NCBI GenBank assembly: GCA_903845365.1
Contig: CAIMXI010000315.1
Coordinates: 1-64,000 of the forward strand
Reading direction: 5' to 3'
Source of the DNA: an uncultured Geobacteraceae bacterium
GTDB taxonomy: Bacteria; Desulfobacterota; Desulfuromonadia; Geobacterales; Pseudopelobacteraceae
DNA length: 64,000 nucleotides
Position 1 is the stretch's first letter. The number at the start of each line of letters is the position of its first letter. The notes under the pieces were generated by a model. The model searched no databases. It was not told the DNA's origin and was given only the letters and a program-made list of their open reading frames with translations. Of this stretch, positions 1 to 64,000 are shown in pieces. A program made the position numbers and the translations under genes.

Positions 1-1
1 C

Positions 2-3000
2 GATGTGGGCTTAGGTCTTAACAATCTGGCGGCACTTTTGAATGAACTTGGCAGGCATGCAGAAGCTGAGCCGCTTTATCGTCGGGCGCTGGTAATCAAG
101 GAGCAGGTTTATGGTTCTGATCATGCTAACGTGGCGTTAGGCTTGAACAATCTGGCGGCTCTTTTGAATGAACTTGGTAGGCATGCTGAAGCCGAACCGC
201 TCTATCGCCGGGCACTGGCTATCAAGGAGCAGGTTTATGGCCCAGAACATGCTGATGTGGCGCTAGGTCTGAACAATCTGGCGGTACTTTTGAGTGAACT
301 TGGCAAACATGCAGAAGCTGAGCCGCTCCATCGTCGGGCACTGGCAATAAGCGAGCAGGTTTATGGCTCAGCGCACGCTAGTGTTGCGACAAGCCTGAAC
401 AATCTGGCGTTACTTTTGAACGAACTTGGCAGGCATTCAGAAGCGGAACCGCTCTGTCGCCGGGCACTAGCAATACAAGAGCAGGTTTATGGCTCTGAAC
501 ATGCTGCTGTGGCGTTAGGTCTGAACAATCTAGCGGAGCTTTTGAGGGTACTCGGCAATCATGCAGAAGCTGAGCCGCTCTATCGTCGGGCACTGGCAAT
601 AAGCGAGCAGGTTTATGGCTCAGCGCACGCTAGTGTTGCGACAAGCCTGAACAATCTGGCGTTACTTTTGAACGAACTTGGCAGGCATTCAGAAGCGGAA
701 CCGCTCTATCGTCGGGCACTTGCAATAAAAGAGCAGGTTTATGGCTCTGAACATGCTGCTGTGGCGTTAGGTCTGAACAATCTAGCGGAGCTTTTGAGGG
801 TACTCGGCAATCATAAAGAAGCTGAGCCGTTCCATCGTCGGGCACTGGCAATAAGAAAGCAGATTTATGGCCCTGAGCATGCTGATGTGGCGTCAAGCTT
901 GAACATTCTGGCGTTACTTTTGAATGAACTTGGCAGGCATGCTGAAGCCGAGCCGCTCTATCGTCGGGCACTTGCAATAAGAGAGCAGATTTATGGCCCT
1001 GAACATACTGATGTGGCGACAAGCTTGAACAATATAGCGGAACTTTTGAGGGAACTCGACAGGCATGCAGAAGCTGAACCGCTCCATCGTCGGGCACTGG
1101 CTATATCGGAGCAGGTTTATGGCCCTGAGCATCACCAAGTGGCGTCAGGCCTGAACAATCTGGCAGTACTTTTGAACGATCTTGGCAGGGACGCAGAAGC
1201 TGAGCCGCTCCATCGTCGGGCACTTGCAATAAGAGAGCAGGTTTATGGCCCTGAACATGCTGATGTAGCGTCAAGCGTGGACAACCTGGCGTCACTTTTG
1301 AACGATCTTGGCAGGCATGCAGAAGCTGAGCCGCTTTATCGTCGGGCACTTGCAATAAGAGAGCAGGTTTATGGCCCAGAACATGATCATGTAGCGACAA
1401 GCTTGAACAACCTTGCGTTCCTGTTGAACGAACTTGGCAATCATGCAGAGGCTGAACCGCTCTATCGTCGAGCACTGGCAATATGGGAGCAGGTTTTTGG
1501 CCTAGAACATACTAAAGTAGCGACAAGCTTGAACAATCTGGCGTCACTTTTGAATGAACTTGGCAATCATGCAGAAGCTGAGCCGCTCTATCGACGTGCA
1601 CTTGCAATAAGAGAGCAGGTTTATGGCCCTGAGCATGCGGATGTAGCGAGTAGTCTGAACAATCTGGCGGGGTTTTTGAACGAACTTGGCAGGCATGCAG
1701 AAGCTGAACAGCTCTATCGTCGGGCACTGGCTATATGGGAGCAGGTTTATGGCTCAGAACATGCTGATGTGGCGTTAGGCCTGAACAATCTGGCGGCACT
1801 TTTGAATGAACTTGGCAAACATGCTGAATCCGAACAGCTATTACTTAGGAGTATCGCAATGGTAGATGGCTCAAAAAGGCATGCCTATTTCACATACTCC
1901 AATTTGTTGGCTGCAACAGGCCGTAATTTTACAGCTATTTTATTTGCCAAAAAAACAGTCAATGAGTGCCAACAAATACGCCGCAATGTTTTTAAACTTG
2001 GCAAAGAGACACTGATGTTATTTGATGTAACTGTTGAAAATAATTACATACATCTTGCAAATCTTTTAATGGAGGCAGATCGCTTAATCGAAGCTGAACA
2101 TGTTATGGATCTGTTAAAGGAAAAAGAAGTATTCCTTGCTCTGCGCAGTGAGTGCGATACCTCATTTTCAAGAGAGCCGTTACCATATAATGAGATTGAG
2201 CGGAACATCGACCTAATTGCAACAACTTGCATACTTACACTGGCGGAAGTTAGTGGCCGGATAGCTCAACTGTGGCGTGAGGATAACCGATCTACTTCTG
2301 AGCAGCGAGAACTTGACGAACTGGAAAACAAACGCGAAGCTGCAACCCGGACCTACCACGAAGCTCTTGAAGACATTGAACAGCGTGCTGCGGCAAATCC
2401 GCAACGTGTGCATGATGTTGAAGCGGCATCTGCACTTGAGCAGGCTTTGGAAGAGATCGGTGATGGCACTTGCGCACTGTATACCTTGTCTGACAAAGAA
2501 AAGTTCCACAGTTTTCTTATTGGGCCTGGCTACCGGCACCATGCATCACAACAGATGAGTTCAAAAGAACTTGCCACCAAAATTGCTGAATTCAGAAAAC
2601 TGTTACAGCCAGATGAATATGGCGAACTCCATGACCCGCTCCCGCTTGCGCAGGAACTGTACAACGTGATCGTAAGACCACTTGAGAAAGAGCTTGGAAA
2701 CACCACCACTATACTCTGGAATCTGGAAGGGGTCTTACGCTATGTCCCAATGGCCGCCCTTCATGACGGGGAACAATTCCTGGTTGAGCGTTTTAATTCT
2801 GTATCACTTACGCCATCAACATTGCATGTCATAAAAGATATTCCACAATCACACTGGCGAGGCTGCGGCATCGGTATCAGTAAGGGTGGTGATGATTTTA
2901 ATCCACTGCCGGCAGTTCGTGGTGAGATAGCTGCCATTATTCGTAATACCCAGGGAATGGAAGGGATATTGGACGGAGTTCGCCTGCTTGATGAAGATGC

Positions 3001-3553
3001 AACCTGGGAGCGAGTGAGGGCTACTCTTGCCCCAAAAGGTTTTGGTGCCATTCACATAGCCAGTCATTTTAAGTTGAATCCGGTTGAGATGCCTGCTTCT
3101 ACGCTGCTGCTCGGAAACAACCAGACCATTACCTTACGGGAACTCAGTTTTAAGAACAATCTGTTTGGAGGCTCTGAATTGCTCACACTTTCAGCATGCA
3201 ACACTGCTGCCTCCAATCCGCTTGCAACCGGTAAAGAAGTCGATAGTTTTGCTGATCTCGCACTGCGACAGGGTGCAAAAGCAGTTATGGCCAGCCTGTG
3301 GGAGGTCGCTGACGAGAGCACATCATTGTTGATGAGGGAATTCTACAAACTGCGGGAATCAGGCAAATCAAAAACCGAGGCGCTTCGATACGCTCAACTT
3401 GGGCTTTTGCATGGATCACATAATGCATCGAGTGATCTTCCGGTCAACCGGTCAGACCTTCAGCAACGTTACCGATACTCATTTAATGCTGAGACACCGT
3501 ATTCCCATCCATTTTTCTGGGCTCCGTTCATTTTGATGGGGAATTGGAAGTGA
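2..3553 (+). CDS. TPR-CHAT protein (caspase-like peptidase domain), 5' end outside window
   Basis: The frame is already open at the window edge, inside a repeat, so the true start lies upstream. Residues about 2-630 (counted from the GTG at 5) are fourteen complete 42-residue kinesin-light-chain-type TPR units plus a partial fifteenth, with the recurring core LNNLA..L..LG.H.EAE.L.RRAL. A helical linker follows, with coiled-coil-like sequence around residues 760-800. The C-terminal third is a CHAT domain: the HIASH motif carries the candidate catalytic His (H1017 or H1021), and SACNTA carries Cys 1065. The family is a caspase-like cysteine peptidase fold; proteolysis here is inferred. The TPR part presumably binds a partner or trigger. 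It precedes an ATPase/Toprim pair on the same strand, a neighbourhood suggestive of defence. Confidence is high for the domains and low for the biological role. Confidence 0.93.
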   Translation, partial: DVGLGLNNLAALLNELGRHAEAEPLYRRALVIKEQVYGSDHANVALGLNNLAALLNELGRHAEAEPLYRRALAIKEQVYGPEHADVALGLNNLAVLLSELGKHAEAEPLHRRALAISEQVYGSAHASVATSLNNLALLLNELGRHSEAEPLCRRALAIQEQVYGSEHAAVALGLNNLAELLRVLGNHAEAEPLYRRALAISEQVYGSAHASVATSLNNLALLLNELGRHSEAEPLYRRALAIKEQVYGSEHAAVALGLNNLAELLRVLGNHKEAEPFHRRALAIRKQIYGPEHADVASSLNILALLLNELGRHAEAEPLYRRALAIREQIYGPEHTDVATSLNNIAELLRELDRHAEAEPLHRRALAISEQVYGPEHHQVASGLNNLAVLLNDLGRDAEAEPLHRRALAIREQVYGPEHADVASSVDNLASLLNDLGRHAEAEPLYRRALAIREQVYGPEHDHVATSLNNLAFLLNELGNHAEAEPLYRRALAIWEQVFGLEHTKVATSLNNLASLLNELGNHAEAEPLYRRALAIREQVYGPEHADVASSLNNLAGFLNELGRHAEAEQLYRRALAIWEQVYGSEHADVALGLNNLAALLNELGKHAESEQLLLRSIAMVDGSKRHAYFTYSNLLAATGRNFTAILFAKKTVNECQQIRRNVFKLGKETLMLFDVTVENNYIHLANLLMEADRLIEAEHVMDLLKEKEVFLALRSECDTSFSREPLPYNEIERNIDLIATTCILTLAEVSGRIAQLWREDNRSTSEQRELDELENKREAATRTYHEALEDIEQRAAANPQRVHDVEAASALEQALEEIGDGTCALYTLSDKEKFHSFLIGPGYRHHASQQMSSKELATKIAEFRKLLQPDEYGELHDPLPLAQELYNVIVRPLEKELGNTTTILWNLEGVLRYVPMAALHDGEQFLVERFNSVSLTPSTLHVIKDIPQSHWRGCGIGISKGGDDFNPLPAVRGEIAAIIRNTQGMEGILDGVRLLDEDATWERVRATLAPKGFGAIHIASHFKLNPVEMPASTLLLGNNQTITLRELSFKNNLFGGSELLTLSACNTAASNPLATGKEVDSFADLALRQGAKAVMASLWEVADESTSLLMREFYKLRESGKSKTEALRYAQLGLLHGSHNASSDLPVNRSDLQQRYRYSFNAETPYSHPFFWAPFILMGNWK
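8..1858 (+). repeat. 126-bp tandem coding repeats (TPR units)
   Basis: Fourteen full units of 126 bp (42 codons) and a degenerate fifteenth are arranged head to tail within the TPR-CHAT gene. Units 3-4 and 5-6 are almost the same 252-bp segment (about 343-594 and 595-846), pointing to recent unit duplication. The repetition also creates several long antisense open frames that are not genes. Confidence 0.93.
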
Positions 3554-3884
3554 CCTACTGCCATGTTTTGATTGCCTATTATTATGGGAGTTGGTGGTAA
3601 ATTTAGAAATATGGGTATAGCCATAATGGGTAAAACAATTTTAGTTGGTAATGGTATTAACCGGATATTCGCCCGAAGTATTGGATTCGATCAGCAGTTA
3701 TGAACGCTTTACACTCTTGCCGGAAGATGATCCGCTTATCCGCATGACAACCGAGGGCGATGTGCTATGACGACGATCAGCACCCACCTGGCACCATTGC
3801 TGACATCTAGCCCATTCTGCCCACACTTTGTTCTGGTGAATGGCGTGTCGTAATGTTTTATCGGAAATCAGGAGTACTGAAGCA
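3554..3884. other. Intergenic stretch with gene debris
   Basis: About 330 bp separate the TPR-CHAT gene from the next plausible gene. I see no terminator or RNA. A 39-codon open stretch (3651-3769) ends with an ATGA overlap on a 28-codon stretch (3767-3853). That tight coupling is typical of real genes, but both pieces are too short, so this looks like eroded coding DNA. Confidence 0.5.
3651..3853 (+). pseudogene. Two coupled ORF fragments, probable gene remnants
   Basis: The first fragment encodes 39 residues beginning MVLTGYSPEVLDS and ending TTEGDVL. It has a protein-like composition and good codons, but a TAG lies two codons before its ATG. The second starts at the ATG of the TATGA overlap (3767), reads MTTISTHLAPLLTSS and stops after 28 codons at 3851-3853. 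I do not recognise either family. The 4-bp overlap resembles an operon junction whose flanks were deleted. Confidence 0.4.
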
Positions 3885-4286
3885 ATGAGTGAAAAACCCA
3901 AAATAGCAGTTGTCGCAGTTGGAAGTGCTGCAACACAAGTTATGATTGATCTGATTCCAGAGATGCCAAAGGCCAAGTTTTTGTCATTTATGGGATTAGA
4001 TCAGTCCATGAAGCTTAATTCACTTACAACCTCTGACACAACCAAATTCAAAAACACATTCAGAAAGCTTTTAAAATACAGACTGTATCCGTCGTCTAAC
4101 GTGATGCCGGTGAAACTTACGATGGCAAAGCCTTTTCTAGGAATAAAATGCTGGCAAGGAACACGTATCAAAAAAGATGATGAAATTTGGTACTGGGAAG
4201 ATTGCCACGCCTTGACTGGTGGTGGCGGATTAGCACTTGTACGAGATGGGAATGTAATTCACGTTCGAGTTACTTTTATAAGTTAG
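3885..4286 (+). CDS. Hypothetical protein, 133 aa
   Basis: I chose the ATG at 3885 (MSEKPKIAVVAVGSAA) over the upstream in-frame ATG at 3840 because the residues before it look non-coding. The N-terminus resembles the first strand-loop-helix of a Rossmann-like or tubulin/FtsZ-like nucleotide-binding fold (IAVVAVGSAATQV), but the protein is far too short for a complete FtsZ. The C-terminus is Trp- and Gly-rich (WYWEDCHALTGGGG). No family is recognised. It sits directly before a small membrane protein gene and upstream of the ATPase/Toprim pair, so it may belong to the same accessory cluster. The ribosome binding site is weak. Confidence 0.55.
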   Translation: MSEKPKIAVVAVGSAATQVMIDLIPEMPKAKFLSFMGLDQSMKLNSLTTSDTTKFKNTFRKLLKYRLYPSSNVMPVKLTMAKPFLGIKCWQGTRIKKDDEIWYWEDCHALTGGGGLALVRDGNVIHVRVTFIS

Positions 4287-4288
4287 CT

Positions 4289-4729
4289 GTGTCGAATTGG
4301 TGGAATAAATTGATAAAGAATGTTGTGTATAATACCTCTACTGATGAATGGAATAAAGCCGAAAGCGGGAAAGTCTATAGAGGCAATATATCTATAACAA
4401 TCAGTGTCTTTGCATTTTTATGTACAGTCATGTTTCCTAGAACCCTCTCAATACCATCAACGGTGCTCTTAATAGTGGCATTACTGTATTGGATATTTTC
4501 ACAGAAGGCAAATTGGGTAATTTATGCATTTGTTATGTTTGAGATAGTGACGTTTACAGGTGTTGATATTAAATACCGTGGTTTTAATAGCGCATTACCA
4601 AAAGTATGCAGATACTTCAGAGGTCGCCCTACACCTGAGTTATTGGAGTCAGCTAAAAAGGGAGATATTTGGTTGGCAGGATGCGTTAGTAGAGGTGGAT
4701 TGGCACCTAAGTGGATAATAGTCTGGTGA
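4289..4729 (+). CDS. Small membrane protein, unknown function
   Basis: I placed the start at the GTG at 4289, two bases after the stop of the preceding gene, giving 146 residues. The open frame itself runs further upstream but there overlaps the previous gene. A TTG at 4310 is an alternative. Two or three hydrophobic segments are visible: about residues 31-46 (ITISVFAFLCTVMF) and 50-85 (a pair around TVLLIVALLYWIF and VIYAFVMFEIVTF). A basic, soluble C-terminus follows. No family is recognised. Small membrane proteins beside ATPase/nuclease pairs occur in defence clusters, but nothing in the sequence proves such a role. Confidence 0.55.
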   Translation: MSNWWNKLIKNVVYNTSTDEWNKAESGKVYRGNISITISVFAFLCTVMFPRTLSIPSTVLLIVALLYWIFSQKANWVIYAFVMFEIVTFTGVDIKYRGFNSALPKVCRYFRGRPTPELLESAKKGDIWLAGCVSRGGLAPKWIIVW

Positions 4730-4762
4730 TTTCATAAGGAATAAATATACCGGAGGCGAGGG

Positions 4763-5941
4763 ATGATACGAACCATCATGATTGAGGGCTTCAAATCGAT
4801 ACCATCAATGCAGCTTGAATTAGGTCGGGTAAATTGCTTTATTGGAGCAAACGGGGTCGGCAAGAGCAATATCCTGGAAGCCATTGGGGTGCTGGGCTCT
4901 GCTGCCAACGGCAAGGTCGATGATGAATCACTGCGTTACCGGGGAGTTCGATTGGGGTTGCCCCGTCTTTACAAATCCTCCTTCGAGGCTGGTCGGACGC
5001 CAGCCCATATTGCTCTGAGTGCAACCGGGGCAAAAGAGGAGACTTTTCGTGTCTCGCTTCTGAATCCTCTGGAAAACCCGAATCCGGCCTGGTCGTATAA
5101 AACCGAATACCTGTCTGATGGCCAAACTGAAATTGTCTCAGATGGCGTACGCAGTAAGAAAAACCTGTCTCCGACAGCGGGCCTGGCAGCACTCAAACTT
5201 GTGGATACTGGCACTGACAGTCTGGCATTCAAGCTGATGCAATGTTTGCAGGGCTATGCGATTTACTCCCCAAATACCCCAACTTTACGTGCCTTGGTGA
5301 GTGATCCGCAATCGCGTGAACCGCTTGGACTTTCCGGTGGGCGACTGGCGGAGAGCTTTGCTGAGTTCCGCAAGACCGTTTTGGACAAGAATGAAGAACT
5401 GCTTGATACTGTTTTTGAACTGATCGATTGGGTGGCAGACATCGAAACCAGCAATACTGCCGGTTCTTTGCTATCACCGTCCGTCCCACGAACCAAGGAT
5501 GTGTTGAAATTTACTGATCGGTTCATGAAGAAAAACCGTAATACCCTTACTGCATACGATGCCAGCGAGGGTGCTTTATATGTGCTGTTCTGTGCGATGC
5601 TCTGTTTATCACCCAATGCGCCAAGGCTGTTTTCAATTGACAATCTGGATCAGGCGTTGAACCCACGTCTTGTATCGAGATTAACTGGTAAACTGGGGGT
5701 TTGGTTATCATGTGCGGATGCAAAACGCCAGATGTTGTTCACAGCTCATAACCCTGCTGTGCTCGATGGCCTCGATTTAGATGATGATGAAATTCGCCTT
5801 TTCGCAGTAGATAGAAACAGTGATGGTCATACAAAAGTTACTCGGATCACTCTTTCAGAAAAACTACGGGCGATGAACAAAGACTATCCACTGTCAAGAC
5901 TCTGGTTGATGGGGAACCTGGGGGCTGTGCCAAATGTCTGA
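4763..5941 (+). CDS. SMC/RecF-like AAA ATPase (AAA_21 type)
   Basis: The protein has 392 residues and begins with a RecF/SMC-style N-terminus (IRTIMIEGFKSI). Walker A is GANGVGKS at residues 28-35. An ABC-signature-like ASEG occurs in the C-terminal half, Walker B is FSIDN with D293, and an H-loop-like TAHNP carries H329. The residue after the Walker B Asp is Asn (N294) rather than the usual Glu. A strong GGAGGCGAG ribosome site precedes the ATG. The stop overlaps the next gene by 8 bp, so the two products are translationally coupled and probably form a complex. By analogy with OLD-like and PARIS-like ATPase/Toprim pairs it could sense infection and control a nuclease; that is inference from architecture. 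Confidence 0.88.
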   Translation: MIRTIMIEGFKSIPSMQLELGRVNCFIGANGVGKSNILEAIGVLGSAANGKVDDESLRYRGVRLGLPRLYKSSFEAGRTPAHIALSATGAKEETFRVSLLNPLENPNPAWSYKTEYLSDGQTEIVSDGVRSKKNLSPTAGLAALKLVDTGTDSLAFKLMQCLQGYAIYSPNTPTLRALVSDPQSREPLGLSGGRLAESFAEFRKTVLDKNEELLDTVFELIDWVADIETSNTAGSLLSPSVPRTKDVLKFTDRFMKKNRNTLTAYDASEGALYVLFCAMLCLSPNAPRLFSIDNLDQALNPRLVSRLTGKLGVWLSCADAKRQMLFTAHNPAVLDGLDLDDDEIRLFAVDRNSDGHTKVTRITLSEKLRAMNKDYPLSRLWLMGNLGAVPNV

Positions 5942-6662
5942 CCTGCGTATCGCATTAGTTGCTGAGGGACCAACAGATGAAATCATCATTGAATCGGCAT
6001 TAAAAGCCATACTGCCGAGTCCTTTTAAAATTTCTCTGTTACAGCCGGAACGTACCAGGTCTGTTTTGGGAACTGGCTGGGGTGGAGTTCTGAAGTGGTG
6101 CAGAGAGTTTCAAGCCCGTGGTGCTGAATCGTTGGAAGATGATCCGACAATGGAGTTTTTCGATCTGATTATTATCCATATAGATGCGGATGTTGCAGGC
6201 AAATCATACGCAGATTACGGCCAGGAGATTGCACAGGCCGCACAGCAAGGTGGATGGGGTTTGTTGCCATGTTCATTGCCTTGTCCGCCACCTGATGCCA
6301 CCGTCGATAATATGAAAACGGTACTTCTTTCCTGGCTTGGAATAGATAAAATCGGGAATAAAACCGTACTCTGCATTCCATCCAAATCAAGCGAGGCTTG
6401 GCTTGCGGCTGCCGTATTCCCTGATAACCGTGATCTTTCGAGAGAACTTGAATGTGCGCCGAATATTGGGGATCGATTAGCGCAATTGCCAAAAAAACTG
6501 CGTTTCAAAAAGACTATCAGAAACTATCAGGCACATACGAGTACGGTAAAAGCAGAGTGGTCCAGAGTCCGCCGACTTTGCTCACAAGCAGAGATTTTTA
6601 GCCATTCAGTAGATGCTGTAGCTGCCGAGATAGCCTGCATGTCAGCATGCGGTCAAACATGA
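5934..6662 (+). CDS. Toprim-like protein coupled to the ATPase
   Basis: This is a 242-residue protein whose start lies inside the end of the ATPase gene (8-bp overlap). The N-terminal LVAEGPTDE (E11, D15) and the later HIDADVAG (D84, D86) match the acidic motifs of Toprim-type folds, which coordinate metal ions in nucleases and topoisomerases. The rest shows no recognised domain. DUF4276-like and DUF4435-like families have comparable layouts, but I cannot assign one. Context suggests the effector half of an ATPase/Toprim defence pair. An intergenic stretch of about 140 bp separates it from the hcp terminator, so the unit probably ends here. Confidence 0.8.
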   Translation: MSDLRIALVAEGPTDEIIIESALKAILPSPFKISLLQPERTRSVLGTGWGGVLKWCREFQARGAESLEDDPTMEFFDLIIIHIDADVAGKSYADYGQEIAQAAQQGGWGLLPCSLPCPPPDATVDNMKTVLLSWLGIDKIGNKTVLCIPSKSSEAWLAAAVFPDNRDLSRELECAPNIGDRLAQLPKKLRFKKTIRNYQAHTSTVKAEWSRVRRLCSQAEIFSHSVDAVAAEIACMSACGQT

Positions 6663-6805
6663 TCCAGCTAACCATCGCTGCTGGGTACCCTCAGTGCCCG
6701 ATGAGGATTGAACTTAAATGCTTAAATTCCAGAGCCATTCCACTCGAGGTTGACCGCTGAAGTGGAATTTGCCATCACTTTATCAGTTTTCTGTCTGGTA
6801 ACCCA

Positions 6806-6850
6806 TGACAAATCGCCCCAGCCGGAATAACCGGCGGGGGCGTTTTGTCA
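6806..6850 (-). terminator. Rho-independent terminator of hcp, possibly bidirectional
   Basis: TGACAAA-CGCCCC pairs with GGGGCG-TTTTGTCA around a GC-rich inner arm (CCGG...CCGG). The arms end in A/T tracts on both sides, so it can stop the leftward hcp transcript and possibly the rightward accessory transcript as well. Confidence 0.8.
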
Positions 6851-6875
6851 TTCTGCAGCATGCACAGTCAAGCGA

Positions 6876-8477
6876 CTACCCAAGAATTGCCTTCATATCG
6901 GCTTCAACGGTTGTAATCGGTGCAATATTGAAGTTCTCGACCAGGAAGTTAAGGACATTCGGCGTGATAAATGCCGGCAGTGACGGTCCGAGTTTGATGT
7001 TCTTTATACCGAGATGGAACAGGGTCAGGAGAATGACGACCGCCTTCTGCTCGTACCAGGAAAGTATCATTGAGAGCGGGAGGTCGTTGACGCCGCACTC
7101 GAACGCTCCAGCCAGTGCCACAGCAATCTGGATTGCCGAATAGGCATCGTTGCACTGACCGACGTCAAGCAGACGCGGAATGCCGCCGATATCGCCGAAA
7201 TCCATCTTGTTGAAGCGGTACTTGCCGCAGGCGAGCGTCAGGATGACGGTATCCTTCGGGAGCTTTTCGGCAAATTCTGTGTAGTAGTTGCGCCCCGACT
7301 TAGCGCCGTCGCAGCCGCCGATCAGGAAGAAGTGCTTGATGTCACCGGACTTGACGGCGGCAATTACCTTATCGGCTACGCCCAGCACCGCGTTGTGGCC
7401 AAAGCCGGTCAGGATCTCCTGACCCGGGTTTTCAGACAGCCCCGGGAGTTCAAGAGCCTTATTGATTACATCCGAAAAATCCCAGCCGTCAACGTGCTTT
7501 ACGTCAGGCCATGCGACGAGACCCCAGGTGTAGAGGCGATCTTTGTAGCTGTCCGAAGGCTTTTGAATGCAATTGGTGTTGAAGATGATTGCGCCTGGGA
7601 AGTCCAGAAACTCTTTGGCCTGATCCTGCCACGCGCCGCCAAAGTTACCGACCAGATGCGAATATTTTTTCAGGCCGGGATAGCCGTGAGCAGGCAGCAT
7701 TTCACCGTGGGTGTAAACGTTGATTCCTTTACCTTCGGTCTGCTTGAGCAACTCTTCGAGCATCTTCAGATCGTGGCCGGTAACGAGGATGGCCTTACCT
7801 TCCTTGGTGCCAAGCTGCACAGCGGTCGGAACCGGATGGCCATACGCATCAGTATGGGCAGTATTGAGAAGCCCCATGACAGTCAGGTTCTGCTTGCCGC
7901 ACTCCATTGATAGACCGACGTAATCCATCAGCCCGAGATTTGCGTCGGTAGACGCGGCGAGTGCCTTCTGGAAAAAAGCCATGACTTCGTCATCAGTTTT
8001 ACCGAGGATCATGGCGTGGTCCATATAGGCGGCCATACCTTTAAGCCCTAGGAGTAGAATCTCGATAACGGAGCGGATATCTTCATTGGCATGCAATGAA
8101 CTTAAGCTGTACGACTCACCCTGAGCGGACATGCCTGCTAGATCATCAGCCGGTTTCCAGTCGGCAACCGAACCGGAGAGTGTCACACCGGCAGCAGCTT
8201 TAGCCTTCTCTTTCAGATCAAAGCACAGCTTGATCATGCCGCCGATACGGGTTGCGTCAAAATCTACGTTGGTAACGGTAGAAAAGAGCCCCTCAATGGT
8301 AAAGCGGTCAATCTCGGCGTTGCGCCCCAGCTTGTCGGCATACAGCGCCAGGCTTTTCAGACCGTACATCAGATGATCCTGCAGTGCTGACACTTCGGGG
8401 TTTTTACCGCATACACCCACAATGTTACAACCGGTACCGTTTGCTGCCTGCTCGCATTGGTTACAAAACATGCTCAT
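6876..8477 (-). CDS. hcp: Hydroxylamine reductase / hybrid cluster protein
   Basis: The 533-residue product begins MSMFCNQCEQA and has the N-terminal cysteine set C5, C8, C17 and C23 that binds the conventional Fe-S cluster of Hcp. Downstream are the characteristic hybrid-cluster segments, including FNTNCIQKP, GGCDGAKSGR and LTLACGKYRFN. Length is typical for the class. The enzyme reduces hydroxylamine and, by later work on the family, nitric oxide, protecting against nitrosative stress in the cytoplasm. It is divergent from a ferredoxin-like gene, with a perfect TTGAC-N4-GTCAA palindrome between them. The ribosome site AAAGGAG precedes the ATG. Confidence 0.97.
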   Translation of the reverse strand: MSMFCNQCEQAANGTGCNIVGVCGKNPEVSALQDHLMYGLKSLALYADKLGRNAEIDRFTIEGLFSTVTNVDFDATRIGGMIKLCFDLKEKAKAAAGVTLSGSVADWKPADDLAGMSAQGESYSLSSLHANEDIRSVIEILLLGLKGMAAYMDHAMILGKTDDEVMAFFQKALAASTDANLGLMDYVGLSMECGKQNLTVMGLLNTAHTDAYGHPVPTAVQLGTKEGKAILVTGHDLKMLEELLKQTEGKGINVYTHGEMLPAHGYPGLKKYSHLVGNFGGAWQDQAKEFLDFPGAIIFNTNCIQKPSDSYKDRLYTWGLVAWPDVKHVDGWDFSDVINKALELPGLSENPGQEILTGFGHNAVLGVADKVIAAVKSGDIKHFFLIGGCDGAKSGRNYYTEFAEKLPKDTVILTLACGKYRFNKMDFGDIGGIPRLLDVGQCNDAYSAIQIAVALAGAFECGVNDLPLSMILSWYEQKAVVILLTLFHLGIKNIKLGPSLPAFITPNVLNFLVENFNIAPITTVEADMKAILG

Positions 8478-8544
8478 GTCTGTTCTCCTTTTTCTGGTTG
8501 GTTGACTAAACTCGTATGATGAGTTTTTTCATTTTTTATGGTAG

Positions 8545-8590
8545 GAACAGTATACCGTATTTTTCGGAAATTACTTGACGGTAGTCAAAA
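8545..8590. promoter_or_regulatory. HcpR-type operator and hcp promoter
   Basis: A perfect palindrome TTGAC-GGTA-GTCAA lies at 8575-8588 between hcp and the DUF362 gene. It fits the Crp/Fnr-family HcpR sites predicted upstream of hcp in metal- and sulfate-reducing deltaproteobacteria. A leftward -10 box (TATACT, plus-strand 8549-8554) is centred about 30 bp from the palindrome centre, close to the class II activator spacing, so activation of hcp is the likely outcome. Confidence 0.65.
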
Positions 8591-8614
8591 ATTTAACTTT
8601 AAAGGAGAAATAAG

Positions 8615-9718
8615 ATGTCTAAAGTATTTTTTACTGACATGCGAACCAGCCATAAGGAAAATCTGTTTGACAAAATCGCCAGACTGCTGACGTTGGCAGG
8701 CCTTCCTCATTCTCTCTCTGAAGGGGATCTGACGGCAGTTAAGATCCATTTCGGCGAAAAGGGGAACCACACTTATCTCCGCCCGGTCTTTGCCAGGCGC
8801 GTAGTGGAGGAGATAAAAAAACTCGGCGCAATCCCGTTTCTGACCGATTCCTCAACTCTCTACCCCGGTCAGCGGAAGGAGGCGATCTCGGCATTGACCT
8901 GTGCCATAGAGAACGGCTTCGGCTACGCCTGCGTTGGAGCGCCGCTCGTCATCAGCGACGGCCTGCGCGGTGTCACCGAAACCGAGGTTTCCATTGATGG
9001 CGAATTGCTCAATAAGGTCTACATCGGTACCGAGATCATCGAGGCTGATGCGATCGTCGCAATGACTCACTTTAAGTGCCACGAGCTGACCGGCTTCGGT
9101 GGTGCGCTCAAAAACATCGGTATGGGGTGCGCCAGTCGCAAGGGGAAGCTGATACAGCACTCCAATGTGGCGCCCAAAGTAGCGCAGAACAGTTGCATCG
9201 GCTGCGGCATCTGCCCCCGCTCCTGTGCTCATGACGCTATTTCCTTTATAAAGGAGAAAGCGTTCATCGACCCGGAAAAATGCGCTGGCTGTTCCCGCTG
9301 CATCACAGTCTGCCCGGTTACGGCGATCAACATCCAGTGGAACGAAGCCGCCGACAAAGTCATGCGGAAGATGGCTGAATACACCAAGGGAGCGCTGACC
9401 GGTAAGGAGGGCAAAGCGGTCTACATAAACTTCATCACCCAGGTTTCTCCCGCCTGTGACTGCTACGGCCATTCAGACGCCCCGATCGTCAACGATATCG
9501 GCATCTGCTCCTCGACAGATCCGGTCGCGATTGACCAGGCGTGCGCCGATCTGGTCAACGATGCACGCGGAAACGAAGGTTCTGCACTGCAATCCGGCCA
9601 TGAACCGGGTGGCGATAAATTCCGGGGCTGCTGGCCGCAGATACCATGGGAAGTACAGTTGGAGCATGGAGAGAAGATCGGTTTGGGAAGCAGGAAATAT
9701 GAGTTGGTGAGGGTGTGA
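8615..9718 (+). CDS. DUF362 protein with two [4Fe-4S] ferredoxin motifs
   Basis: The 367-residue protein has an N-terminal DUF362 domain ([37 protein letters not shown]). It then carries two tandem ferredoxin motifs, [11 protein letters not shown] around residues 194-204 and [12 protein letters not shown] around 226-237. A C-terminal [12 protein letters not shown] segment and DQACADLVN complete the family pattern. The role is probably electron transfer. Because it diverges from hcp around a shared palindrome, an electron donor to Hcp is an attractive inference, although this family is also widespread without hcp. An excellent TAAAGGAG site precedes the ATG. No signal peptide is seen. Confidence 0.9.
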
Positions 9719-9731
9719 TGGGACTGAAACC

Positions 9732-10169
9732 GTGAAAGCGGTAATCCAGCGTGTTTCATCGGCCTCGGTAACCGTCAAGGATACTGTAGTCGGCAAGATA
9801 GGTCATGGGATCATGGTTCTGCTCGGCTTAGAAAAAGGTGACAATGCAGCGCAGGCTGATTGGCTTGTGGATAAAATCTCCGGGCTGCGCATTTTCTCTG
9901 ACGAGGAGGGCAAAATGAACCGCTCAGTTATTGATATCGGCGGTGCCCTGCTGGTCGTGTCCCAGTTTACCCTTGCAGGAAATTATACAAAAGGGAGGCG
10001 TCCATCGTTTGATACAGCTGCCCCTGCCGACGAAGGAAAGCGACTCTACGAATACTTTGTCGAATCCGCAAGACAGGCCGGTCTGCCGGTGGCGACCGGC
10101 ATCTTTCAGGCTGATATGCAGGTGTCGCTGGTCAATGACGGACCGGTGACCTTTATTCTGGAGCGGTGA
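9732..10169 (+). CDS. dtd: D-aminoacyl-tRNA deacylase
   Basis: The 145-residue product starts at a GTG ([13 protein letters not shown]) and is full length for the DTD family. The diagnostic catalytic segments SQFTL and NDGPVT are both present (the second corresponds to the Gly-cis-Pro loop). The enzyme hydrolyses D-amino acids mischarged on tRNA in the cytoplasm. It lies 13 bp after the ferredoxin gene and directly precedes mqnD, so co-transcription is likely. No unusual features are seen. Confidence 0.96.
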
Positions 10170-10172
10170 TTG

Positions 10173-11009
10173 ATGACTAAAGAACTTACCCTCGGCTTCT
10201 CCCCCTGCCCCAACGACACCTTCATGTTCTACCCGCTCGTGCACGGCCTGGTCGACACTAGTGGCCTTTCATACCGAGAACGACTGGAGGATGTCGAAAC
10301 ACTCAATCAACTGGCTCTTGCGGGTGAGCTGGATGTCAGCAAGGTTTCCTATCACGCGTTTGGGCATATTCGTAAAGAGTATGCCCTGCTTCGCTCCGGC
10401 AGCGCTCTAGGCCTCGGCTGTGGGCCGCTGGTGGTTGCCTCGGAGAAATATGATCCGTGCGCACTGCGCGGCATGACTATTGCCGTGCCCGGCCGCTATA
10501 CTACGGCGCTCCTCCTGCTGCAGCTGTTCAACCCGGAGTTGGATAATTTCATCATCATGCCCTTTAATGAAATCATGGATGCGGTATTAAGCGGCAACGT
10601 CGATGCAGGGTTGATCATCCACGAATCACGTTTCACCTATCAAGGTTTCGGTCTGCGCAAACTGGTCGATCTAGGGGAATGGTGGGAAGGTGAGACCGGC
10701 CTGCCAATCCCGCTCGGCGGTATTGTGGCACGGCGGTCACTCGGGGCTGAAACTATTGCCACTATTGAGCGGGCACTAAGAGCCGGGGTCGGATACGCAC
10801 TGTCACACCCCGGTGAGGCGGCCAGCTACATTGGCGAACACGCCCAAGAGATGAGTCATGAGGTCTGCGCCGCCCACATAGCTCTTTACGTCAATAATTT
10901 TTCAACCGACTTGGGTGACGAAGGGGTTCAAGCTGTAACATGCCTGCTGCAGCGAGCTGAACAGGCGAAAATCATACCATCGTCAACGGTTCCTATCTTT
11001 ATGACATAA
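10173..11009 (+). CDS. mqnD: 1,4-dihydroxy-6-naphthoate synthase (menaquinone, futalosine route)
   Basis: The product begins MTKELTLGFSPCPNDTFMFYPL, the hallmark of MqnD. The enzyme converts cyclic dehypoxanthine futalosine to 1,4-dihydroxy-6-naphthoate in the alternative menaquinone pathway. I chose the ATG at 10173 rather than the adjoining TTG because GGAG lies nine bases upstream, within the end of dtd. Length (278 aa) is normal. Other mqn genes are not in the window. Menaquinone made this way fits an anaerobic respirer of the Geobacter type. Confidence 0.94.
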   Translation: MTKELTLGFSPCPNDTFMFYPLVHGLVDTSGLSYRERLEDVETLNQLALAGELDVSKVSYHAFGHIRKEYALLRSGSALGLGCGPLVVASEKYDPCALRGMTIAVPGRYTTALLLLQLFNPELDNFIIMPFNEIMDAVLSGNVDAGLIIHESRFTYQGFGLRKLVDLGEWWEGETGLPIPLGGIVARRSLGAETIATIERALRAGVGYALSHPGEAASYIGEHAQEMSHEVCAAHIALYVNNFSTDLGDEGVQAVTCLLQRAEQAKIIPSSTVPIFMT

Positions 11010-11209
11010 CGATCATTACCACTGTAACCCCCGACCCCAGTGAATTCAGCAGCGGACAGATATATGCACTATGAAGGGAGAATAATATTAGCGTTATTAC
11101 ATTTCAAGATCCTTACGGCTTGATATAGGTGGGTAAGAGGTCACTTGGATTTGATTTATCTGACTTGAAGGGGTTATTGTGCATTTTTGGATGCACAAAA
11201 CTCAATAAA
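11010..11209. other. Intergenic stretch downstream of mqnD
   Basis: No gene is visible. A perfect 8-bp hairpin TTGTGCAT-TTTTGG-ATGCACAA occupies 11177-11198, just past the tRNA-Ser terminator. It lacks a clear U-tract and may be a secondary termination or processing structure. Confidence 0.5.
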
Positions 11210-11234
11210 AAAGCCCCTATTTTCAAGGGGCTTT
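11210..11234 (-). terminator. Terminator of tRNA-Ser
   Basis: AAAGCCCCT and AGGGGCTTT form a 9-bp stem around a 7-base loop. Read on the minus strand the stem is followed by TTTATTG, making a Rho-independent terminator about 30 bp downstream of the tRNA. Confidence 0.85.
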
Positions 11235-11266
11235 AGTATTTTACTGCATTTTTCTAAATTACTTTA

Positions 11267-11357
11267 TGGCGGAGAGACAGGGATTCGAACCCTGGGTACG
11301 CTATTAACGTACACACGCTTTCCAGGCGTGCTCCTTCAGCCGCTCGGACATCTCTCC
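11267..11357 (-). tRNA. tRNA-Ser (anticodon GGA)
   Basis: Read on the minus strand, GGAGAGA pairs with TCTCTCC in the acceptor stem, followed by discriminator G and an encoded CCA. The anticodon arm is CACGC-CTGGAAA-GCGTG with anticodon GGA. A long variable arm (GTACGTTAATAGCGTAC) marks a class II serine tRNA, and the T loop GGTTCGAATCC is standard. Total length is 91 nt including CCA. Confidence 0.97.
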
Positions 11358-11373
11358 GCAAGAGCGAGCGGGA

Positions 11374-11402
11374 GTTATAATATAGAATTATATTATTGTC
11401 CA
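11374..11402 (-). promoter_or_regulatory. Promoter of tRNA-Ser
   Basis: On the minus strand TGGACA (-35, plus 11397-11402), a 17-bp AT-rich spacer and TATAAC (-10, plus 11374-11379) are followed by a GC-rich discriminator CCCGCTCGC, as in stable RNA promoters under stringent control. The tRNA begins about 16 bp downstream. Confidence 0.65.
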
Positions 11403-11442
11403 GCATTTCATGCATGATTATACAGCAAGAGTTCCGGTCGAC

Positions 11443-12513
11443 TTACTTCCATAGATTCTCTGTGCCGGTCTTTTCTCTGTACTGTTTTACAGCATTCCCA
11501 AAAGAGTCCATAATTTCATTATTTACTTCATTTTTTGAGTACCAGGCGATAAAGAGGACTACTGCCAATACCAAAAGTGCCCAGACAACCTTCATTAGCA
11601 ATGACATCCGTTTTCTTGGCCCACTATCCAGATTAATGCTAGGCAAAGAACCCTTCATGCGGATACGCATCAACTCCAGGTGGGCTATATGGGTTACGAT
11701 CGCATCCCGGTCACGGTCGTCAATGATCACGAAATTGAGCGCCACATTATAATGCAGCTTGTCACTCTTTATGCTGTAATTGATATTCTTAAATACTACT
11801 TTCGCTATACAGTCAGCTATGCGGGGCGGGTTAGATGGAATAAATATTTCCATAAGAACAAGATCTTCTGCTTTAAACAGCTCAGAAGTAACGCACTTTA
11901 TCCCCCCCCCGCTGAGGTTCAATGCGGCGGCGCTAACATTATCCCAGGATTCATCCACCGGATTAAACACTGCTACTTTTTGATCCTTTTTCTTGGGCTG
12001 CTCATCGTCTCCAGCATCAAATTCACCAGCGGCAGTTCGCAACACCAGAAGCCGCTGTTCCTCTTCAAAAGCGGCTCTACGCGCGGCTTCAGTCGCGAGT
12101 CTATCCCTTTTTCTCTTCCGCAATTTCCCGATAAGAGCATTCAGGTTCTGTTCTTTCGGAACCTCGTGCCTGAATGGGATGAACGCGTCTATCCTATAAA
12201 ATTCGCGAAGTTCGCCGGTACCGACTTCACCGGTAAGGCGCACTTTAATTAAGCCCAAATCTGCTTTACCGTCAAAATTGGCGCTACAGCGCTGCTCCGC
12301 CCCTTCCTTGCCAAAACGGATATCAAAGGTGTCCCCGTATCTCAGTTTGACCGCAGAGGGAAATTGATCACGCGACAGAAGAAGAGTCAGGACATCCTCT
12401 TCAAGTTCCTGGACTATTGCCCAGTCACGAAAAGTCTCATTGTACTCCATCGGAATACAGATCGTGACCTTCAGATCTTTAGGAAAGTATTGAGCGTACT
12501 TTGAAACAGCCAT
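11443..12513 (-). CDS. PilZ-domain protein with C-terminal membrane anchor
   Basis: A start at the ATG of MAVSKYAQYF gives 356 residues; a TTG six codons earlier is possible, and neither has a strong ribosome site. The N-terminal half resembles the flagellar-brake-type beta barrel that often precedes PilZ. A charged, coiled-coil-like segment follows (RKRKRDRLATEAARRAAFEEE). Then comes a PilZ core with NLSGGGIK, the c-di-GMP-binding signature; the partner R residues may be those in YRIDAFIPFR. A single transmembrane helix near the C-terminus (VVWALLVLAVVLFIAWY) is followed by a short polar tail. It is probably a c-di-GMP receptor attached to the inner membrane. The target is unknown. Confidence 0.82.
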   Translation of the reverse strand: MAVSKYAQYFPKDLKVTICIPMEYNETFRDWAIVQELEEDVLTLLLSRDQFPSAVKLRYGDTFDIRFGKEGAEQRCSANFDGKADLGLIKVRLTGEVGTGELREFYRIDAFIPFRHEVPKEQNLNALIGKLRKRKRDRLATEAARRAAFEEEQRLLVLRTAAGEFDAGDDEQPKKKDQKVAVFNPVDESWDNVSAAALNLSGGGIKCVTSELFKAEDLVLMEIFIPSNPPRIADCIAKVVFKNINYSIKSDKLHYNVALNFVIIDDRDRDAIVTHIAHLELMRIRMKGSLPSINLDSGPRKRMSLLMKVVWALLVLAVVLFIAWYSKNEVNNEIMDSFGNAVKQYREKTGTENLWK

Positions 12514-12676
12514 AGATCGGTACCATAACAAAGAGGGAGAGTAGTTTTGCTATTACGGCTGCAAACGTTACCACCCAAAATGAACATCTGTCAATGCAAT
12601 TTGAGTGTATTTGAGAAAAATTGAGAGGCGCTTCAAACAGACAGATGAATTTTAGAGCTGCCGAACGTCTTGCCGT

Positions 12677-13123
12677 TTATGCCGATCCTGATTCGGCTGA
12701 AACGGTTGGGGCGGTTATTCTTTTTTCTCCCCCCTCATGGATAAAACGGCTGTAGTCGATGTCGGTACCCTTGATATGACAGACCAGCCAATCCACCATA
12801 AAAACCAGAACGTCGGCGCTCATATCATTACCCGCATTAAAGCTGCTCTGGATATCTTGCAGCTTTGTTGTAAAGTGGTCATGCTCCTTGCGATGAGCGC
12901 CCAGCGCCGGATAATTCCAGGAGAGCATCAGTCGCTCTTCTTCAGAGAAATGCACTATGACATACTTGATAAGATTGTTGATTATCTCTTCTACCTTCAC
13001 TTTCCCGTCACCCTCTGTTATTGCTTCGTGCAGAGAGTTCATCCAGTCGAAAAGCGCCTTGTGCTGCTTGTCGATGAACTGAATACCCAATACAATGCTC
13101 TCGTCCCACTCAAATTTAGTCAT
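12677..13123 (-). CDS. Bacteriohemerythrin
   Basis: The 148-residue single-domain protein has the hemerythrin four-helix signature. Iron ligands are visible as IDKQH (H21), VHFSEEE, HRKEHDHF and HIKGTDIDY. Family members bind O2 at a non-haem di-iron site and serve in oxygen sensing, storage or detoxification in anaerobes and microaerophiles. It lies between the PilZ gene and tatC without clear operon partners. A short Ala/Glu-rich C-terminal tail extends past the domain. Confidence 0.95.
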   Translation of the reverse strand: MTKFEWDESIVLGIQFIDKQHKALFDWMNSLHEAITEGDGKVKVEEIINNLIKYVIVHFSEEERLMLSWNYPALGAHRKEHDHFTTKLQDIQSSFNAGNDMSADVLVFMVDWLVCHIKGTDIDYSRFIHEGGEKRITAPTVSAESGSA

Positions 13124-13331
13124 GTCAAACTCCCTCGTAGTTGATGCTATTCTGTGTATTGATCCTGATATAACAAGTTTAAAAACCTCCTGATGCAGAT
13201 GTTTGGGAGCCGCATCAGTATATCCATTTTTATTATTTTAGCAATGCTAGTCATGATACCGCGCCTGAGAACCGCAAAATGATGGAAAATCCTGGTTGCA
13301 AGCTGGTACTCGCCTGTGATAGGAAGAGTGC

Positions 13332-14174
13332 ATGAGCGAAGAAAAAACAGCCCCGTTTATTGAACATCTTGTCGAACTGCGCACACGACTGATAATAATT
13401 ATTATTGCAGTGTTCGTTGGAATGGGGGTTGCGTGGAATTTTTCCAGCGATCTACTCAAGTTTATAGAAAAACCTCTGACCGGCAAAACCTATCTGACGG
13501 AGATCAAAAAGGACGTGTATCTCAAAGTCAAAGAGCTTGCCCCTGCCATGTACAGCCACTTCAAGCTTGACCAGGAAGTCAACAAACCGCAAAAACAGCA
13601 TCCTCTCAACTACAGCGCCCCTCTGGAACCGTTTTTTATTCAGTGCAAGATCTCAATGATGGCCGGTTTTGTCCTGGTTCTACCGATCGTCTTCTATCAG
13701 GTCTGGCTGTTTGTCGCACCCGCCCTGACCAGGCGTGAGCGAAAAATGGTGGTTCCTTTTGTTACCGCCGCAACGGTGACTTTCTGTATCGGCGCCATGT
13801 TTTTTTTAATCATTATCTGGCCGGTTATTATCAACTTTTCTCTTTCATATGAGGCTGAAGGGCTGCAAAGCTGGTTTAATATCAGCGCTTACGTAAATTT
13901 TTGTCTGCGACTGATTCTGATATTCGGACTGATCTTCGAACTTCCGGTACTGACGTTGATCCTGACCCGCCTAGGGATCGTAAATTACCAGTTTTTAGCG
14001 CCAAAACGGAAATACGCTCTGCTCGCCAGTTCGATAGTAGCCGCTTTTCATGCGGATTTGATAACAATGTTTGTTATAATGATCCCGATGTATCTTATGT
14101 ACGAGATAAGCGTTTGGGTTGCCCTGATCTTCGGCAAGAAGAGGACGAATTCAGAGGAAGAGCTTCCGGTATAG
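13332..14174 (+). CDS. tatC: Sec-independent protein translocase TatC
   Basis: The 280-residue product has the TatC N-terminus FIEHLVELRTRL, where the conserved Glu of the first cytoplasmic segment recognises twin-arginine signals. Six transmembrane helices follow, including FVLVLPIVFYQVWLFVAPAL and the FGLIFELPVL segment. The periplasmic loop after helix 1 is longer and more charged than usual. No tatA/B gene adjoins it, so the partner must be encoded elsewhere. The ATG has a moderate AGGAAGAG site. Confidence 0.95.
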   Translation: MSEEKTAPFIEHLVELRTRLIIIIIAVFVGMGVAWNFSSDLLKFIEKPLTGKTYLTEIKKDVYLKVKELAPAMYSHFKLDQEVNKPQKQHPLNYSAPLEPFFIQCKISMMAGFVLVLPIVFYQVWLFVAPALTRRERKMVVPFVTAATVTFCIGAMFFLIIIWPVIINFSLSYEAEGLQSWFNISAYVNFCLRLILIFGLIFELPVLTLILTRLGIVNYQFLAPKRKYALLASSIVAAFHADLITMFVIMIPMYLMYEISVWVALIFGKKRTNSEEELPV

Positions 14175-14192
14175 AACAGCTTGATAAATCTG

Positions 14193-14239
14193 TTGACAAG
14201 TCCCTTCAAAACCCATAAAAAGACGTAAAGAGTCTTTTT
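14193..14239 (+). promoter_or_regulatory. Promoter and hairpin upstream of the Rrf2 gene
   Basis: TTGACA (14193-14198), a 17-bp spacer and TAAAAA (14216-14221) form a sigma-70-like promoter. The -10 overlaps the hairpin AAAAAGAC/GTCTTTTT (14217-14239), directly before the GGAGGG ribosome site. The hairpin could act as the tatC terminator or affect translation. Confidence 0.45.
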
Positions 14240-14255
14240 GGAGGGTTTTACAAGA

Positions 14256-14663
14256 ATGATGGAGCTTACCCGTAAAGGTGAATATGCAATCAGAGGTATC
14301 GTGTATCTGGCTGGAATGCCGCTTGGCAAGGTCTGCCTGTTGAATGATATAGCCACTTCCGTTGACGTCCCCCCCACGTTCCTTGCCAAAATATTCCAGC
14401 AGTTCAGCAAAATTGGCTTGGTAAAGTCTTTTCGTGGCACCGGCGGCGGGTTCCTGCTCGGTCGAGCTGCAGAAAATATTACACTGCTGGAAGTCGTTGA
14501 GGCGGTCGAAGGGCCGATTATTCCTAACCGGTGTGTAATCGCACCAACCAATTGTGGAGGATCCGGTCTATGCAAAGTTCATCCGGTCTGGAAGCAGCTT
14601 CATGGGGAGGTCCGGAGCTTATTGGGAGGAGTGACCCTTAAAGAGCTGGCCAACGTGGAATAG
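14256..14663 (+). CDS. Rrf2-family transcriptional regulator (IscR-like)
   Basis: The winged-helix regulator begins MMELTRKGEYAIRGIVYLA. The GGAGGG site favours the ATG at 14256 or 14259 over the earlier in-frame start. Three cysteines in the pattern C-x6-C-x5-C (CVIAPTNC GGSGLC) resemble the IscR/NsrR/RsrR cluster-binding loop, so it probably senses Fe-S status or redox stress. No isc or suf genes adjoin, and the target is unknown. Length (about 135 aa) is typical. Confidence 0.9.
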   Translation: MMELTRKGEYAIRGIVYLAGMPLGKVCLLNDIATSVDVPPTFLAKIFQQFSKIGLVKSFRGTGGGFLLGRAAENITLLEVVEAVEGPIIPNRCVIAPTNCGGSGLCKVHPVWKQLHGEVRSLLGGVTLKELANVE

Positions 14664-14755
14664 CAACTTACAATACATTTATATTCATTGATTCGTTGTA
14701 CAGAAGCTTCTCTTCCGGACTGCCGCCACAGGTGTTTTTTCTTGATAAGAAAGCT

Positions 14756-14787
14756 GCCGCTCTGCTATAGTCGAGCGGCTTTTTTTT
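14756..14787 (+). terminator. Rho-independent terminator
   Basis: GCCGCTC and GAGCGGC enclose a 10-base loop and are followed by eight Ts. It lies about 90 bp after the Rrf2 gene and upstream of the chemoreceptor. Confidence 0.9.
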
Positions 14788-14885
14788 GATACGGACATTT
14801 CTGTCAACAGATAAAAAATCGTACGTTAACATGCTCACGACCATCTTCAAAACAAAGATGAAATAAATGCGGAAAGGAGTTGTTT

Positions 14886-17045
14886 GTGGAGAGAAAAACA
14901 TACTCCTATAGTTCGACCGGTCTCACCCTTCGCGCCAAAATGTCACTCCTCTCTGCTGCGGCGTTTGCCGGCATCCTGCTGGTTGCCCTGATAAGCATGT
15001 TTACAATACGCGAAGTGATAATTGGCGGCACCGTCTATCAAGCCATAAAAAAAGACAAAGATGCACTTGAAAGCATCGCCCTTCTGAAATCCGATCTTTT
15101 TCAGATAAAGAGTGAAATACAGAGTTTTATGCTGGAAGCCAGCCCGGACGTCGCCGAAAAAAACAGTACCTCTATAAAAAATCTCACTAATGATATTGAA
15201 CTCAATTTCGGCATTGTTCTGGAGTCTGTTGAATCACCAGGGAAGCTTGAGATCATAAACAAGGCGAACGTCATCTGGAACGAGTACCGGAAAACACTTC
15301 TGAATGAGGTGCTGCCGGCGACAACAAAGGGTGATGTACTAAGAGCCAGTTATCTTATGACAGGAATCCAGGCAGAACGATTTCGTACATTAAGCAACGC
15401 TGTTGTTCTGATGGTTGAACGCTTCCGCCATGATGTTGCTACTGCTGAGGAGCTTGCCGAAGCAAATATCAGAAAAAAAACTACAATTTCCGCTGTGATT
15501 ACGGTCGGCGCCGTCTGCCTGATCGCCATTTTTTCATATTTCATCACTATCTCGATAACCAGACCGCTCAAAAGCTGTGTTCAGTTTGCCAAAGCGATGG
15601 CTGACGGTAAACTGGATACCCGCCTGAGAGTACGCGGGGGTGGAGAAGCGTCAGACCTTGCTGATGCCATGAACACCATGGCCGAGAATCTCCACAGCAT
15701 GGTTTCACGCATCGGATCTACCTCTGAGGTACTCACAGCAATTGACCGCAATCTGGAAAACACTGCCCGCCAGGCGGTAAATTCTGCACAAATGCAAGAA
15801 AAGTCCGTGTATGAAACGTCTCGCGCTGTCGTGCAGATCAACAAATCTGTTCAGGAAATATTTAGCGGGATTGACAAGCTCTCGGAGTCAACAACAGAAA
15901 CCTCTGCCACTTCGCTTGAGATGGCCGCAACCATTGAAGAGATAGCAATGGGTGCCGAGAGAGTCGCAGAAAATGTCGAAGAGGTCAGCTCTTCCATTAC
16001 CCAAATCACCTTCTCAATTAAAGAGATCGGTACCAACATCACCAATTTACTTGACGCCTCCACATCAACAGCCTCTTCAATTGCCGAGATGGATGCAACC
16101 ATCAAGCAGGTAGAGAAAAATGCCATGGATTCCGCCGCCATCTCAGAAACCGTACGTAGCGACGCCGAATCCGGCAAGAATGCCGTACTTGAGGCAATTG
16201 CCGGTATGCAGGCGATCAGGGCCTCTTCGCAGACGACTTCGGAAGTTGTTGAATCACTTTCTGTGCGCGTAAACAACATAGGAACTATTCTGCTGGTCAT
16301 TGATGAAGTTGCGGAACAGACACATCTCCTGGCACTCAACGCCGCAATCATCGCGGCTCAGGCCGGCGACCACGGCAAAGGCTTTGCCGTGGTCGCTGAG
16401 GAGATACGTGAACTCTCTGAACGTACCAGTAGCTCTACAAGGGAAATAGCAACGGTCATACGAGGCGTACAGGAAGAGACACGGCGCGCTGTGGATGCAA
16501 TCAATCAGGCCGAGATAAGTATTGCTGCAGGAGAAAAATTATCGCAACGTTCCGGTACCGCACTTGAAAAGATTGTTTCAGGGGCTGAGCGCGCCGGAAG
16601 TCAGGTAGCCGAGATTGCCAGGACGACCCTGGCACAGGCACGCGGCAGTCAGTGCATCCGTGAAGCGATGGAAAGCGTTGAATACATGGTGAGCAGTATC
16701 GCCGCTTCATCCCGGGAGCACTCACGGGAGACCGAGATGATAGCAGCGGCGGTCGAGCGGATGAAAAACCTCACCGTCCGCCTCCGCACCTCTACCCGTG
16801 AACAGAGCCTTGCCAGCAGCATGATAGCCCGCTCAAATGAAAATGTAACTTCTATGGTCGGCCAGATTCGGGAAGCGTGCCGCATCCAAGTAGAGAGCAG
16901 CGCCTTGATTGCAAAATCTGTCAGCAACATTGAAGGAGCCACTAATGCAAACAGTCGCGCTACAACGGTCATGAATTCCGCCGTGACCGACCTGACACAG
17001 CAGATTTACCTGCTTGAGAAGGAGATGACCGGTTTCAAAATATAA
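14886..17045 (+). CDS. Methyl-accepting chemotaxis protein
   Basis: The AAAGGAGT site (14874-14880) overlaps the possible TTG start at 14880, so the GTG at 14886 is preferred (719 aa). Layout: TM1 about residues 17-41, a short periplasmic four-helix-type sensor, TM2 about 200-225, HAMP ([19 protein letters not shown]), a long coiled coil, and the signalling tip [16 protein letters not shown] with IIAAQAG and [12 protein letters not shown] near 472-520. The tip variant AAIIAAQAG is common in one heptad class of receptors, not a defect. It relays signals to CheA/CheW at the inner membrane. No che genes are nearby and the ligand is unknown. Confidence 0.95.
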
Positions 17046-17064
17046 CCGGTTACGTGGCCATACT

Positions 17065-17856
17065 ATGAGTAGACTTGCCGCTCGCTTCACAGCCCTTAAA
17101 GCAGACCATGCAAAGGCTCTGATAGCATTTGTTACCGCCGGAGATCCGGATCTTGCCACAACGGAAGAGATTATTCTGCTGCTAGAGAATTCCGGTGCTG
17201 ACGTTATTGAGCTTGGAGTCCCTTTTTCAGACCCGATGGCTGACGGACCGACGATCCAGCGCTCCTCTGAGAGAGCTCTTAGCTCAGGAACAACTCTTCA
17301 CGGCATCCTGGAACTGGTAAAAAGAGTTCGCCGTCGTACTGAAGTACCGATTATTTTGATGGGGTACCTTAATCCGGTCTATGCATACGGCTACGACATC
17401 TTCTGTCATGATGCCTCGGAAGCCGGGGTTGATGGTCTCCTCCTGGTTGATATGCCACCGGAAGAGTCTAGTGAGTTGCTCCTTCCGGCTCGTCATTACG
17501 GCCTCGATGTAATCTTCCTGCTTACACCGACGTCAGATGCAGAGCGGATCGCTGCCGTAGAAAGGCTTGGCAGCGGCTTTGTCTATTATGTTACGGTAAC
17601 CGGCGTGACTGGAGCCAGAGCATCTGTTTCTACCTCACTGGCGCAAGAGCTAGCCGGGGTGAAGCAAAAAATTTCCCTTCCGGTCATGGCCGGCTTCGGT
17701 ATTTCCACCTCCGGGCAGGCTGCACAAGTAGGAAAGCTTGCTGACGGTATCGTTGTAGGGAGTGCCATAGTAAAACTGTTTGAACAATATTCCGGAGCAG
17801 AGCTGAATCAACATCTGGGGAGTTACGTCGCGAGCTTGAAACAGGCTCTTGGATAA
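17065..17856 (+). CDS. trpA: Tryptophan synthase alpha subunit
   Basis: The 263-residue TIM-barrel protein has the TrpA signatures IELGVPFSDPMADGPTIQ (catalytic Glu in ELG and Asp in PFSDP) and the phosphate-binding GFGIST and VVGSAIV segments. It cleaves indole-3-glycerol phosphate to indole and passes it to TrpB. No other trp genes are in the window. It heads the run trpA-accD-folC-lptD, a grouping typical of Geobacter relatives. Confidence 0.97.
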   Translation: MSRLAARFTALKADHAKALIAFVTAGDPDLATTEEIILLLENSGADVIELGVPFSDPMADGPTIQRSSERALSSGTTLHGILELVKRVRRRTEVPIILMGYLNPVYAYGYDIFCHDASEAGVDGLLLVDMPPEESSELLLPARHYGLDVIFLLTPTSDAERIAAVERLGSGFVYYVTVTGVTGARASVSTSLAQELAGVKQKISLPVMAGFGISTSGQAAQVGKLADGIVVGSAIVKLFEQYSGAELNQHLGSYVASLKQALG

Positions 17857-17890
17857 ACTATTTTAAATTTCAAAACATGCGAGGCCTTCT

Positions 17891-18745
17891 ATGAGCTGGT
17901 TTACCAAGGAAAAAACAGGTATAGAAAAATCTGGCGGCAAAAAAGTCACTTTCCCCGACGGTATGTGGGTAAAATGTCCCGGTTGCTCGGAAACACTGTT
18001 AAGCAAGGATATTGAAGCCAATCTTCAGGTCTGCCCGAAGTGTGGCTACCATTATCGTATTTCTGCACGTAAACGCCTCGAAGCGCTACTCGACGACGGG
18101 GCTTGGCAAGAGTATGACGCCGACGTTACATCCGTAGATTTTCTTCAATTCAAAGACGCTAAAAGCTATCAGGATCGTATTGACGCCGCTCTGGCCAAAG
18201 GGGGATCGAAAGATGCGGTAATTTGTGTCGAAGGCTCTATCGAAGAGCTGCCGGTACAGGTTTCCTGCTTTGATTTTTCCTTTATGGGTGGAAGCATGGG
18301 AAGCGTGGTAGGTGAAAAGATTACTCGTTCCATCGAACGCGGCCTGCAGAAAAGCCAGCCTGTGATTATTATTTCAGCTTCCGGCGGCGCTCGAATGCAG
18401 GAGAGCATCCTCTCCCTGATGCAGATGGCCAAGACATCCGCTGCCCTGGCAAAGCTAAAAAGAGCCGGAATCCCCTTTGTGTCACTCCTGACTGATCCTA
18501 CGACCGGCGGCGTTACCGCCAGTTTCGCCATGCTGGGAGACATCAATATTTCCGAGCCGAAAGCGCTGATCGGCTTTGCCGGTCCACGTGTTATTGAACA
18601 GACGATCCGGCAGAAACTGCCGGAGGGCTTTCAACGCGCGGAATATTTACTGGATCATGGCATGATCGACGCCATCATTCCCCGTTTAGAAATGCGCCGT
18701 ACACTTGCTTCCCTGTTGAAAATGCTGCATCGTCCTGCCGCCTGA
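17891..18745 (+). CDS. accD: Acetyl-CoA carboxylase carboxyltransferase subunit beta
   Basis: The 284-residue protein has the N-terminal zinc ribbon CPGC...CPKCGYHYR and the crotonase-like carboxyltransferase domain, with ASGGARMQE and [19 protein letters not shown]. With AccA it transfers the carboxyl group from biotin to acetyl-CoA, giving malonyl-CoA for fatty acid synthesis. It is followed after one base by folC, so expression is coupled. Length and motifs are standard. Confidence 0.97.
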
Positions 18746-18746
18746 C

Positions 18747-20024
18747 ATGCCTTTGACAGACGAGCTGGAAAGGCTGTACGCCCGTCGACGTTTTGGTATA
18801 CGACCAGGCGTTGACAGGGTCGGCAGGCTGCTCGAACGTCTTGGCAATCCTGAGAAACAATTCCGCACCATTCATGTTGTAGGCACCAACGGTAAGGGTT
18901 CAACATCTGCCTTTCTCTCCAGCATTCTCGCCCAGGCGGGGCATTCGGTTGCCCAGTTCAGTTCCCCTCATCTGGTACGTTTCACCGAACGGTTCAGAAT
19001 ACAAGGCATGGAATATTCTGCCGAAAAACTGACGCAAAGGCTGAAGAGTGTGCTGGAAGCCGCCCCGGACGAAGCAACTTTTTTTGAGATAACAACGGCA
19101 CTGGCGGCATATATTTTCTGTGAGGAACAGGTTGAATTTGCAATCATGGAAGCTGGGATGGGTGGCCGCTCCGATGCGACAGCCGCCTTTAATGGCGAGT
19201 TGACCGTACTCACCCCGATTGCATTCGATCACGCAGAGTACCTCGGCGCCACTCTCAGGGAGATTGCCACTGAGAAGGCAGGGATCATAAAACCGCGCAC
19301 TTCGGTTATCTCTGCAGAGCAGCCGGGATCTGCCCGCCTCGCGATTGCTCAGCAATGCCGCGCTGCAGCATGTACCTTGACAACAGTCGGCATTGATTTT
19401 TACGCTGCCTGGGCCCCCGATAAGACCCTCACGTATCACGGCTTAAGCCGAACATTGGAGCAACTCACACCAGGCATTCCCGGGCGCTATCAAGCGGTGA
19501 ATGCAGCTCTTGCACTTGCCGCAGCGGAAACCCTTGAAGCAGGCGGAACTAAAATCATTCCCGCAGCTTTCTCAAAAGGAATCACCGGAGCTGACTGGCC
19601 GGGGCGGATGGAGCTGATACCTGGTACGCCGCGACTACTGCTGGATGGCGCTCATAACCCGGCCGGGGCAGCAGCGCTGGCAGAGGCGCTTCAAGATTAC
19701 TCCTTTTCAAGGCTGCTGTTGGTAACCGGCGTCTGTGACGATAAAAATATCGAACAGATATATGCTCCGCTGCTGCCGCTGGTAGATCAAGTGTATACCG
19801 TCACGCCGGCTGTTGAGCGGGCCATGAGAGATGACATTCTGACTCATTTTTTCCGTACACGTGGAGTTGAATCCGAGCCGTGCGGCTCGGTCGTAGGTGG
19901 TGTCGCCAAAGCGCGCAGCCAGGCATCGGAGTCCGATCTCATTTTGGTATGCGGTTCGCTGTTTATTGTTGGTGAAGTTAAAGCATGGCTTGAGCATGTA
20001 GATTATACCGGAATCAGAGGCTGA
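18747..20024 (+). CDS. folC: Bifunctional folylpolyglutamate/dihydrofolate synthase
   Basis: The 425-residue Mur-ligase-type ATPase has the P-loop VGTNGKGST, the FSSPHL loop, EAGMGGRSDATA and the C-terminal-domain motif LLLDGAHNPAGA. It adds glutamate to folates and, in many bacteria, also makes dihydrofolate from dihydropteroate. The start immediately follows the accD stop. The order accD-folC matches many proteobacteria. Confidence 0.95.
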   Translation: MPLTDELERLYARRRFGIRPGVDRVGRLLERLGNPEKQFRTIHVVGTNGKGSTSAFLSSILAQAGHSVAQFSSPHLVRFTERFRIQGMEYSAEKLTQRLKSVLEAAPDEATFFEITTALAAYIFCEEQVEFAIMEAGMGGRSDATAAFNGELTVLTPIAFDHAEYLGATLREIATEKAGIIKPRTSVISAEQPGSARLAIAQQCRAAACTLTTVGIDFYAAWAPDKTLTYHGLSRTLEQLTPGIPGRYQAVNAALALAAAETLEAGGTKIIPAAFSKGITGADWPGRMELIPGTPRLLLDGAHNPAGAAALAEALQDYSFSRLLLVTGVCDDKNIEQIYAPLLPLVDQVYTVTPAVERAMRDDILTHFFRTRGVESEPCGSVVGGVAKARSQASESDLILVCGSLFIVGEVKAWLEHVDYTGIRG

Positions 20025-20032
20025 ACGCTGTA

Positions 20033-22135
20033 ATGAAGCTTATCTATTTTCTTTTTGTACTCTGCTTTGTCATCTGCCGGGCAGCCGTTTGCTCTGCTGC
20101 TCTGCCCCCCGTTGCTGATGGCAACGTACATATCAATGCCGACAATATGAGTCAGGATCTGGCTGTTAAACTGTACAGTGCTGAAGGCAATGTAGTCGTA
20201 CGCTGGCAGGGCCAGACTCTCGTCGCCGACAGCGTCCGTTATGAAGCGACAACACATTTGCTGCACGCAAATGGTTCGGTTGTACTGTCAAAGGATTCTG
20301 CTGTCCTGACCGGTGAATCCCTGGTTGTGAACATCGATACCGGCCGAGCGGAAATTAATCCGGGGCTCTTGAAGGCTCCCCTTTCAGGCGTGGCCGACAT
20401 GGCGAAAAAGCCCGACTCAGCCATAACAATCATGGCGGAAAAGCTTATTCGGTTAAACGAGACCGAGTTTAGTGGAACATCCGCTGAGATAACCTCCTGT
20501 GACTTTCCGGATCCTTTCTGGAAACTTGGCAGCAGCAGCATAAATGCCGAGTTGAACGGATATGCAACGGGAAGAAATGTCATCTTCTACGTAAAAGATG
20601 TTCCGGTTCTCTATCTTCCATGGATGGCCTTTCCGATTCTCGAAGGAAAAACTTCGGGGCTTCTTCGTCCCAAATTCAGTAAATCACAAAAGCTTGGCGT
20701 CCGGCTTGATGTGCCACTCTATCTGGTGATTTCTCCCAGTCAGGATCTTCTGCTGGATATCAATATCATGTCGCTTCGCGGTGTAGGAACCTCGCTCAAT
20801 TATCGCTACATCCGCAAGCGGGGCAGTGAAGGGTTTATAAATACATATCAAATTTACGACAAGATGGAGGATCGATGGCGCTGGAGCCTCTCTCAGGAGC
20901 ATAAAGAGATATTTTCGCCTGGCGCAAACTTGCGTATGGCCGTCAGCGTTAACAGCGACTCTACATTTTTAAACGATTATGGAGAGAACTCTGGCGATTA
21001 CAATCGTCAATCGAGTGACACCATAATCAACACCCTGAATATTTGGCATAATTTTGCCCTGACCTCCTATCTGCGTTATAGCGACAATCTTTATACAAAC
21101 AATAACAACGCCACGCTCCAGACTCTGCCGTCACTTGGCGGCGCAGCGGTAAGACAAGGGCTGTTTTCAGCGCCGTTTTACGTTGATTTCGACGGCACCG
21201 TAGAAAATCTCTATCGGCAGACTGCGCCAAGCGGGCAGCGCCTGCAGATGTTTCCCCGTATCACCATCTACCCGTATAAAAGCGACTCTCTTCAAACAGA
21301 ACTGTATGCCGGACTCCACCTGAGAGGCTATGTAACCGATAATCGCAACAGCAGCAATAACCGCGTGAGCAGCGCCGATCTGCTGCCGGAAGCTGGGGCA
21401 CGCATATCAACAGCTCTGACCAGGGTCTATGATGCCGGACTATCCACATTACAAAAAGTCCGGCACGAAATCATCCCGGAAATACGCTATAATTTTATAC
21501 CGGAGCGGGATCAACAACGACTTCCGTACTATGATTACAACGACCGTATGATCTCACAGAATGCGGGCGCGCTTTCAATAACCAATTTGATTTCCGGGAA
21601 ATTTGTCTCGGGCGAATCAACTGAATATCGTGATATTTCGAGGGTTAAACTGGGTGCGGACTATCTGTTTTCCGGAGAGCGGCGTGACCTGTTAACTCTG
21701 GCTGAAAGTCAGCGCTCCTGGAGTGATCTGATTTTGGAGACCGATACCTGGCTGACTGACATGCTGCGTGTCACTTTTAACACCCGCTATAACCTCTACA
21801 AAAGCTATCTGTCAACAACTGAAGCGGGCATTGATTTTGATGACCGGCAAGGTAATACTCTCGGTGTCGGCTATCAGATGGCTCGATCAACCCCCGGCGG
21901 AGCCGCCACGCCGCCCCAGAATGGCGTTGAATATCTCGAAGGGAGATTCGCAACAAAGCTGATTGCACCCCTCAAGCTTTCCTACTCCATCCGCTACTCG
22001 TTAGACAGCCATGATTTCCTTGAATCGGTATCTTCCGTAGAATATCGCCACAAATGCTGGAGCGTTGATCTTGCCGTCCACCAGCGCCCCGGGAATAATT
22101 CATTTTCGGTACATTTCAATCTGGCCGGACTATAA
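20033..22135 (+). CDS. lptD: LPS-assembly protein LptD
   Basis: The 700-residue protein has a signal peptide (LIYFLFVLCFVICRAAVCSA), an N-terminal OstA/LptA-like jellyroll (VHINADNMSQDL...YSAEGNVVVRW) and a long C-terminal outer-membrane beta barrel with many alternating aromatic strands. The segment VLYLPWMAFPI is characteristic of the LptD family. It inserts lipopolysaccharide into the outer leaflet together with LptE, confirming a Gram-negative envelope. It is the last gene of the trpA-accD-folC-lptD run and ends 10 bp from a convergent methyltransferase gene. Confidence 0.93.
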   Translation: MKLIYFLFVLCFVICRAAVCSAALPPVADGNVHINADNMSQDLAVKLYSAEGNVVVRWQGQTLVADSVRYEATTHLLHANGSVVLSKDSAVLTGESLVVNIDTGRAEINPGLLKAPLSGVADMAKKPDSAITIMAEKLIRLNETEFSGTSAEITSCDFPDPFWKLGSSSINAELNGYATGRNVIFYVKDVPVLYLPWMAFPILEGKTSGLLRPKFSKSQKLGVRLDVPLYLVISPSQDLLLDINIMSLRGVGTSLNYRYIRKRGSEGFINTYQIYDKMEDRWRWSLSQEHKEIFSPGANLRMAVSVNSDSTFLNDYGENSGDYNRQSSDTIINTLNIWHNFALTSYLRYSDNLYTNNNNATLQTLPSLGGAAVRQGLFSAPFYVDFDGTVENLYRQTAPSGQRLQMFPRITIYPYKSDSLQTELYAGLHLRGYVTDNRNSSNNRVSSADLLPEAGARISTALTRVYDAGLSTLQKVRHEIIPEIRYNFIPERDQQRLPYYDYNDRMISQNAGALSITNLISGKFVSGESTEYRDISRVKLGADYLFSGERRDLLTLAESQRSWSDLILETDTWLTDMLRVTFNTRYNLYKSYLSTTEAGIDFDDRQGNTLGVGYQMARSTPGGAATPPQNGVEYLEGRFATKLIAPLKLSYSIRYSLDSHDFLESVSSVEYRHKCWSVDLAVHQRPGNNSFSVHFNLAGL

Positions 22136-22144
22136 ACGAGCAGC

Positions 22145-23131
22145 TCAGCGGTACTCCACTAAAAACAGAAGACGTTTAAAAAATGCTGCCATCTCCACTT
22201 CATCTCCTGTTAAATCGCTGCGCCGGACAGGGGTTACAAAACGTCGCAAAAAACTTCTGATTCGCCCATTCAAAGCCGGATTATCGCTACCGGTACGGGG
22301 AGGAATCCGCACCGTTCCAAAGGTGAAGCAACTGACTGAAGAGACAAGGCAGGGATTCAGAACTATAAAACTGTCTCCGTAATCAGCAGAGGCCGGCTTA
22401 CCTTTGTTGCCAAGGTAGAGAACAAAATTGCCGGGTGATTGACGTTCTTTCTCAAGCACCCTGAGCCGTATAATCTCCTCTGCCGGTTTCTCCAACGCGC
22501 CACGGTGAGCGAATAGGAGCGGTTCCAGTCCGGCTTGAGTGATCATCTCAAGCAATTCATCCACTCGATAGGTATGTACGCATGGGTGAAGCAGGGCATC
22601 AGCGAGACCGGAAGCTGTTGACGCCTCATCGGATGCAGCCAGGAAGTTCGCAAGACGCGATCCTGGCTTGGCTTTCCGAAACAGGTGACGGGCAGTATCG
22701 CTTGAATGTATGCCAAGAGCCCTGAAAGCGCGGCGAATCGACTCCTCTTCGCGTCGGGCGTAACGACTGTAAAGCATGATTCTCAGGATTCCGCCCGGAA
22801 CAAGGTGCCGTGCCAACACTTTCAACCCCGCCAGCGGATCCGTCAGGTGATGCAGAACACCGTAGGAATCTATCAGACCGAAGCGATCACTGATGACATC
22901 AGGCAGAGAGATATCTCCAGAACGAAACGTAACGTTGCGCCTGCCATGCAGCAGACAGTGCCACCGTGCCCGTTGCAGGCTTCTCTCCGAGAGATCAAGC
23001 GCAGTAATCGGAACGTCAGGATTTGCAAGGGCCATCGGGTACGGAGCAAAGGTGCCGCACCCGGCTATCAGTATTTTTTCTGCTTCAACAGGGGGAAGAG
23101 TACTGTTAAAGCGCGCCCAGATGGTTTTCAA
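22145..23131 (-). CDS. Class I SAM-dependent methyltransferase, N-terminus unresolved
   Basis: The SAM-binding core is clear: ILIAGCGTF (motif I), ALDLSERSL (motif II), FGLIDSYGVLHHL (motif IV region) and ALLHPCVHTY downstream. The substrate is unknown. The only conventional start in frame is the TTG at 23131. However, the same frame continues upstream about 33 codons to a TAA at 23233-23231, with convincing coding (YENYPYPSYPLIASVRRC) and no ATG, GTG or TTG. The protein probably begins within that extension at a rare start such as ATC or CTG, or an indel has hidden the start. It is convergent with lptD. Confidence 0.8.
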   Translation of the reverse strand: MKTIWARFNSTLPPVEAEKILIAGCGTFAPYPMALANPDVPITALDLSERSLQRARWHCLLHGRRNVTFRSGDISLPDVISDRFGLIDSYGVLHHLTDPLAGLKVLARHLVPGGILRIMLYSRYARREEESIRRAFRALGIHSSDTARHLFRKAKPGSRLANFLAASDEASTASGLADALLHPCVHTYRVDELLEMITQAGLEPLLFAHRGALEKPAEEIIRLRVLEKERQSPGNFVLYLGNKGKPASADYGDSFIVLNPCLVSSVSCFTFGTVRIPPRTGSDNPALNGRIRSFLRRFVTPVRRSDLTGDEVEMAAFFKRLLFLVEYR

Positions 23132-23363
23132 ATTGAGGGCGTAGGTGTCACAGCGTCGTACTGAGGCGATCAGTGGATAGGACGGATAGGGGTAGTTTTC
23201 ATAATGTGTTTGTACAGGGTTGATTGTATTTTACCAGAGTACCTTCAGCTCAAGTTTTTTGTAGGCTGCAAAAGCAGGTACGCCCTACAAACGAAAAAAA
23301 CGCCGCTCTTCCGGACGAGTCAAACCGGAAAAACGGTGAAGATGTATTTACTCTTACTCTAAT

Positions 23364-23582
23364 TCACCGTTCTCTACATTCTCGAATAAAGCCGACTATT
23401 TCATCAGCAGATAAACCAGCCTGAATACCAGGCACATCAAGCGGAGAGCTTTTCTGCTTCTGCGGTTTGATTACAAACGACTCCCCATTGGGGCGCTTTA
23501 CGATCGCTTGACCTGCCTTTCTTGCGTAATCCAGTACACCCGCAAGATTTTTTTCCGCCTGTGTATAAGTATAAACCTGCAT
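23364..23582 (-). CDS. Phd/YefM-family antitoxin-like protein
   Basis: The 72-residue product begins MQVYTYTQAEKNLAGVLDYA and continues with GQAIVKRPNGESFVIKP, the Phd/YefM DNA-binding fold. It starts three bases after the stop of the upstream PIN gene. Its GGAGGT ribosome site lies inside the PIN coding end, so the two are co-translated. It presumably neutralises the PIN toxin and represses the promoter. Confidence 0.85.
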   Translation of the reverse strand: MQVYTYTQAEKNLAGVLDYARKAGQAIVKRPNGESFVIKPQKQKSSPLDVPGIQAGLSADEIVGFIRECRER

Positions 23583-23585
23583 ATT

Positions 23586-23981
23586 TCAAATTACCTCCAT
23601 TAATTTTATTCCGGCTTGTATCGCTGCCAGCTTTAACCCTTTGTCCAAAGAGAGGAGAGGCGCGTGCAGCTTATGTGCACATACAATGAAATAGGCATCA
23701 TACGCGTAGACACCATGATCCGATGAGACCTGTACCGATTTGCCAAGATCAACATCCACCAGATTGAGAGGAATCTGTTTGTAAATTCTCAACACTTTTT
23801 GAGCGTCATCAAGAGAAAGACGCTTCTGCTTGAACATTGCGGATAATGCATTACCGATTTCCCAATGCAGAGATGCCGGAGCACACAATGTTGCACTCAA
23901 CGTTGCTTCGATAAGAGAGGCTTTTATTGGTTCATTCAGAAGCACTGCAATAATAACTGATGTATCCACAACAATATTCAT
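23586..23981 (-). CDS. PIN-domain ribonuclease toxin (VapC-like)
   Basis: From the internal ATG at 23981 the 131-residue protein reads MNIVVDTSVIIAVLLNEP, with the first PIN Asp (D6). Further acidic residues are the E in LHWEIGNAL, the D in YAYDAYFIV and the D in LLSLDKGL, matching the four-residue metal site of PIN nucleases. The open frame extends upstream, but the extra residues are repeat-like. Gene order is toxin first, the reverse of the usual vapBC arrangement. Confidence 0.88.
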   Translation of the reverse strand: MNIVVDTSVIIAVLLNEPIKASLIEATLSATLCAPASLHWEIGNALSAMFKQKRLSLDDAQKVLRIYKQIPLNLVDVDLGKSVQVSSDHGVYAYDAYFIVCAHKLHAPLLSLDKGLKLAAIQAGIKLMEVI

Positions 23982-24237
23982 AGTTGTTACTCTGCAATCT
24001 GTTTTGTAATACTGAGCAGTCCGTCCCCACTTAGTCCATGGCAACAAGGCGGTACGGCATCTATCTGGTTCCGGGTTATCATATAGCCTCCGTAGTACCT
24101 CGTCAACCTTGAATCTGACCTTGAATCTGTTCTGCTGCTTGAATCTGATCTGCACGAACTAACAGTACCGTCCGAGTCATAAAACACCACATTTTCACCA
24201 TTTTCAACACGAAACATTCTCGCTGTAACGCCTTATG
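23982..24237. other. Intergenic stretch with three copies of CTTGAATCTG
   Basis: No convincing gene. The 10-mer CTTGAATCTG occurs at 24108-24117, 24120-24129 and 24138-24147. This is the upstream region of the PIN/antitoxin pair and could hold its operator, or be a decayed coding repeat. A minus-strand open frame here reads like debris (MFRVENGENVVFYD). Confidence 0.45.
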
Positions 24238-24750
24238 TTATCTGACTTCTTTCCTGATGGTTGATTCTTCCACAATAGCGGTGTACTTGTAGCCGCCGCC
24301 AAAATCCTTGTCTTTCGCAAGTATTCCGCTTACCGTCACAACATCATCCACATCTACCATTTCCTTGGAGGTACAGACAAGATTATGGTTCTTTTTGGCC
24401 TGGTTGCCGGTTCCATCCTGAATATGGATCCAGTTTCGCCCCATGATTCTGGCAGACACCTTGACAACCTTGCCTTTAACGACAACTTTTTTCTTGTCCA
24501 GTTTGGCGCTGTAGGCAAATATTTCTTCGACAGTATAGGCATTTGCGCCGGTAGCTTTGGCTACTGATATTTTCCCATCCCTGGTTGCCGCAGCCGCCTT
24601 GCTCCCCCCGGAAGTACTCTTGCCTTTATAGGTGGTGGCATCCTTAGCGGGAGTGTCATTCACAGCGGCTTTATCGGGCATGGCCGACGCAACCGTTACG
24701 GAAGAGAGTGCAATTACACAGGAAAGTGATAGTAGAAAATTCTTGTTCAT
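24238..24750 (-). CDS. Exported OB-fold (NrfJ-like) protein
   Basis: I chose the ATG at 24750 because an AGAGG site precedes it and a signal peptide follows directly (MNKNFLLSLSCVIALSSVTVASA). The mature part has an Ala/Lys/Gly-rich linker, then an OB-fold domain with VVVKGKVVKVSARIMGRNWI and HIQDGTG, as in NrfJ-like or tRNA-anti-type periplasmic proteins. The molecular function is not known; relatives occur beside cytochrome or reductase genes. Here it stands alone, divergent from hemW. Confidence 0.8.
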   Translation of the reverse strand: MNKNFLLSLSCVIALSSVTVASAMPDKAAVNDTPAKDATTYKGKSTSGGSKAAAATRDGKISVAKATGANAYTVEEIFAYSAKLDKKKVVVKGKVVKVSARIMGRNWIHIQDGTGNQAKKNHNLVCTSKEMVDVDDVVTVSGILAKDKDFGGGYKYTAIVEESTIRKEVR

Positions 24751-24838
24751 AAAACCTCTTTTTTTTGTATTTACCAAGCAGGGTACTGACAGTATCATAC
24801 CTTTTGTTCTCTAGGCACTTAAAATAACAGGAGCCCGC

Positions 24839-25984
24839 ATGTTCAACCGACTCTATATTCATGTGCCGTTCTGTCTTGAAAAATGTCACTACTGCGCTTT
24901 TGTCTCCGAACCCCCAAAAAATAACGAACTTATGGAATATCCGACTCTCCTGATCCGTGAACTGCAACTCAACACAAAAGAAGCCCGACCGCTTGAGTCG
25001 ATTTACTTCGGCGGCGGTACCCCGTCTCTGCTCAAGCCGGAGCAGGTGGCCAAACTACTGGCTGAAATTGCGGGAAAAGTACCTATCCGGAAAGAAGCAG
25101 AAATTACCTTGGAAGCAAACCCTGGCACTGTTGATGAACTCTCTTTGAAGGCGTTCCGCGACGCCGGCATCAACCGAATCTCGCTTGGGGTGCAATCGTT
25201 TGACGACAGTTTTCTCAATAATCTTGGACGAATCCATACGGCAGAACAGTCGCAGCAGGCTTTTCAGGCAGCGCGCAACGCAGGGTTCACGAATGTCAGT
25301 ATTGATCTGATTCACTCACTTCCCGGCCAGAGCATCGATCAGTGGCGAGCTGATCTGCAGCAGGCAGTCAGGCTGAACCCGGAGCATATTTCCATCTACG
25401 GTCTGACGGTGGAAGAGTGCACACCATTTGCGCGTAAATATTCTGCGGACAGCCCTGAATTAGCTGATGAGGATCTTTCGGCAGACATGTTTGAATATAC
25501 CGATGCGTTTCTGACCGAATCAGGTTTTGAGCATTACGAGATCGCCAACTATGCCCGCCCCGGTTACCGGTCACGGCATAATAGCGGCTATTGGCAGCGT
25601 GACGGCTATCTGGGATTGGGTGTCGCGGCGCATTCGTTTCTACTGGAAGGGCATGGAGTCAGATTCAGCAATCCGAGTAGCTTGGAAGAGTATCGACGGG
25701 AAGTGACATCCGGCCAGTTGACAAGGGTTGATGAACAGCGGCTGACGCAGAGCGAGGCCATGGAGGAGTATATGTTTCTCGGATTGCGCCTCGCGGATGG
25801 AGTGAGTTTGCGAGCCTTTGAGCGGGAGTTCGGCACATATCTGAACTCCGTATACGGTGCTGCAGTGGAAGATTTAGCTAAACTCGGGCTGCTCCTGCAG
25901 ACTTACGAAAGAGTAACATTGACACGTCGAGGCATGTTGCTTTCCAATCAGGCGTTTGTATATTTTATTCAAAGCTCTGTTTAA
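24839..25984 (+). CDS. hemW: HemW-like radical SAM protein
   Basis: The 381-residue product starts MFNRLYIHVPFCLEKCHYC. The CxxxCxxC cluster motif (C-LEK-C-HY-C) is shifted as in HemN/HemW, and IYFGGGTPSLL and the HemN C-terminal domain follow. HemW is a heme chaperone delivering heme to respiratory enzymes rather than a true coproporphyrinogen oxidase. It lies convergent with rnr, 12 bp apart. An AGGAG site precedes the ATG. Confidence 0.9.
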   Translation: MFNRLYIHVPFCLEKCHYCAFVSEPPKNNELMEYPTLLIRELQLNTKEARPLESIYFGGGTPSLLKPEQVAKLLAEIAGKVPIRKEAEITLEANPGTVDELSLKAFRDAGINRISLGVQSFDDSFLNNLGRIHTAEQSQQAFQAARNAGFTNVSIDLIHSLPGQSIDQWRADLQQAVRLNPEHISIYGLTVEECTPFARKYSADSPELADEDLSADMFEYTDAFLTESGFEHYEIANYARPGYRSRHNSGYWQRDGYLGLGVAAHSFLLEGHGVRFSNPSSLEEYRREVTSGQLTRVDEQRLTQSEAMEEYMFLGLRLADGVSLRAFEREFGTYLNSVYGAAVEDLAKLGLLLQTYERVTLTRRGMLLSNQAFVYFIQSSV

Positions 25985-25996
25985 CCTTGATCCATA

Positions 25997-28192
25997 TCAT
26001 CGGCGTTTCTTTCCGCCACTTTTCCCTTTTCCCGGTTTCCTCTCACTGCCGCTTCTGCTGCTCCGGCTCCACGCGTCATTCCGTGGCTGAACGCCGGTAA
26101 GACGCTTGCCGCGCAACGGAATGCGCAGATATCCTGCCGAATCGGTTTCTCCTGAAACTGTCGTCAGTTTTACCGGAGAGGAAGCGGTATGAGCCGCCAA
26201 AACAAATTCAATGCGCCGGGTGGCGGGAGTCACCGATGCCACTCTGACCCTTGCTGCATCGCCAATCCGAAAAACCGTTCCGCTGCGACGTCCAATCAGT
26301 GAGTGTTGCTTTTCGGCGTGGCAGTACAGGTCGTCCGTCAGGGTAGTGATATGAACCAATCCCTCTATGAACAGTTCCTCCAACTCTACAAAGAAGCCGA
26401 AATTGGTTACTCCGGTGATGTAGCCGTCAAACTGTTCTCCCACGTGACGCTGCATATACTGGAGTTTTTTCATCTCTACGACATCGCGCTCAGCTTCCAT
26501 GGCGACCCGCTCGCGCTTGCTGGTATGCTCAGCAACCTCTCCGAGGCGTTCAGTGGCGATGGCGAGCTGCCTGGATATACGCTTCCCTTCGACTCCGCTC
26601 ATGGAACGTACTTCTCTCTGAGCGGTGCCGAAGTCGGCCTTCAAAATACGATGTACCACCAGATCAGGATAGCGCCGGATCGGGGAGGTGAAATGGCAGT
26701 AACAGTCTGAAGCCAGACCGAAGTGCCCGACGTTGTCAGAAGCATAGCGAGCCTGTTTCATACAGCGGAGCAGAGAGTAGTTTATCATCCGCTCCTCAGG
26801 TCGGCCATTCGCCTCGGCAAGCAAGCGCTGCAGTTCAAAAGGCTTTACCTTCTCGTCCGCCAGTTTGAATTCGTAGCCGAAACCGTAAACAAATTCCTGA
26901 AAGGCCAGAAGCTTGGCCGGGTCGGGATTCTCATGGACGCGGTAGAGAAAAGGGATACCACGGGAGGTGATATGGCGTGCCACCGCCTCGTTGGCTGCCA
27001 GCATGAATTCCTCAATCAACTGGTGAGCCAGGTTGCGTTCGGCCCGGATAATCCCCTCGGTCAGGCCGGTCGGGCCGATGATAACCTCCGGTTCCGGCAG
27101 GTCGAAATCAATGCTGCCACGCTTTTTGCGCATCGCCATCAGACTCATGGTCAGTTCCTTCATCTCCATAAGCATCGGCAAGACCGGGCGATATTTGTCG
27201 GCAAGTTCATGATCACCGTCGACAATTATCTGCTTAACAATCGTATAGGTTAAGCGGGCCGCACTTTTTATGACGCTGGGGTAAAAGGACGATTCAAGGA
27301 GGGCGCCGGAGCGGTCAAAAAGCATTTCGGCGGTTATTGTAAGGCGTTCTACGTGCGGATTAAGGGAGCAGATACCATTCGAGAGACGTTCCGGCAGCAT
27401 CGGAATACAACGATCCGGGAAGTAGACGGAAGTTCCTCGCAGGTAGGCTTCACGATCCAGCGGACTATCTTTTCGTACATAATGCGAAACATCGGCAATC
27501 GAAACCCACAACCTGAAATTTTCACCATCACGGCGCAGGGAGACGGCATCGTCAAAGTCGCGAGCCGTTTCGCCGTCGATGGTTACAGTGACCATTGAAC
27601 GCAAGTCGACCCGTCCCTTCAGCTCATCATTAGATACCGTATCGGCAATTTTTTCAGCCTCGGCAAGTACATCAGAGCCAAAAACGTGCGGCAGTTCGAA
27701 GCGACGAATGATCGACTGTATCTCAACTTCCGGGTCATCCGGCCATCCGAGAACCTCAACTATTTTGCCCTCGGCAGGTCGCCCGCCAATTGGGTATGCC
27801 GTCAGCTCCGCCACAACTTGATGCCCGTTTTGAGCTGAGCCCCGATTTTTAGTCGAGATGTTTATGGCAAGATTGAGGCGATGATCCTCGGGTATTACTA
27901 CTGCGCCGCTTCTGGTCTCCTCGTAGCGCCCGACAATACGGCTTGTCGCACGTTCGATAACTGCTACAACCTGTCCATCAAGCTTGTTCCCCCCCATGCG
28001 GCTTGGAGAAGAACTGGCCTCTACCAGATCACCATGCAACGCCCCCTTAAGGAATTTTGACGGGATAAAGATGTCCTCGCCACCGCCATCAGGAGTCACA
28101 AAGCCATAGCCATCGCGATGTACCGAAATTCGCCCCCGGGTGGTTTTTATTTTTCCCCTCAGGCTGTAACCACTCTTTTTGGTAACTTTCAT
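25997..28192 (-). CDS. rnr: Ribonuclease R
   Basis: The product has a cold-shock domain (GYGFVTPDGGGEDIFIP), an RNB exonuclease domain with TIDGETARDFDDAVSL (metal-binding Asp cluster), an S1 domain (QFDGYITGVTNFGFFVEL) and a basic C-terminal tail (KPGKGKSGGKKRR). It degrades structured RNA 3' to 5'. I chose MKVTKKSG (28192). An in-frame ATG at 28225 would overlap the end of the HD-GYP gene. The order kinase, HD-GYP, rnr is compact and probably co-transcribed. Confidence 0.94.
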   Translation of the reverse strand: MKVTKKSGYSLRGKIKTTRGRISVHRDGYGFVTPDGGGEDIFIPSKFLKGALHGDLVEASSSPSRMGGNKLDGQVVAVIERATSRIVGRYEETRSGAVVIPEDHRLNLAINISTKNRGSAQNGHQVVAELTAYPIGGRPAEGKIVEVLGWPDDPEVEIQSIIRRFELPHVFGSDVLAEAEKIADTVSNDELKGRVDLRSMVTVTIDGETARDFDDAVSLRRDGENFRLWVSIADVSHYVRKDSPLDREAYLRGTSVYFPDRCIPMLPERLSNGICSLNPHVERLTITAEMLFDRSGALLESSFYPSVIKSAARLTYTIVKQIIVDGDHELADKYRPVLPMLMEMKELTMSLMAMRKKRGSIDFDLPEPEVIIGPTGLTEGIIRAERNLAHQLIEEFMLAANEAVARHITSRGIPFLYRVHENPDPAKLLAFQEFVYGFGYEFKLADEKVKPFELQRLLAEANGRPEERMINYSLLRCMKQARYASDNVGHFGLASDCYCHFTSPIRRYPDLVVHRILKADFGTAQREVRSMSGVEGKRISRQLAIATERLGEVAEHTSKRERVAMEAERDVVEMKKLQYMQRHVGEQFDGYITGVTNFGFFVELEELFIEGLVHITTLTDDLYCHAEKQHSLIGRRSGTVFRIGDAARVRVASVTPATRRIEFVLAAHTASSPVKLTTVSGETDSAGYLRIPLRGKRLTGVQPRNDAWSRSSRSGSERKPGKGKSGGKKRR

Positions 28193-28205
28193 TGCTCTAA
28201 CTATT

Positions 28206-29279
28206 TCATCCCTGATTTTTCTCATAAATACCGAGCATACTATCCTTAACCGCATCGAATGCGGCAAGTACCCTGGGATCAAAATGCTGAGGCATGGTTC
28301 GACCGTCGCCATTCAAAAGGATCGAGCAGGTTTTGGCATGATCAAAAGATGGTTTATATACCCTGGTGTTACGCAGTGCGTCATATTGATCGACCAGCAT
28401 GACGATTCGTCCCTCCAGCGGTATTTCTTCGCCCTTCAAACCAGCCGGGTAGCCACCGCCATCCCATCGTTCATGGTGCGTCGCTGCAATAACAGCCCCC
28501 ATTTGGAGCATTTTGTGAGGAGACCCCTTCAGAATGCTCTCGCCTACTGTGGTGTGCCGCTTGATGACAGCAAACTCCTCTGCTGTCAGCGCAGCCGGTT
28601 TCAAAAGGATTGAATCGGGTATACCGATTTTGCCGATGTCGTGCATGGCACTTGCCACCAGAATGTCGTCGACAAAAACGTCATCCATCTTCAGGTGACG
28701 AGCAATACACTTGGCATACATACCGACCCGCGCAATATGCCGACCGGTATCTTCATCGCGAAGCTCAGCAGCGGTAGTCAGTCGTTCAATAATTTCTCTG
28801 CTCATCTGGGTGATTTCACCCAGCGCTTTATTGAGTTCAGCCGTCCTTATCTCAACCGTGCGCTCCAACTCCTCTTTGTAGTTTTTTTCCATCTGAGTCA
28901 GACGCTTGAAATTGATTCCTTTTTCAACGGTATGTATCAGGGCCGGTGGGCGGTACGGCTTGATAATAAAGTCAAACGCCCCCTTCTGAATAGCTCTGAC
29001 CGCAACATCAAGGTCAGCATACGCCGTCATCAGGACTACCGGCGTTTCCTTGTCAAGAAAACGAATTTTTTCCAATAATTCGAGCCCGTCCATAATCGGC
29101 ATATTGATATCGGTCAGTACCAGATCGACAGGTTCTAGAACAAACTGCCTTACCGCTTCATGCCCGCTTGAAAAGGCTCGCACCGAAAACCCGAATTCGG
29201 TCAAAAGCGTTGTGACACTCTCAAGAACAAAACGATCATCATCGACGACGAATATTTTACCACCGCTATTATTACTCAT
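28206..29279 (-). CDS. Response regulator with HD-GYP phosphodiesterase domain
   Basis: Starting at the ATG that overlaps the kinase stop (ATGAGTAA), the 357-residue protein has a receiver domain with phospho-acceptor D57 (VLTDINMP) and acidic pocket VVDDD at 11-15. After a helical linker comes an HD-GYP domain with HDIGKIGIP, HHERWDGGGYP and VDQYDAL. HD-GYP proteins hydrolyse c-di-GMP. Translational coupling to the hybrid kinase makes the two a likely pair. The HD signature is intact, so activity is expected. The output process is unknown; motility or biofilm is usual. Confidence 0.92.
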   Translation of the reverse strand: MSNNSGGKIFVVDDDRFVLESVTTLLTEFGFSVRAFSSGHEAVRQFVLEPVDLVLTDINMPIMDGLELLEKIRFLDKETPVVLMTAYADLDVAVRAIQKGAFDFIIKPYRPPALIHTVEKGINFKRLTQMEKNYKEELERTVEIRTAELNKALGEITQMSREIIERLTTAAELRDEDTGRHIARVGMYAKCIARHLKMDDVFVDDILVASAMHDIGKIGIPDSILLKPAALTAEEFAVIKRHTTVGESILKGSPHKMLQMGAVIAATHHERWDGGGYPAGLKGEEIPLEGRIVMLVDQYDALRNTRVYKPSFDHAKTCSILLNGDGRTMPQHFDPRVLAAFDAVKDSMLGIYEKNQG

Positions 29280-32200
29280 TACCCAGCACCCCACGGATTT
29301 TCATCAGCAGATCCTTCGGAGTAAATGGCTTGGCCAGAAAATTCAGCCCCCCCTCCATTACTCCCTGAGCAGCCACAACGTCCCTGTCGTAACCACTGCA
29401 AAACAGAACAGGGGTGTTTGGCGCATCACTTTGCATTGCTTTATATACTTCCATACCGTTCATTTTCGGCATGATTACATCAAGGATAACCAGAGTAATC
29501 CTTTCTCTCTGTTCACGGAACTTCTCCAAGGCATCTTCACCATCTACCGCCACAATGACGGAGTAGCCGAATTCTTCCAGCAACTCTCTACAGAGAGTAA
29601 GCGCCTCCTTATCGTCTTCAGCCAGCAGAACACAATCTCTGCCTTCAACATGAGCCTTCTGCTCCTCAACTTTTTCCACAATAATTTCAGGAGCAGAACT
29701 GAGCAGTGGCAGATATATCCGAAAAACTGTGCCTTGGCCGACGGTACTGTGGCAGGTAGTATAACCGTTATGCTCTTTGATAATACCGTAGACAATTGCC
29801 AGCCCTAAACCGGTTCCCTTGCCGATCTCTTTGGTCGTATAAAACGGTTCAAAGATATGCTTCAGATCTTCTTCATCAATGCCCTCACCGTTGTCTCGGC
29901 AGGTAAAAAGAACATAACGTCCCGGTTTGCCGAACCCTTTATTAAGAACAAAAGCAGAGTCAATTGTTATCGTTTCCGTGGTGATGACGATAGAGCCGCC
30001 AAGCGGCATCGCATCACGGGCGTTGGTTGTAATGTTCATCAGTACCTGTTCAATGCGGCCACTGTCGGCCGAAATAGAAAGTGTCTGTGGATCAAGTTGG
30101 ATATCAAGATGAATATCTTCGCTGATAAGGCGCAGTAACAGTTGATGGACGCGTTTGATTATTTCATTCAGGTCTACAGTAACCCGCTGAGAAGTCTGCT
30201 TGCGACTGAACGCCAGCAAACCCTGGGTCAGCGATGCGCCACGTTCAGCGGTGGCTGTTATCTGCTCGGCATTTTTTCTCAGTGGACTTTCGTCCGGTAA
30301 TTTAAGCTGAATTATGGTGGCATAGCCTACAATTGCGGTCAGTATGTTGTTGAAATCGTGAGCAATACCGCCAGCCAACTGGCCGATCGCATCCATTTTC
30401 TGGGAATGCTGCAACTGCGACTCTAACTGTTTTCGATCGGTAATATCTTCCTTAATGGCGATATAATGAGTGATCAAACCGTTATCATCGCGAATCGGGG
30501 AGATGAGCGCCTGCTCCCAGTAAAGTTCGCCATTTTTTTTGCGGTTATGGAACTCGCCGCGCCATTCCCCTCCGGAAGCTATTGTCTGCCATAATGTCCG
30601 GTACTGCTCGGTGGCGGTTTCGCCAGTTTTAAGAATACTTGGATTCTGGCCGACAACTTCTGCGAAACTATAGCCGGTCAAACGGCTAAAATGGGGGTTG
30701 ACGTACTCGATGTTCCCAAAAGTATCAGTAATAACGATCGAAGCCGGATTCTGTTCAACTGCAACCGAAAGCTTCCGCAGGTTTTCTTCCACCCGTTTCC
30801 GCTCCGATAATTCACGTTGCGATTCCTCGTTGAGCCGCGCATTTTCGAGTGCCAGCGAGGCCAATTCCCCAAATTGCTCCAGTGCCTGCATCTGCTGCTC
30901 GCTAAAAAATGCGCCACTTTCCAGGAAAACCAGGCCGAGTACTCCGAACACTTCATCGCCGACTTTGATAGGTACGCCAGCCATGGCGTGCAGGATGTTG
31001 CGATCAGGCGCTGGCAGGCGCCCCCCCCAGAGATTGTAATCTGCGATACTGAGAGGCTTACCCGATACCCATACTTTACCGCAGATCCCATCTCCGGGAC
31101 GGATCGGGTCACTAGAGAGTGATTCATAAATCCCGCTCCGATACCACATATCCATCTCCGTCTTGGCTGAATTCACCAGATAGAGAAAGCAGTGCTCCGT
31201 CCCAACCAGTCTGCCGGCACGGAGTACTATCGCCTGGAGGACGCTGGCGACATCAAGCCCTGAAATCAACCCAAGCGTGGTTTCGTGGAGCGCCTGCAGG
31301 TATTCGTTCTGGCGGTGCAGCAACTCATCGGCGCGAACATGTTTTTCGAGTTCCTTTTCGAGCAGCAGGCGTTGCTGGTCTGTTTCACGGACAAGATCAT
31401 TAAAAGCCTGGCTCAAAATCGTAATTTCCGTCTCCCCGCTAACTGCGAATATTCGATCGTCACCGCCTGTCTTGCCAGGCAGATTTTCAACATGGCTTGC
31501 AAGCTGGAGAATCGGGTCGGTGAGGCGCTTGAGATAGTGGCGCATAAACAAAAAAATCGCCAGCACAAGTAAAGGAATGACAACCAAAAAAATACTTCTT
31601 ATCTGGTATACCGGCTGGTAAGCTTCAGCCAGGGGGAAATTTGCACCGATTATCCACTCTTTTGCTTTCAATCGTTTGAACGTTGTCAGGGTGTGCAAGC
31701 CCCGGGAATTGACGGTTTCCCCCGTGCCCTCAAAACCATTTATGGCTCGATCCAACAGAAGATTGGCGCCAACCGGAATATCCTGCTTCAAGATCCTGTT
31801 TTTATCCGGATGTACGATCATCATCCGCTTTGTATCTAAGAGAAACAGATAGCCGGTACGACCTATCTTACGCTTGCTGACCCCCTCCAGGAAATTTTTC
31901 CCCATCAGATCGAGACTGCCGGAAAGCACTGCCAATACGTTGCCATTTGAATCCAAAATCGGAGCGGTCAACATGACAACTGGTTTACCGTGAGATTGGG
32001 AAGAGATAAAGGGGTCTGATATAAGAGGAATTTTGGTAGCAATGGTAATTTTAAGATAATCCCGGTAGGAAAAATCCTTACCGACGCGCGAAAGCCCCAA
32101 AGGTATCTCGGCAACAATTCGGCTTTTTGCGTCGAACAAAAAAATGCCGTTGTCAAAATATTCGGCAAGTTCCGTTCGCTCCTGCAGGAATTTTAAAGCC

Positions 32201-32475
32201 TCATCCGGATTGGAAATCAGGGAAGGCGATATTTTTTTAGCAAGCAGAAGTAGCTGCTTCTGGGCAAGCATAAGTTCCCGATCAATTCCTTCTGCCACTA
32301 TTGATACAACCTGAGACTGCTGATTGGAAATGGATTCCTTTAGGTATCCCTGCAACAGTTGCTGCATCAAAAACAACAGGCAAAAGAGCGAGATCGCAAC
32401 GGTCAAAGGAAAAAACAGAGTAGCTTTTAATTTCATGGTAAATCGAGGCATGAGCAGACCTGTTCCGTGATCCAT
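29272..32475 (-). CDS. Hybrid sensor histidine kinase (Cache-GAF-PAS-HisKA-HATPase-REC)
   Basis: The protein has about 1,060 residues. Domains in order: TM1 near the N-terminus; a periplasmic Cache-type sensor (FSYRDYLKIT, PFISSQSHGKPVVMLTAPI, KIGRTGYLFLLD); TM2 near 290-313; a HAMP-like linker; GAF (about 400-545); PAS/PAC (SIVITDTFGNIEYVN); HisKA with the phospho-His in GGIAHDFNNIL; HATPase (GKGTGLGLAIVYGI); and a C-terminal receiver (VILDVIMP). The start is uncertain: MDHGTG at 32475, MPRFTM at 32451 and MKLKAT at 32436 all lack a strong ribosome site. The signal may be a small organic molecule. It overlaps its HD-GYP regulator gene. Confidence 0.9.
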   Translation of the reverse strand: MDHGTGLLMPRFTMKLKATLFFPLTVAISLFCLLFLMQQLLQGYLKESISNQQSQVVSIVAEGIDRELMLAQKQLLLLAKKISPSLISNPDEALKFLQERTELAEYFDNGIFLFDAKSRIVAEIPLGLSRVGKDFSYRDYLKITIATKIPLISDPFISSQSHGKPVVMLTAPILDSNGNVLAVLSGSLDLMGKNFLEGVSKRKIGRTGYLFLLDTKRMMIVHPDKNRILKQDIPVGANLLLDRAINGFEGTGETVNSRGLHTLTTFKRLKAKEWIIGANFPLAEAYQPVYQIRSIFLVVIPLLVLAIFLFMRHYLKRLTDPILQLASHVENLPGKTGGDDRIFAVSGETEITILSQAFNDLVRETDQQRLLLEKELEKHVRADELLHRQNEYLQALHETTLGLISGLDVASVLQAIVLRAGRLVGTEHCFLYLVNSAKTEMDMWYRSGIYESLSSDPIRPGDGICGKVWVSGKPLSIADYNLWGGRLPAPDRNILHAMAGVPIKVGDEVFGVLGLVFLESGAFFSEQQMQALEQFGELASLALENARLNEESQRELSERKRVEENLRKLSVAVEQNPASIVITDTFGNIEYVNPHFSRLTGYSFAEVVGQNPSILKTGETATEQYRTLWQTIASGGEWRGEFHNRKKNGELYWEQALISPIRDDNGLITHYIAIKEDITDRKQLESQLQHSQKMDAIGQLAGGIAHDFNNILTAIVGYATIIQLKLPDESPLRKNAEQITATAERGASLTQGLLAFSRKQTSQRVTVDLNEIIKRVHQLLLRLISEDIHLDIQLDPQTLSISADSGRIEQVLMNITTNARDAMPLGGSIVITTETITIDSAFVLNKGFGKPGRYVLFTCRDNGEGIDEEDLKHIFEPFYTTKEIGKGTGLGLAIVYGIIKEHNGYTTCHSTVGQGTVFRIYLPLLSSAPEIIVEKVEEQKAHVEGRDCVLLAEDDKEALTLCRELLEEFGYSVIVAVDGEDALEKFREQRERITLVILDVIMPKMNGMEVYKAMQSDAPNTPVLFCSGYDRDVVAAQGVMEGGLNFLAKPFTPKDLLMKIRGVLGNE

Positions 32476-32601
32476 CTGGTATATTCGATCCGGACAATAT
32501 CATATATTTTGAAAATTGCTTATATCAAATTTTGCGTCGGCAATAATTTTCACACTTACAGTTTCTATCGCATCACACAGTCTGTTTTCACTAACTTTTA
32601 T

Positions 32602-32631
32602 TTGGACAAGAGCCGCCCCATACAGTAATAT
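32602..32631 (+). promoter_or_regulatory. Possible promoter of murA
   Basis: TTGGAC (32602-32607), an 18-bp spacer and TAATAT (32626-32631) lie 34 bp before the murA start. It is a moderate sigma-70 match only. Confidence 0.35.
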
Positions 32632-32664
32632 GCAGAAATTTATCGGGATAAAAGGAGTTCATCG

Positions 32665-33918
32665 GTGGATAAGCTCATAATTGAAGGTGGAAAAAAACTT
32701 AAGGGCGACGTTACTGTCAGCGGTTCCAAAAACGCCTCGCTCCCAATTTTTGTTGCAACAATCCTGGCCCCCGGCATAAACCAGATAAGTAATGTACCCT
32801 TTCTACGCGACATCAACACCACCATCAAGGTACTGGAATCACTTGGCGCAGACGTCAAAGGCAAGGGCGATGTTGTCCGGATTGACACAACAAACATCTC
32901 CAGCCATGAAGCGACCTACGATCTGGTGAAAACCATGCGTGCCTCGGTATTGGTACTTGGCCCGCTACTGGCTCGTTTCGGTAAGGCGCGGGTGTCACTC
33001 CCCGGCGGCTGCGCCATCGGAGCCAGGCCGATTAACCTGCATCTCAAAGGATTGCAGGCGCTCGGCGCCGAAATAGTTCTGGAACATGGCTATGTTGAGG
33101 CGCGCTGTAAGCGACTGAAAGGGGCGCGTATAAACTTTGACGTTTCAACCGTGGGGGGAACTGAACATCTGATGATGGCGGCCGCCACCGCCAAAGGCGA
33201 CACGGTACTGGAAAACTCGGCACGCGAACCGGAGATCGTCGATCTAGCCAACTTTCTGAACTTCATGGGGGCAAAGATCGAAGGAGCCGGCACCGATACG
33301 ATAAACATCCATGGGGTCTCTGAACTCTCTGCCGCCAACTATGAAGTCATGCCGGATCGCATCGAAGCCGGCACCTTTATGATAGCCGCCGCAATGACAG
33401 GTGGTGATATAAAAATCCGCCGCATGAAGCTGGAGCACCTTGATGCACTAACGTTCAAGATGCAGGATGCCGGAGTCGAAATAACCAGTCGTGATGGTGT
33501 TGTTCGGGTCAAGGGGCCGAAGAAAATCGGCAGCCTCAACATTAAAACCCGCCCCTACCCCGGCTTTCCAACCGACATGCAGGCTCAATTCATGGCGATG
33601 ATGTGTGTCGCCGACGGTGCCAGTGTTATTTCGGAGAATATTTTTGAGAACCGTTTCATGCACGTTTCCGAACTGCAGCGCTTCGGCGCCGACATCACCG
33701 TTGCAGGAAGCACCGCCACGGTCAAAGGGGTAAAAAAGCTCTCCGGAGCTCCGGTTATGGCCACCGATTTGCGCGCATCAGCGTCACTTATTCTGGCTGG
33801 ACTCGCGGCGGAAGGAACGACAGAAATCACCCGCATCTACCATCTTGACCGAGGTTACGAAGCGATCGAAAAAAAGCTGGCCGCACTTGGCGCTAATATC
33901 TTGAGAGTAAAAGAATGA
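32665..33918 (+). CDS. murA: UDP-N-acetylglucosamine 1-carboxyvinyltransferase
   Basis: The 417-residue protein starts at a GTG ([16 protein letters not shown]) preceded by AAAAGGAG. SGSKNA and the catalytic loop [10 protein letters not shown] (active-site Cys, the fosfomycin target) are present, as are the later [11 protein letters not shown] and [11 protein letters not shown] segments. It commits UDP-GlcNAc to peptidoglycan synthesis in the cytoplasm. Its last four bases overlap hisG (ATGA), so it heads the histidine gene run. Confidence 0.97.
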
Positions 33919-34565
33919 ACGATTTTATTACAATAGCGATTCCGAAGGGGCGAATCCTGGAAGAATCGGTGGAGATGTTCGGGCAGATCGGCATTGACTG
34001 CCGCGAACTGCTCTCCGACTCCCGCAAGCTCATTTTTGAAAATCTGGAACAACGGATGCGCTATATGATTGTACGAGCGACAGACGTTCCCACATATGTG
34101 GAATACGGCAGCGCCGACCTTGGCATTGTCGGCAAGGACACTCTGCTGGAACAGTGCAAGGATGTCTATGAGCCGCTTGACCTGAAATTCGGCTACTGCC
34201 GTATGATGGTTGCCGAGCCGGCCAATCGGTCAGAGACAGTTGATCCCTCCGGCTGGTCACATATTCGAATTGCGACTAAATACCCGCGAGTTACGGAAAA
34301 TTATTTTGCCTCAAAAGGTGTGCAGGTAGAAATCATCAAACTGTATGGTTCAATAGAGCTGGCACCGCTGGTCGGTCTCTCTGACCGGATTGTAGATCTC
34401 GTTTCAACTGGAGAGACAATGCGGCAAAATGGCCTCGTCGAGGTTGAAACCATCGCCGAAATTACGACCCGTCTCATCGTTAACCGAGCGAGTCTGAAAA
34501 CAAAGAACGCGCACATTTCTCACATAATTCAGGGTCTGGAGCGGTTGCTTCAGATCAAAGTGTAG
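33915..34565 (+). CDS. hisG: ATP phosphoribosyltransferase, short form
   Basis: The 216-residue product begins with [14 protein letters not shown] and contains [14 protein letters not shown] and [14 protein letters not shown], the PRPP-binding region. The length is that of HisG-S, which lacks the C-terminal regulatory ACT-like domain and works with HisZ. This is a normal form, not a truncation. It catalyses the first step of histidine synthesis. HisZ is not in the window. Confidence 0.96.
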
Positions 34566-34807
34566 GTGCAGCTCAATTGCTCTTGAAACCGGAACCAAAC
34601 AAAACCTTAATAGAACGCGGAAAAAACGGATTTAACGGATAAAAGCGGATAAGGCTAAATACATAAAGCTTTCAAATCCGTCTTAATCCGTTCAATCAGA
34701 TTTGATCCGTGTTCCATGATTTATGATTTAAATATTGTTCTTGAATTCATACAAAATAAAGTTGAAACATGTTCTGAAACGCCTGTAACCCTTATAAGGA
34801 CGCCACT
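34566..34807. other. Intergenic repeat-like region between hisG and hisD
   Basis: About 240 bp hold an imperfect inverted arrangement of GGAT/ATCC words: AACGGATTTAACGGAT near 34626 against AATCCGTCTTAATCCGTT near 34675-34692, with another GATCCGTG after it. It resembles the dispersed GGATAAA/ATCCGC repeats around the ABC exporter and may be a diverged member. No gene is seen. Confidence 0.5.
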
Positions 34808-36112
34808 ATGCTTTTTCTTAATATCAACGATTCCGGTTTTGACCAGAAATTTGCCGCCATTCTTGCGCGCGGTGAAGAGAGTGGTCGCGAAGTAGAGCTG
34901 GTCGTGCTTGATATTATTGCCGATGTCCGGACGCGTGGTGATGAGGCTGTGCTGGAGCTGAGCCGTCGTTTTGACCGTGTGAGAGCTGAATCGGTAGCCG
35001 ATTTGGAAGTTACTGCTGCCGAGATTGAAGCGGCTTTTGCCCTTGTTTCAGCAGACGATATTGACGCGCTCCGACTCGCAGTGACGCGCGTCACCCGTTT
35101 CCATGAGAAGCAGAAGCAGCAGACATGGATTTCCACTGAGGAACCGGACATCATGCTGGGGCAGAAGGTCACACCACTGTCACGGGTAGGAATCTACGTT
35201 CCGGGGGGCAAAGCCAGCTACCCGAGCAGCGTGATTATGAACGCCGTTCCGGCCCGCGTGGCAGGAGTTGGCGAAATCATCATGGTAGCGCCCTCCCCTG
35301 GCGGCGAAATCAGCCCATCTGTTCTGGTGGCGGCAACTCTCTCAGGTGTTGACCGAATTTTTCGGATCGGCGGAGCACAGGCAGTCGCTGCTCTGGCATA
35401 CGGGACAGCAACAATTCCGCGCGTTGACAAGATAACAGGACCTGGCAACATTTATGTTGCTACCGCCAAAAAGCTGGTATTCGGGCAGGTCGGCATCGAT
35501 ATGATTGCAGGACCAAGTGAAATTCTGGTAATTAATGACGGCAGCGGCAATCCAGCCCATGTTGCAGCGGATCTCCTCTCTCAAGCGGAGCATGATGAGC
35601 TGGCGTCATCGATTCTGATAACAACCGACCGGATTTTTGCAGAAAAAGTTGCGGCAGAGGTGGAACAGCAGCTTACCGCACTTGCCCGCGAAACAATTGC
35701 CAGGGCATCATGGGAAAAATATGGCGCGATTATTGTGGCAGACACTCTGGCCGAGGTAATCGCGTTCTCGAACCGCATCGCACCGGAGCATCTGGAGCTG
35801 GCTGTGGCCGATCCGTTTGCCATCCTGTCACAAATAACAAACGCCGGCGCAATATTCATGGGACACTGGACACCGGAGGCGGCGGGAGATTATCTCGCCG
35901 GCCCGAATCACACCCTGCCGACCGGTGGTACATCCCGTTTTTTCTCGCCGCTCTCGGTGGATGACTTTGTCAAAAAATCTTCGATCGTCTATTTTTCGAA
36001 GGGCGGCCTGAAGCGACTCGGAAATGACATCATAAGGATCGCCGAATTGGAAGGTTTGGAAGCACATGGCAAGTCGGTAAAAGTGCGGCTTGAAGATATT
36101 GAAACGAAATAA
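34808..36112 (+). CDS. hisD: Histidinol dehydrogenase
   Basis: The 434-residue protein contains GIYVPGGKASYPSSV, the NAD-binding region FRIGGAQAVAALAYGT, KITGPGNIYVATAK, DMIAGPSE and LLSQAEHD, with the conserved zinc and catalytic His residues in place (HTLPTGG near the end). It performs the last two oxidations in histidine synthesis. An ATAAGGACGCC ribosome site precedes the ATG. It is separated from hisC by a pilQ gene. Confidence 0.97.
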   Translation: MLFLNINDSGFDQKFAAILARGEESGREVELVVLDIIADVRTRGDEAVLELSRRFDRVRAESVADLEVTAAEIEAAFALVSADDIDALRLAVTRVTRFHEKQKQQTWISTEEPDIMLGQKVTPLSRVGIYVPGGKASYPSSVIMNAVPARVAGVGEIIMVAPSPGGEISPSVLVAATLSGVDRIFRIGGAQAVAALAYGTATIPRVDKITGPGNIYVATAKKLVFGQVGIDMIAGPSEILVINDGSGNPAHVAADLLSQAEHDELASSILITTDRIFAEKVAAEVEQQLTALARETIARASWEKYGAIIVADTLAEVIAFSNRIAPEHLELAVADPFAILSQITNAGAIFMGHWTPEAAGDYLAGPNHTLPTGGTSRFFSPLSVDDFVKKSSIVYFSKGGLKRLGNDIIRIAELEGLEAHGKSVKVRLEDIETK

Positions 36113-36164
36113 GCCAGAGCTTTAAAGTGACACCTAATCTAATTTACAAACATCAGGGGGGGTT

Positions 36165-38621
36165 GTGATAATAGCGCATAAGGCACGGCTATGCTTCTTT
36201 GTACTGACTTTTATCTGTGTGTCGTACAATCTTCACGCGGAAGAGATTCCTTCAGATTCCTCTGCGCTCCCGGCCGAAAACATCTCTTCTGCGGCAAGAG
36301 AGATCAGTAGGCTATCGATTCAGGATATCGTCTTTGATAACAGTGTGTTACGAGTATTAGCGGATGGGAAACTGCCGGAATTTTCCTCCATACACCTCAG
36401 CAAACCCGCCCGACTTGTCATAGACTTGCCAGGAGTATCCAACCAGTTGAGTAACCAGATTTATAAGAGCGAAGCCGGGCTTTTTTCTTCTGTAAATGTG
36501 GTTTCGTATAGCGACAAACTCAGGCTGATTATTGAGTTTAAGAAAAATACCGTATTCTTTGATGCCAGGATTGATTCGACTCCAACCGGTTTGGTAATAA
36601 ACATTTCAGAAGGAGATAAACCGGTCGCTGTAGCAAAGAAAACGCCGTACATTTCGCCTGTCACCCAGAATGATACTGCAGTCAGTCGTGCAAAACCTAA
36701 AGTAGATGGTGCCGTAACTTCTCAAGGCCATGTTGCATCTGTAAAGGTTGACCATAACCCCGAAACAACTAGAGTAAAATTAAATATTTCCGGTAATTGT
36801 TCAATTTCTGACCCAGAGATTGTTCTAAACGGGATTTCAGTATCTTTTGGCGAATGCATCGTTCCAACCAACTGGCAGGGAAATGTTGATACGGCAAATA
36901 GTAATCCTGTTATCAAATCGGTCACACTCTTTCCGGGAAATATCAGCAAAAATGTTGAAGCTGGAATGCTTATCGAATTGAGTCAGCAAACCAGGTTCAG
37001 TTTTTCAAAGGATAAACAGAGCCTGCTTATTAGCCTGGATATGGCCGGCGCTTCATCGGTATCATCACCAGCCATCTCCAGGGACACTTCAGAAAAAAAA
37101 TCTGCAACACCTTCTCTGTCGCTTTCTGCCGCTTCGAATGATTCGAAACCTGGTACAAAAGCTTTTTCAGGAAAAAAGGTTACGATGGAATTTGATAATG
37201 CAGATTTACGACAAATTTTCCGTCTACTTGGCGAAGTGAGTGGGGATAACATTATTATCGGAGATGATGTTAAAGGGAGCTATACCATTAAACTCAAAGA
37301 GGTGCCGTGGGATCAGGCACTTGAAATGATCTTGGTAAACAATAATTTAGAGATAGCTCGATATGGTAATGTTATTGAAATCATTACTTATGATAAAATT
37401 AAAAAGCGTAGAGATCAATCACTGGAAAAACAAAAACAGCTTTTTGAGCAAAAGCGCGAAGAAGCAAGAATGAGAACCATTGGGCTGGCTGAAGAAAATA
37501 AATCCGACGAAGTTGTAACCGCACAGTGCCAGGTTCAGAACGCAACGGCTGCAGACATTCTCCCAGCACTTAAACTCTTATTGTCAAAATATCAGACCAT
37601 GGCAACTTCCAACGTGTCTGTAAGCACATCAAAAACTGATGCAAATGTAACCCCGCAAACAGGTGGAATAGCTGGTAGCGGAGGTTTATCGGGGGAGGCT
37701 ACCTTCGATAAATCTACGACGCGCCAATCTCAAAGCGTCTACAAAGCGGAATATGGTGAAATGTTTCCTGAAACAAATACTAACACCATCATAATTAATG
37801 ACAGATTGGATATCATACGGAAGGCAGAAACAATAATTTCCGCATTAGATGTTGCAAAAAAACAGGTTTTGATCGAGGCCAGGCTGATTGAGGCTTCTAC
37901 TTCTTTTACAAAGGAACTTGGTATTCAATGGGGGTCGCATTATCGGGATGGGAGCGCCTCTCTGCTTGGAATTAATTCACTGGATACCGGCTTCGGCGGG
38001 ATAGCAAGTACTGCCCCGCAAAGCGGCACTTTTGGCCCAGGAATGTCCACTGGGATTTCATTTGGCACTTTGGCAAGCACTGTCAGGCTGGATGCACGCC
38101 TATCGGCTGCAGCTTCCCTGGGGACAGTAAAAATAATCTCCAGCCCAAAAGTAGTAACCAGTTATGGTGTAACAGCCACTATTACTCAAGGGCAACAAAT
38201 TCCATACACTTCGTCTTCAGGAAGTCCCCCTCAAGTTGAAACAAAATTTATTTTGGCAGCGCTTAAACTAGACGTTACCCCAAAAATCACCCCTTCAGGC
38301 AACGTTTTACTGGATCTTAAGATCAGCAATGATTCTGCAGGGACAGGCAGTCCACCGCCTATTAATACAAAGCAGGCAATGACTCAACTCACCATCCCTA
38401 ATAATGAAACTGCGGTTATTGGGGGTATAATGACAAATTCAGAAACTGATTTTGATCAAGGAGTGCCCTTCTTAATGGATATTCCGTTTTTAGGAAACCT
38501 GTTCAAATCCAAGTCTTCTACTAAAGTGCAAACAGAAATGCTCATTTTTTTAACGCCACGGTTATTAGACTTTAGCCAAAATACATCCATCACTAAAACA
38601 GAATGTAAAATAATAAGGTAG
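36165..38621 (+). CDS. pilQ: Type IV pilus secretin PilQ
   Basis: The start is a GTG after a GGGGGGTT site, with a signal peptide ([19 protein letters not shown]). Order: two AMIN domains (about residues 45-155 and 185-295), a Ser-rich linker, an STN/N0 domain ([19 protein letters not shown], about 337-415), an N1-type domain ending [14 protein letters not shown], and the secretin core ([11 protein letters not shown] to [12 protein letters not shown]). It forms the outer-membrane pore for type IV pili. The gene interrupts the histidine cluster and is visibly more AT-rich than hisD and hisC. No pilM-P genes adjoin, so it may be a second, transferred copy. Confidence 0.93.
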
Positions 38622-38644
38622 GCGACAAATGCCCCCATGTAACC

Positions 38645-39697
38645 ATGAACCTGCTTAGACCAAATATCGCATCAATGACCGGCTACGTCCCCGGCTTTCA
38701 GCCGGACGACGTTGCATCGTGGATCAAATTAAATACCAACGAAAACCCATATCCGCCGTCCCCCAAAGTCGTTGAAGCGATTTTGGCAGAGGTTGGAACT
38801 GACGGTGCAGCGCTTCGCACATATCCATCTGCATCGAGCCTGAAATTGCGCGAAGCGGCGGCAGAACTGTACGGCTTTGACCCTTCATGGATCATCATGG
38901 CCAACGGTTCCGACGAACTGCTCAACAATCTGATCAGAGCCTGCGCCGGCGAAGGTCAGGAGGTGGCTTACCTTCACCCGTCCTACTCCTACTACTCCAC
39001 GCTTGCAGAAATTCAGGGGGCGTCGGTTCGCACTTATGGCTTGACCGATTCGTTCAGAATTGAAGCGTTTCCGGAGTATTATCATGGGAAGGTGTTCTTT
39101 TTGACAACCCCTAACTCGCCACTAGGGTTTGCATTTCCGCCGGAATACATTGAAGAGCTGGCACAAAAATGCGGCGGAGTGCTGGTGATTGACGAAGCAT
39201 ATGCCGACTTTGCCGATTGGAATGCTCTCGAACTGGTGAAAAAATACGAAAATGTTGTCGTCACCCGCACACTGTCGAAGAGCTACGCTCTTGCCGGTAT
39301 GCGTCTGGGACTGGCAATCGCCAGACCTGAGATTATCGCAGCACTGGACAGGATCCGCGATCATTACAACCTTGACCGACTGGCACAAGCGGCTTGTGTT
39401 GCGGCACTGAAGGATCAAACTTATTTCCGTGATTCGTGCCGTAGAATCATTGAAACGCGAGAGTGGTTTACCGGAAAGTTAACTGCAAACGGCTATGACG
39501 TAATACCATCGCAGGCGAATTTTGTTTTTGCCTCCCCGCCGGATAAAAACGGGAAAAGGGTATATGATGCTTTATATGAGCGCAAGATTCTGGTGCGACT
39601 CCTCTCCGATCCGCTCCTGGCTCATGGACTCAGAATTTCAATCGGTACCCGGGAAGAGATGGAAAAAACATGTTTCGCTCTGTCGGAAATTGGATAA
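38645..39697 (+). CDS. hisC: Histidinol-phosphate aminotransferase
   Basis: The 350-residue PLP enzyme has [12 protein letters not shown], the NGSDELL segment, TPNSPLGF (usual NPNNPTG variant), VIDEAYADF and [16 protein letters not shown] with the PLP Lys in SKSYAL. It transfers an amino group to imidazole-acetol phosphate. It follows pilQ by 23 bp and precedes hisB by 15 bp. Confidence 0.96.
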
Positions 39698-39712
39698 GTT
39701 AAAGGAGATAGT

Positions 39713-40300
39713 ATGTCGCGGAGTGCCATAATCGAGCGGATCACAAAAGAAACAAAAATAAAACTGTCTCTGACCGTTGACGGATCGGGGCGTTCATCCA
39801 TCAGCACATCGGTACCGTTTCTGGACCACATGCTCAATCTGTTTGCCCGCCACGGTTTTTTCGATCTGAGCGTTGAGGCCAGAGGCGACATTGAGATTGA
39901 TTTTCACCACACGGTCGAAGATATCGGGATAGTGTTAGGGGAGGCGTTCAAGCAGGCGCTCGGGGATAAAAACGGGATCCGGCGCTATGGCCAGGCTGCC
40001 GTTCCGATGGATGAAACAGTGGCAAGTGTGGTCGTTGACATTTCCGGGAGGCCGTATCTCGTCTATCACGTAAACCTGCCAAAGGTGAAAATCGGGGAGT
40101 TTGACGTTGAACTGGCTCGGGAGTTTTTTCAGGCATTTGTCAACCACTGCGGCATCAACCTGCATATAAACGTCATGTACGGCGACAATGTTCACCACAT
40201 CATTGAAGCCTGCTTCAAGGCGTTCGCCCGGGCGCTTGATAGCGCAAGTCAGATTGATCCGCGAATTACAGGAGTCATGTCAACAAAAGGAGTCTTGTAG
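39713..40300 (+). CDS. hisB: Imidazoleglycerol-phosphate dehydratase
   Basis: The 195-residue monofunctional form has [30 protein letters not shown] and [17 protein letters not shown], the His-rich manganese-binding motifs. It dehydrates imidazoleglycerol phosphate. An AAAGGAGATA site precedes the ATG. It is the last histidine gene here; hisH, hisA and hisF do not follow, and the next gene is convergent. Confidence 0.97.
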
Positions 40301-40305
40301 AGGAA

Positions 40306-41136
40306 TTATTTCATTTCCTTCAGCAACTCTTTGGCCTTCTTGGCCTCGTCGCTTTTTGGGTAGCCCTTCATCAGTTTTTCAAACACAAATCTGGCGCTTT
40401 TGGCGTCCTTAATCTCATTGAAGGCCATAGCCTGCTTTAGCATGGCAGCGACGACCTTCTCTTTGCCTGGATAATTTTTGATGACATCCTGATAGGACAA
40501 AATTGCCGACTCATAATTTTTTTCACTATAGTGCGTCTCACCAATCCAATAGTGCGCATTTGCCGCCAGCTCATGCTTCGGATTCTGCTCAAGAAATTTG
40601 GTAAACTGCTCCCGCGCGGCAACAACTTCACCCGCTTTATGTGAATCAAGCCCTTTCTGATAGAGCGCATCAGGGGTCAAGGGAGCCTCTGTCTTTTTTA
40701 CCAAGGCGAGCTCGGTCATTTTTTTCGACATGTTGTCAAGGAACGCCTGCTGTTTCAGGATGCGCTCTTCCAGGGCAATAATACGTGCGTCGGCGTCTTC
40801 ACGATACCTGGCAAGATCCTCGGCAGGTTTTTTAACGGAGAGAAGTGTATCATCAAGCTTGCCATTCAGCGCCCGCATTTCACCTTTCGTGCCATCAATC
40901 GAAGCCTGGATGTCAGCCGACATTTTCCTCACAGCAGCAACATCCGCCTTGAAGCCCTTTTCAACAGCCCCGACAGTTACTTTTGATTCCTCACGGATGC
41001 CGGCAAGATCCCTCTCCATGGTAAAAAGGCGGGACTTTACAGAATCAACATCACTTCTGATACTATCAAGCGCGGTCTGCGAGGCGCATCCGGTCAGACA
41101 TACGGCAAACAACAGAACAACATTGGTGAATTTCAT
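40306..41136 (-). CDS. CpoB/YbgF-like lipoprotein with coiled coil and TPRs
   Basis: The start MKFTNVVLLFAVCLTGCASQ is chosen for its CAGGAG ribosome site and lipobox LTGC, giving 276 residues. A long N-terminal coiled coil (DSVKSRLFTMERDLAGIREE onward) is followed by three TPR-like repeats (ALYQKGLDSHKAGE, ANAHYWIGETHYSEKNYESA, FVFEKLMKGYPKSDEA). This layout is that of YbgF/CpoB, which links peptidoglycan synthesis with Tol-Pal. Here the coiled coil is long, and no tol or pal genes adjoin, so the name is by architecture only. It is membrane-anchored by lipidation in the periplasm. Confidence 0.85.
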   Translation of the reverse strand: MKFTNVVLLFAVCLTGCASQTALDSIRSDVDSVKSRLFTMERDLAGIREESKVTVGAVEKGFKADVAAVRKMSADIQASIDGTKGEMRALNGKLDDTLLSVKKPAEDLARYREDADARIIALEERILKQQAFLDNMSKKMTELALVKKTEAPLTPDALYQKGLDSHKAGEVVAAREQFTKFLEQNPKHELAANAHYWIGETHYSEKNYESAILSYQDVIKNYPGKEKVVAAMLKQAMAFNEIKDAKSARFVFEKLMKGYPKSDEAKKAKELLKEMK

Positions 41137-41250
41137 ATTGGAACTCCTGTATCCTGAAATCGAGTGCGAACTGTATATCACAGAGTCGGATAGGTTGACA
41201 AGTAGCGACATTTTGTCGATAACGATAAACCGTGAAGCAGATACAATAGT

Positions 41251-41293
41251 AAAAAAACAGCGGCAAGCTTCCACAAGAAGTTTACCGCTGCTT
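41251..41293 (-). terminator. Terminator of the GcvH-like gene
   Basis: On the minus strand GCAGCGGTAAACTTC pairs with GAAGCTTGCCGCTG with minor mismatches, followed by seven Ts. It lies about 75 bp downstream of the GcvH-like gene. Confidence 0.8.
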
Positions 41294-41368
41294 ATTAATG
41301 ACATCTCTGCTGATAGGGGTGTGACGTTACCCAACCTTGATTGGATTTCCAGATATTCGCTGTTCAGT

Positions 41369-42136
41369 TCATAATTCGTCCAGAACCTTGCTGAACTGCT
41401 CTGAGGTGAGCAGTTCGGAAGCATTTGGTATCAGCTCCCCGCCATCGTGCATTGTTGCTCCGAGTTGTTCCCTGTTTGTATTGCAAGCGGCATATATTGC
41501 TTCGTTCAGACTTCTCTCTTTAGCCCGGTACCATTCCATAGCCTTGCTTCCGAAAGAGAGCGTTCTCAGCTCTTTTTCAAGATTGTCGGCTTTAATTGTG
41601 ACAAGCCATCCCTTGTCACAAAATTCTGTCCTAAGCAGTTCAGGTTTTCCCCCAAGAGTTTCATTTACCGCAATTACTTCGCCATTCACCGGCATTATTA
41701 GCGGGACGATCTGTTTTTCCAGCATAATATGGGCGAAAACCTGGTTTTTGATTACCGGTTCCCCGATTCTTGGCAGTACAACGGTTCGTATCCCGTACAT
41801 CAGCTTAGACAGAATTCCATTTATGCCGATTACAACTTCGTGCGGGTTTACGACTCTTATCCAACAGTGATTCTTGTGGTAAAACAGGGAGCCGTCCAGA
41901 CAGTTTTTTGATAGGCCAACTGACGAGACATCTTGTGTCAGTGGCCTATTCATGGTTTTTAACTGCGTACCAGTGAATGTACCGCTATGCATCACACTAT
42001 CAAAGGCGCACTCTTCACACTTGAAATCAAGAGAGCAGAGTTTATAGGATATTATTCCGGAAGTCATCCAGACGCACTTCATGTCATCATTGTCCGGCAT
42101 CATATTGAAATCATCTCGAAACATATTCCTGTTCAC
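41369..42136 (-). CDS. GcvH-like lipoyl-domain protein with Cys-rich N-terminus
   Basis: The N-terminal part has the cluster CVWMTSGIISYKLC followed by CEECAFD, four cysteines resembling a metal-binding knuckle. The middle resembles glycine cleavage H protein (HKNHCWIRVVNPHEVVIGI...MPVNGEVIAVNETLGGKPELL). In the lipoyl loop a Lys (LEKQIVPLIMPVNG) stands eight residues before the Pro of PVNG, the register of the lipoylated Lys, so lipoylation is possible. Starts at 42136 (GTG) or 42124 (ATG) cannot be separated. No gcvT or gcvP is nearby. The function is unknown; lipoyl carriers in sulfur metabolism are one analogy. Confidence 0.75.
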   Translation of the reverse strand: MNRNMFRDDFNMMPDNDDMKCVWMTSGIISYKLCSLDFKCEECAFDSVMHSGTFTGTQLKTMNRPLTQDVSSVGLSKNCLDGSLFYHKNHCWIRVVNPHEVVIGINGILSKLMYGIRTVVLPRIGEPVIKNQVFAHIMLEKQIVPLIMPVNGEVIAVNETLGGKPELLRTEFCDKGWLVTIKADNLEKELRTLSFGSKAMEWYRAKERSLNEAIYAACNTNREQLGATMHDGGELIPNASELLTSEQFSKVLDEL

Positions 42137-42169
42137 CCTGCTTTCCCTGAAATAACGTTCGATAGCTGT

Positions 42170-43516
42170 TTATAACGGTTTTTTCTCATCATCAGGATTA
42201 ATCTTCTCGCCGCCGTCGGCCATGGTTAAGCCGAGGCCGGGATGAAAAAATGCTCCTTCGAATCCTTCTTCTTTCTCCTTAACTTTTTTGCCACCTAACG
42301 ACAGAGTAAGCATTCCGCTTGTGCTGAGGAGTATTGCTGCGATTACAAATGAGGAGGTCATGCTCCCGGTTGTCGCATTCAGCATCTGTGAAACCTTGCT
42401 GAGCACAAACCCGCCAACACCCCAGGCGGTAAACAGAATTCCATAGTTGACGCCATACGCTTTAATGCCCCAAAGGTCCTTGGTAATAGCAGGGAACAGA
42501 GCGAGGTTGGCGCCGTAGTTAAACCCGATCAAGGTGGCGAGGAGTACAATTGTTACCGCGCTGGTATGCTGTGACCCAAGAAGGGGGATACAAAAAAGCA
42601 TCAGTACTGCCTGGAATAGATGCACCGACATAATTGTCTGATATCGGCCAATTTTATCTGACAGGATACCGGCAATAACCCTGCCGCCAGCATTACCTAT
42701 CGCCATGATTGCAACAGCCAGGAAGGCGTATTCTCCCATACTTTTCTTTGCCAGACCGGCAACACTGGAAATAATCATCAAGCCTGCTCCAGCCCCTACG
42801 AAATAGATCGCCCACAATTTCCAGAAGTCAGCAGTTTTTATGACATCCTTCCAGTGGACATCATTAAGAACAGCTTTTTTCTTCAGTGCGACATTGCCTG
42901 TCTCAACAGGAACATACCCGGCCGGAGGGTTTTCCAGGAACATCGACAAGCCGCAGACAATAACAATAAAGGAAAGTGCGTATACCAGCATGGCCTGACT
43001 GATACCCATTGTATTAATCAGATAACCCGAAAGTGGAGCAATGTAAACTGGCGCCACACCGAACCCAGCAACGATCAGCCCTGCGATAACCCCGGTTTTA
43101 GAAGCGGGAAACCACTTGAGGCCGGGCGGGGTTGAGGCTGAGTAGCCAAATCCCATTCCAGCCCCCACCAGCACGCCAAAGCCTAGTACCCATGCAGTAT
43201 AGCTTGTTGACTGTGAAATCCAGGTAAGTCCGAGGCCGACAAGAAGTCCACCGGTACAAGCGGTGGCGCGTGGCCCGAATTTATCCTGGCATTTACCGGC
43301 AAGGATCATTGCAAAGGCGAAAACTAGACAGCATACAGAATAGGGGTCATTTACCTTTGCTAGATCCCAGGTGAATGCTTCTGGCCCGCCCGCCTTAATG
43401 GAGGACTCTATGGCTGATTTAAACATACTCCAGGCATACAGAATACCGAGCGCCAGATTGATGCCCAACCCGGCAAATGTCATTGTCCATCCTCTGTTCT
43501 TCACTGTCTCTGTCAT
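42170..43516 (-). CDS. OFA-family MFS transporter (oxalate/formate-antiporter type)
   Basis: I chose the ATG at 43516 because AAGGAGAG stands directly before it. The 448-residue protein shows twelve hydrophobic segments and the family signatures GINLALGILYAWSMF at the N-terminus, GVLVGAGMGFGYSASTPPGLKWFP and ITKDLWGIKAYGVNYGI. OFA members exchange small monocarboxylates such as oxalate, formate or lactate across the inner membrane; the substrate here is not evident. A Lys/Glu-rich cytoplasmic tail ends the protein. The upstream region carries several palindromes suggesting a dedicated regulator. Confidence 0.92.
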   Translation of the reverse strand: MTETVKNRGWTMTFAGLGINLALGILYAWSMFKSAIESSIKAGGPEAFTWDLAKVNDPYSVCCLVFAFAMILAGKCQDKFGPRATACTGGLLVGLGLTWISQSTSYTAWVLGFGVLVGAGMGFGYSASTPPGLKWFPASKTGVIAGLIVAGFGVAPVYIAPLSGYLINTMGISQAMLVYALSFIVIVCGLSMFLENPPAGYVPVETGNVALKKKAVLNDVHWKDVIKTADFWKLWAIYFVGAGAGLMIISSVAGLAKKSMGEYAFLAVAIMAIGNAGGRVIAGILSDKIGRYQTIMSVHLFQAVLMLFCIPLLGSQHTSAVTIVLLATLIGFNYGANLALFPAITKDLWGIKAYGVNYGILFTAWGVGGFVLSKVSQMLNATTGSMTSSFVIAAILLSTSGMLTLSLGGKKVKEKEEGFEGAFFHPGLGLTMADGGEKINPDDEKKPL

Positions 43517-43539
43517 GGCACTCTCCTTAGATGTAAATT

Positions 43540-43651
43540 TTATGTACACTAAATATACATAAGCAACTTTATTTACGTGTACAATATCCGAGAGTGGAAT
43601 AAAAGTAAACACTTTTTTTTGTATTTATTTTATGTGTAAAAAAAATATACA
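43540..43651 (-). promoter_or_regulatory. Palindrome-rich control region of the OFA transporter
   Basis: TTATGTA-N9-TACATAA (43540-43562), ACGTGTACA (near 43575-43583) and TATGTGTA...TATACAC (about 43631-43651) share the word TGTA/TACA. They look like repeated operator half-sites upstream of the transporter. Confidence 0.4.
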
Positions 43652-43717
43652 CCTAGGGAGGGATGAACATGATTTTGCAGGTATAAAAATGCTCTGTTCT
43701 TGATAAGAACATTTTTA

Positions 43718-44020
43718 TCAGAGAGGTAATTCCTGTTGGCCGATAACTTCCGGCAGGCGTTTTGGTGCTTTTATGCGGAGTACTTTATTTACATTCATCC
43801 TGCCGGAGACGACCTGTATATCGCTCGTCGAAACATCAAATGCTTCTGCCAGAAAGCGCACCATATAATCAGTCGCCTTACCGGCTTTAGGCACCGCTTT
43901 GACGCTGACGCAGAGCTGGTGCCCCTTCACCTTGCCGATGGCGTCCTTCTTGGCATTAGGAGTGCCGAGAATGTTGAGCACCAGAACATCCCCCTCCCAA
44001 CTGTAAAACGGTTTTGACAC
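43718..44020 (-). CDS. DUF167/YggU-family protein
   Basis: The 100-residue protein has the YggU pattern: GDVLVLNILGTPNAKKDAIG, VSVKAVPKAGKATDYMVRFLAEAF and VVSGRMNVNKVLRI. The usual family motif is G..S..K; here GRMNVNK takes its place. Family structures are known but the function is not. It starts on the ATG after a GGAGGA-like site. It lies upstream of the OFA gene on the same strand, with a 200-bp gap. Confidence 0.9.
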   Translation of the reverse strand: MSKPFYSWEGDVLVLNILGTPNAKKDAIGKVKGHQLCVSVKAVPKAGKATDYMVRFLAEAFDVSTSDIQVVSGRMNVNKVLRIKAPKRLPEVIGQQELPL

Positions 44021-44353
44021 GAATCCTCCAAAAGAGTTGATTCAGAAAACAAGCTGCGACAGCTACCACCTAAAATCTGGCTAAGTTACTGTTATTTCGT
44101 AAGGGGAAGAGTATCCACATTTTTTGTGGATAACCCTGTTGACGCTGTGGAAATGTTACACAAACGTCACGTAAAATCAAGCGCTTCATCGGTTTGCACA
44201 GAGAATGAACATGGTGCGTAACTACCTGTATTTACGTGTCAATAGTTATTTTGAAGGAGAGTGTAAACAGGTCAATAATAGTCCGATACATCAAAAGCTA
44301 AAAAATAGGCAGTATATCAGCTACTAACGAAAAAACGGGGCTTACACTCAACC
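44021..44353. other. Gene-free region with inverted DnaA-box-like sites
   Basis: About 330 bp without a gene. TATCCACA (44112-44119) and TGTGGATAA (44125-44133, an exact DnaA box on the minus strand) face each other across a T-run. A partial GTGGAAA copy follows near 44147. No terminator or RNA was recognised, and no dnaA/dnaN neighbours are present. Confidence 0.5.
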
Positions 44354-44941
44354 TCAGAAGGGAGAAACCAGCCGCACAAACAGCCGCTCGGTCGTCCGCA
44401 GTAACCGGAAAAAAAGCTCTAATACTGGCAGATATGTAAACGAAACGCAGGGGCAACGGATGTAACATGGGCGGGCACCGGCAACAAGAGCAGCAAGACA
44501 GCCGGTCAGCAGGCGGTCATCGACCATCAAAAGAGAAGAGATGGGAACTCCGGCAAGTTCCCCGGCTTTTATCACTCCGTCGGGAAACGGTTTTTTTCGT
44601 ATTCCGGCAATGAAGCGGATGGCGGGGAAGTTTTTTGCAAACCAGTCCCTCCGCCCATCGGTCGGCTTGTTTGAAAGGATGAACATCCGCTCACCGCCAA
44701 CAACAGCTTCACACTGTTTCAACCATGCGACCGCTGCGGGTACCGGAGCTCTGGCGCCATGATGCGCCAGAACGCCATCAAAATCTAGCACCAGGGCGGC
44801 GATTCCTGACCGCTGCAACTCCTTCGGGTCAAGTTCCGAAATGCTTCTGCAGAGCGGGGTGCTGTCGAGTAATTGCCGCAGTTCGCGGCGGTGGAGAAAG
44901 CCGAGCGAAAAGCCGGCAAGAATGTGGGCAGGGAAAGGCAT
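44354..44941 (-). CDS. HAD-family hydrolase (YqeG-like phosphatase)
   Basis: The start ATG at 44941 lies four bases after the hypD stop. The longer open frame would run inside hypD and is discarded. The 195-residue protein has the HAD motif I LVLDFDGVLAHHG (nucleophile Asp), motif II FILSNKPTDG and a late MVDDRLLTG (acidic pair), as in YqeG-type HAD IIIA phosphatases. The substrate is unknown. It forms the distal end of the hypF-hypC-hypD operon, where hypE might have been expected. Confidence 0.82.
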   Translation of the reverse strand: MPFPAHILAGFSLGFLHRRELRQLLDSTPLCRSISELDPKELQRSGIAALVLDFDGVLAHHGARAPVPAAVAWLKQCEAVVGGERMFILSNKPTDGRRDWFAKNFPAIRFIAGIRKKPFPDGVIKAGELAGVPISSLLMVDDRLLTGCLAALVAGARPCYIRCPCVSFTYLPVLELFFRLLRTTERLFVRLVSPF

Positions 44942-44945
44942 ACCG

Positions 44946-46049
44946 TTATCTGCCGTACTTATAGGCTGCGGCGCAAGTCCCTTCACTGGAAACCATACAG
45001 GCGCCGACGGGTGATTCAGGTGTACAGACTGTGGCAAAGAGCGGACAACCGAATGGCGTCAGCTTCCCCTTCAGGACTTCTCCGCAGAGGCATGCCCGGT
45101 TTTCAATCGCTTCCGGAATGTCAAGTTTTAGAACCAGCTCCGCATCAAATTCGGCATAATCACCCCTTATGGCCAGGCCGCTGCCAGGCAGTACACCCAG
45201 CCCACGCCAGACCGCGTCGCATGGTTCAAAAAGCTGCCGGAGAATCGCCTGTGCTTTTGGATTGCCTTCCCACGAAACGGCGCGGCGGTACTGAATTTCA
45301 ACCTTACTCTCTCCGCGCAAAGTCTGGGCAAGCAGCATCTCGATTCCTTGCATCACGTCAGCCGGTTCGAAACCGGTGACGACGCAGGGGAACTGGTACT
45401 TTTCTGCCAGCGGTTTGTAGGCGTTGCCGCCGATAACGGTGCTGACATGAGCGGGGCAGAGATAGCCATTGAGGTTCAGTTCCGGGTCACCGCTAAGAAT
45501 CTCCATCGGCACCGGCATAGTTTTGTGTGATGCCAGTACGCAGTAGTTTTTAAGGCCGAGGCGGGCGGCTTCGAGAATAGTGACCGCAATCGTCGGGGCG
45601 GTAGTTTCAAAGCCGACTCCAAGAAACAGCACGCGCCGTTCCGGATTCTTTTTTGCCAGAGCAACGGCGTCAAGCGGCGAGTAGACGATACGGATATCGG
45701 CGCCACCGGCGCGTTGCTCCATTAGAGACGAATGACTCCCCGGAACGCGCAGCATGTCGCCAAAAGTGGCGACAATAGTATCGGGGTCGGCAGCAGACGC
45801 TATTGCTTTATCGACATATCCTGTCGGCGTAACACAGACCGGACAGCCGGGACCTGAGACCAGTCGGACATTTTCCGGGAGCAGTGAGCGGATGCCGTGC
45901 TGATAGATCGACATGGTATGGGTGCCGCAGACCTCCATGAAGTTGACCGGTGCGGAGAGTCGCTCAGCCATGCGGCGGATATTGGCCGCCATATTCTGCA
46001 CCAGCCACTTGTCGCGGAATTCATCCTTGTATTTCATCTCCCCGGTCAT
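44946..46049 (-). CDS. hypD: Hydrogenase maturation protein HypD
   Basis: The 367-residue protein contains FMEVCGTHTMSI, SGPGCPVCVTP, the GFETTAPT segment and the C-terminal cysteine set (CLCGEVLKG) that binds the [4Fe-4S] cluster. With HypC it assembles the Fe(CN)2CO unit of NiFe hydrogenases. Its ATG overlaps the hypC stop by four bases. Length and motifs are complete. Confidence 0.97.
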   Translation of the reverse strand: MTGEMKYKDEFRDKWLVQNMAANIRRMAERLSAPVNFMEVCGTHTMSIYQHGIRSLLPENVRLVSGPGCPVCVTPTGYVDKAIASAADPDTIVATFGDMLRVPGSHSSLMEQRAGGADIRIVYSPLDAVALAKKNPERRVLFLGVGFETTAPTIAVTILEAARLGLKNYCVLASHKTMPVPMEILSGDPELNLNGYLCPAHVSTVIGGNAYKPLAEKYQFPCVVTGFEPADVMQGIEMLLAQTLRGESKVEIQYRRAVSWEGNPKAQAILRQLFEPCDAVWRGLGVLPGSGLAIRGDYAEFDAELVLKLDIPEAIENRACLCGEVLKGKLTPFGCPLFATVCTPESPVGACMVSSEGTCAAAYKYGR

Positions 46050-46276
46050 GCCATATCCTCTTCAGAAAAGACTTCCCGCATCAAGCGGATGGTTTCTTCA
46101 GCATACTCTTCATCCAGTTTTGATATGGCAAATCCGGCATGGATAATCAGATAATCGCCGATCTCAATATTTTCCTCCAGCAACGTGACGTTGGCTTCTC
46201 TCTGTACACCGTCAACTTCGGCGACAACCGTGTCACCATCCCTGCTTACTACTTTCATTGGTACGCCAAGACACAT
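46046..46276 (-). CDS. hypC: Hydrogenase maturation chaperone HypC
   Basis: The 76-residue product begins MCLGVPMKV, with the essential N-terminal Cys2, and continues with NVTLLEENIEIGDYLIIHAGFA. It carries the Fe precursor between HypD and the hydrogenase large subunit. It sits one base after hypF and overlaps hypD by four bases, so all three are co-translated. Confidence 0.97.
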   Translation of the reverse strand: MCLGVPMKVVSRDGDTVVAEVDGVQREANVTLLEENIEIGDYLIIHAGFAISKLDEEYAEETIRLMREVFSEEDMA

Positions 46277-46277
46277 A

Positions 46278-48584
46278 TCAGTTTTTTCTCCTTCCTGCGA
46301 TTGCAGCCTGTCCCAGGGCGATCCCGCCGTCGTTTGGCGGTACCAGGCGATGGGTAAACACCTGTAGACCCAGATCCGTCAGGGCAGTATATATCATTTC
46401 ACTCAAAAGGCGATTTTGAAAAACACCGCCCGAGAGAATTATTCGGTCAAGGCCGGTAGCAGCAGCGATACGCTGACAGACATCGGTTGCGGCTGAGGCA
46501 ACAGTCTGGTGGAAACGATGGGCTATGACTGAGGTTTCGACAGCGCTGTTAATTTCTTGCAGGATTTCTACAAACATCGGAGAAAAGTCGAGTTGGAGGG
46601 GATGCGGATAATCTAGTACTATTTGATAAGAATAGCTCCTCCCTTGATCCACTCTCTCCGCCAGCGCCTCCAGCTCAATCGCCCCCTGACCATCATACGA
46701 CACGGTATGTCGTATATTAAGCAGCGCTGCAACAGCATCGAACAACCGACCGCAACTGGAGGTCAGTGGAGAATTGATGGCGCGCCTTAGTATCCGGGCA
46801 AATAGTAATCGCTCGCTCTCCGGCAGGATGCGGGCAATCTGATGATCGAGCAAAAAAGCCTCATCACCAAGTGCCTGATACAGATAAGCCATCGCCATAC
46901 GCCACGGCTCACGCACGGCAGCATCTCCACCCGGCATTTGCACCAACCTGAAGTGCCCAGCGCGCTGATAGCCGTCATAGCCCCCCACCAGAAATTCGCC
47001 ACCCCAGATCATGCTGTCGGGGCCGTATCCGGTGCCGTCAAAAATAACACCGATTACGTCGCCGTCAAGGCCGTTCTCGGCCATGCATGAGGCCAAATGG
47101 GCGTGATGGTGCTGCACCTTAATATAAGGCAGGCCGGAATCTTCGGCAAACCTGGATGATAGATAGTCGGGATGGAGATCGCAGGCGACCAGTTCCGGCT
47201 TGATTTCAAGCGTTTCTGAGAGATGTGTGACCGTATGAACGAACGAGTCGAAGGTGGATATGTTCTGGAGGTCGCCAATATGCTGACTGAGAACGGCACG
47301 ATCACCTTCGGCAAGACAGATGACACTCTTTAGTTCGGCTCCCGTCGCTAAGAGCGGTGGCAGCGCGAAGGGGAGTGTTACTGCACGCGGGGCATATCCC
47401 CTGGAGCGACGGTAAAAAAGCGGTCTCCCCTGAAAAACGCGCATCACCGAATCATCAGAGCGGATATGGATCGGCCGGTCGTGGATAAGGAAGTAGTCGG
47501 CAATTCCCGCCAGGCGGGTCTGTGCGTCATCATCTTCAAAAGTAACCGGTTCGTCTGATATATTGCCGCTGGTCATAACTAGAGCGGTTAATAAATGATG
47601 AGGGATGAGTGGTGAGGGGTGAGAGGCAAAAAGAAGATGGTGCAGCGGTGCGTATGGCAGCATCAGGCCGAGCCAGCCGTTATTCGGAGCGATCAACGGC
47701 GAAAGCGGTGTGGAGAGCCGTTTCTTGACAATGATGATCGGAGCCTCCGGGGAGGTGAGGAGTCGCTCTTCCATGTCGCTCATATCCGCCAGTTTGCGGG
47801 CTTCCTCTAGAGAGTCAGGCATGACGGCAAACGGCTTTTCATCCCGTTTTTTCCTGATCCGTAATCGCTCCACCGCCGCGTGGTTGCAGGCATCAACGGC
47901 AAGATGGTAGCCGCCGATCCCCTTGATTGCGAGGATAGCGCCGCTTTTAAGCAACTCAACAGTTCTTGTGACCGCTTCATCTCGTTCAGCGATTTTTTCT
48001 CCGGCAGAGGTGAGTAGGCTTACCTGTGGTCCGCAGACGTGGCAGGCGATCGGTTGGGCGTGAAAGCGTCGGTCGAGCGGGTTTTCGTATTCACTCTGAC
48101 AGTCAGGGCAGAGTGGAAAGCCGGCCATGGTTGTTTTGGGACGGTCATACGGGGTTCCGGTAATTATGCTGTAGCGGGGGCCGCAGTTAGTGCAGGTTAT
48201 AAACGGGTAGCGATAGCGGCGGTCGGTCGGGTCATGCATCTCTTTCAGGCAGTCAGAGCAGATTGCCGTATCGGGGGCAATCTGGATATCGGCTCTGCCG
48301 GTGCCGCTTGGAAGAATGATAAAGGAACTTTCTCCGTTAATGGTGATGATTTCCGTACTGATTTGGGATGTCACAACGGCCAATGGTGGCAGCCTGTTTT
48401 TGAGCGCTTCGTCAAAATCTTTAAACCGCTCAAGGTACCCCTGAACCTCGACCTCAACACCAGCGGGCGTGTTGCGCACCCAGCCGGTCAGATCCAGCTC
48501 ATGAGCGATCCGGTACACAAACGGCCTGAAACCGACCCCCTGGACGATGCCGCTGATATTATACTGTTTGCGGGTCAACGGCAT
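46278..48584 (-). CDS. hypF: Carbamoyltransferase HypF
   Basis: The 768-residue protein has an N-terminal acylphosphatase domain (ISGIVQGVGFRPFVYR), a double zinc finger (CSDCLKEMHD...CTNCGPRYSI and CPDCQSEY...CHVCGP), a YrdC-like domain (GIGGYHLAVDA) and a Kae1-like domain (VQHHHAHLASCM, VIFDGTGYGPD). It uses carbamoyl phosphate to make the cyanide ligands of NiFe hydrogenase. About 14 extra residues (SHPSPLIPHH region) near 47590-47625 are encoded by a GTGAGGGGTGAG-like repeat and seem inserted in frame. It is the first gene of the hypF-C-D operon. Confidence 0.96.
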   Translation of the reverse strand: MPLTRKQYNISGIVQGVGFRPFVYRIAHELDLTGWVRNTPAGVEVEVQGYLERFKDFDEALKNRLPPLAVVTSQISTEIITINGESSFIILPSGTGRADIQIAPDTAICSDCLKEMHDPTDRRYRYPFITCTNCGPRYSIITGTPYDRPKTTMAGFPLCPDCQSEYENPLDRRFHAQPIACHVCGPQVSLLTSAGEKIAERDEAVTRTVELLKSGAILAIKGIGGYHLAVDACNHAAVERLRIRKKRDEKPFAVMPDSLEEARKLADMSDMEERLLTSPEAPIIIVKKRLSTPLSPLIAPNNGWLGLMLPYAPLHHLLFASHPSPLIPHHLLTALVMTSGNISDEPVTFEDDDAQTRLAGIADYFLIHDRPIHIRSDDSVMRVFQGRPLFYRRSRGYAPRAVTLPFALPPLLATGAELKSVICLAEGDRAVLSQHIGDLQNISTFDSFVHTVTHLSETLEIKPELVACDLHPDYLSSRFAEDSGLPYIKVQHHHAHLASCMAENGLDGDVIGVIFDGTGYGPDSMIWGGEFLVGGYDGYQRAGHFRLVQMPGGDAAVREPWRMAMAYLYQALGDEAFLLDHQIARILPESERLLFARILRRAINSPLTSSCGRLFDAVAALLNIRHTVSYDGQGAIELEALAERVDQGRSYSYQIVLDYPHPLQLDFSPMFVEILQEINSAVETSVIAHRFHQTVASAATDVCQRIAAATGLDRIILSGGVFQNRLLSEMIYTALTDLGLQVFTHRLVPPNDGGIALGQAAIAGRRKN

Positions 48585-48655
48585 AAATTCTCATGGGTGG
48601 CAATATCGTCACGGCGTCCTGCTTTTTGTTTACTGACGTCGCCGTATCGGTTTTA

Positions 48656-49072
48656 TCAGTCAAGGTATATCGCCCCGATTTCAAATCCCTCCTCAGGCGT
48701 ACCGGTCCACGACCCGTTGTCAAAAAAACAGGGTTCATATTTCATATCGCTGTACTTGAAAAATGCTGCTGACCAAGCCTCCATATTTCCCAGGAAACGA
48801 AGCCTGACCAGATGTGTCGGAGTGTTACGCATCCGTTCTATATATTTATCCTTTGGACCGAACAGCTCTTCATCGTAGGGTTCATGGATAGTTGCCTCAG
48901 AAAAGGCGTCAATGTAGCAGAACTGACTCTTAAAACGTACATCAAGGCGCAGAAATTTCCCTGCATACTTCTGTTCTGCATAAGTCTTTATGCGCTGTTC
49001 AACAGTTTTTTGCTGCTGTGGGGAAATTTTAGCGCCTCCGGAATGGGGATCTTGCCTCCATACTCTGCTCAT
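48656..49072 (-). CDS. Conserved hypothetical protein, 138 aa
   Basis: The protein is not membrane-bound and has no known domain name. Conserved-looking blocks are YAGKFLRLDVRF, QFCYIDAF, NTPTHLVRLRFLG and YEPCFFDNGSWTGTPEEGF. I recall similar proteins of unknown function in cyanobacteria and other bacteria with much the same blocks. It is the last gene of the leftward run starting at 51099, and it ends 71 bp before hypF. Confidence 0.7.
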   Translation of the reverse strand: MSRVWRQDPHSGGAKISPQQQKTVEQRIKTYAEQKYAGKFLRLDVRFKSQFCYIDAFSEATIHEPYDEELFGPKDKYIERMRNTPTHLVRLRFLGNMEAWSAAFFKYSDMKYEPCFFDNGSWTGTPEEGFEIGAIYLD

Positions 49073-49122
49073 GATTTATTCCTCCTTTTTCAAAAAGATT
49101 TGCATTATTCGGTAACTTTGCT

Positions 49123-49875
49123 TCAGAATTCAAAGTCATCTTTTAGAGGTGGGTACTGAACCGGATTATCTCCAATTGCCTCTATCACACGAGGATAGCG
49201 CACCCCCGCTTCCGGTTCGTGCGGTTTCTTGCGGCTTCTCCTTATCTCGAAGTACCAGTCATCTCCAAAGTCGAAATGATAGTAGAGCTTGCAGCTCTTA
49301 GGCAGCGGATAAACCTCTTCAAGTGTGGTGCTAAAGTTGGCATATTCGCATTTTTGCCCGTCAATTTCGTAGTAGAGTACCTTGCAATTCCGATAGTTGC
49401 GCCCGGCGTGAAACTCAAATGGATGATCCCGACCGAAGTCAATGGCGTCCTGAATCGCTTCATGGAGAGCATACAAAGAGTCATTTGATTTTATTTCAAT
49501 GGTACGGATACATTTCACCTTCCGCCAGTTTCCTGTAATGCAATCAACAGTCAATGTCCAGATCACGCTTTTTTTACAACAATCCTTCTCAGTAGGCGTC
49601 TCTGCTGAATGGAGGTCACGTCGCATCTCCATAATTTTTTTGGCGGCTTCGTCAAGATGCATATCATAAAATTCGATAGCGAGGTCTTCGTCGATGTCTA
49701 TTCCAAAAGCTTTCTCGATATCACAAAGCGGTTGGGTCCCCTCCAGAATATCTGGTAGTCTGTTTGATGACCACATACAGCACAATTGTTTAGATTTTGG
49801 ATTGCTCTTGTATTTACGGCGATGTTTGTCATATATCGCAAACAATTTCTGGTAAATAGTTTCGTATTCAGTCAT
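49123..49875 (-). CDS. pRiA4b ORF-3-like domain protein
   Basis: The 250-residue protein's C-terminal half has the plasmid pRiA4b ORF-3-like signature: IEIKSNDSLYALHEAIQDAIDF, HPFEFHAG, YHFDFGDDWYFEI. The N-terminal half contains LCCMWSSN and DCCKK cysteines. Family members are found as passengers in mobile elements and genome islands; their function is uncertain. Its start overlaps the stop of the YhcG-type nuclease gene (ATGA-like overlap), suggesting coupled translation. Confidence 0.8.
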   Translation of the reverse strand: MTEYETIYQKLFAIYDKHRRKYKSNPKSKQLCCMWSSNRLPDILEGTQPLCDIEKAFGIDIDEDLAIEFYDMHLDEAAKKIMEMRRDLHSAETPTEKDCCKKSVIWTLTVDCITGNWRKVKCIRTIEIKSNDSLYALHEAIQDAIDFGRDHPFEFHAGRNYRNCKVLYYEIDGQKCEYANFSTTLEEVYPLPKSCKLYYHFDFGDDWYFEIRRSRKKPHEPEAGVRYPRVIEAIGDNPVQYPPLKDDFEF

Positions 49876-50921
49876 CTGAGATCCCTCGATTCATTTTTTT
49901 TAGCACTGACATCCGAAAACTCGGCTTCAAGTTCCTCAATGGTTGGCAGGCTCCCCTTCAGGTTTTCCGGGATGGCGGCTACTAATTGATACTCGGAAAC
50001 ACCCATCGGTTTAGAGATGTCTTTTAGTGCATACTCTGCAATCAGTCCTTTACGGTCTTTACAGAGGATCAGACCGATAGAAGGGTTATCGCTTTCATGC
50101 CGCAAGGTGGCATCAACGGCCGATAGATAAAAGTTAAGCTTCCCGGCATATTCCGGCTTGAATTTGTTTGCCTTCAGCTCTATGACAACATAACAGCGGA
50201 GTTTCAGGTGATAAAAGAGGAGGTCGATAAAAAAGTCATCCCCCTCTACCTCCAGTGGCACCTGCTTCCCGACAAAGGAGAAACCGGTGCCCAACTCCAG
50301 CAGAAAATTGGTGATGTGCTTCACCAGTTCGCGCTCGACTTCGCGCTCTTGCGCATCATTGCCAAGGCCAAGAAAATCAAAAATGTAGGGATCCTTCAAA
50401 GTCTGTTGTGCCAGATCGGATTGTGCTGGCGGAAGTGTTGCTGCAAAATTGTTTACGGTTTTCCCCTGACGGCTAAAGAGGCGTGATTCGATCTGCATTA
50501 CCAGGATATCTCGCGACCAGCCATGCTCAAAAGTTTTGTGAATATACCATTCCCGTTCAGGTTTGCTGCTGATTTTGTCAAGCAGAATACAATTGTGGAA
50601 CCATGGAATTTGTGCAGCAGCCTGCTGCACAAATAGCTCATCTGGCCATGATTCGGCAAACTTACGCATATACTTCAGGTTTCGCGGAGAAAACCCCTTC
50701 ATATCACTGAATTCAGCCCGCAAGTCGGTAGCCAGTCGCTCGATAACCTTTGTGCCCCATCCCTCACGCTCCTGCCGTTCGAGAATATCGCGCCCAATCT
50801 GCCAGTAGAGCAGGATCAGCTCGCGGTTTACCGCTAAAGCCGCCCGCGTTCTTGCAGCACGGATGCGTGCCTTCAGGTCGTGAAGGAAATGGGTGTAGCT
50901 GGAAATGTCAGGGGTGGCCAT
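49872..50921 (-). CDS. DUF1016/YhcG-type PDDEXK nuclease
   Basis: The 349-residue protein has the DUF1016 N-terminal domain (NRELILLYWQIGRDILERQ, LRAEFSDMKGFSPRNLKYMRKF) and a C-terminal PDDEXK core with FIDLLFYHLKLRCYVVIELK and AGKLNFYLSAVD. The acidic FIDLL and the E-x-K in IELKA form the expected catalytic set. Members are linked to recombination-associated or restriction-like functions in mobile regions. It overlaps the 63-aa gene upstream by 14 bp and the pRiA4b gene downstream by 4 bp. Confidence 0.9.
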   Translation of the reverse strand: MATPDISSYTHFLHDLKARIRAARTRAALAVNRELILLYWQIGRDILERQEREGWGTKVIERLATDLRAEFSDMKGFSPRNLKYMRKFAESWPDELFVQQAAAQIPWFHNCILLDKISSKPEREWYIHKTFEHGWSRDILVMQIESRLFSRQGKTVNNFAATLPPAQSDLAQQTLKDPYIFDFLGLGNDAQEREVERELVKHITNFLLELGTGFSFVGKQVPLEVEGDDFFIDLLFYHLKLRCYVVIELKANKFKPEYAGKLNFYLSAVDATLRHESDNPSIGLILCKDRKGLIAEYALKDISKPMGVSEYQLVAAIPENLKGSLPTIEELEAEFSDVSAKKNESRDLR

Positions 50922-51099
50922 GCTTTAGGACCTCTCTCGGGAAAATCGCAACCCACTTACTGCTGTCGGTCGGATGATAGATGTAAATCGCCTCGTCGTC
51001 AAAACCGTTCCAGGTGGCGTTTTCACCGGCTATTGAGATAGCCTCGTCGATACGGTCGCGGAGGTCTTTGAGAGTTAGGGCGGGTTGCAGGGTTTGCAT
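50908..51099 (-). CDS. Small hypothetical protein, 63 aa
   Basis: The product reads MQTLQPALTLKDLRDRIDEA and ends near FPREVLKHGHP. It is acidic and probably folded, of no recognised family. It precedes the YhcG-type gene with a 14-bp overlap and is likely the first gene of the four-gene operon. A GGAG-type site lies before the ATG. Its size and position would suit a regulator or an antitoxin-like partner, but that is speculation. Confidence 0.65.
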   Translation of the reverse strand: MQTLQPALTLKDLRDRIDEAISIAGENATWNGFDDEAIYIYHPTDSSKWVAIFPREVLKHGHP

Positions 51100-51111
51100 T
51101 CGTTCAACTCC

Positions 51112-51285
51112 TTATTCACTTGACAGTCAAAAGTTCTCACATGGCACCAACAATGATGAAGCATACAGTTCTTATATCATGCTGAAATAACTCAGTATTG
51201 TGGTTTTCTACAGTGAGGCAGCCTTCATATTTCAGCATCAATGATCTCAATAAGTTAGGAGAACTTTTGACTGTCAAGTTATTCA
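51112..51285. mobile_element. MITE-like element with perfect TIRs and target duplication
   Basis: A 160-bp non-coding unit (51119-51278) begins CTTGACAGTCAAAAGTTCTC and ends with its exact reverse complement. Both ends abut the 7-bp direct repeat TTATTCA (51112-51118 and 51279-51285). An inner inverted pair ATGCTGAAAT / ATTTCAGCAT allows a folded structure. No transposase is inside, so a related full-length element would have to act in trans. The insertion lies 6 bp past the stop codon of the methyltransferase gene. Confidence 0.8.
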
Positions 51286-51290
51286 ATACT

Positions 51291-53756
51291 TCACGCTTTT
51301 GCCAAAAATCCCAAACTATACACCTGTGGCAGCAGTTTTTCTTTCAATACGCCGTGTGCCTGTTTCATGCGGAGGAACAGATCTTCTGCCAGGTTCTGCT
51401 CAGACAACGCATTTCTGATCTGCCACCAGCCTGCATCCCAGGTTTCTATTTTGAACTTTGGCGTACGCAGATTGGCAAGGTTTTCAAAATAGCAGCGGTA
51501 AATCTCCTCGCCAATTGCCAGCACTGCCCGCGCCTCAACCGAAAGCACCTGCTCCCGCAGCCAGGTCGTAGCAAAGCGGTCTTCAGCAGATGCCAGAGTC
51601 AAGGCGATGTCAGCATCGGTAATTTTCCAGCGTTTTACCGATGCAACGGCGTAAGGAAAAAGGTGATTGTGGATTTGATACACGCTGCCTTTGTAGACAA
51701 TATCCTTCATGGCGGCGGACTGGTTTGAACTGCTGAAGAGGCCCCAGATCGTGCAGTCGCTGATAAATTCTTCCGGCAGGTCGTTTTTCGGGCTCATGTA
51801 CTGGTCGCGGTCGTTGGTCCAGTCGGCTTTCGGCAAGCGTCGCACGGCATGCACCACCAACGCCTGAGCAAAGTTGGCCGGCGTAACCGAAAGGGCACCG
51901 GCGCTGACGTAGGGGCCGGAAAACAGGGCAGTGGCGTTTTGATTCAGCGGCTCGTTGCCCTTGCACATCAAAGAAACCAGAAAATTTTCAGCTATCCGGT
52001 CACGGGCATCCTTGTTTTCGTCCTTGACAGCAATAGCGGATCCGAAGGGTGGAAAGCAACGTGTGGCGGGCGGGCGATCGATCCACTTGCTGAGGAAATT
52101 GTCCCGGTGATCAGTTGGAATCTGTTTGATATCAATTTTTTCCACGCTTGTATTAAAAACATCCAGCACAATCTGCTGCTCTTCTATCGCCCGCTTGTCC
52201 GCAAGATTCCACACCAGAAAGCCGACCGGAAATTGCGATGCCTTGCTGGTACCGGAAAAATTGACCGATGAGAAGATGAAGCCGCGCTCGAAGCCGAAGC
52301 GGAAAACCGTGTCACGGAATTTCTGGTCGTTGGTGGAATTGAGGTATTTGATCTTTGAAAACAACCCAAGATGAGCCTGACGCCCCTCAAATTCATGGCG
52401 AATGCGGTACAGGAACTGGGCGAAAAGTTCACGCGAGACCTCGCCCAAGTTTTTCTGGTGCATGGCCTTGCGCACAGCGGTATTGCTGACATCGCTTTTG
52501 CTTGCCTTGCCACTGGTTCCGGCGGTCTGACTGGTGGCAAATGGCGGATTGATAAGGATTATCCAGGTGATTGTCGGATCGGCCAGATCCCGGCGCAGCT
52601 TATCAGGCAGTTTCCACTGCATGGCAAACGGTAGTGTGGCTGGTGAAAAAAGATAGTTAATATCGTCGTTTAGGTAATCGTACTGAAAACTGGTGGCGTC
52701 GGGAAAGAGGCGTCGACAGTGTTCGACTTCCTCAGAATACAGGGTGGAAAGATACACATTGCTCCAGGCATCGGTCGGAATGTACCATTCCAGATTTCCG
52801 GTACCGGCAGCCATATCCCACAGCCGATAGTTCCCCTGCCACCACTCATGCCCGACAGTCTTTTCAAGATACTCCAAACCCTTGCGGGCAAAGGGAAGCG
52901 GGGTAAAAAATTCACCGTGAAAACGGCGCAAGGCATCATCTGTCAAGCGATCCAGCTTGTTCAGAATTCCCCGCAGTACATCCGGACTGGTGATGCGCTC
53001 ATACAGGCTCCAAAAATGTTCGTAATCTTTGGAGAGAATCTTTTTCTTACGGAAATCGTTGTTGCCGATATCGAAAAGTACCGCTCCCTGCTCTTTCTGC
53101 CAGATGGAGCGCCCCTGCTGGATGTCGCTGACAAAATACTTGGAAGCTTTCAGGCCATTCCGCACCGATTCACCGAAAATCCCGTTCCAGTAGCGGTAAA
53201 CCTCCTCAAAATTTGCCTCGGTAATCAGCTTTTTGTCGGCTACGCCGGTCAGGTTCAACTGGTTACAAAAACAGGCGGTCAAACGTTCGGCAAACAATTC
53301 GTAATCGGCAGGCTGCTGCACCTTGAAGATGTGCATGTCGCGCAGCTCTTGTGTCGCAGCCAGCACAGAAATGAGGGCTACATCAGGAGTGCTGGCTGAA
53401 AGATCCCAGTCATAGCAATCATCACAATAAAATGTTTTCCACAGTGATGTTTCGGTCAGAGACGTTTCGTTTTTGTCAGCCAAACAGAGAAACGGAGGAA
53501 TTGCCTTATCGGTCTGGCCAAACTTCAGGCGGCGGACATAGTAGAGCAATTGGGCCAGAACAGCGGCGCGAACCTTAATGCTGTCAAAGTTCTTGTCGTA
53601 TTTGAACTCGAATAACACCTGCGGAGTGTAGAGATCATGACGGTCGGCAGTATTGTAGCGAATATCGAAGTGCCGCGCAAAAGCGCTCTTCACATCCTCT
53701 TCGGTGGTTGCTGAGATGAGATCCTTGGTGAACTGGGGTTTATCTGTTTTTTTCAT
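51291..53756 (-). CDS. Adenine-specific DNA methyltransferase, possible type IIG restriction enzyme
   Basis: I chose the ATG of MKKTDKPQFTKD at 53756 (821 aa) because the residues upstream look non-coding. Motif I is DMAAGTGNLEW at about residue 314 and motif IV is NPPF at 403-406, the gamma-class N6-adenine arrangement. The N-terminal region contains LYTPQVLFEFKYDKN, where E-x-K could be part of a PDDEXK nuclease site, so a combined cutting and modifying enzyme is likely. The C-terminal third probably recognises DNA. No separate specificity or nuclease gene adjoins. It lies in the island between hypF and hypB. Confidence 0.8.
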   Translation of the reverse strand: MKKTDKPQFTKDLISATTEEDVKSAFARHFDIRYNTADRHDLYTPQVLFEFKYDKNFDSIKVRAAVLAQLLYYVRRLKFGQTDKAIPPFLCLADKNETSLTETSLWKTFYCDDCYDWDLSASTPDVALISVLAATQELRDMHIFKVQQPADYELFAERLTACFCNQLNLTGVADKKLITEANFEEVYRYWNGIFGESVRNGLKASKYFVSDIQQGRSIWQKEQGAVLFDIGNNDFRKKKILSKDYEHFWSLYERITSPDVLRGILNKLDRLTDDALRRFHGEFFTPLPFARKGLEYLEKTVGHEWWQGNYRLWDMAAGTGNLEWYIPTDAWSNVYLSTLYSEEVEHCRRLFPDATSFQYDYLNDDINYLFSPATLPFAMQWKLPDKLRRDLADPTITWIILINPPFATSQTAGTSGKASKSDVSNTAVRKAMHQKNLGEVSRELFAQFLYRIRHEFEGRQAHLGLFSKIKYLNSTNDQKFRDTVFRFGFERGFIFSSVNFSGTSKASQFPVGFLVWNLADKRAIEEQQIVLDVFNTSVEKIDIKQIPTDHRDNFLSKWIDRPPATRCFPPFGSAIAVKDENKDARDRIAENFLVSLMCKGNEPLNQNATALFSGPYVSAGALSVTPANFAQALVVHAVRRLPKADWTNDRDQYMSPKNDLPEEFISDCTIWGLFSSSNQSAAMKDIVYKGSVYQIHNHLFPYAVASVKRWKITDADIALTLASAEDRFATTWLREQVLSVEARAVLAIGEEIYRCYFENLANLRTPKFKIETWDAGWWQIRNALSEQNLAEDLFLRMKQAHGVLKEKLLPQVYSLGFLAKA

Positions 53757-53906
53757 GTAAAGACGTTCCTCATTGTTCTGTAAAATCTGCCATAAAGCAA
53801 AACCGGTATGCGTCATGCTGCGGCTGCGTTATTATTTCGGGTGGATGCATAATATATTTTGTAGTTGGTAAGTATATTTGTGGTTATTTAAGCCTCGCCG
53901 GATCAC
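53757..53906. other. Upstream region of the methyltransferase gene
   Basis: About 150 bp without a gene. The plus-strand stretch ATTTCGGGTGGATGC and AT-rich sequence near 53845-53890 could hold the leftward promoter, but I see no clear -35/-10 pair. Confidence 0.35.
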
Positions 53907-54078
53907 GTCACATAGTGACAGATTGATGGTAGCCCGGCGTTTCAACGCCGGGATGATTCATCGCAAGAGAAACCGCATCAAATTCATTTTGTCACGTACG
54001 TGACGATTGATGGTATGTCGCATCAAACCCGTGGGATGAATCCCACGGCTACCATCAGACGCCCCGATGGGGCTATAT
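53907..54078. repeat. REP-like palindrome cluster, left copy
   Basis: A series of palindromes: GTCACATAGTGAC, CCCGGCGTTTCAACGCCGGG, GTCACGTACGTGAC, CCGTGGGATGAATCCCACGG-like and GCCCCGATGGGGC. The same series in the same order occurs at 54582-54750 on the other side of the transposase. Confidence 0.85.
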
Positions 54079-54531
54079 TTAGCCCCACACATAACGTTCA
54101 TCAAATTTAACATCGTGTTTTTTGAGAAAATGAACATACTCTTCCTGAAACGATTTTGTTCGGTGATGTTCACGTTGTCCCTCAACATACCGCACCGTAT
54201 CGGCAATCTGGGAAAGACTTACCGTGAATGCACCGTATCCATCCTGCCATGCAAACGCCACCATATCGTTATCGTTTTCATGGATCCAACGGGATGATGC
54301 GCCTTTTAGAAGTTGCACCGCTTTACTGACGGAAACGGTAGCCGATAAAGCCAGCAGTATATGTACATGGTCGTCATAACCTCCAATCTTTAAGGCCTTC
54401 ATCCCATTTGTGCGGGCAATGCCGCCGATATATTCCCAAATTCTGATTTCCCTGCCTGGAGTAAGCCACGGCTCACGGTTTTTGGTACTGAACACGATGT
54501 GATAATGCAATGACGTGTATGTATTGGCCAT
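54079..54531 (-). CDS. IS200/RAYT-type Y1 HUH transposase
   Basis: I chose MANTYTSLHYHIVFSTKNRE at 54531, the standard start of IS200-like TnpA; the longer frame adds 15 unrelated residues. The HUH motif is GYDDHVHILLAL (H-V-H) and the catalytic Tyr is likely that of TVRYVEGQREHH. The 150-residue length fits REP-associated tyrosine transposases. It is flanked by two direct copies of a palindrome cluster, the expected layout of a REP/RAYT unit. The domesticated versus mobile state cannot be told. Confidence 0.92.
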   Translation of the reverse strand: MANTYTSLHYHIVFSTKNREPWLTPGREIRIWEYIGGIARTNGMKALKIGGYDDHVHILLALSATVSVSKAVQLLKGASSRWIHENDNDMVAFAWQDGYGAFTVSLSQIADTVRYVEGQREHHRTKSFQEEYVHFLKKHDVKFDERYVWG

Positions 54532-54581
54532 GAGATTTCCCTTTGTCACGCTGGGATGATATTTTGTTTTGCACAACCTGC

Positions 54582-54801
54582 GTCACAGAGTGACAGATTG
54601 ACGGTAGCCCGGCGTTTCAACGCCGGGATGAATCATCGCAAGTGGAACCGCATCAAATTCATTCCGTCACGTACGTGACGACTGATGGTGTGTCGTATCA
54701 ATCCGTGGGATGAATCCCACGGCTACCATCGAACGCCCCGATGGGGCTTTCACCGCTTTTGTCACGTAGTGACGGTAGACGGGGAATTCATTCCCCGGTT
54801 G
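54582..54801. repeat. REP-like palindrome cluster, right copy
   Basis: It repeats the five palindromes of the left copy with small changes (GTCACAGAGTGAC, CCCGGCGTTTCAACGCCGGG, GTCACGTACGTGAC, CCGTGGGATGAATCCCACGG, GCCCCGATGGGGC). It then extends with GTCACGTAGTGAC and GGGGAATTCATTCCCC (54781-54796). Confidence 0.85.
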
Positions 54802-54834
54802 TCTGTTGTCAGCTCTTTATCCATCTGCAGCACC

Positions 54835-55173
54835 TCAACCCCTCGTCAATCGCTCCAACAGCAGATCTTCAAGATTCCTCCGGCTATCGAATACCGCTGT
54901 AACATAGACGCTATTTCCGTCAATGCGATACATTATGCGCCAGGGAGAGAGAATCAGTTCGCGGTATTGTACGATGCCGTGTTGCAAAAGTTCGGGTACG
55001 ACCCTGCCTTTATTGGGGAATTGGCGAAGAGTCGCGGTGCGTTCACGAATCCAGGCTAAAACGGCCAGCGCCGCATCAATGCTGTCATCGGCAATGAATT
55101 CAATAATACCGTCCAGATCAGCTTCTGCTGTTTTGGTCCAGGCAACCCGGAAAGAAAAATTCGGCGTTGTCAT
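54835..55173 (-). CDS. RelE/ParE-family toxin
   Basis: The 112-residue protein shows the ParE pattern: WTKTAEADLDGIIEFIAD, ATLRQFPNKGRVVPEL, YRELILSPWRIMYRI and VTAVFDSRRNLEDLL. Members are gyrase poisons or ribosome-dependent RNases; a ParE-like gyrase poison is the nearer guess. The start overlaps the antitoxin stop by four bases, as expected for a toxin-antitoxin pair. Confidence 0.9.
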   Translation of the reverse strand: MTTPNFSFRVAWTKTAEADLDGIIEFIADDSIDAALAVLAWIRERTATLRQFPNKGRVVPELLQHGIVQYRELILSPWRIMYRIDGNSVYVTAVFDSRRNLEDLLLERLTRG

Positions 55174-55460
55174 ACAGCTTCTTTCTTGCGAGCCGTCAAC
55201 CTCGCCTCAATACGGGAAAAAACCTCATCCTGCTCTACCAGACGCCCGGCTCGGATATCCTCTTCGCCCTGTACCATAAGTTTAAGCAACGCTATGGTAT
55301 TCCTCATGCTTTCGTAGCTTACGGGATCCTGTAAAACGGCGCGAGCCAAGCCGTTTTGGGTTATTATTACCGGCCTGCGCGTTTCATTGACTTGCTGCAG
55401 CAGGTGGGCGGCATTCCCTTTAAGGTAAGTTACTGGTTGAATATCTTCTATAAGATTCAT
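55170..55460 (-). CDS. Phd/YefM-family antitoxin
   Basis: The 96-residue product starts MNLIEDIQPVTYLKGNAAHLL and contains RPVIITQNGLARAVLQDPVSYE, the Phd/YefM fold that binds the promoter. The acidic/basic C-terminus would wrap the toxin. GGAGGTACACC precedes the ATG. It lies upstream of the toxin gene with a four-base overlap. Divergent from the second pair. Confidence 0.9.
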   Translation of the reverse strand: MNLIEDIQPVTYLKGNAAHLLQQVNETRRPVIITQNGLARAVLQDPVSYESMRNTIALLKLMVQGEEDIRAGRLVEQDEVFSRIEARLTARKKEAV

Positions 55461-55536
55461 GGTGTACCTCCGTAACTAATTACGTACCATATTCGGTCGT
55501 GTTGCTGCAAGCTATCATAATTTATGTCATCATTTA

Positions 55537-55584
55537 TTGACAATTCACTCTACTGACTACTATAATCATATCAACCATAATGGT
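55537..55584 (+). promoter_or_regulatory. Promoter and operator of the Phd-PIN module
   Basis: TTGACA (55537-55542), an 18-bp spacer and a perfect TATAAT (55561-55566) make a strong promoter. The palindrome ACCATAATGGT (55574-55584) sits around the expected transcription start, just before the GGAGG site, as for an autoregulated toxin-antitoxin operon. Confidence 0.75.
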
Positions 55585-55598
55585 CATGGAGGTAATCT

Positions 55599-55859
55599 AT
55601 GTTAAAAACCGTATCTGCCATCAAAGTTCGCCAAAATCTAGGGCAGCTCATGAACGAAGTATCCATCAAGGCTGATGACTATATCGTTGAACGTGCCGGT
55701 AAACCGCTGGTGGCAATCATTCCTATTGAAAAGTACTTAAATATGAAGTCGAACCGGGAAGATTTTTTCCGGTTGTACAGTTCCCTCCAGAAAAACGCTG
55801 ATACTTCCGGTGCTGTTGACGACGATCTTTCTGAAGCTCTGAATTTTGCACGGCAATGA
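55599..55859 (+). CDS. Phd/YefM-family antitoxin (partner of PIN toxin)
   Basis: The 86-residue protein begins MLKTVSAIKVRQNLGQLMNEV and continues with ADDYIVERAGKPLVAIIPIEKY, the Phd/YefM DNA-binding domain, followed by a helical, acidic C-terminus that would bind the toxin. GGAGG precedes the ATG. It overlaps the downstream PIN gene by four bases (ATGA). Confidence 0.9.
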   Translation: MLKTVSAIKVRQNLGQLMNEVSIKADDYIVERAGKPLVAIIPIEKYLNMKSNREDFFRLYSSLQKNADTSGAVDDDLSEALNFARQ

Positions 55860-56362
55860 TTCGCGTTGTTCTGGATACCAACCTTTTTGTCAGTGCCCTT
55901 CTCAAACCTGATTCAAACCCGGACAGAATTATCACCCTGGTCAGGGAAGAAAAGGTTTTGCTCCTTATTTCAGATGCTATCTGCGACGAAATAACGAGAG
56001 TTTTGTTCTACCCAAAAATAAGAAAACGCCTTGCGGCTTCTGACGAGGAACTTCAAAACTTCATTAAACTGCTCCGAACCGTTGCCATCGTTACCCCTGG
56101 CAGCCTCAATCTCCCACTACTTGCCGCCGATCCTGATGATACAAAATACCTGATATGCGCTGTTGAAGGACGCGCCGAATATATTGTTTCAAGCGATCAT
56201 CATCTGACCGATCTGGTAGTATATCAGGGTATACGGGTTGTTACTCCGGCAGAATTTATTGAGATAGATCGTGGCACACTTTTTTCAGATCGCAACACAT
56301 ACATGAAAATGCTAGCCGATGCTTCGGATGTAGCGCCAGTTAGTGGTGATGAGCTGAAATAA
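55856..56362 (+). CDS. PIN-domain toxin (PIN_3, COG1569-like)
   Basis: The 168-residue protein begins MIRVVLDTNLFVSALL with the first PIN Asp (D7). Other acidic positions are ICDEITRVL, ADPDDTKYLICAV and VSSDHHLTDL, completing the metal-binding site. Family members are ribonucleases that cleave tRNA or mRNA when unopposed. A 4-bp overlap couples it to the antitoxin. The ~30-residue C-terminal extension is Met- and Asp-rich. It ends 17 bp from the convergent hypB. Confidence 0.9.
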   Translation: MIRVVLDTNLFVSALLKPDSNPDRIITLVREEKVLLLISDAICDEITRVLFYPKIRKRLAASDEELQNFIKLLRTVAIVTPGSLNLPLLAADPDDTKYLICAVEGRAEYIVSSDHHLTDLVVYQGIRVVTPAEFIEIDRGTLFSDRNTYMKMLADASDVAPVSGDELK

Positions 56363-56378
56363 CACAAGAAATTATATT

Positions 56379-57164
56379 CTATCTTTTTCCCACCCCATCA
56401 GTCAGCCATTGATACCAGGCCTCCATCCCTGCACCACTTCGTGCCGACAGTTCAAATATGATGATGTCCGGATTTACACGTCGTGCGTACTCCTTACATT
56501 TTTCAACGTCAAAATCGAGGTGCGGTAGCAGGTCGGTCTTGTTGAGGAGCATGACGGTCGAGTTGCGGAACATCTGGGGATATTTGAGCGGCTTATCTTC
56601 TCCTTCGGTGACGGAGAGAACTGCGACTTTGTGATGTTCTCCCAGATCGAATGCGGCCGGGCAGACCAGATTGCCGACATTTTCAATCAGAAGGAGATCC
56701 AGATTGTCCATGTCAAAGCCATCGGTGCCGTGCATGATCATGTGGGCATCCAGATGGCAGCCGGCCCCGGTGTTTATCTGCCGCACCGGAACTCCTGTGG
56801 CGGCGATGCGCCGGGCGTCATTATCAGTCTGCTGGTCACCCTCGATGACGGCACAGCGAAGTTTGTCCGACAGTTCCCGCAGGGTCCGCTCCAGCAGGGT
56901 TGTCTTGCCGGATCCGGGGGAGCTGACTAGGTTCAACACAAAAATCCCCTTCTCTTTGAACAGCGCGCGATTAAAACCGGCCAGACGGTTGTTTTTGCCG
57001 AGAATGTCCTCTTCAATAGCGATGGTAGTCCGTTTGCCGTGTTTTTCACCATGATGGTGAGAGTGTTTGCCGTCGTGGTGATGCGTGTGACCATGCTCAT
57101 GGTCGTGATGGTGGTGATGACCTTGATCTTGATTGTTCGGGGAACATCCGCAGGTTGTACACAT
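56379..57164 (-). CDS. hypB: Hydrogenase nickel incorporation GTPase HypB
   Basis: The 261-residue protein has the N-terminal CTTCGC nickel motif (C2, C5, C7) and a long His-rich stretch (residues about 15-43). The GTPase core follows, with P-loop [22 protein letters not shown] and the NKTDLL motif. It stores and delivers nickel to NiFe hydrogenase with HypA. It is separated from hypF by a 7.8-kb accessory island. No hypA is visible next to it. Confidence 0.97.
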
Positions 57165-57261
57165 AAATAGCTCCTGTAATTATATTTTCACTTCACCTAA
57201 CTCAAACAAGCCGGAACCAAGATGTTGTAAAAGATATGGATTTAGCCAAAAACTTTTTGTT

Positions 57262-57400
57262 TTCTCTTTTATCCGCTTTTATCCCTTTTATCCCTGTTAA
57301 ATAAAAGCTTTTGCTTTTTGACTTCAATGGCTTTTTAACAGGGATAAAGAAAGATAAAGGCGGATGAATCCTTTTAAACTCAAAGATAAATTATCCAGTT
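57262..57400. repeat. Dispersed hairpin repeat, copy A (uninterrupted)
   Basis: TTTATCCCTGTTAAA (57287-57301) and TTTAACAGGGATAAA (57334-57348) form a 15-bp perfect stem, extended by outer ATCCGC/GGCGGAT sequences. The unit ends ...CTCAAAGATAAATTATCCAG. A close copy lies on the other side of the ABC exporter. Confidence 0.85.
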
Positions 57401-57447
57401 GAAAAATTGTTTCAACAGCCTTCAAGCCCTTTACAGGATAAATGACT

Positions 57448-59256
57448 TTATCTGCCGTTGAACTGCAACTGGTGCAGCCGAGCATAAATCCCTCCGACAT
57501 GCAGCAACTCTTCGTGTGTCCCCTCTTCGGCTTTGACACCATTCTGGATGGTGATAATCCGGTCTGCATTCCTGATAGTGGAGAGGCGATGGGCGATTAC
57601 AAGTGAGGTGCGCCCCTGCATCATCCCGGTGATCCCCTCCTGAATCATCTGTTCGGAGGCGCTGTCAATGCTGGCGGTGGCCTCATCAAGCACGAGTATC
57701 TCCGGATCAAAAGCCACAGCCCTGGCAAAAGAAAGCAACTGTTTCTCGCCGACCGAGAAGTTGCTGCCCCGCTCCCGCACCTCTTCGTCATAGCCTCGTG
57801 GAAGCCTTTCGATAAAACGGTCTGCGCCGACCGCCGCTGCAGCCTGGCGGACACGCTGCCGGGCCTGTTCGTTTCCAAGGCTGATGTTAAATTCAATGCT
57901 ACCGGCAAACAGGCAGGGATCCTGAAGTACCACGCCGACCCTGCTGCGGACCTCTGCCAGATCGAGTTCGCTGATGTCGATTCCTTCCAGCAGAATAGTG
58001 CCGCGCTCGATTTCATACAGTCGCGTCAAAAGCCTGGTTATGGTGGTTTTCCCGCCGCCGCTCTCCCCGACGATCGCAATCCGCTCCCCACGCCGGACGG
58101 TGAGGTTGAAACCGCTCAAAATGTCATTTCCGGATTGGTAGGAGAAATAAACATCGCGGAATTCGATTAAAGGTTGAAGGTTGAAGGTTGAAGGTTGAAG
58201 GGAAAGCCCCAAACTCTTTTTCTGACCTTTGTTATCTGACCCTTGATTCTGACTTTCCGGTGAGTCTAACAAGGCAAAAATCCTCTCCAGCGCCGCCATC
58301 GCGCCCTGCATGACCGAATACTTTGCTGAGAGGTCGCGGATCGGGCCGAAGAATTTTTCTATATACTGAATGAAGGCGACCAGAACACCGAAGGTCAGCG
58401 CCCCTTTCAAGATCTCGCCGCCACCGTACCAGATGATCAGAGCTACCGCAATTGATGAGAGCGCCTCAACCATGGCATACAGTGACGCATCCCAAAAGAT
58501 GACCGGCATATTGGCGTCACGATACGATGCGTTCAGCAGGCTAAAACGACGCTCTTCATCGCGTTCGCGGTTAAAGATCTGGATGATACTGATGCCGGAA
58601 ATACATTCGTTGAGGAAGGAGTTCATGGTGCCGAGGCGCGCCCGTACCTCCCTGAATGATTTTCTCATGCGGCGCCTGAAGGTGTAGGCGACATATAGCA
58701 GCACCGGCAGAACGGAAAAGGTTACCAGTGACAGCTTAAGATTCATCCAGAGCATGACGGAGATAATGCCGATTAACAGCAGAATGTCGCCGATGATCGT
58801 GATGATGCCGGAAGCAAACATTTCCCCCAAAACTTCGATATCGCTGGTCAGCCTGGTAACCGCACTCCCAGTCGGCACTTTGTCGAACCAGGTGACAGGG
58901 AGATGCATGACGTGGCGGTACAACTCCGCGCGCATGTCAGACATGACCCGCTGCCCGACGGACTGCAGCAGATAAACTTCCAGAAAAGAGAGGAGCGATT
59001 CGGCGATCAGGATGCCGAGAAAACCGAGTGCGATTATTTCAAGCCCGGCGAGCTTTCCGGAGATAATATGGCTGTCAATGGCAATCTTTATGACCCATGG
59101 CTGCACAAGTCGGCAGGCGGCGACAAGCGGCAGTATCAGCACAACAACAATGACGGCAAAGCGGTAGGGTAACACATAACTAGCAAAGCGCCGCAATAGT
59201 TGGGTGTCGTAGGCTTTCCCGGCTATTTCTTCTTCGTAGATTCCGCTTTGGTGCAT
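57448..59256 (-). CDS. ABC exporter, MsbA-like (fused TMD-NBD)
   Basis: The 602-residue half-transporter has six transmembrane helices (N-terminal about 330 residues) and a nucleotide-binding domain with Walker A VGESGGGKTTI, signature FSVGEKQLL, Walker B EILVLDEATASID and the H-loop IAHRLS. It works as a homodimer or heterodimer exporting lipids or drugs. The linker (about residues 335-370) holds extra sequence, SQNQGSDNKGQKKSLGLS and on, built from a heptamer repeat (AGGTTGA x4) not expected in the family. It is flanked by copies of a dispersed repeat. The partner and substrate are unknown. Confidence 0.93.
   Translation of the reverse strand: MHQSGIYEEEIAGKAYDTQLLRRFASYVLPYRFAVIVVVLILPLVAACRLVQPWVIKIAIDSHIISGKLAGLEIIALGFLGILIAESLLSFLEVYLLQSVGQRVMSDMRAELYRHVMHLPVTWFDKVPTGSAVTRLTSDIEVLGEMFASGIITIIGDILLLIGIISVMLWMNLKLSLVTFSVLPVLLYVAYTFRRRMRKSFREVRARLGTMNSFLNECISGISIIQIFNRERDEERRFSLLNASYRDANMPVIFWDASLYAMVEALSSIAVALIIWYGGGEILKGALTFGVLVAFIQYIEKFFGPIRDLSAKYSVMQGAMAALERIFALLDSPESQNQGSDNKGQKKSLGLSLQPSTFNLQPLIEFRDVYFSYQSGNDILSGFNLTVRRGERIAIVGESGGGKTTITRLLTRLYEIERGTILLEGIDISELDLAEVRSRVGVVLQDPCLFAGSIEFNISLGNEQARQRVRQAAAAVGADRFIERLPRGYDEEVRERGSNFSVGEKQLLSFARAVAFDPEILVLDEATASIDSASEQMIQEGITGMMQGRTSLVIAHRLSTIRNADRIITIQNGVKAEEGTHEELLHVGGIYARLHQLQFNGR
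58171..58198. repeat. Heptamer tandem repeat AGGTTGA x4 in ABC exporter gene
   Basis: Four head-to-tail copies of AGGTTGA sit in the coding linker between the transmembrane and ATPase domains. Since 7 is not a multiple of 3, gain or loss of a copy would shift the frame before the ATPase domain. Confidence 0.9.
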
Positions 59257-59275
59257 CGGTGAAACTCCAGATTCG

Positions 59276-59600
59276 GATATCCGCTTTTATCCGCCTTTAT
59301 CCCTTTTATCCCTGTAAATAAAAGGTTTTACTTTTAACTTCAAAGGCTTTTTAACAGGGATAAAGAAAGATAAAGGCGGATGAAACCTTTTAAACTCAAA
59401 GATAAACCTAAAAAAGCATTTGAAACACGGAGCAACGGAGTAAAAACAAAGAAGAATCTTCTTGAAAAAGCCTTTTTGAGACTCACCTTTATGGTGAATG
59501 CAGTTTCTCATGTAAGATATTGATTTCTCTGTTGCTCCGTTGCTCCGTTGCTCCGTGTTATTCGAACTGCCATTTCTAGGATAAATTATCCAGTTGAAAA
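59276..59600. repeat. Dispersed hairpin repeat, copy B, interrupted
   Basis: The same repeat as copy A, in the same orientation: ATCCGCCTTTATCCC, ...TTTAACAGGGATAAA (59349-59363), AAAGGCGGAT and CTCAAAGATAAA, then, after an insert, GATAAATTATCCAG. It lies between the ABC exporter start and the priA end. Confidence 0.85.
59407..59579. mobile_element. Small insertion element inside repeat copy B
   Basis: Relative to copy A, 173 extra bases are present between a duplicated GATAAA (59401-59406 and 59580-59585). The insert contains a perfect 17-bp inverted pair, AACACGGAGCAACGGAG (59424-59440) and its complement (59543-59559), the latter in a short tandem CTCCGTTG array. No ORF is inside. Copy A is the matching empty site. 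Confidence 0.75.
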
Positions 59601-59606
59601 TCGGGT

Positions 59607-61844
59607 TTACATCATATCAACCGGATCAATATCAACAGAAATACGCACTGCTGATACTACGGTCGCACGCTGCCGCCAGAAGGAGAGCAGCCTGTGAAGA
59701 TCGCTCCGGCTGGAACCTTTCAGCAGTATTTGGCGGCGAAAACGATTGCGGAGACGATAAAGTGGCGAGGGGGCGGGGCCGAGGATTTCAACCCGGACTC
59801 TCAGCTCGGCTTTAAGGCGCATCAGCAAGCTGGCCGCCATGTCAGCCTGCTCGGTTACAGCCTGTTCCGATAGCCCGGAGATGGCAAATGCCGCCAGAAA
59901 CGCAAAGGGTGGGTAGCCGGCTTCACTACGAAACTCCAGCTCCTGCTGATAAAATCCGGCGGCATCATGTTCGGCAGCAGATCGTATGGCGTAATGTTCG
60001 GTATCGAACGCCTGCACGACGACTCTTCCCGGATTCTCTCCCCGTCCGGCTCGTCCGATGACCTGGGACAACAGTTGAAAGGTACGTTCAGCAGCCCTGA
60101 AATCAGGCATACCGAGACTGGCTTCTGCGTTCACTACCCCGACCAGCGTTACTTCAGGAAAGTCGTGCCCTTTGGCAATCATCTGGGTGCCGACAAGAAC
60201 GTCGGCGCTGCCATCGTTCATGCGAAACAGCAGGCGCTCGTGGCTCCCTTTGCCGGAGGTCGTATCACTGTCCATCCTGAGAATACGGGCTGTCGGCAGC
60301 AACTCTTTCAGGTCATGTTCCAGTTTTTCGGTTCCTGCTCCCAATTCACTAAGTGTCGTTCCTGAGCATGCCGGACAGGTGCCGGGAGCCGGAACGGCAT
60401 AGTCACAGTAGTGGCAGAGGCTCTCTCCCCGCTGGCGGTGATAGGTCAGGGTTACGGAACAATTTGGGCAGGTCAACGGCTTTCCGCAGTCGGTACAGAC
60501 AAGAAACGTGGCAAAGCCGCGCCGGTTGAGAAAAACAATAGCCTGTCGCCTCTGCTCAAATGTTTCAGTCAGTTTTGCCGACAGGGATGTCGAGATGGTC
60601 TCTTTACTCCCTTTCATCGCCACCAGTTCAACAAGAGGCATCGGTCTCCCTGCAACCCGTTCAGGCAATGAGAGCAGTGTCAGTCGTCCTTCTTGAGCCG
60701 CGTGAACAGTGGTAACCAATGGCGTCGCGGAGCCAAGGACAACGGCGGCCTGCTCCATTCTTCCCCGAACCAGCGCCAGATCTCGGGCGTTGTAGCGTAA
60801 CCCGTCCGACTGTTTAAAGGAAGCTTCATGCTCTTCATCGACGATGATAATGCCGATCTTCTCCATCGGAGCAAAAATTGCCGAGCGCGCTCCGATGACT
60901 ATTCTCGCCAACCCCCGCCGGATCCGACGCCACTCGTCATAGCGTTCCCCATCGGAGAGCCCGCTGTGCAAGATGGCAATACCACCACCAAATCGGGCTT
61001 GAAAACGTCCGGTCAACTGTGGTGTTAGAGCAATTTCCGGAACCAGCACCAGGGCATTTCTGCCGAGTTCAAGCGCATGCGAGATCGACTGAAGGTAGAC
61101 CTCGGTTTTGCCGCTTCCGGTCACACCATAGAGTAAAAACGGGGTAAAAATCTTGCCGTCAAGACAATCTGAAATAGCGTCCAAGGCCGCTTTTTGGTGT
61201 GTTTGCAAAATTCGTGGTTCATCACGCGCTGCCGGGTGGTCTTTAAAAGGGTCGCGGTACACTTCGCGTTCCTCTACCCTGCTGAGCCCAAGCTCTGTTA
61301 ATCGCTTGAGTTGTGGTGCGCAGGCACCGAAGCGCTTGCGAAGATCCGCAGCGGAAATATCTCCGGAGTCGCGAATTACGGCCAGTATTTCGAGCGCTTT
61401 CGGACTTGGCTGTCGGAGGGGGGGAGTCGTAGAGCCTGGCAGGTAGAATTTTTCTCGCAGAGCCTTTTTCCCTCCGGTCAATCTCCCCTGTTCACTGTCA
61501 ACCACTTTGAGGATCTGAACATTAATGCCCGACGGAAGTGCTGTGCGTATGACTTCACCGAGCGGATGCTGGTAGTAGGTTGCGGTCCAGCGGAAAAACT
61601 CAAGCTCCTTCGCCGTCCAGAGCGGTTCATTGTCCAGCACGGTAATTATCTCTTTTATATTGGCGATTGAGGATTCGGTAACGGATCCTAAAATGTAACC
61701 GGTCAGTTTCCGGTTTCCGAATGGAACCAGAGCCCGTCGACCGGTAAGAGCCTGTTCAAGTAAGGTTTCAGGAACGAGATAATGGAAGGTTTTTTCCAGA
61801 TAGAGCGGAATTGCGACTTCAATGATATGCAGAGGGTCAGTCAT
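59607..61844 (-). CDS. priA: Primosomal protein N' (replication restart helicase PriA)
   Basis: I chose MTDPLHIIEVAIP at 61844; the longer frame runs into the upstream gene. The 745-residue helicase has the N-terminal 3'-end-binding domain, Walker A YGVTGSGKTEVYL, the DEEH box (IIVDEEHEAS) and the zinc-binding cysteine cluster (CTDCGKPLTCPNC, CHYC and CPAC). It reloads the replisome at collapsed forks. It is probably co-transcribed with nspC and the small gene upstream. Confidence 0.96.
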   Translation of the reverse strand: MTDPLHIIEVAIPLYLEKTFHYLVPETLLEQALTGRRALVPFGNRKLTGYILGSVTESSIANIKEIITVLDNEPLWTAKELEFFRWTATYYQHPLGEVIRTALPSGINVQILKVVDSEQGRLTGGKKALREKFYLPGSTTPPLRQPSPKALEILAVIRDSGDISAADLRKRFGACAPQLKRLTELGLSRVEEREVYRDPFKDHPAARDEPRILQTHQKAALDAISDCLDGKIFTPFLLYGVTGSGKTEVYLQSISHALELGRNALVLVPEIALTPQLTGRFQARFGGGIAILHSGLSDGERYDEWRRIRRGLARIVIGARSAIFAPMEKIGIIIVDEEHEASFKQSDGLRYNARDLALVRGRMEQAAVVLGSATPLVTTVHAAQEGRLTLLSLPERVAGRPMPLVELVAMKGSKETISTSLSAKLTETFEQRRQAIVFLNRRGFATFLVCTDCGKPLTCPNCSVTLTYHRQRGESLCHYCDYAVPAPGTCPACSGTTLSELGAGTEKLEHDLKELLPTARILRMDSDTTSGKGSHERLLFRMNDGSADVLVGTQMIAKGHDFPEVTLVGVVNAEASLGMPDFRAAERTFQLLSQVIGRAGRGENPGRVVVQAFDTEHYAIRSAAEHDAAGFYQQELEFRSEAGYPPFAFLAAFAISGLSEQAVTEQADMAASLLMRLKAELRVRVEILGPAPSPLYRLRNRFRRQILLKGSSRSDLHRLLSFWRQRATVVSAVRISVDIDPVDMM

Positions 61845-61885
61845 ACGGTCTGCTGCTTTTGTGCGAAGGAAGACATCGGTTTGAG

Positions 61886-62095
61886 TCACCAATGTTTTTT
61901 TGGCGGTTCCGTATAGCCTAGATGGGTAATCTCACCATCGATGATTTTAAACATATCGCCAACTTCGGTAGTCCAGGCGTCTCCTTCTTCAGGAGGGTTT
62001 GGAAAAGAACGCTTTCCCAGAAACATTTCTACCTCGCCAATATAGCCGAACCATTCCAGTGAGCCGGTCATCCAGATTCTTGTGTTAATTCCCAT
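61886..62095 (-). CDS. Small hypothetical protein, 69 aa
   Basis: The protein reads MGINTRIWMTGSLEWFGYIG and ends YTEPPKKHW. It is rich in aromatics with no signal peptide. No family is recognised. It sits between nspC and priA on the same strand, with gaps of about 40 bp on each side, so it is likely co-transcribed. Confidence 0.65.
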   Translation of the reverse strand: MGINTRIWMTGSLEWFGYIGEVEMFLGKRSFPNPPEEGDAWTTEVGDMFKIIDGEITHLGYTEPPKKHW

Positions 62096-62138
62096 AATTC
62101 AGATCCTTGTGTGGGCGAGCGTCCGTTCAGCGCGCCTT

Positions 62139-63287
62139 TTACGATAATTTACTTTTAAAATCTTCATAGCTAAAACTGCGCACAACCTTCAGCTCTCCTG
62201 TTTCAGGCTCAAAAGTGCAGATGTGAGGGTGCAAAATGCCGTTGAAAGTGCTGCTTTTTACCATAGTGTAGTGTGCCATGTCTTCAAAGGCAACTCTGCT
62301 GCCGGGAAGAAGTGGTTTTTCAAACGACCAGTCACCGATGATGTCACCAGCAAGGCATGAAGAGCCTCCGAGACGGTAGGTGAAATTTTTTTCGCCAGCA
62401 TCGAAGCCGTTGGTAATGGCGGGGCGGTATGGCATCTCAAGGATGTCCGGCATATGGCATGTGGCTGAAACATCAAGAATGGCTATATCCATGCCGTTGT
62501 TGACCACATCTAATACCTCTCCTACCAGAATTCCGGTGCCGATGGCGATCGCTTCTCCCGGCTCAAGGTAGATTTCCAGATCATATTTCTCCTTGAAATA
62601 TTTCACCAGTTCGATCAGGCCGTCAATATCGTACCCTTCACTGGTAATGTGGTGGCCGCCACCAAAGTTAAGCCATCTCATCTGGGGCAGAAATTCACCA
62701 AATTTTTCTTCAAAGACTTTGGCCGTTCGTTCCAGAGGCTCAAAAAGCTGTTCGCAGAGGGTGTGAAAATGCAGCCCTTCAACGCCGCTCAGGGTCTGTC
62801 CTACAAATTCTCTTCGTGGAATGCCGAGGCGTGAGTTGGGCGCACAGGGATCATACATCTCCGTATGCCCCTCGGAATGTTCCGGGTTTACCCTCAGGCC
62901 GACGGAGACGCGGCCCTGTTCCTTCTCCCACAACGGGCGGAAGCGTTCGAGCTGGGCAAAGGAGTTGAATACCAGATGATTGGAGATGCCGAGCAGCTCA
63001 ACGACGTCGCTCTCTTTGAAAGCGGCAGCAAAACTGTGAACCTCTTTCCCGAACTCCTCCCGTCCGAGTCTCGCCTCCCAGGGGGAACTGGCGCAGACGC
63101 CGTGGAGCGTCCGGCTCATCAGCGGGAAAACGCTCCACATGGAGAACGCCTTCATCGCCAGCAGTATTTTAGCGCCACTGCGCTGTTGAACATCGTCCAG
63201 AATGGCAAGATTATGGCGCAACCGCCCAAGATCAACGACGTAGGCAGGGGATGGGGCGAGCCGGAGGATTTTGTCGATGTCGATCAC
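62139..63287 (-). CDS. nspC: Carboxynorspermidine decarboxylase
   Basis: The 382-residue PLP enzyme of the alanine-racemase-like fold type III has the PLP-Lys motif LLAMKAFSMW, the NPEHSEG loop, HFHTLCEQ, NFGGGHHIT and LEPGEAIAIGTG, all characteristic of CANSDC. It decarboxylates carboxy(nor)spermidine to (nor)spermidine. The neighbouring incomplete gene encodes the partner synthase, so this is the alternative polyamine route that does not use S-adenosylmethionine decarboxylase. Confidence 0.94.
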   Translation of the reverse strand: MIDIDKILRLAPSPAYVVDLGRLRHNLAILDDVQQRSGAKILLAMKAFSMWSVFPLMSRTLHGVCASSPWEARLGREEFGKEVHSFAAAFKESDVVELLGISNHLVFNSFAQLERFRPLWEKEQGRVSVGLRVNPEHSEGHTEMYDPCAPNSRLGIPRREFVGQTLSGVEGLHFHTLCEQLFEPLERTAKVFEEKFGEFLPQMRWLNFGGGHHITSEGYDIDGLIELVKYFKEKYDLEIYLEPGEAIAIGTGILVGEVLDVVNNGMDIAILDVSATCHMPDILEMPYRPAITNGFDAGEKNFTYRLGGSSCLAGDIIGDWSFEKPLLPGSRVAFEDMAHYTMVKSSTFNGILHPHICTFEPETGELKVVRSFSYEDFKSKLS

Positions 63288-63567
63288 AAGCTAAACCTTT
63301 TTTACCACAGAGTCACAGAGAGCACAGAGGAGGAAAGAGTAAAAAAGATACTAAAAATCATACTGTATGTAGTGATAATTTTCAGCTAAAGAGGTTGTCT
63401 TGCCGGAAATATTCTATCCGGCATCCAGCCTTTAGCATTTTAAGTCTGGATTCCGGCCAGAAGCCTGCCGGAATGACAGTTTTGTTGTTGTAGCTGAAGA
63501 TTATCTCTAATCAGGAAAATCATTGAATCTTCTCATTACTCCCAGTGACTCTGTGGTGAAAAGTTTA
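63288..63567. repeat. Intergenic repeat cluster
   Basis: ACCACAGAGTCAC (63304-63316) and its exact complement GTGACTCTGTGGT (63545-63557) bracket about 230 bp, followed on the left by CACAGAGAGCACAGAGG. Inside lie CCGGAAATATTCTATCCGG and ATTCCGGCCAGAAGCCTGCCGGAAT, inverted forms seen widely as intergenic repeats. No gene is present. Confidence 0.7.
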
Positions 63568-64000
63568 TTAAAGTTCCGGCCAGTTGCCGCCATCAACGAC
63601 GACAGTCGACAATCCCATCGGCCCAAGAACATCCAGAAACAGCTCCGGATCGAACTGCTCCATGTTAAAGACTCCGGCGCCGCGCCATTTGCCGGTCAGC
63701 ATCATGATCGCTCCGACAACGGCCGGGACACCGGTGGTGTAGCTGATTGCCTGCGACTGCACTTCCTTGTAGCAGGCCTCATGATCACAGATGTTGTATA
63801 TATACACCTGTCTGTGCTGGCCGTCTTTTGTACCGCGGGCAATGACTCCAATGCAGGTTTTACCTTTGGTCAACGGCCCGAGTGAACCGGGATCGGGGAG
63901 CAGTGCTTTGAGGAACTGAATCGGTACAATTTTCTGACCATTAAATTCCACTTCATCGATGCGGGTCATGCCGACGTTCTGCAACACTTCAAGATGTTTC
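63568..64000 (-). CDS. Carboxynorspermidine synthase (saccharopine-dehydrogenase-like), 3' part
   Basis: The frame is open through the right edge of the window (KHLEVLQNVG onward), so the gene begins beyond it. The visible 143 residues include NGQKIVPIQFLKALLPDPGSLG, GVIARGTKDG, NICDHEACYKE and AISYTTGVPAVVGA, matching the C-terminal region of the Lys1/carboxy(nor)spermidine synthase type of the saccharopine dehydrogenase family. It condenses aspartate semialdehyde with a diamine using NADPH. Adjacent nspC supports the assignment. A repeat region of about 280 bp lies between them. Confidence 0.88.
   Translation of the reverse strand, partial: KHLEVLQNVGMTRIDEVEFNGQKIVPIQFLKALLPDPGSLGPLTKGKTCIGVIARGTKDGQHRQVYIYNICDHEACYKEVQSQAISYTTGVPAVVGAIMMLTGKWRGAGVFNMEQFDPELFLDVLGPMGLSTVVVDGGNWPEL

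Follow-up and report, generated by a model that had tools for sequence, protein, structure and literature searches.

A 174-bp miniature element with IS1380-like ends in an uncultured Geobacteraceae genome

The stretch of DNA analysed here (64,000 nucleotides from an uncultured Geobacteraceae bacterium; hereafter the window) contains two copies of a dispersed host repeat: an uninterrupted copy A, and a copy B that is broken by an insert. Two questions arise at this locus: what the insert is, and what moved it there. The empty site, CTCAAAGATAAATTATCC, occurs uninterrupted once in the window (57379-57396, in the copy A core at 57262-57405, + strand) and is absent from shuffled sequence. The two copies are related by a 75-nt direct repeat (96%; 57316-57390 and 59332-59406) and by a further 26-nt direct repeat (92%; 57380-57405 and 59575-59600). 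Copy B, with the element included, spans 59279-59599 and is truncated on both sides. Its left part (59279-59406, + strand), which carries TTTTATCCG units, belongs to a dispersed family distinct from that of the insert, and its right part (59581-59599, + strand), ATAAATTATCCAGTTGAAA, belongs to the 26-nt direct repeat.

The initial annotation described 173 bp inserted at a duplicated GATAAA. The interruption of copy B is real and sits where it was placed, and the target is indeed duplicated, but the insert measures 174 bp and the duplication is the 5-bp ATAAA. A 6-bp duplication, which counts an ambiguous G in GATAAA, is ruled out because this last G belongs to the CCTA...TAGG ends of the element; other copies likewise end in ...TAGG and duplicate 5 bp. 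Delimited by the empty copy A and by boundaries common to other copies, the element body occupies 59407-59580 (+ strand), reads CCTAAAAAAG...TTTCTAGG and contains no transposase gene. It lies between copies of ATAAA at 59402-59406 and 59581-59585 (both + strand). The proposal that the empty copy defines the ends of an insertion with a target duplication is therefore supported: the same ends recur in further copies, many of them with 5-bp direct repeats, and an autonomous element with matching ends exists.

The empty site lies in a paralogous copy of the repeat and is not the pre-insertion locus itself; it is the other host-repeat copies that make its use safe. Across 28 loci compared, AAAGATAAATTATCC-type sequence without an insert is found in eight copies, A included (L061-L066, L068 and L069); at least three more (L074, L079 and L090) have an altered site and no insert; and B alone is filled. 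The uninterrupted form is therefore ancestral. The reverse history, in which copy B is ancestral and copy A lost its insert by precise excision, draws on the fact that DDE elements sometimes excise. It is very improbable, as the seven further copies that run across the site without an insert make the uninterrupted form the consensus, and copy A shows no deletion scar.

The host-repeat family yields at least 51 BLAST matches to the copy A core in the genome of origin (40 scored, making the count a lower bound). Its fullest copies align over about 320 bp, start with CCCAACCCGGACGAGCCGGAACC and carry TTTTATCCG units; the sole Rfam matches were to microRNAs, scored below gathering thresholds and were confined to the host-repeat hairpin. 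Elsewhere in the genome, on contig C442 (L050), the same element family has inserted a second time into this host family, at a different place. The element in copy B is flanked by priA and by a gene for an MsbA-like ABC transporter and interrupts neither: the priA reading frame ends at 59607 (NCBIfam TIGR00595, above cut-off), and the transporter frame starts at 59256 (best match TIGR02203, below cut-off). Two other repeats were seen in the window: a perfect AAGGTTG heptamer of 4.6 copies at 58170-58201, within the transporter frame (57448-59256) and a possible slippage site; and a 126-bp repeat of 14.4 copies at 20-1828, which we take to be TPR-like.

The architecture of the insert is that of a hairpin held between inverted ends. 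The left terminal inverted repeat (59407-59422, + strand) is CCTAAAAAAGCATTTG, which in many copies reads CCTAGAAAAAGCATTTG, and the right one (59565-59580, + strand) is AACTGCCATTTCTAGG. Inside them, the reported inverted pair is present as 20 nt at 59424-59443 and 59540-59559, 95% complementary. Its left arm (59424-59443, + strand) consists of CACGGAG/CAACGGAG units; the right arm (59527-59559, + strand) contains the unit array that had also been described, 3.8 copies of the 8-bp CTCCGTTG at 59527-59556, and ends in CTCCGTGTT. Relative to shuffled sequence, the insert folds far beyond chance (z -6.0 as DNA; z -8.5 as RNA on the + strand). No open reading frame of 100 aa or more in the window overlaps it.

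Further copies were sought in the genome of origin (G000; 5.51 Mb in 511 contigs). With the insert as query, at least 65 BLAST matches were obtained, a lower bound (40 of 61 candidates scored). Pattern searches gave 32 left ends at one mismatch or fewer, of which one (C270) proved unrelated on reading, leaving about 31; right ends gave 49 matches at two mismatches or fewer, against 16 for the reversed pattern. The terminal inverted repeats, CCTA[G]AAAAAGCATTT and AACTGCCGTTTTTAGG, are imperfect. Several contigs of the assembly terminate within these elements, and copy numbers there are likely underestimates. Duplications were assessed at 34 hand-picked loci of this genome, 29 of them two-ended; the remaining five (L003, L008, L010, L051 and L095) lacked a two-ended match and were left out of the count. 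The element measures 162-199 bp in 27 of the 29, and 328 and 344 bp in the other two.

Exact 5-bp direct repeats flank the called ends in 14 of the 29 two-ended copies, as compared to 37 of 812 mispaired flanks. When the ends are allowed to shift by up to 2 bp, the counts become 19 of 29 and 97 of 812 (12%), leaving 10 copies that have no exact 5-bp repeat even so. In all 14 exact repeats the second base is T and the fourth is A, a target rule of NTNAN. Among 11 two-ended copies in relatives, exact 5-bp repeats flank four. Of 22 copies, 7 have an empty site crossed by a stop-to-stop frame of at least 150 aa, whereas 83% of 440 points drawn at random from these flanks lie in such a frame; insertions therefore fall mostly outside genes. 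At G000:C253:2545-2818 (L006, L116), right ends of two different subfamilies stand in tandem behind one left end, which suggests a fusion of copies.

The 5-bp repeats bear on a rival reading, namely a palindrome of REP/REPIN type that a Y1 (RAYT) transposase disperses. The insert is palindromic and intergenic, and a Y1 transposase frame (PF01797, 101 bits) lies 5 kb away at 54079-54576 (- strand). However, REP/RAYT elements are Y1-linked palindromes, Y1 transposases are not known to make target duplications, and 5-bp repeats are in clear excess at the element copies. The Y1 frame is moreover flanked by its own, different palindromes: GGTAGCCCGGCGTTTCAACGCCGGG-type sequences stand on both sides, as in a RAYT-like gene with its REPs. 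Together, the 5-bp repeats and these other palindromes rule out a RAYT/REP origin for practical purposes, and the chance that it is correct is very small.

The genome of origin has five types of interior between the shared ends: CAACGGAG (that of the window), AAACGGAG/AACACGGAG, CAACAGAG, GCACAAAAA and CACGAAATA, the last seen in one copy. Copies of the first four types, in this order, have a median identity to one another of 0.80, 0.97, 0.89 and 0.93 (n = 3, 7, 5 and 6); the value of 0.97 suggests that the AAACGGAG/AACACGGAG type spread recently. This is the unusual feature of the family: the ends are constant, and the short-unit arrays between them differ by subfamily, each forming a complementary hairpin. 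One copy of each type gave RNA z of -4.9 to -10.8 on both strands against dinucleotide shuffles, and local arm scores show most of the right arm to be complementary to the left in the copies examined.

The arms also allow the idea of concerted evolution, in which arms are matched element by element, to be assessed. In 22 chosen copies, from which nested inserts and degraded ends were left out except for L004 and L006, the mean arm score is 22.2 within an element, 23.3 with a copy of the same subfamily and 11.5 with other subfamilies. The corresponding values over 51 rows, duplicates included, are 18.9, 19.8 and 13.1. Complementarity is thus kept at the level of the subfamily only; it is no tighter within single elements, and there is therefore no sign of element-by-element copying between arms. 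Separately, a GTAG-type palindrome of about 22 bp (around AAAAGTAGGYGCCTC) is nested in the unit array of four copies of 197-199 bp (L002, L041, L050 and L126). It looks like a REP-like insert flanked by a short duplication, which in L002 is GCAAC.

Identifying what moves the family requires a transposase gene with the same ends. A search of 98 genomes with PF13701 (DDE_Tnp_1_4) found matches in 26, above the family cut-off in 13, and at least two of the genes are enclosed by matching ends. One of these, L169, is complete: 1615 bp with a 502-aa reading frame, ends CCTAAAAACGGCTATTG...CAACCGCCGTTTTTAGG and flanking repeats TTTAA. The other, L187, is 1614 bp with ends CCTAAAAACGGCAGTTG and CAACTGCCGTTTTTAGG, one flank being lost at the contig start. 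At three further loci (L167, L168 and L172), just one side carries such an end. The proteins encoded by L169, L187 and L167, each of 502 aa, score 80-89 bits against the PF13701 cut-off of 34.7 (L169, 80 bits). Against the NCBI IS1380 model they score 154-163 bits, which is below its cut-off of 180 yet the best of all models listed; the partner is therefore called IS1380-like, a divergent branch. Aligned with IS1247, the partner proteins keep the D, D and E positions of DDE transposases, on our own residue assignment.

In the genome of origin, the partner is represented by its ends. A search with the whole of L169 retrieved none of the miniature copies, its sole matches being four end fragments of the IS: two left ends (C475 and C10) and two right ends (C369 and C328), 88-92% identical and all at contig ends. 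The right ends continue into what looks like the last part of a protein; Pfam returned nothing for a 42-aa IS fragment. No full-length partner was found in this assembly, where its ends stand at contig breaks, as would be expected if the body of the element were a collapsed repeat. C475 and C369 both border the element with CTTAT, and the repeats bordering C10 (TTTAT) and C328 (TTTAA) are mismatched.

The ends themselves link the two kinds of element. The right end of C369 is AACTGCCGTTTTTAGG, 16 bp, letter for letter the commonest right end of the miniature copies, which is thus identical to the right end of IS1380-like elements. At the left end, the miniature copies differ from the IS of the same genome at 5 of 17 positions; an element in a Nitrospirae MAG (L200) has CCTAGAAAAAGCAGTTG and AACTGCCGTTTTTAGG, close to both miniature ends. 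The IS1380 family makes direct repeats of 4-5 bp. Here, CC...GG ends with direct repeats are found in L169, L201, L202, L241 and the C475/C369 pair, and the repeats of these five IS copies (TTTAA, TTCAA, TTAAA, TTAAA and CTTAT) all fit NTNAN. Matching repeats are absent from L200, L203, an IS1247 copy (L240) and the C10/C328 ends.

A different DDE transposase, for example of another IS4-like family, could share CC...GG ends and 5-bp repeats with the element by chance. The partner protein does fall below the NCBI IS1380 cut-off and gives weak scores to the IS1634, IS701 and IS4 models, and the genome encodes a second, distinct IS1380 transposase (C439, 312 bits). No matching ends were found around C439, which rules it out as the partner, and over 16 bp the right end of the miniature copies matches exactly that of the genome's own IS1380-like element. 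Such a coincidence is accordingly judged improbable.

Taken in aggregate, the observations make it highly probable that the insert is a type II MITE moved in trans by a transposase of IS1380-like type whose gene lies elsewhere in the genome. This is the best account because the 16-bp right end, the 5-bp duplication and the NTNAN target are all common to the two elements. The insert is below 500 bp, has no transposase coding, carries terminal inverted repeats, is flanked by a target duplication and resembles the IS at its ends only. Movement by this transposase would involve: binding of the CCTA.../...TAGG ends by the IS1380-like DDE enzyme; excision or copying of the miniature element; joining to target DNA cut with a 5-bp stagger at an AT-rich NTNAN sequence; and gap repair at this cut, giving the 5-bp repeats. 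In the window, the element landed in copy B, a repeat that is older than the insertion and truncated. The short-unit arrays enclosed by the ends would be cargo, kept as a hairpin and dispensable to the transposase.

Both elements extend beyond this genome. Matches to the insert occur in 39 of the 98 genomes searched, its own included, some of them weak (E near 1e-4); with at most eight matches scored per genome, the counts in relatives are lower bounds. Across the same 98 genomes, MITE matches were found in 10 of the 15 with an IS of the same clade and in 29 of the 83 without (p = 0.04), a weak co-occurrence. Restricted to strong MITE matches, the counts are 6 of 15 and 14 of 83 (p = 0.07), and MITE matches are absent from five of the 15 genomes in which a same-clade IS was matched. 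Of the 395 genomes in a phylum sample, the genome of origin alone contained an exact 22-base pattern of the left end; the pattern is strict, and the sample contains only one other genome of the genus.

A transposase protein search of species genomes returned 17 loci, from uncultured Geobacteraceae MAGs, Desulfocapsa, Desulfobulbus, Nitrospirae, Verrucomicrobia and others. Going by contig number and match position, the Geobacteraceae MAGs appear identical with records G020 and G032 from the window's genus. Element ends reading CC[T/C][A/G][A/G]AAA...GCAGTTG with AACTGCCGTTTTTAGG occur in Geobacteraceae, Nitrospirae and Desulfobulbus, and the right end also in Desulfocapsa; an element on a Polaromonas plasmid has CCTATTTTCGGCAGTTA and TAACTGCCGTTTCTAGG with TTAAA repeats. 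A right-end search of ten genomes (nine behind the transposase loci, and the genome of origin) gave matches in eight. Among the 16 right-end loci read, from five genomes of which four are outside Geobacteraceae, no miniature copy was seen outside Geobacteraceae, where the loci are IS copies or ends standing alone. Positions 1-1011 of L198, from a MAG that bears the label Verrucomicrobiales, encode a transposase 98% identical to that of L169, which reflects either recent transfer or a mis-binned contig.

The partner resembles the IS1380 family (IS1247, ISEcp1, ISPme1) in its DDE_Tnp_1_4 transposase, CC...GG ends, length of about 1.6 kb and 5-bp repeats; IS1247 is given as 1672 bp with IR 16/13 and DR 5 in the accessible text of PMC3281130. 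The miniature element differs from the family in that it has no transposase. The 502-aa partner protein shares 24.7-26.9% identity with the listed plasmid members annotated as IS1380, and its nearest plasmid relative, from Polaromonas, 48.7%. IS1380 elements mobilise neighbouring DNA as transposable modules (TMos), apparently through misrecognised terminal structures, according to the excerpted text of PMC9330008; as described there, TMos include the IS, whereas the miniature elements do not. Such misrecognition offers a plausible route to elements with common ends and unrelated interiors. A broader proposal is that the family is modular, with IS1380-like ends repeatedly enclosing unrelated arrays (CAACGGAG, AACACGGAG, CAACAGAG, GCACAAAAA and CACGAAATA), and that hairpin MITEs have a general birth route, in which an IS1380 transposase captures surrogate ends, the array then grows and the arms are copied. 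We consider this doubtful; if true, it would make similar short-unit palindromes in other bacteria explicable.

Within the listings and excerpts covered of the open-licence literature, no description of an IS1380-derived MITE was found, and that literature yielded no paper for four literal repeat strings of the element. Its sources do describe several related situations: many multicopy sequences in the G. metallireducens genome (PMC2700814, in part), MITEs without a matching IS in Anabaena sp. 90 (PMC3542288, in part) and Tn3-derived miniature elements in Pseudomonas (PMC4133298, in part). MITEPye1 of Paracoccus yeei is alike in being tied to an IS family by end similarity, intergenic and built as a long stem-loop, but its partner is IS1182, not IS1380 (from the available portion of PMC11578231).

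Among the MITEs encountered, the nearest by host is Chunjie, a type II MITE of Geobacter uraniireducens with a length of 178-235 bp and 37 further copies, as the consulted portion of the review PMC10969869 reports. Compared by that description only, Chunjie is like the miniature element in size, terminal repeats, direct repeats and intergenic position, and is set apart by the arms of the latter, whose short tandem units differ between subfamilies. The work connects an intergenic repeat that had no name with a known family of transposases; its ends, the length of its duplication and its target rule can each be tested, and the swapped arrays under constant ends make the origin of hairpin interiors a tractable question. 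The same portion of the review gives stem-loops, and ends in common with an IS, as features of MITEs in general (PMC10969869). As type II MITEs are presented there, the element fits the class: an ordinary kind of selfish element, in which the swappable hairpin is the unusual part.
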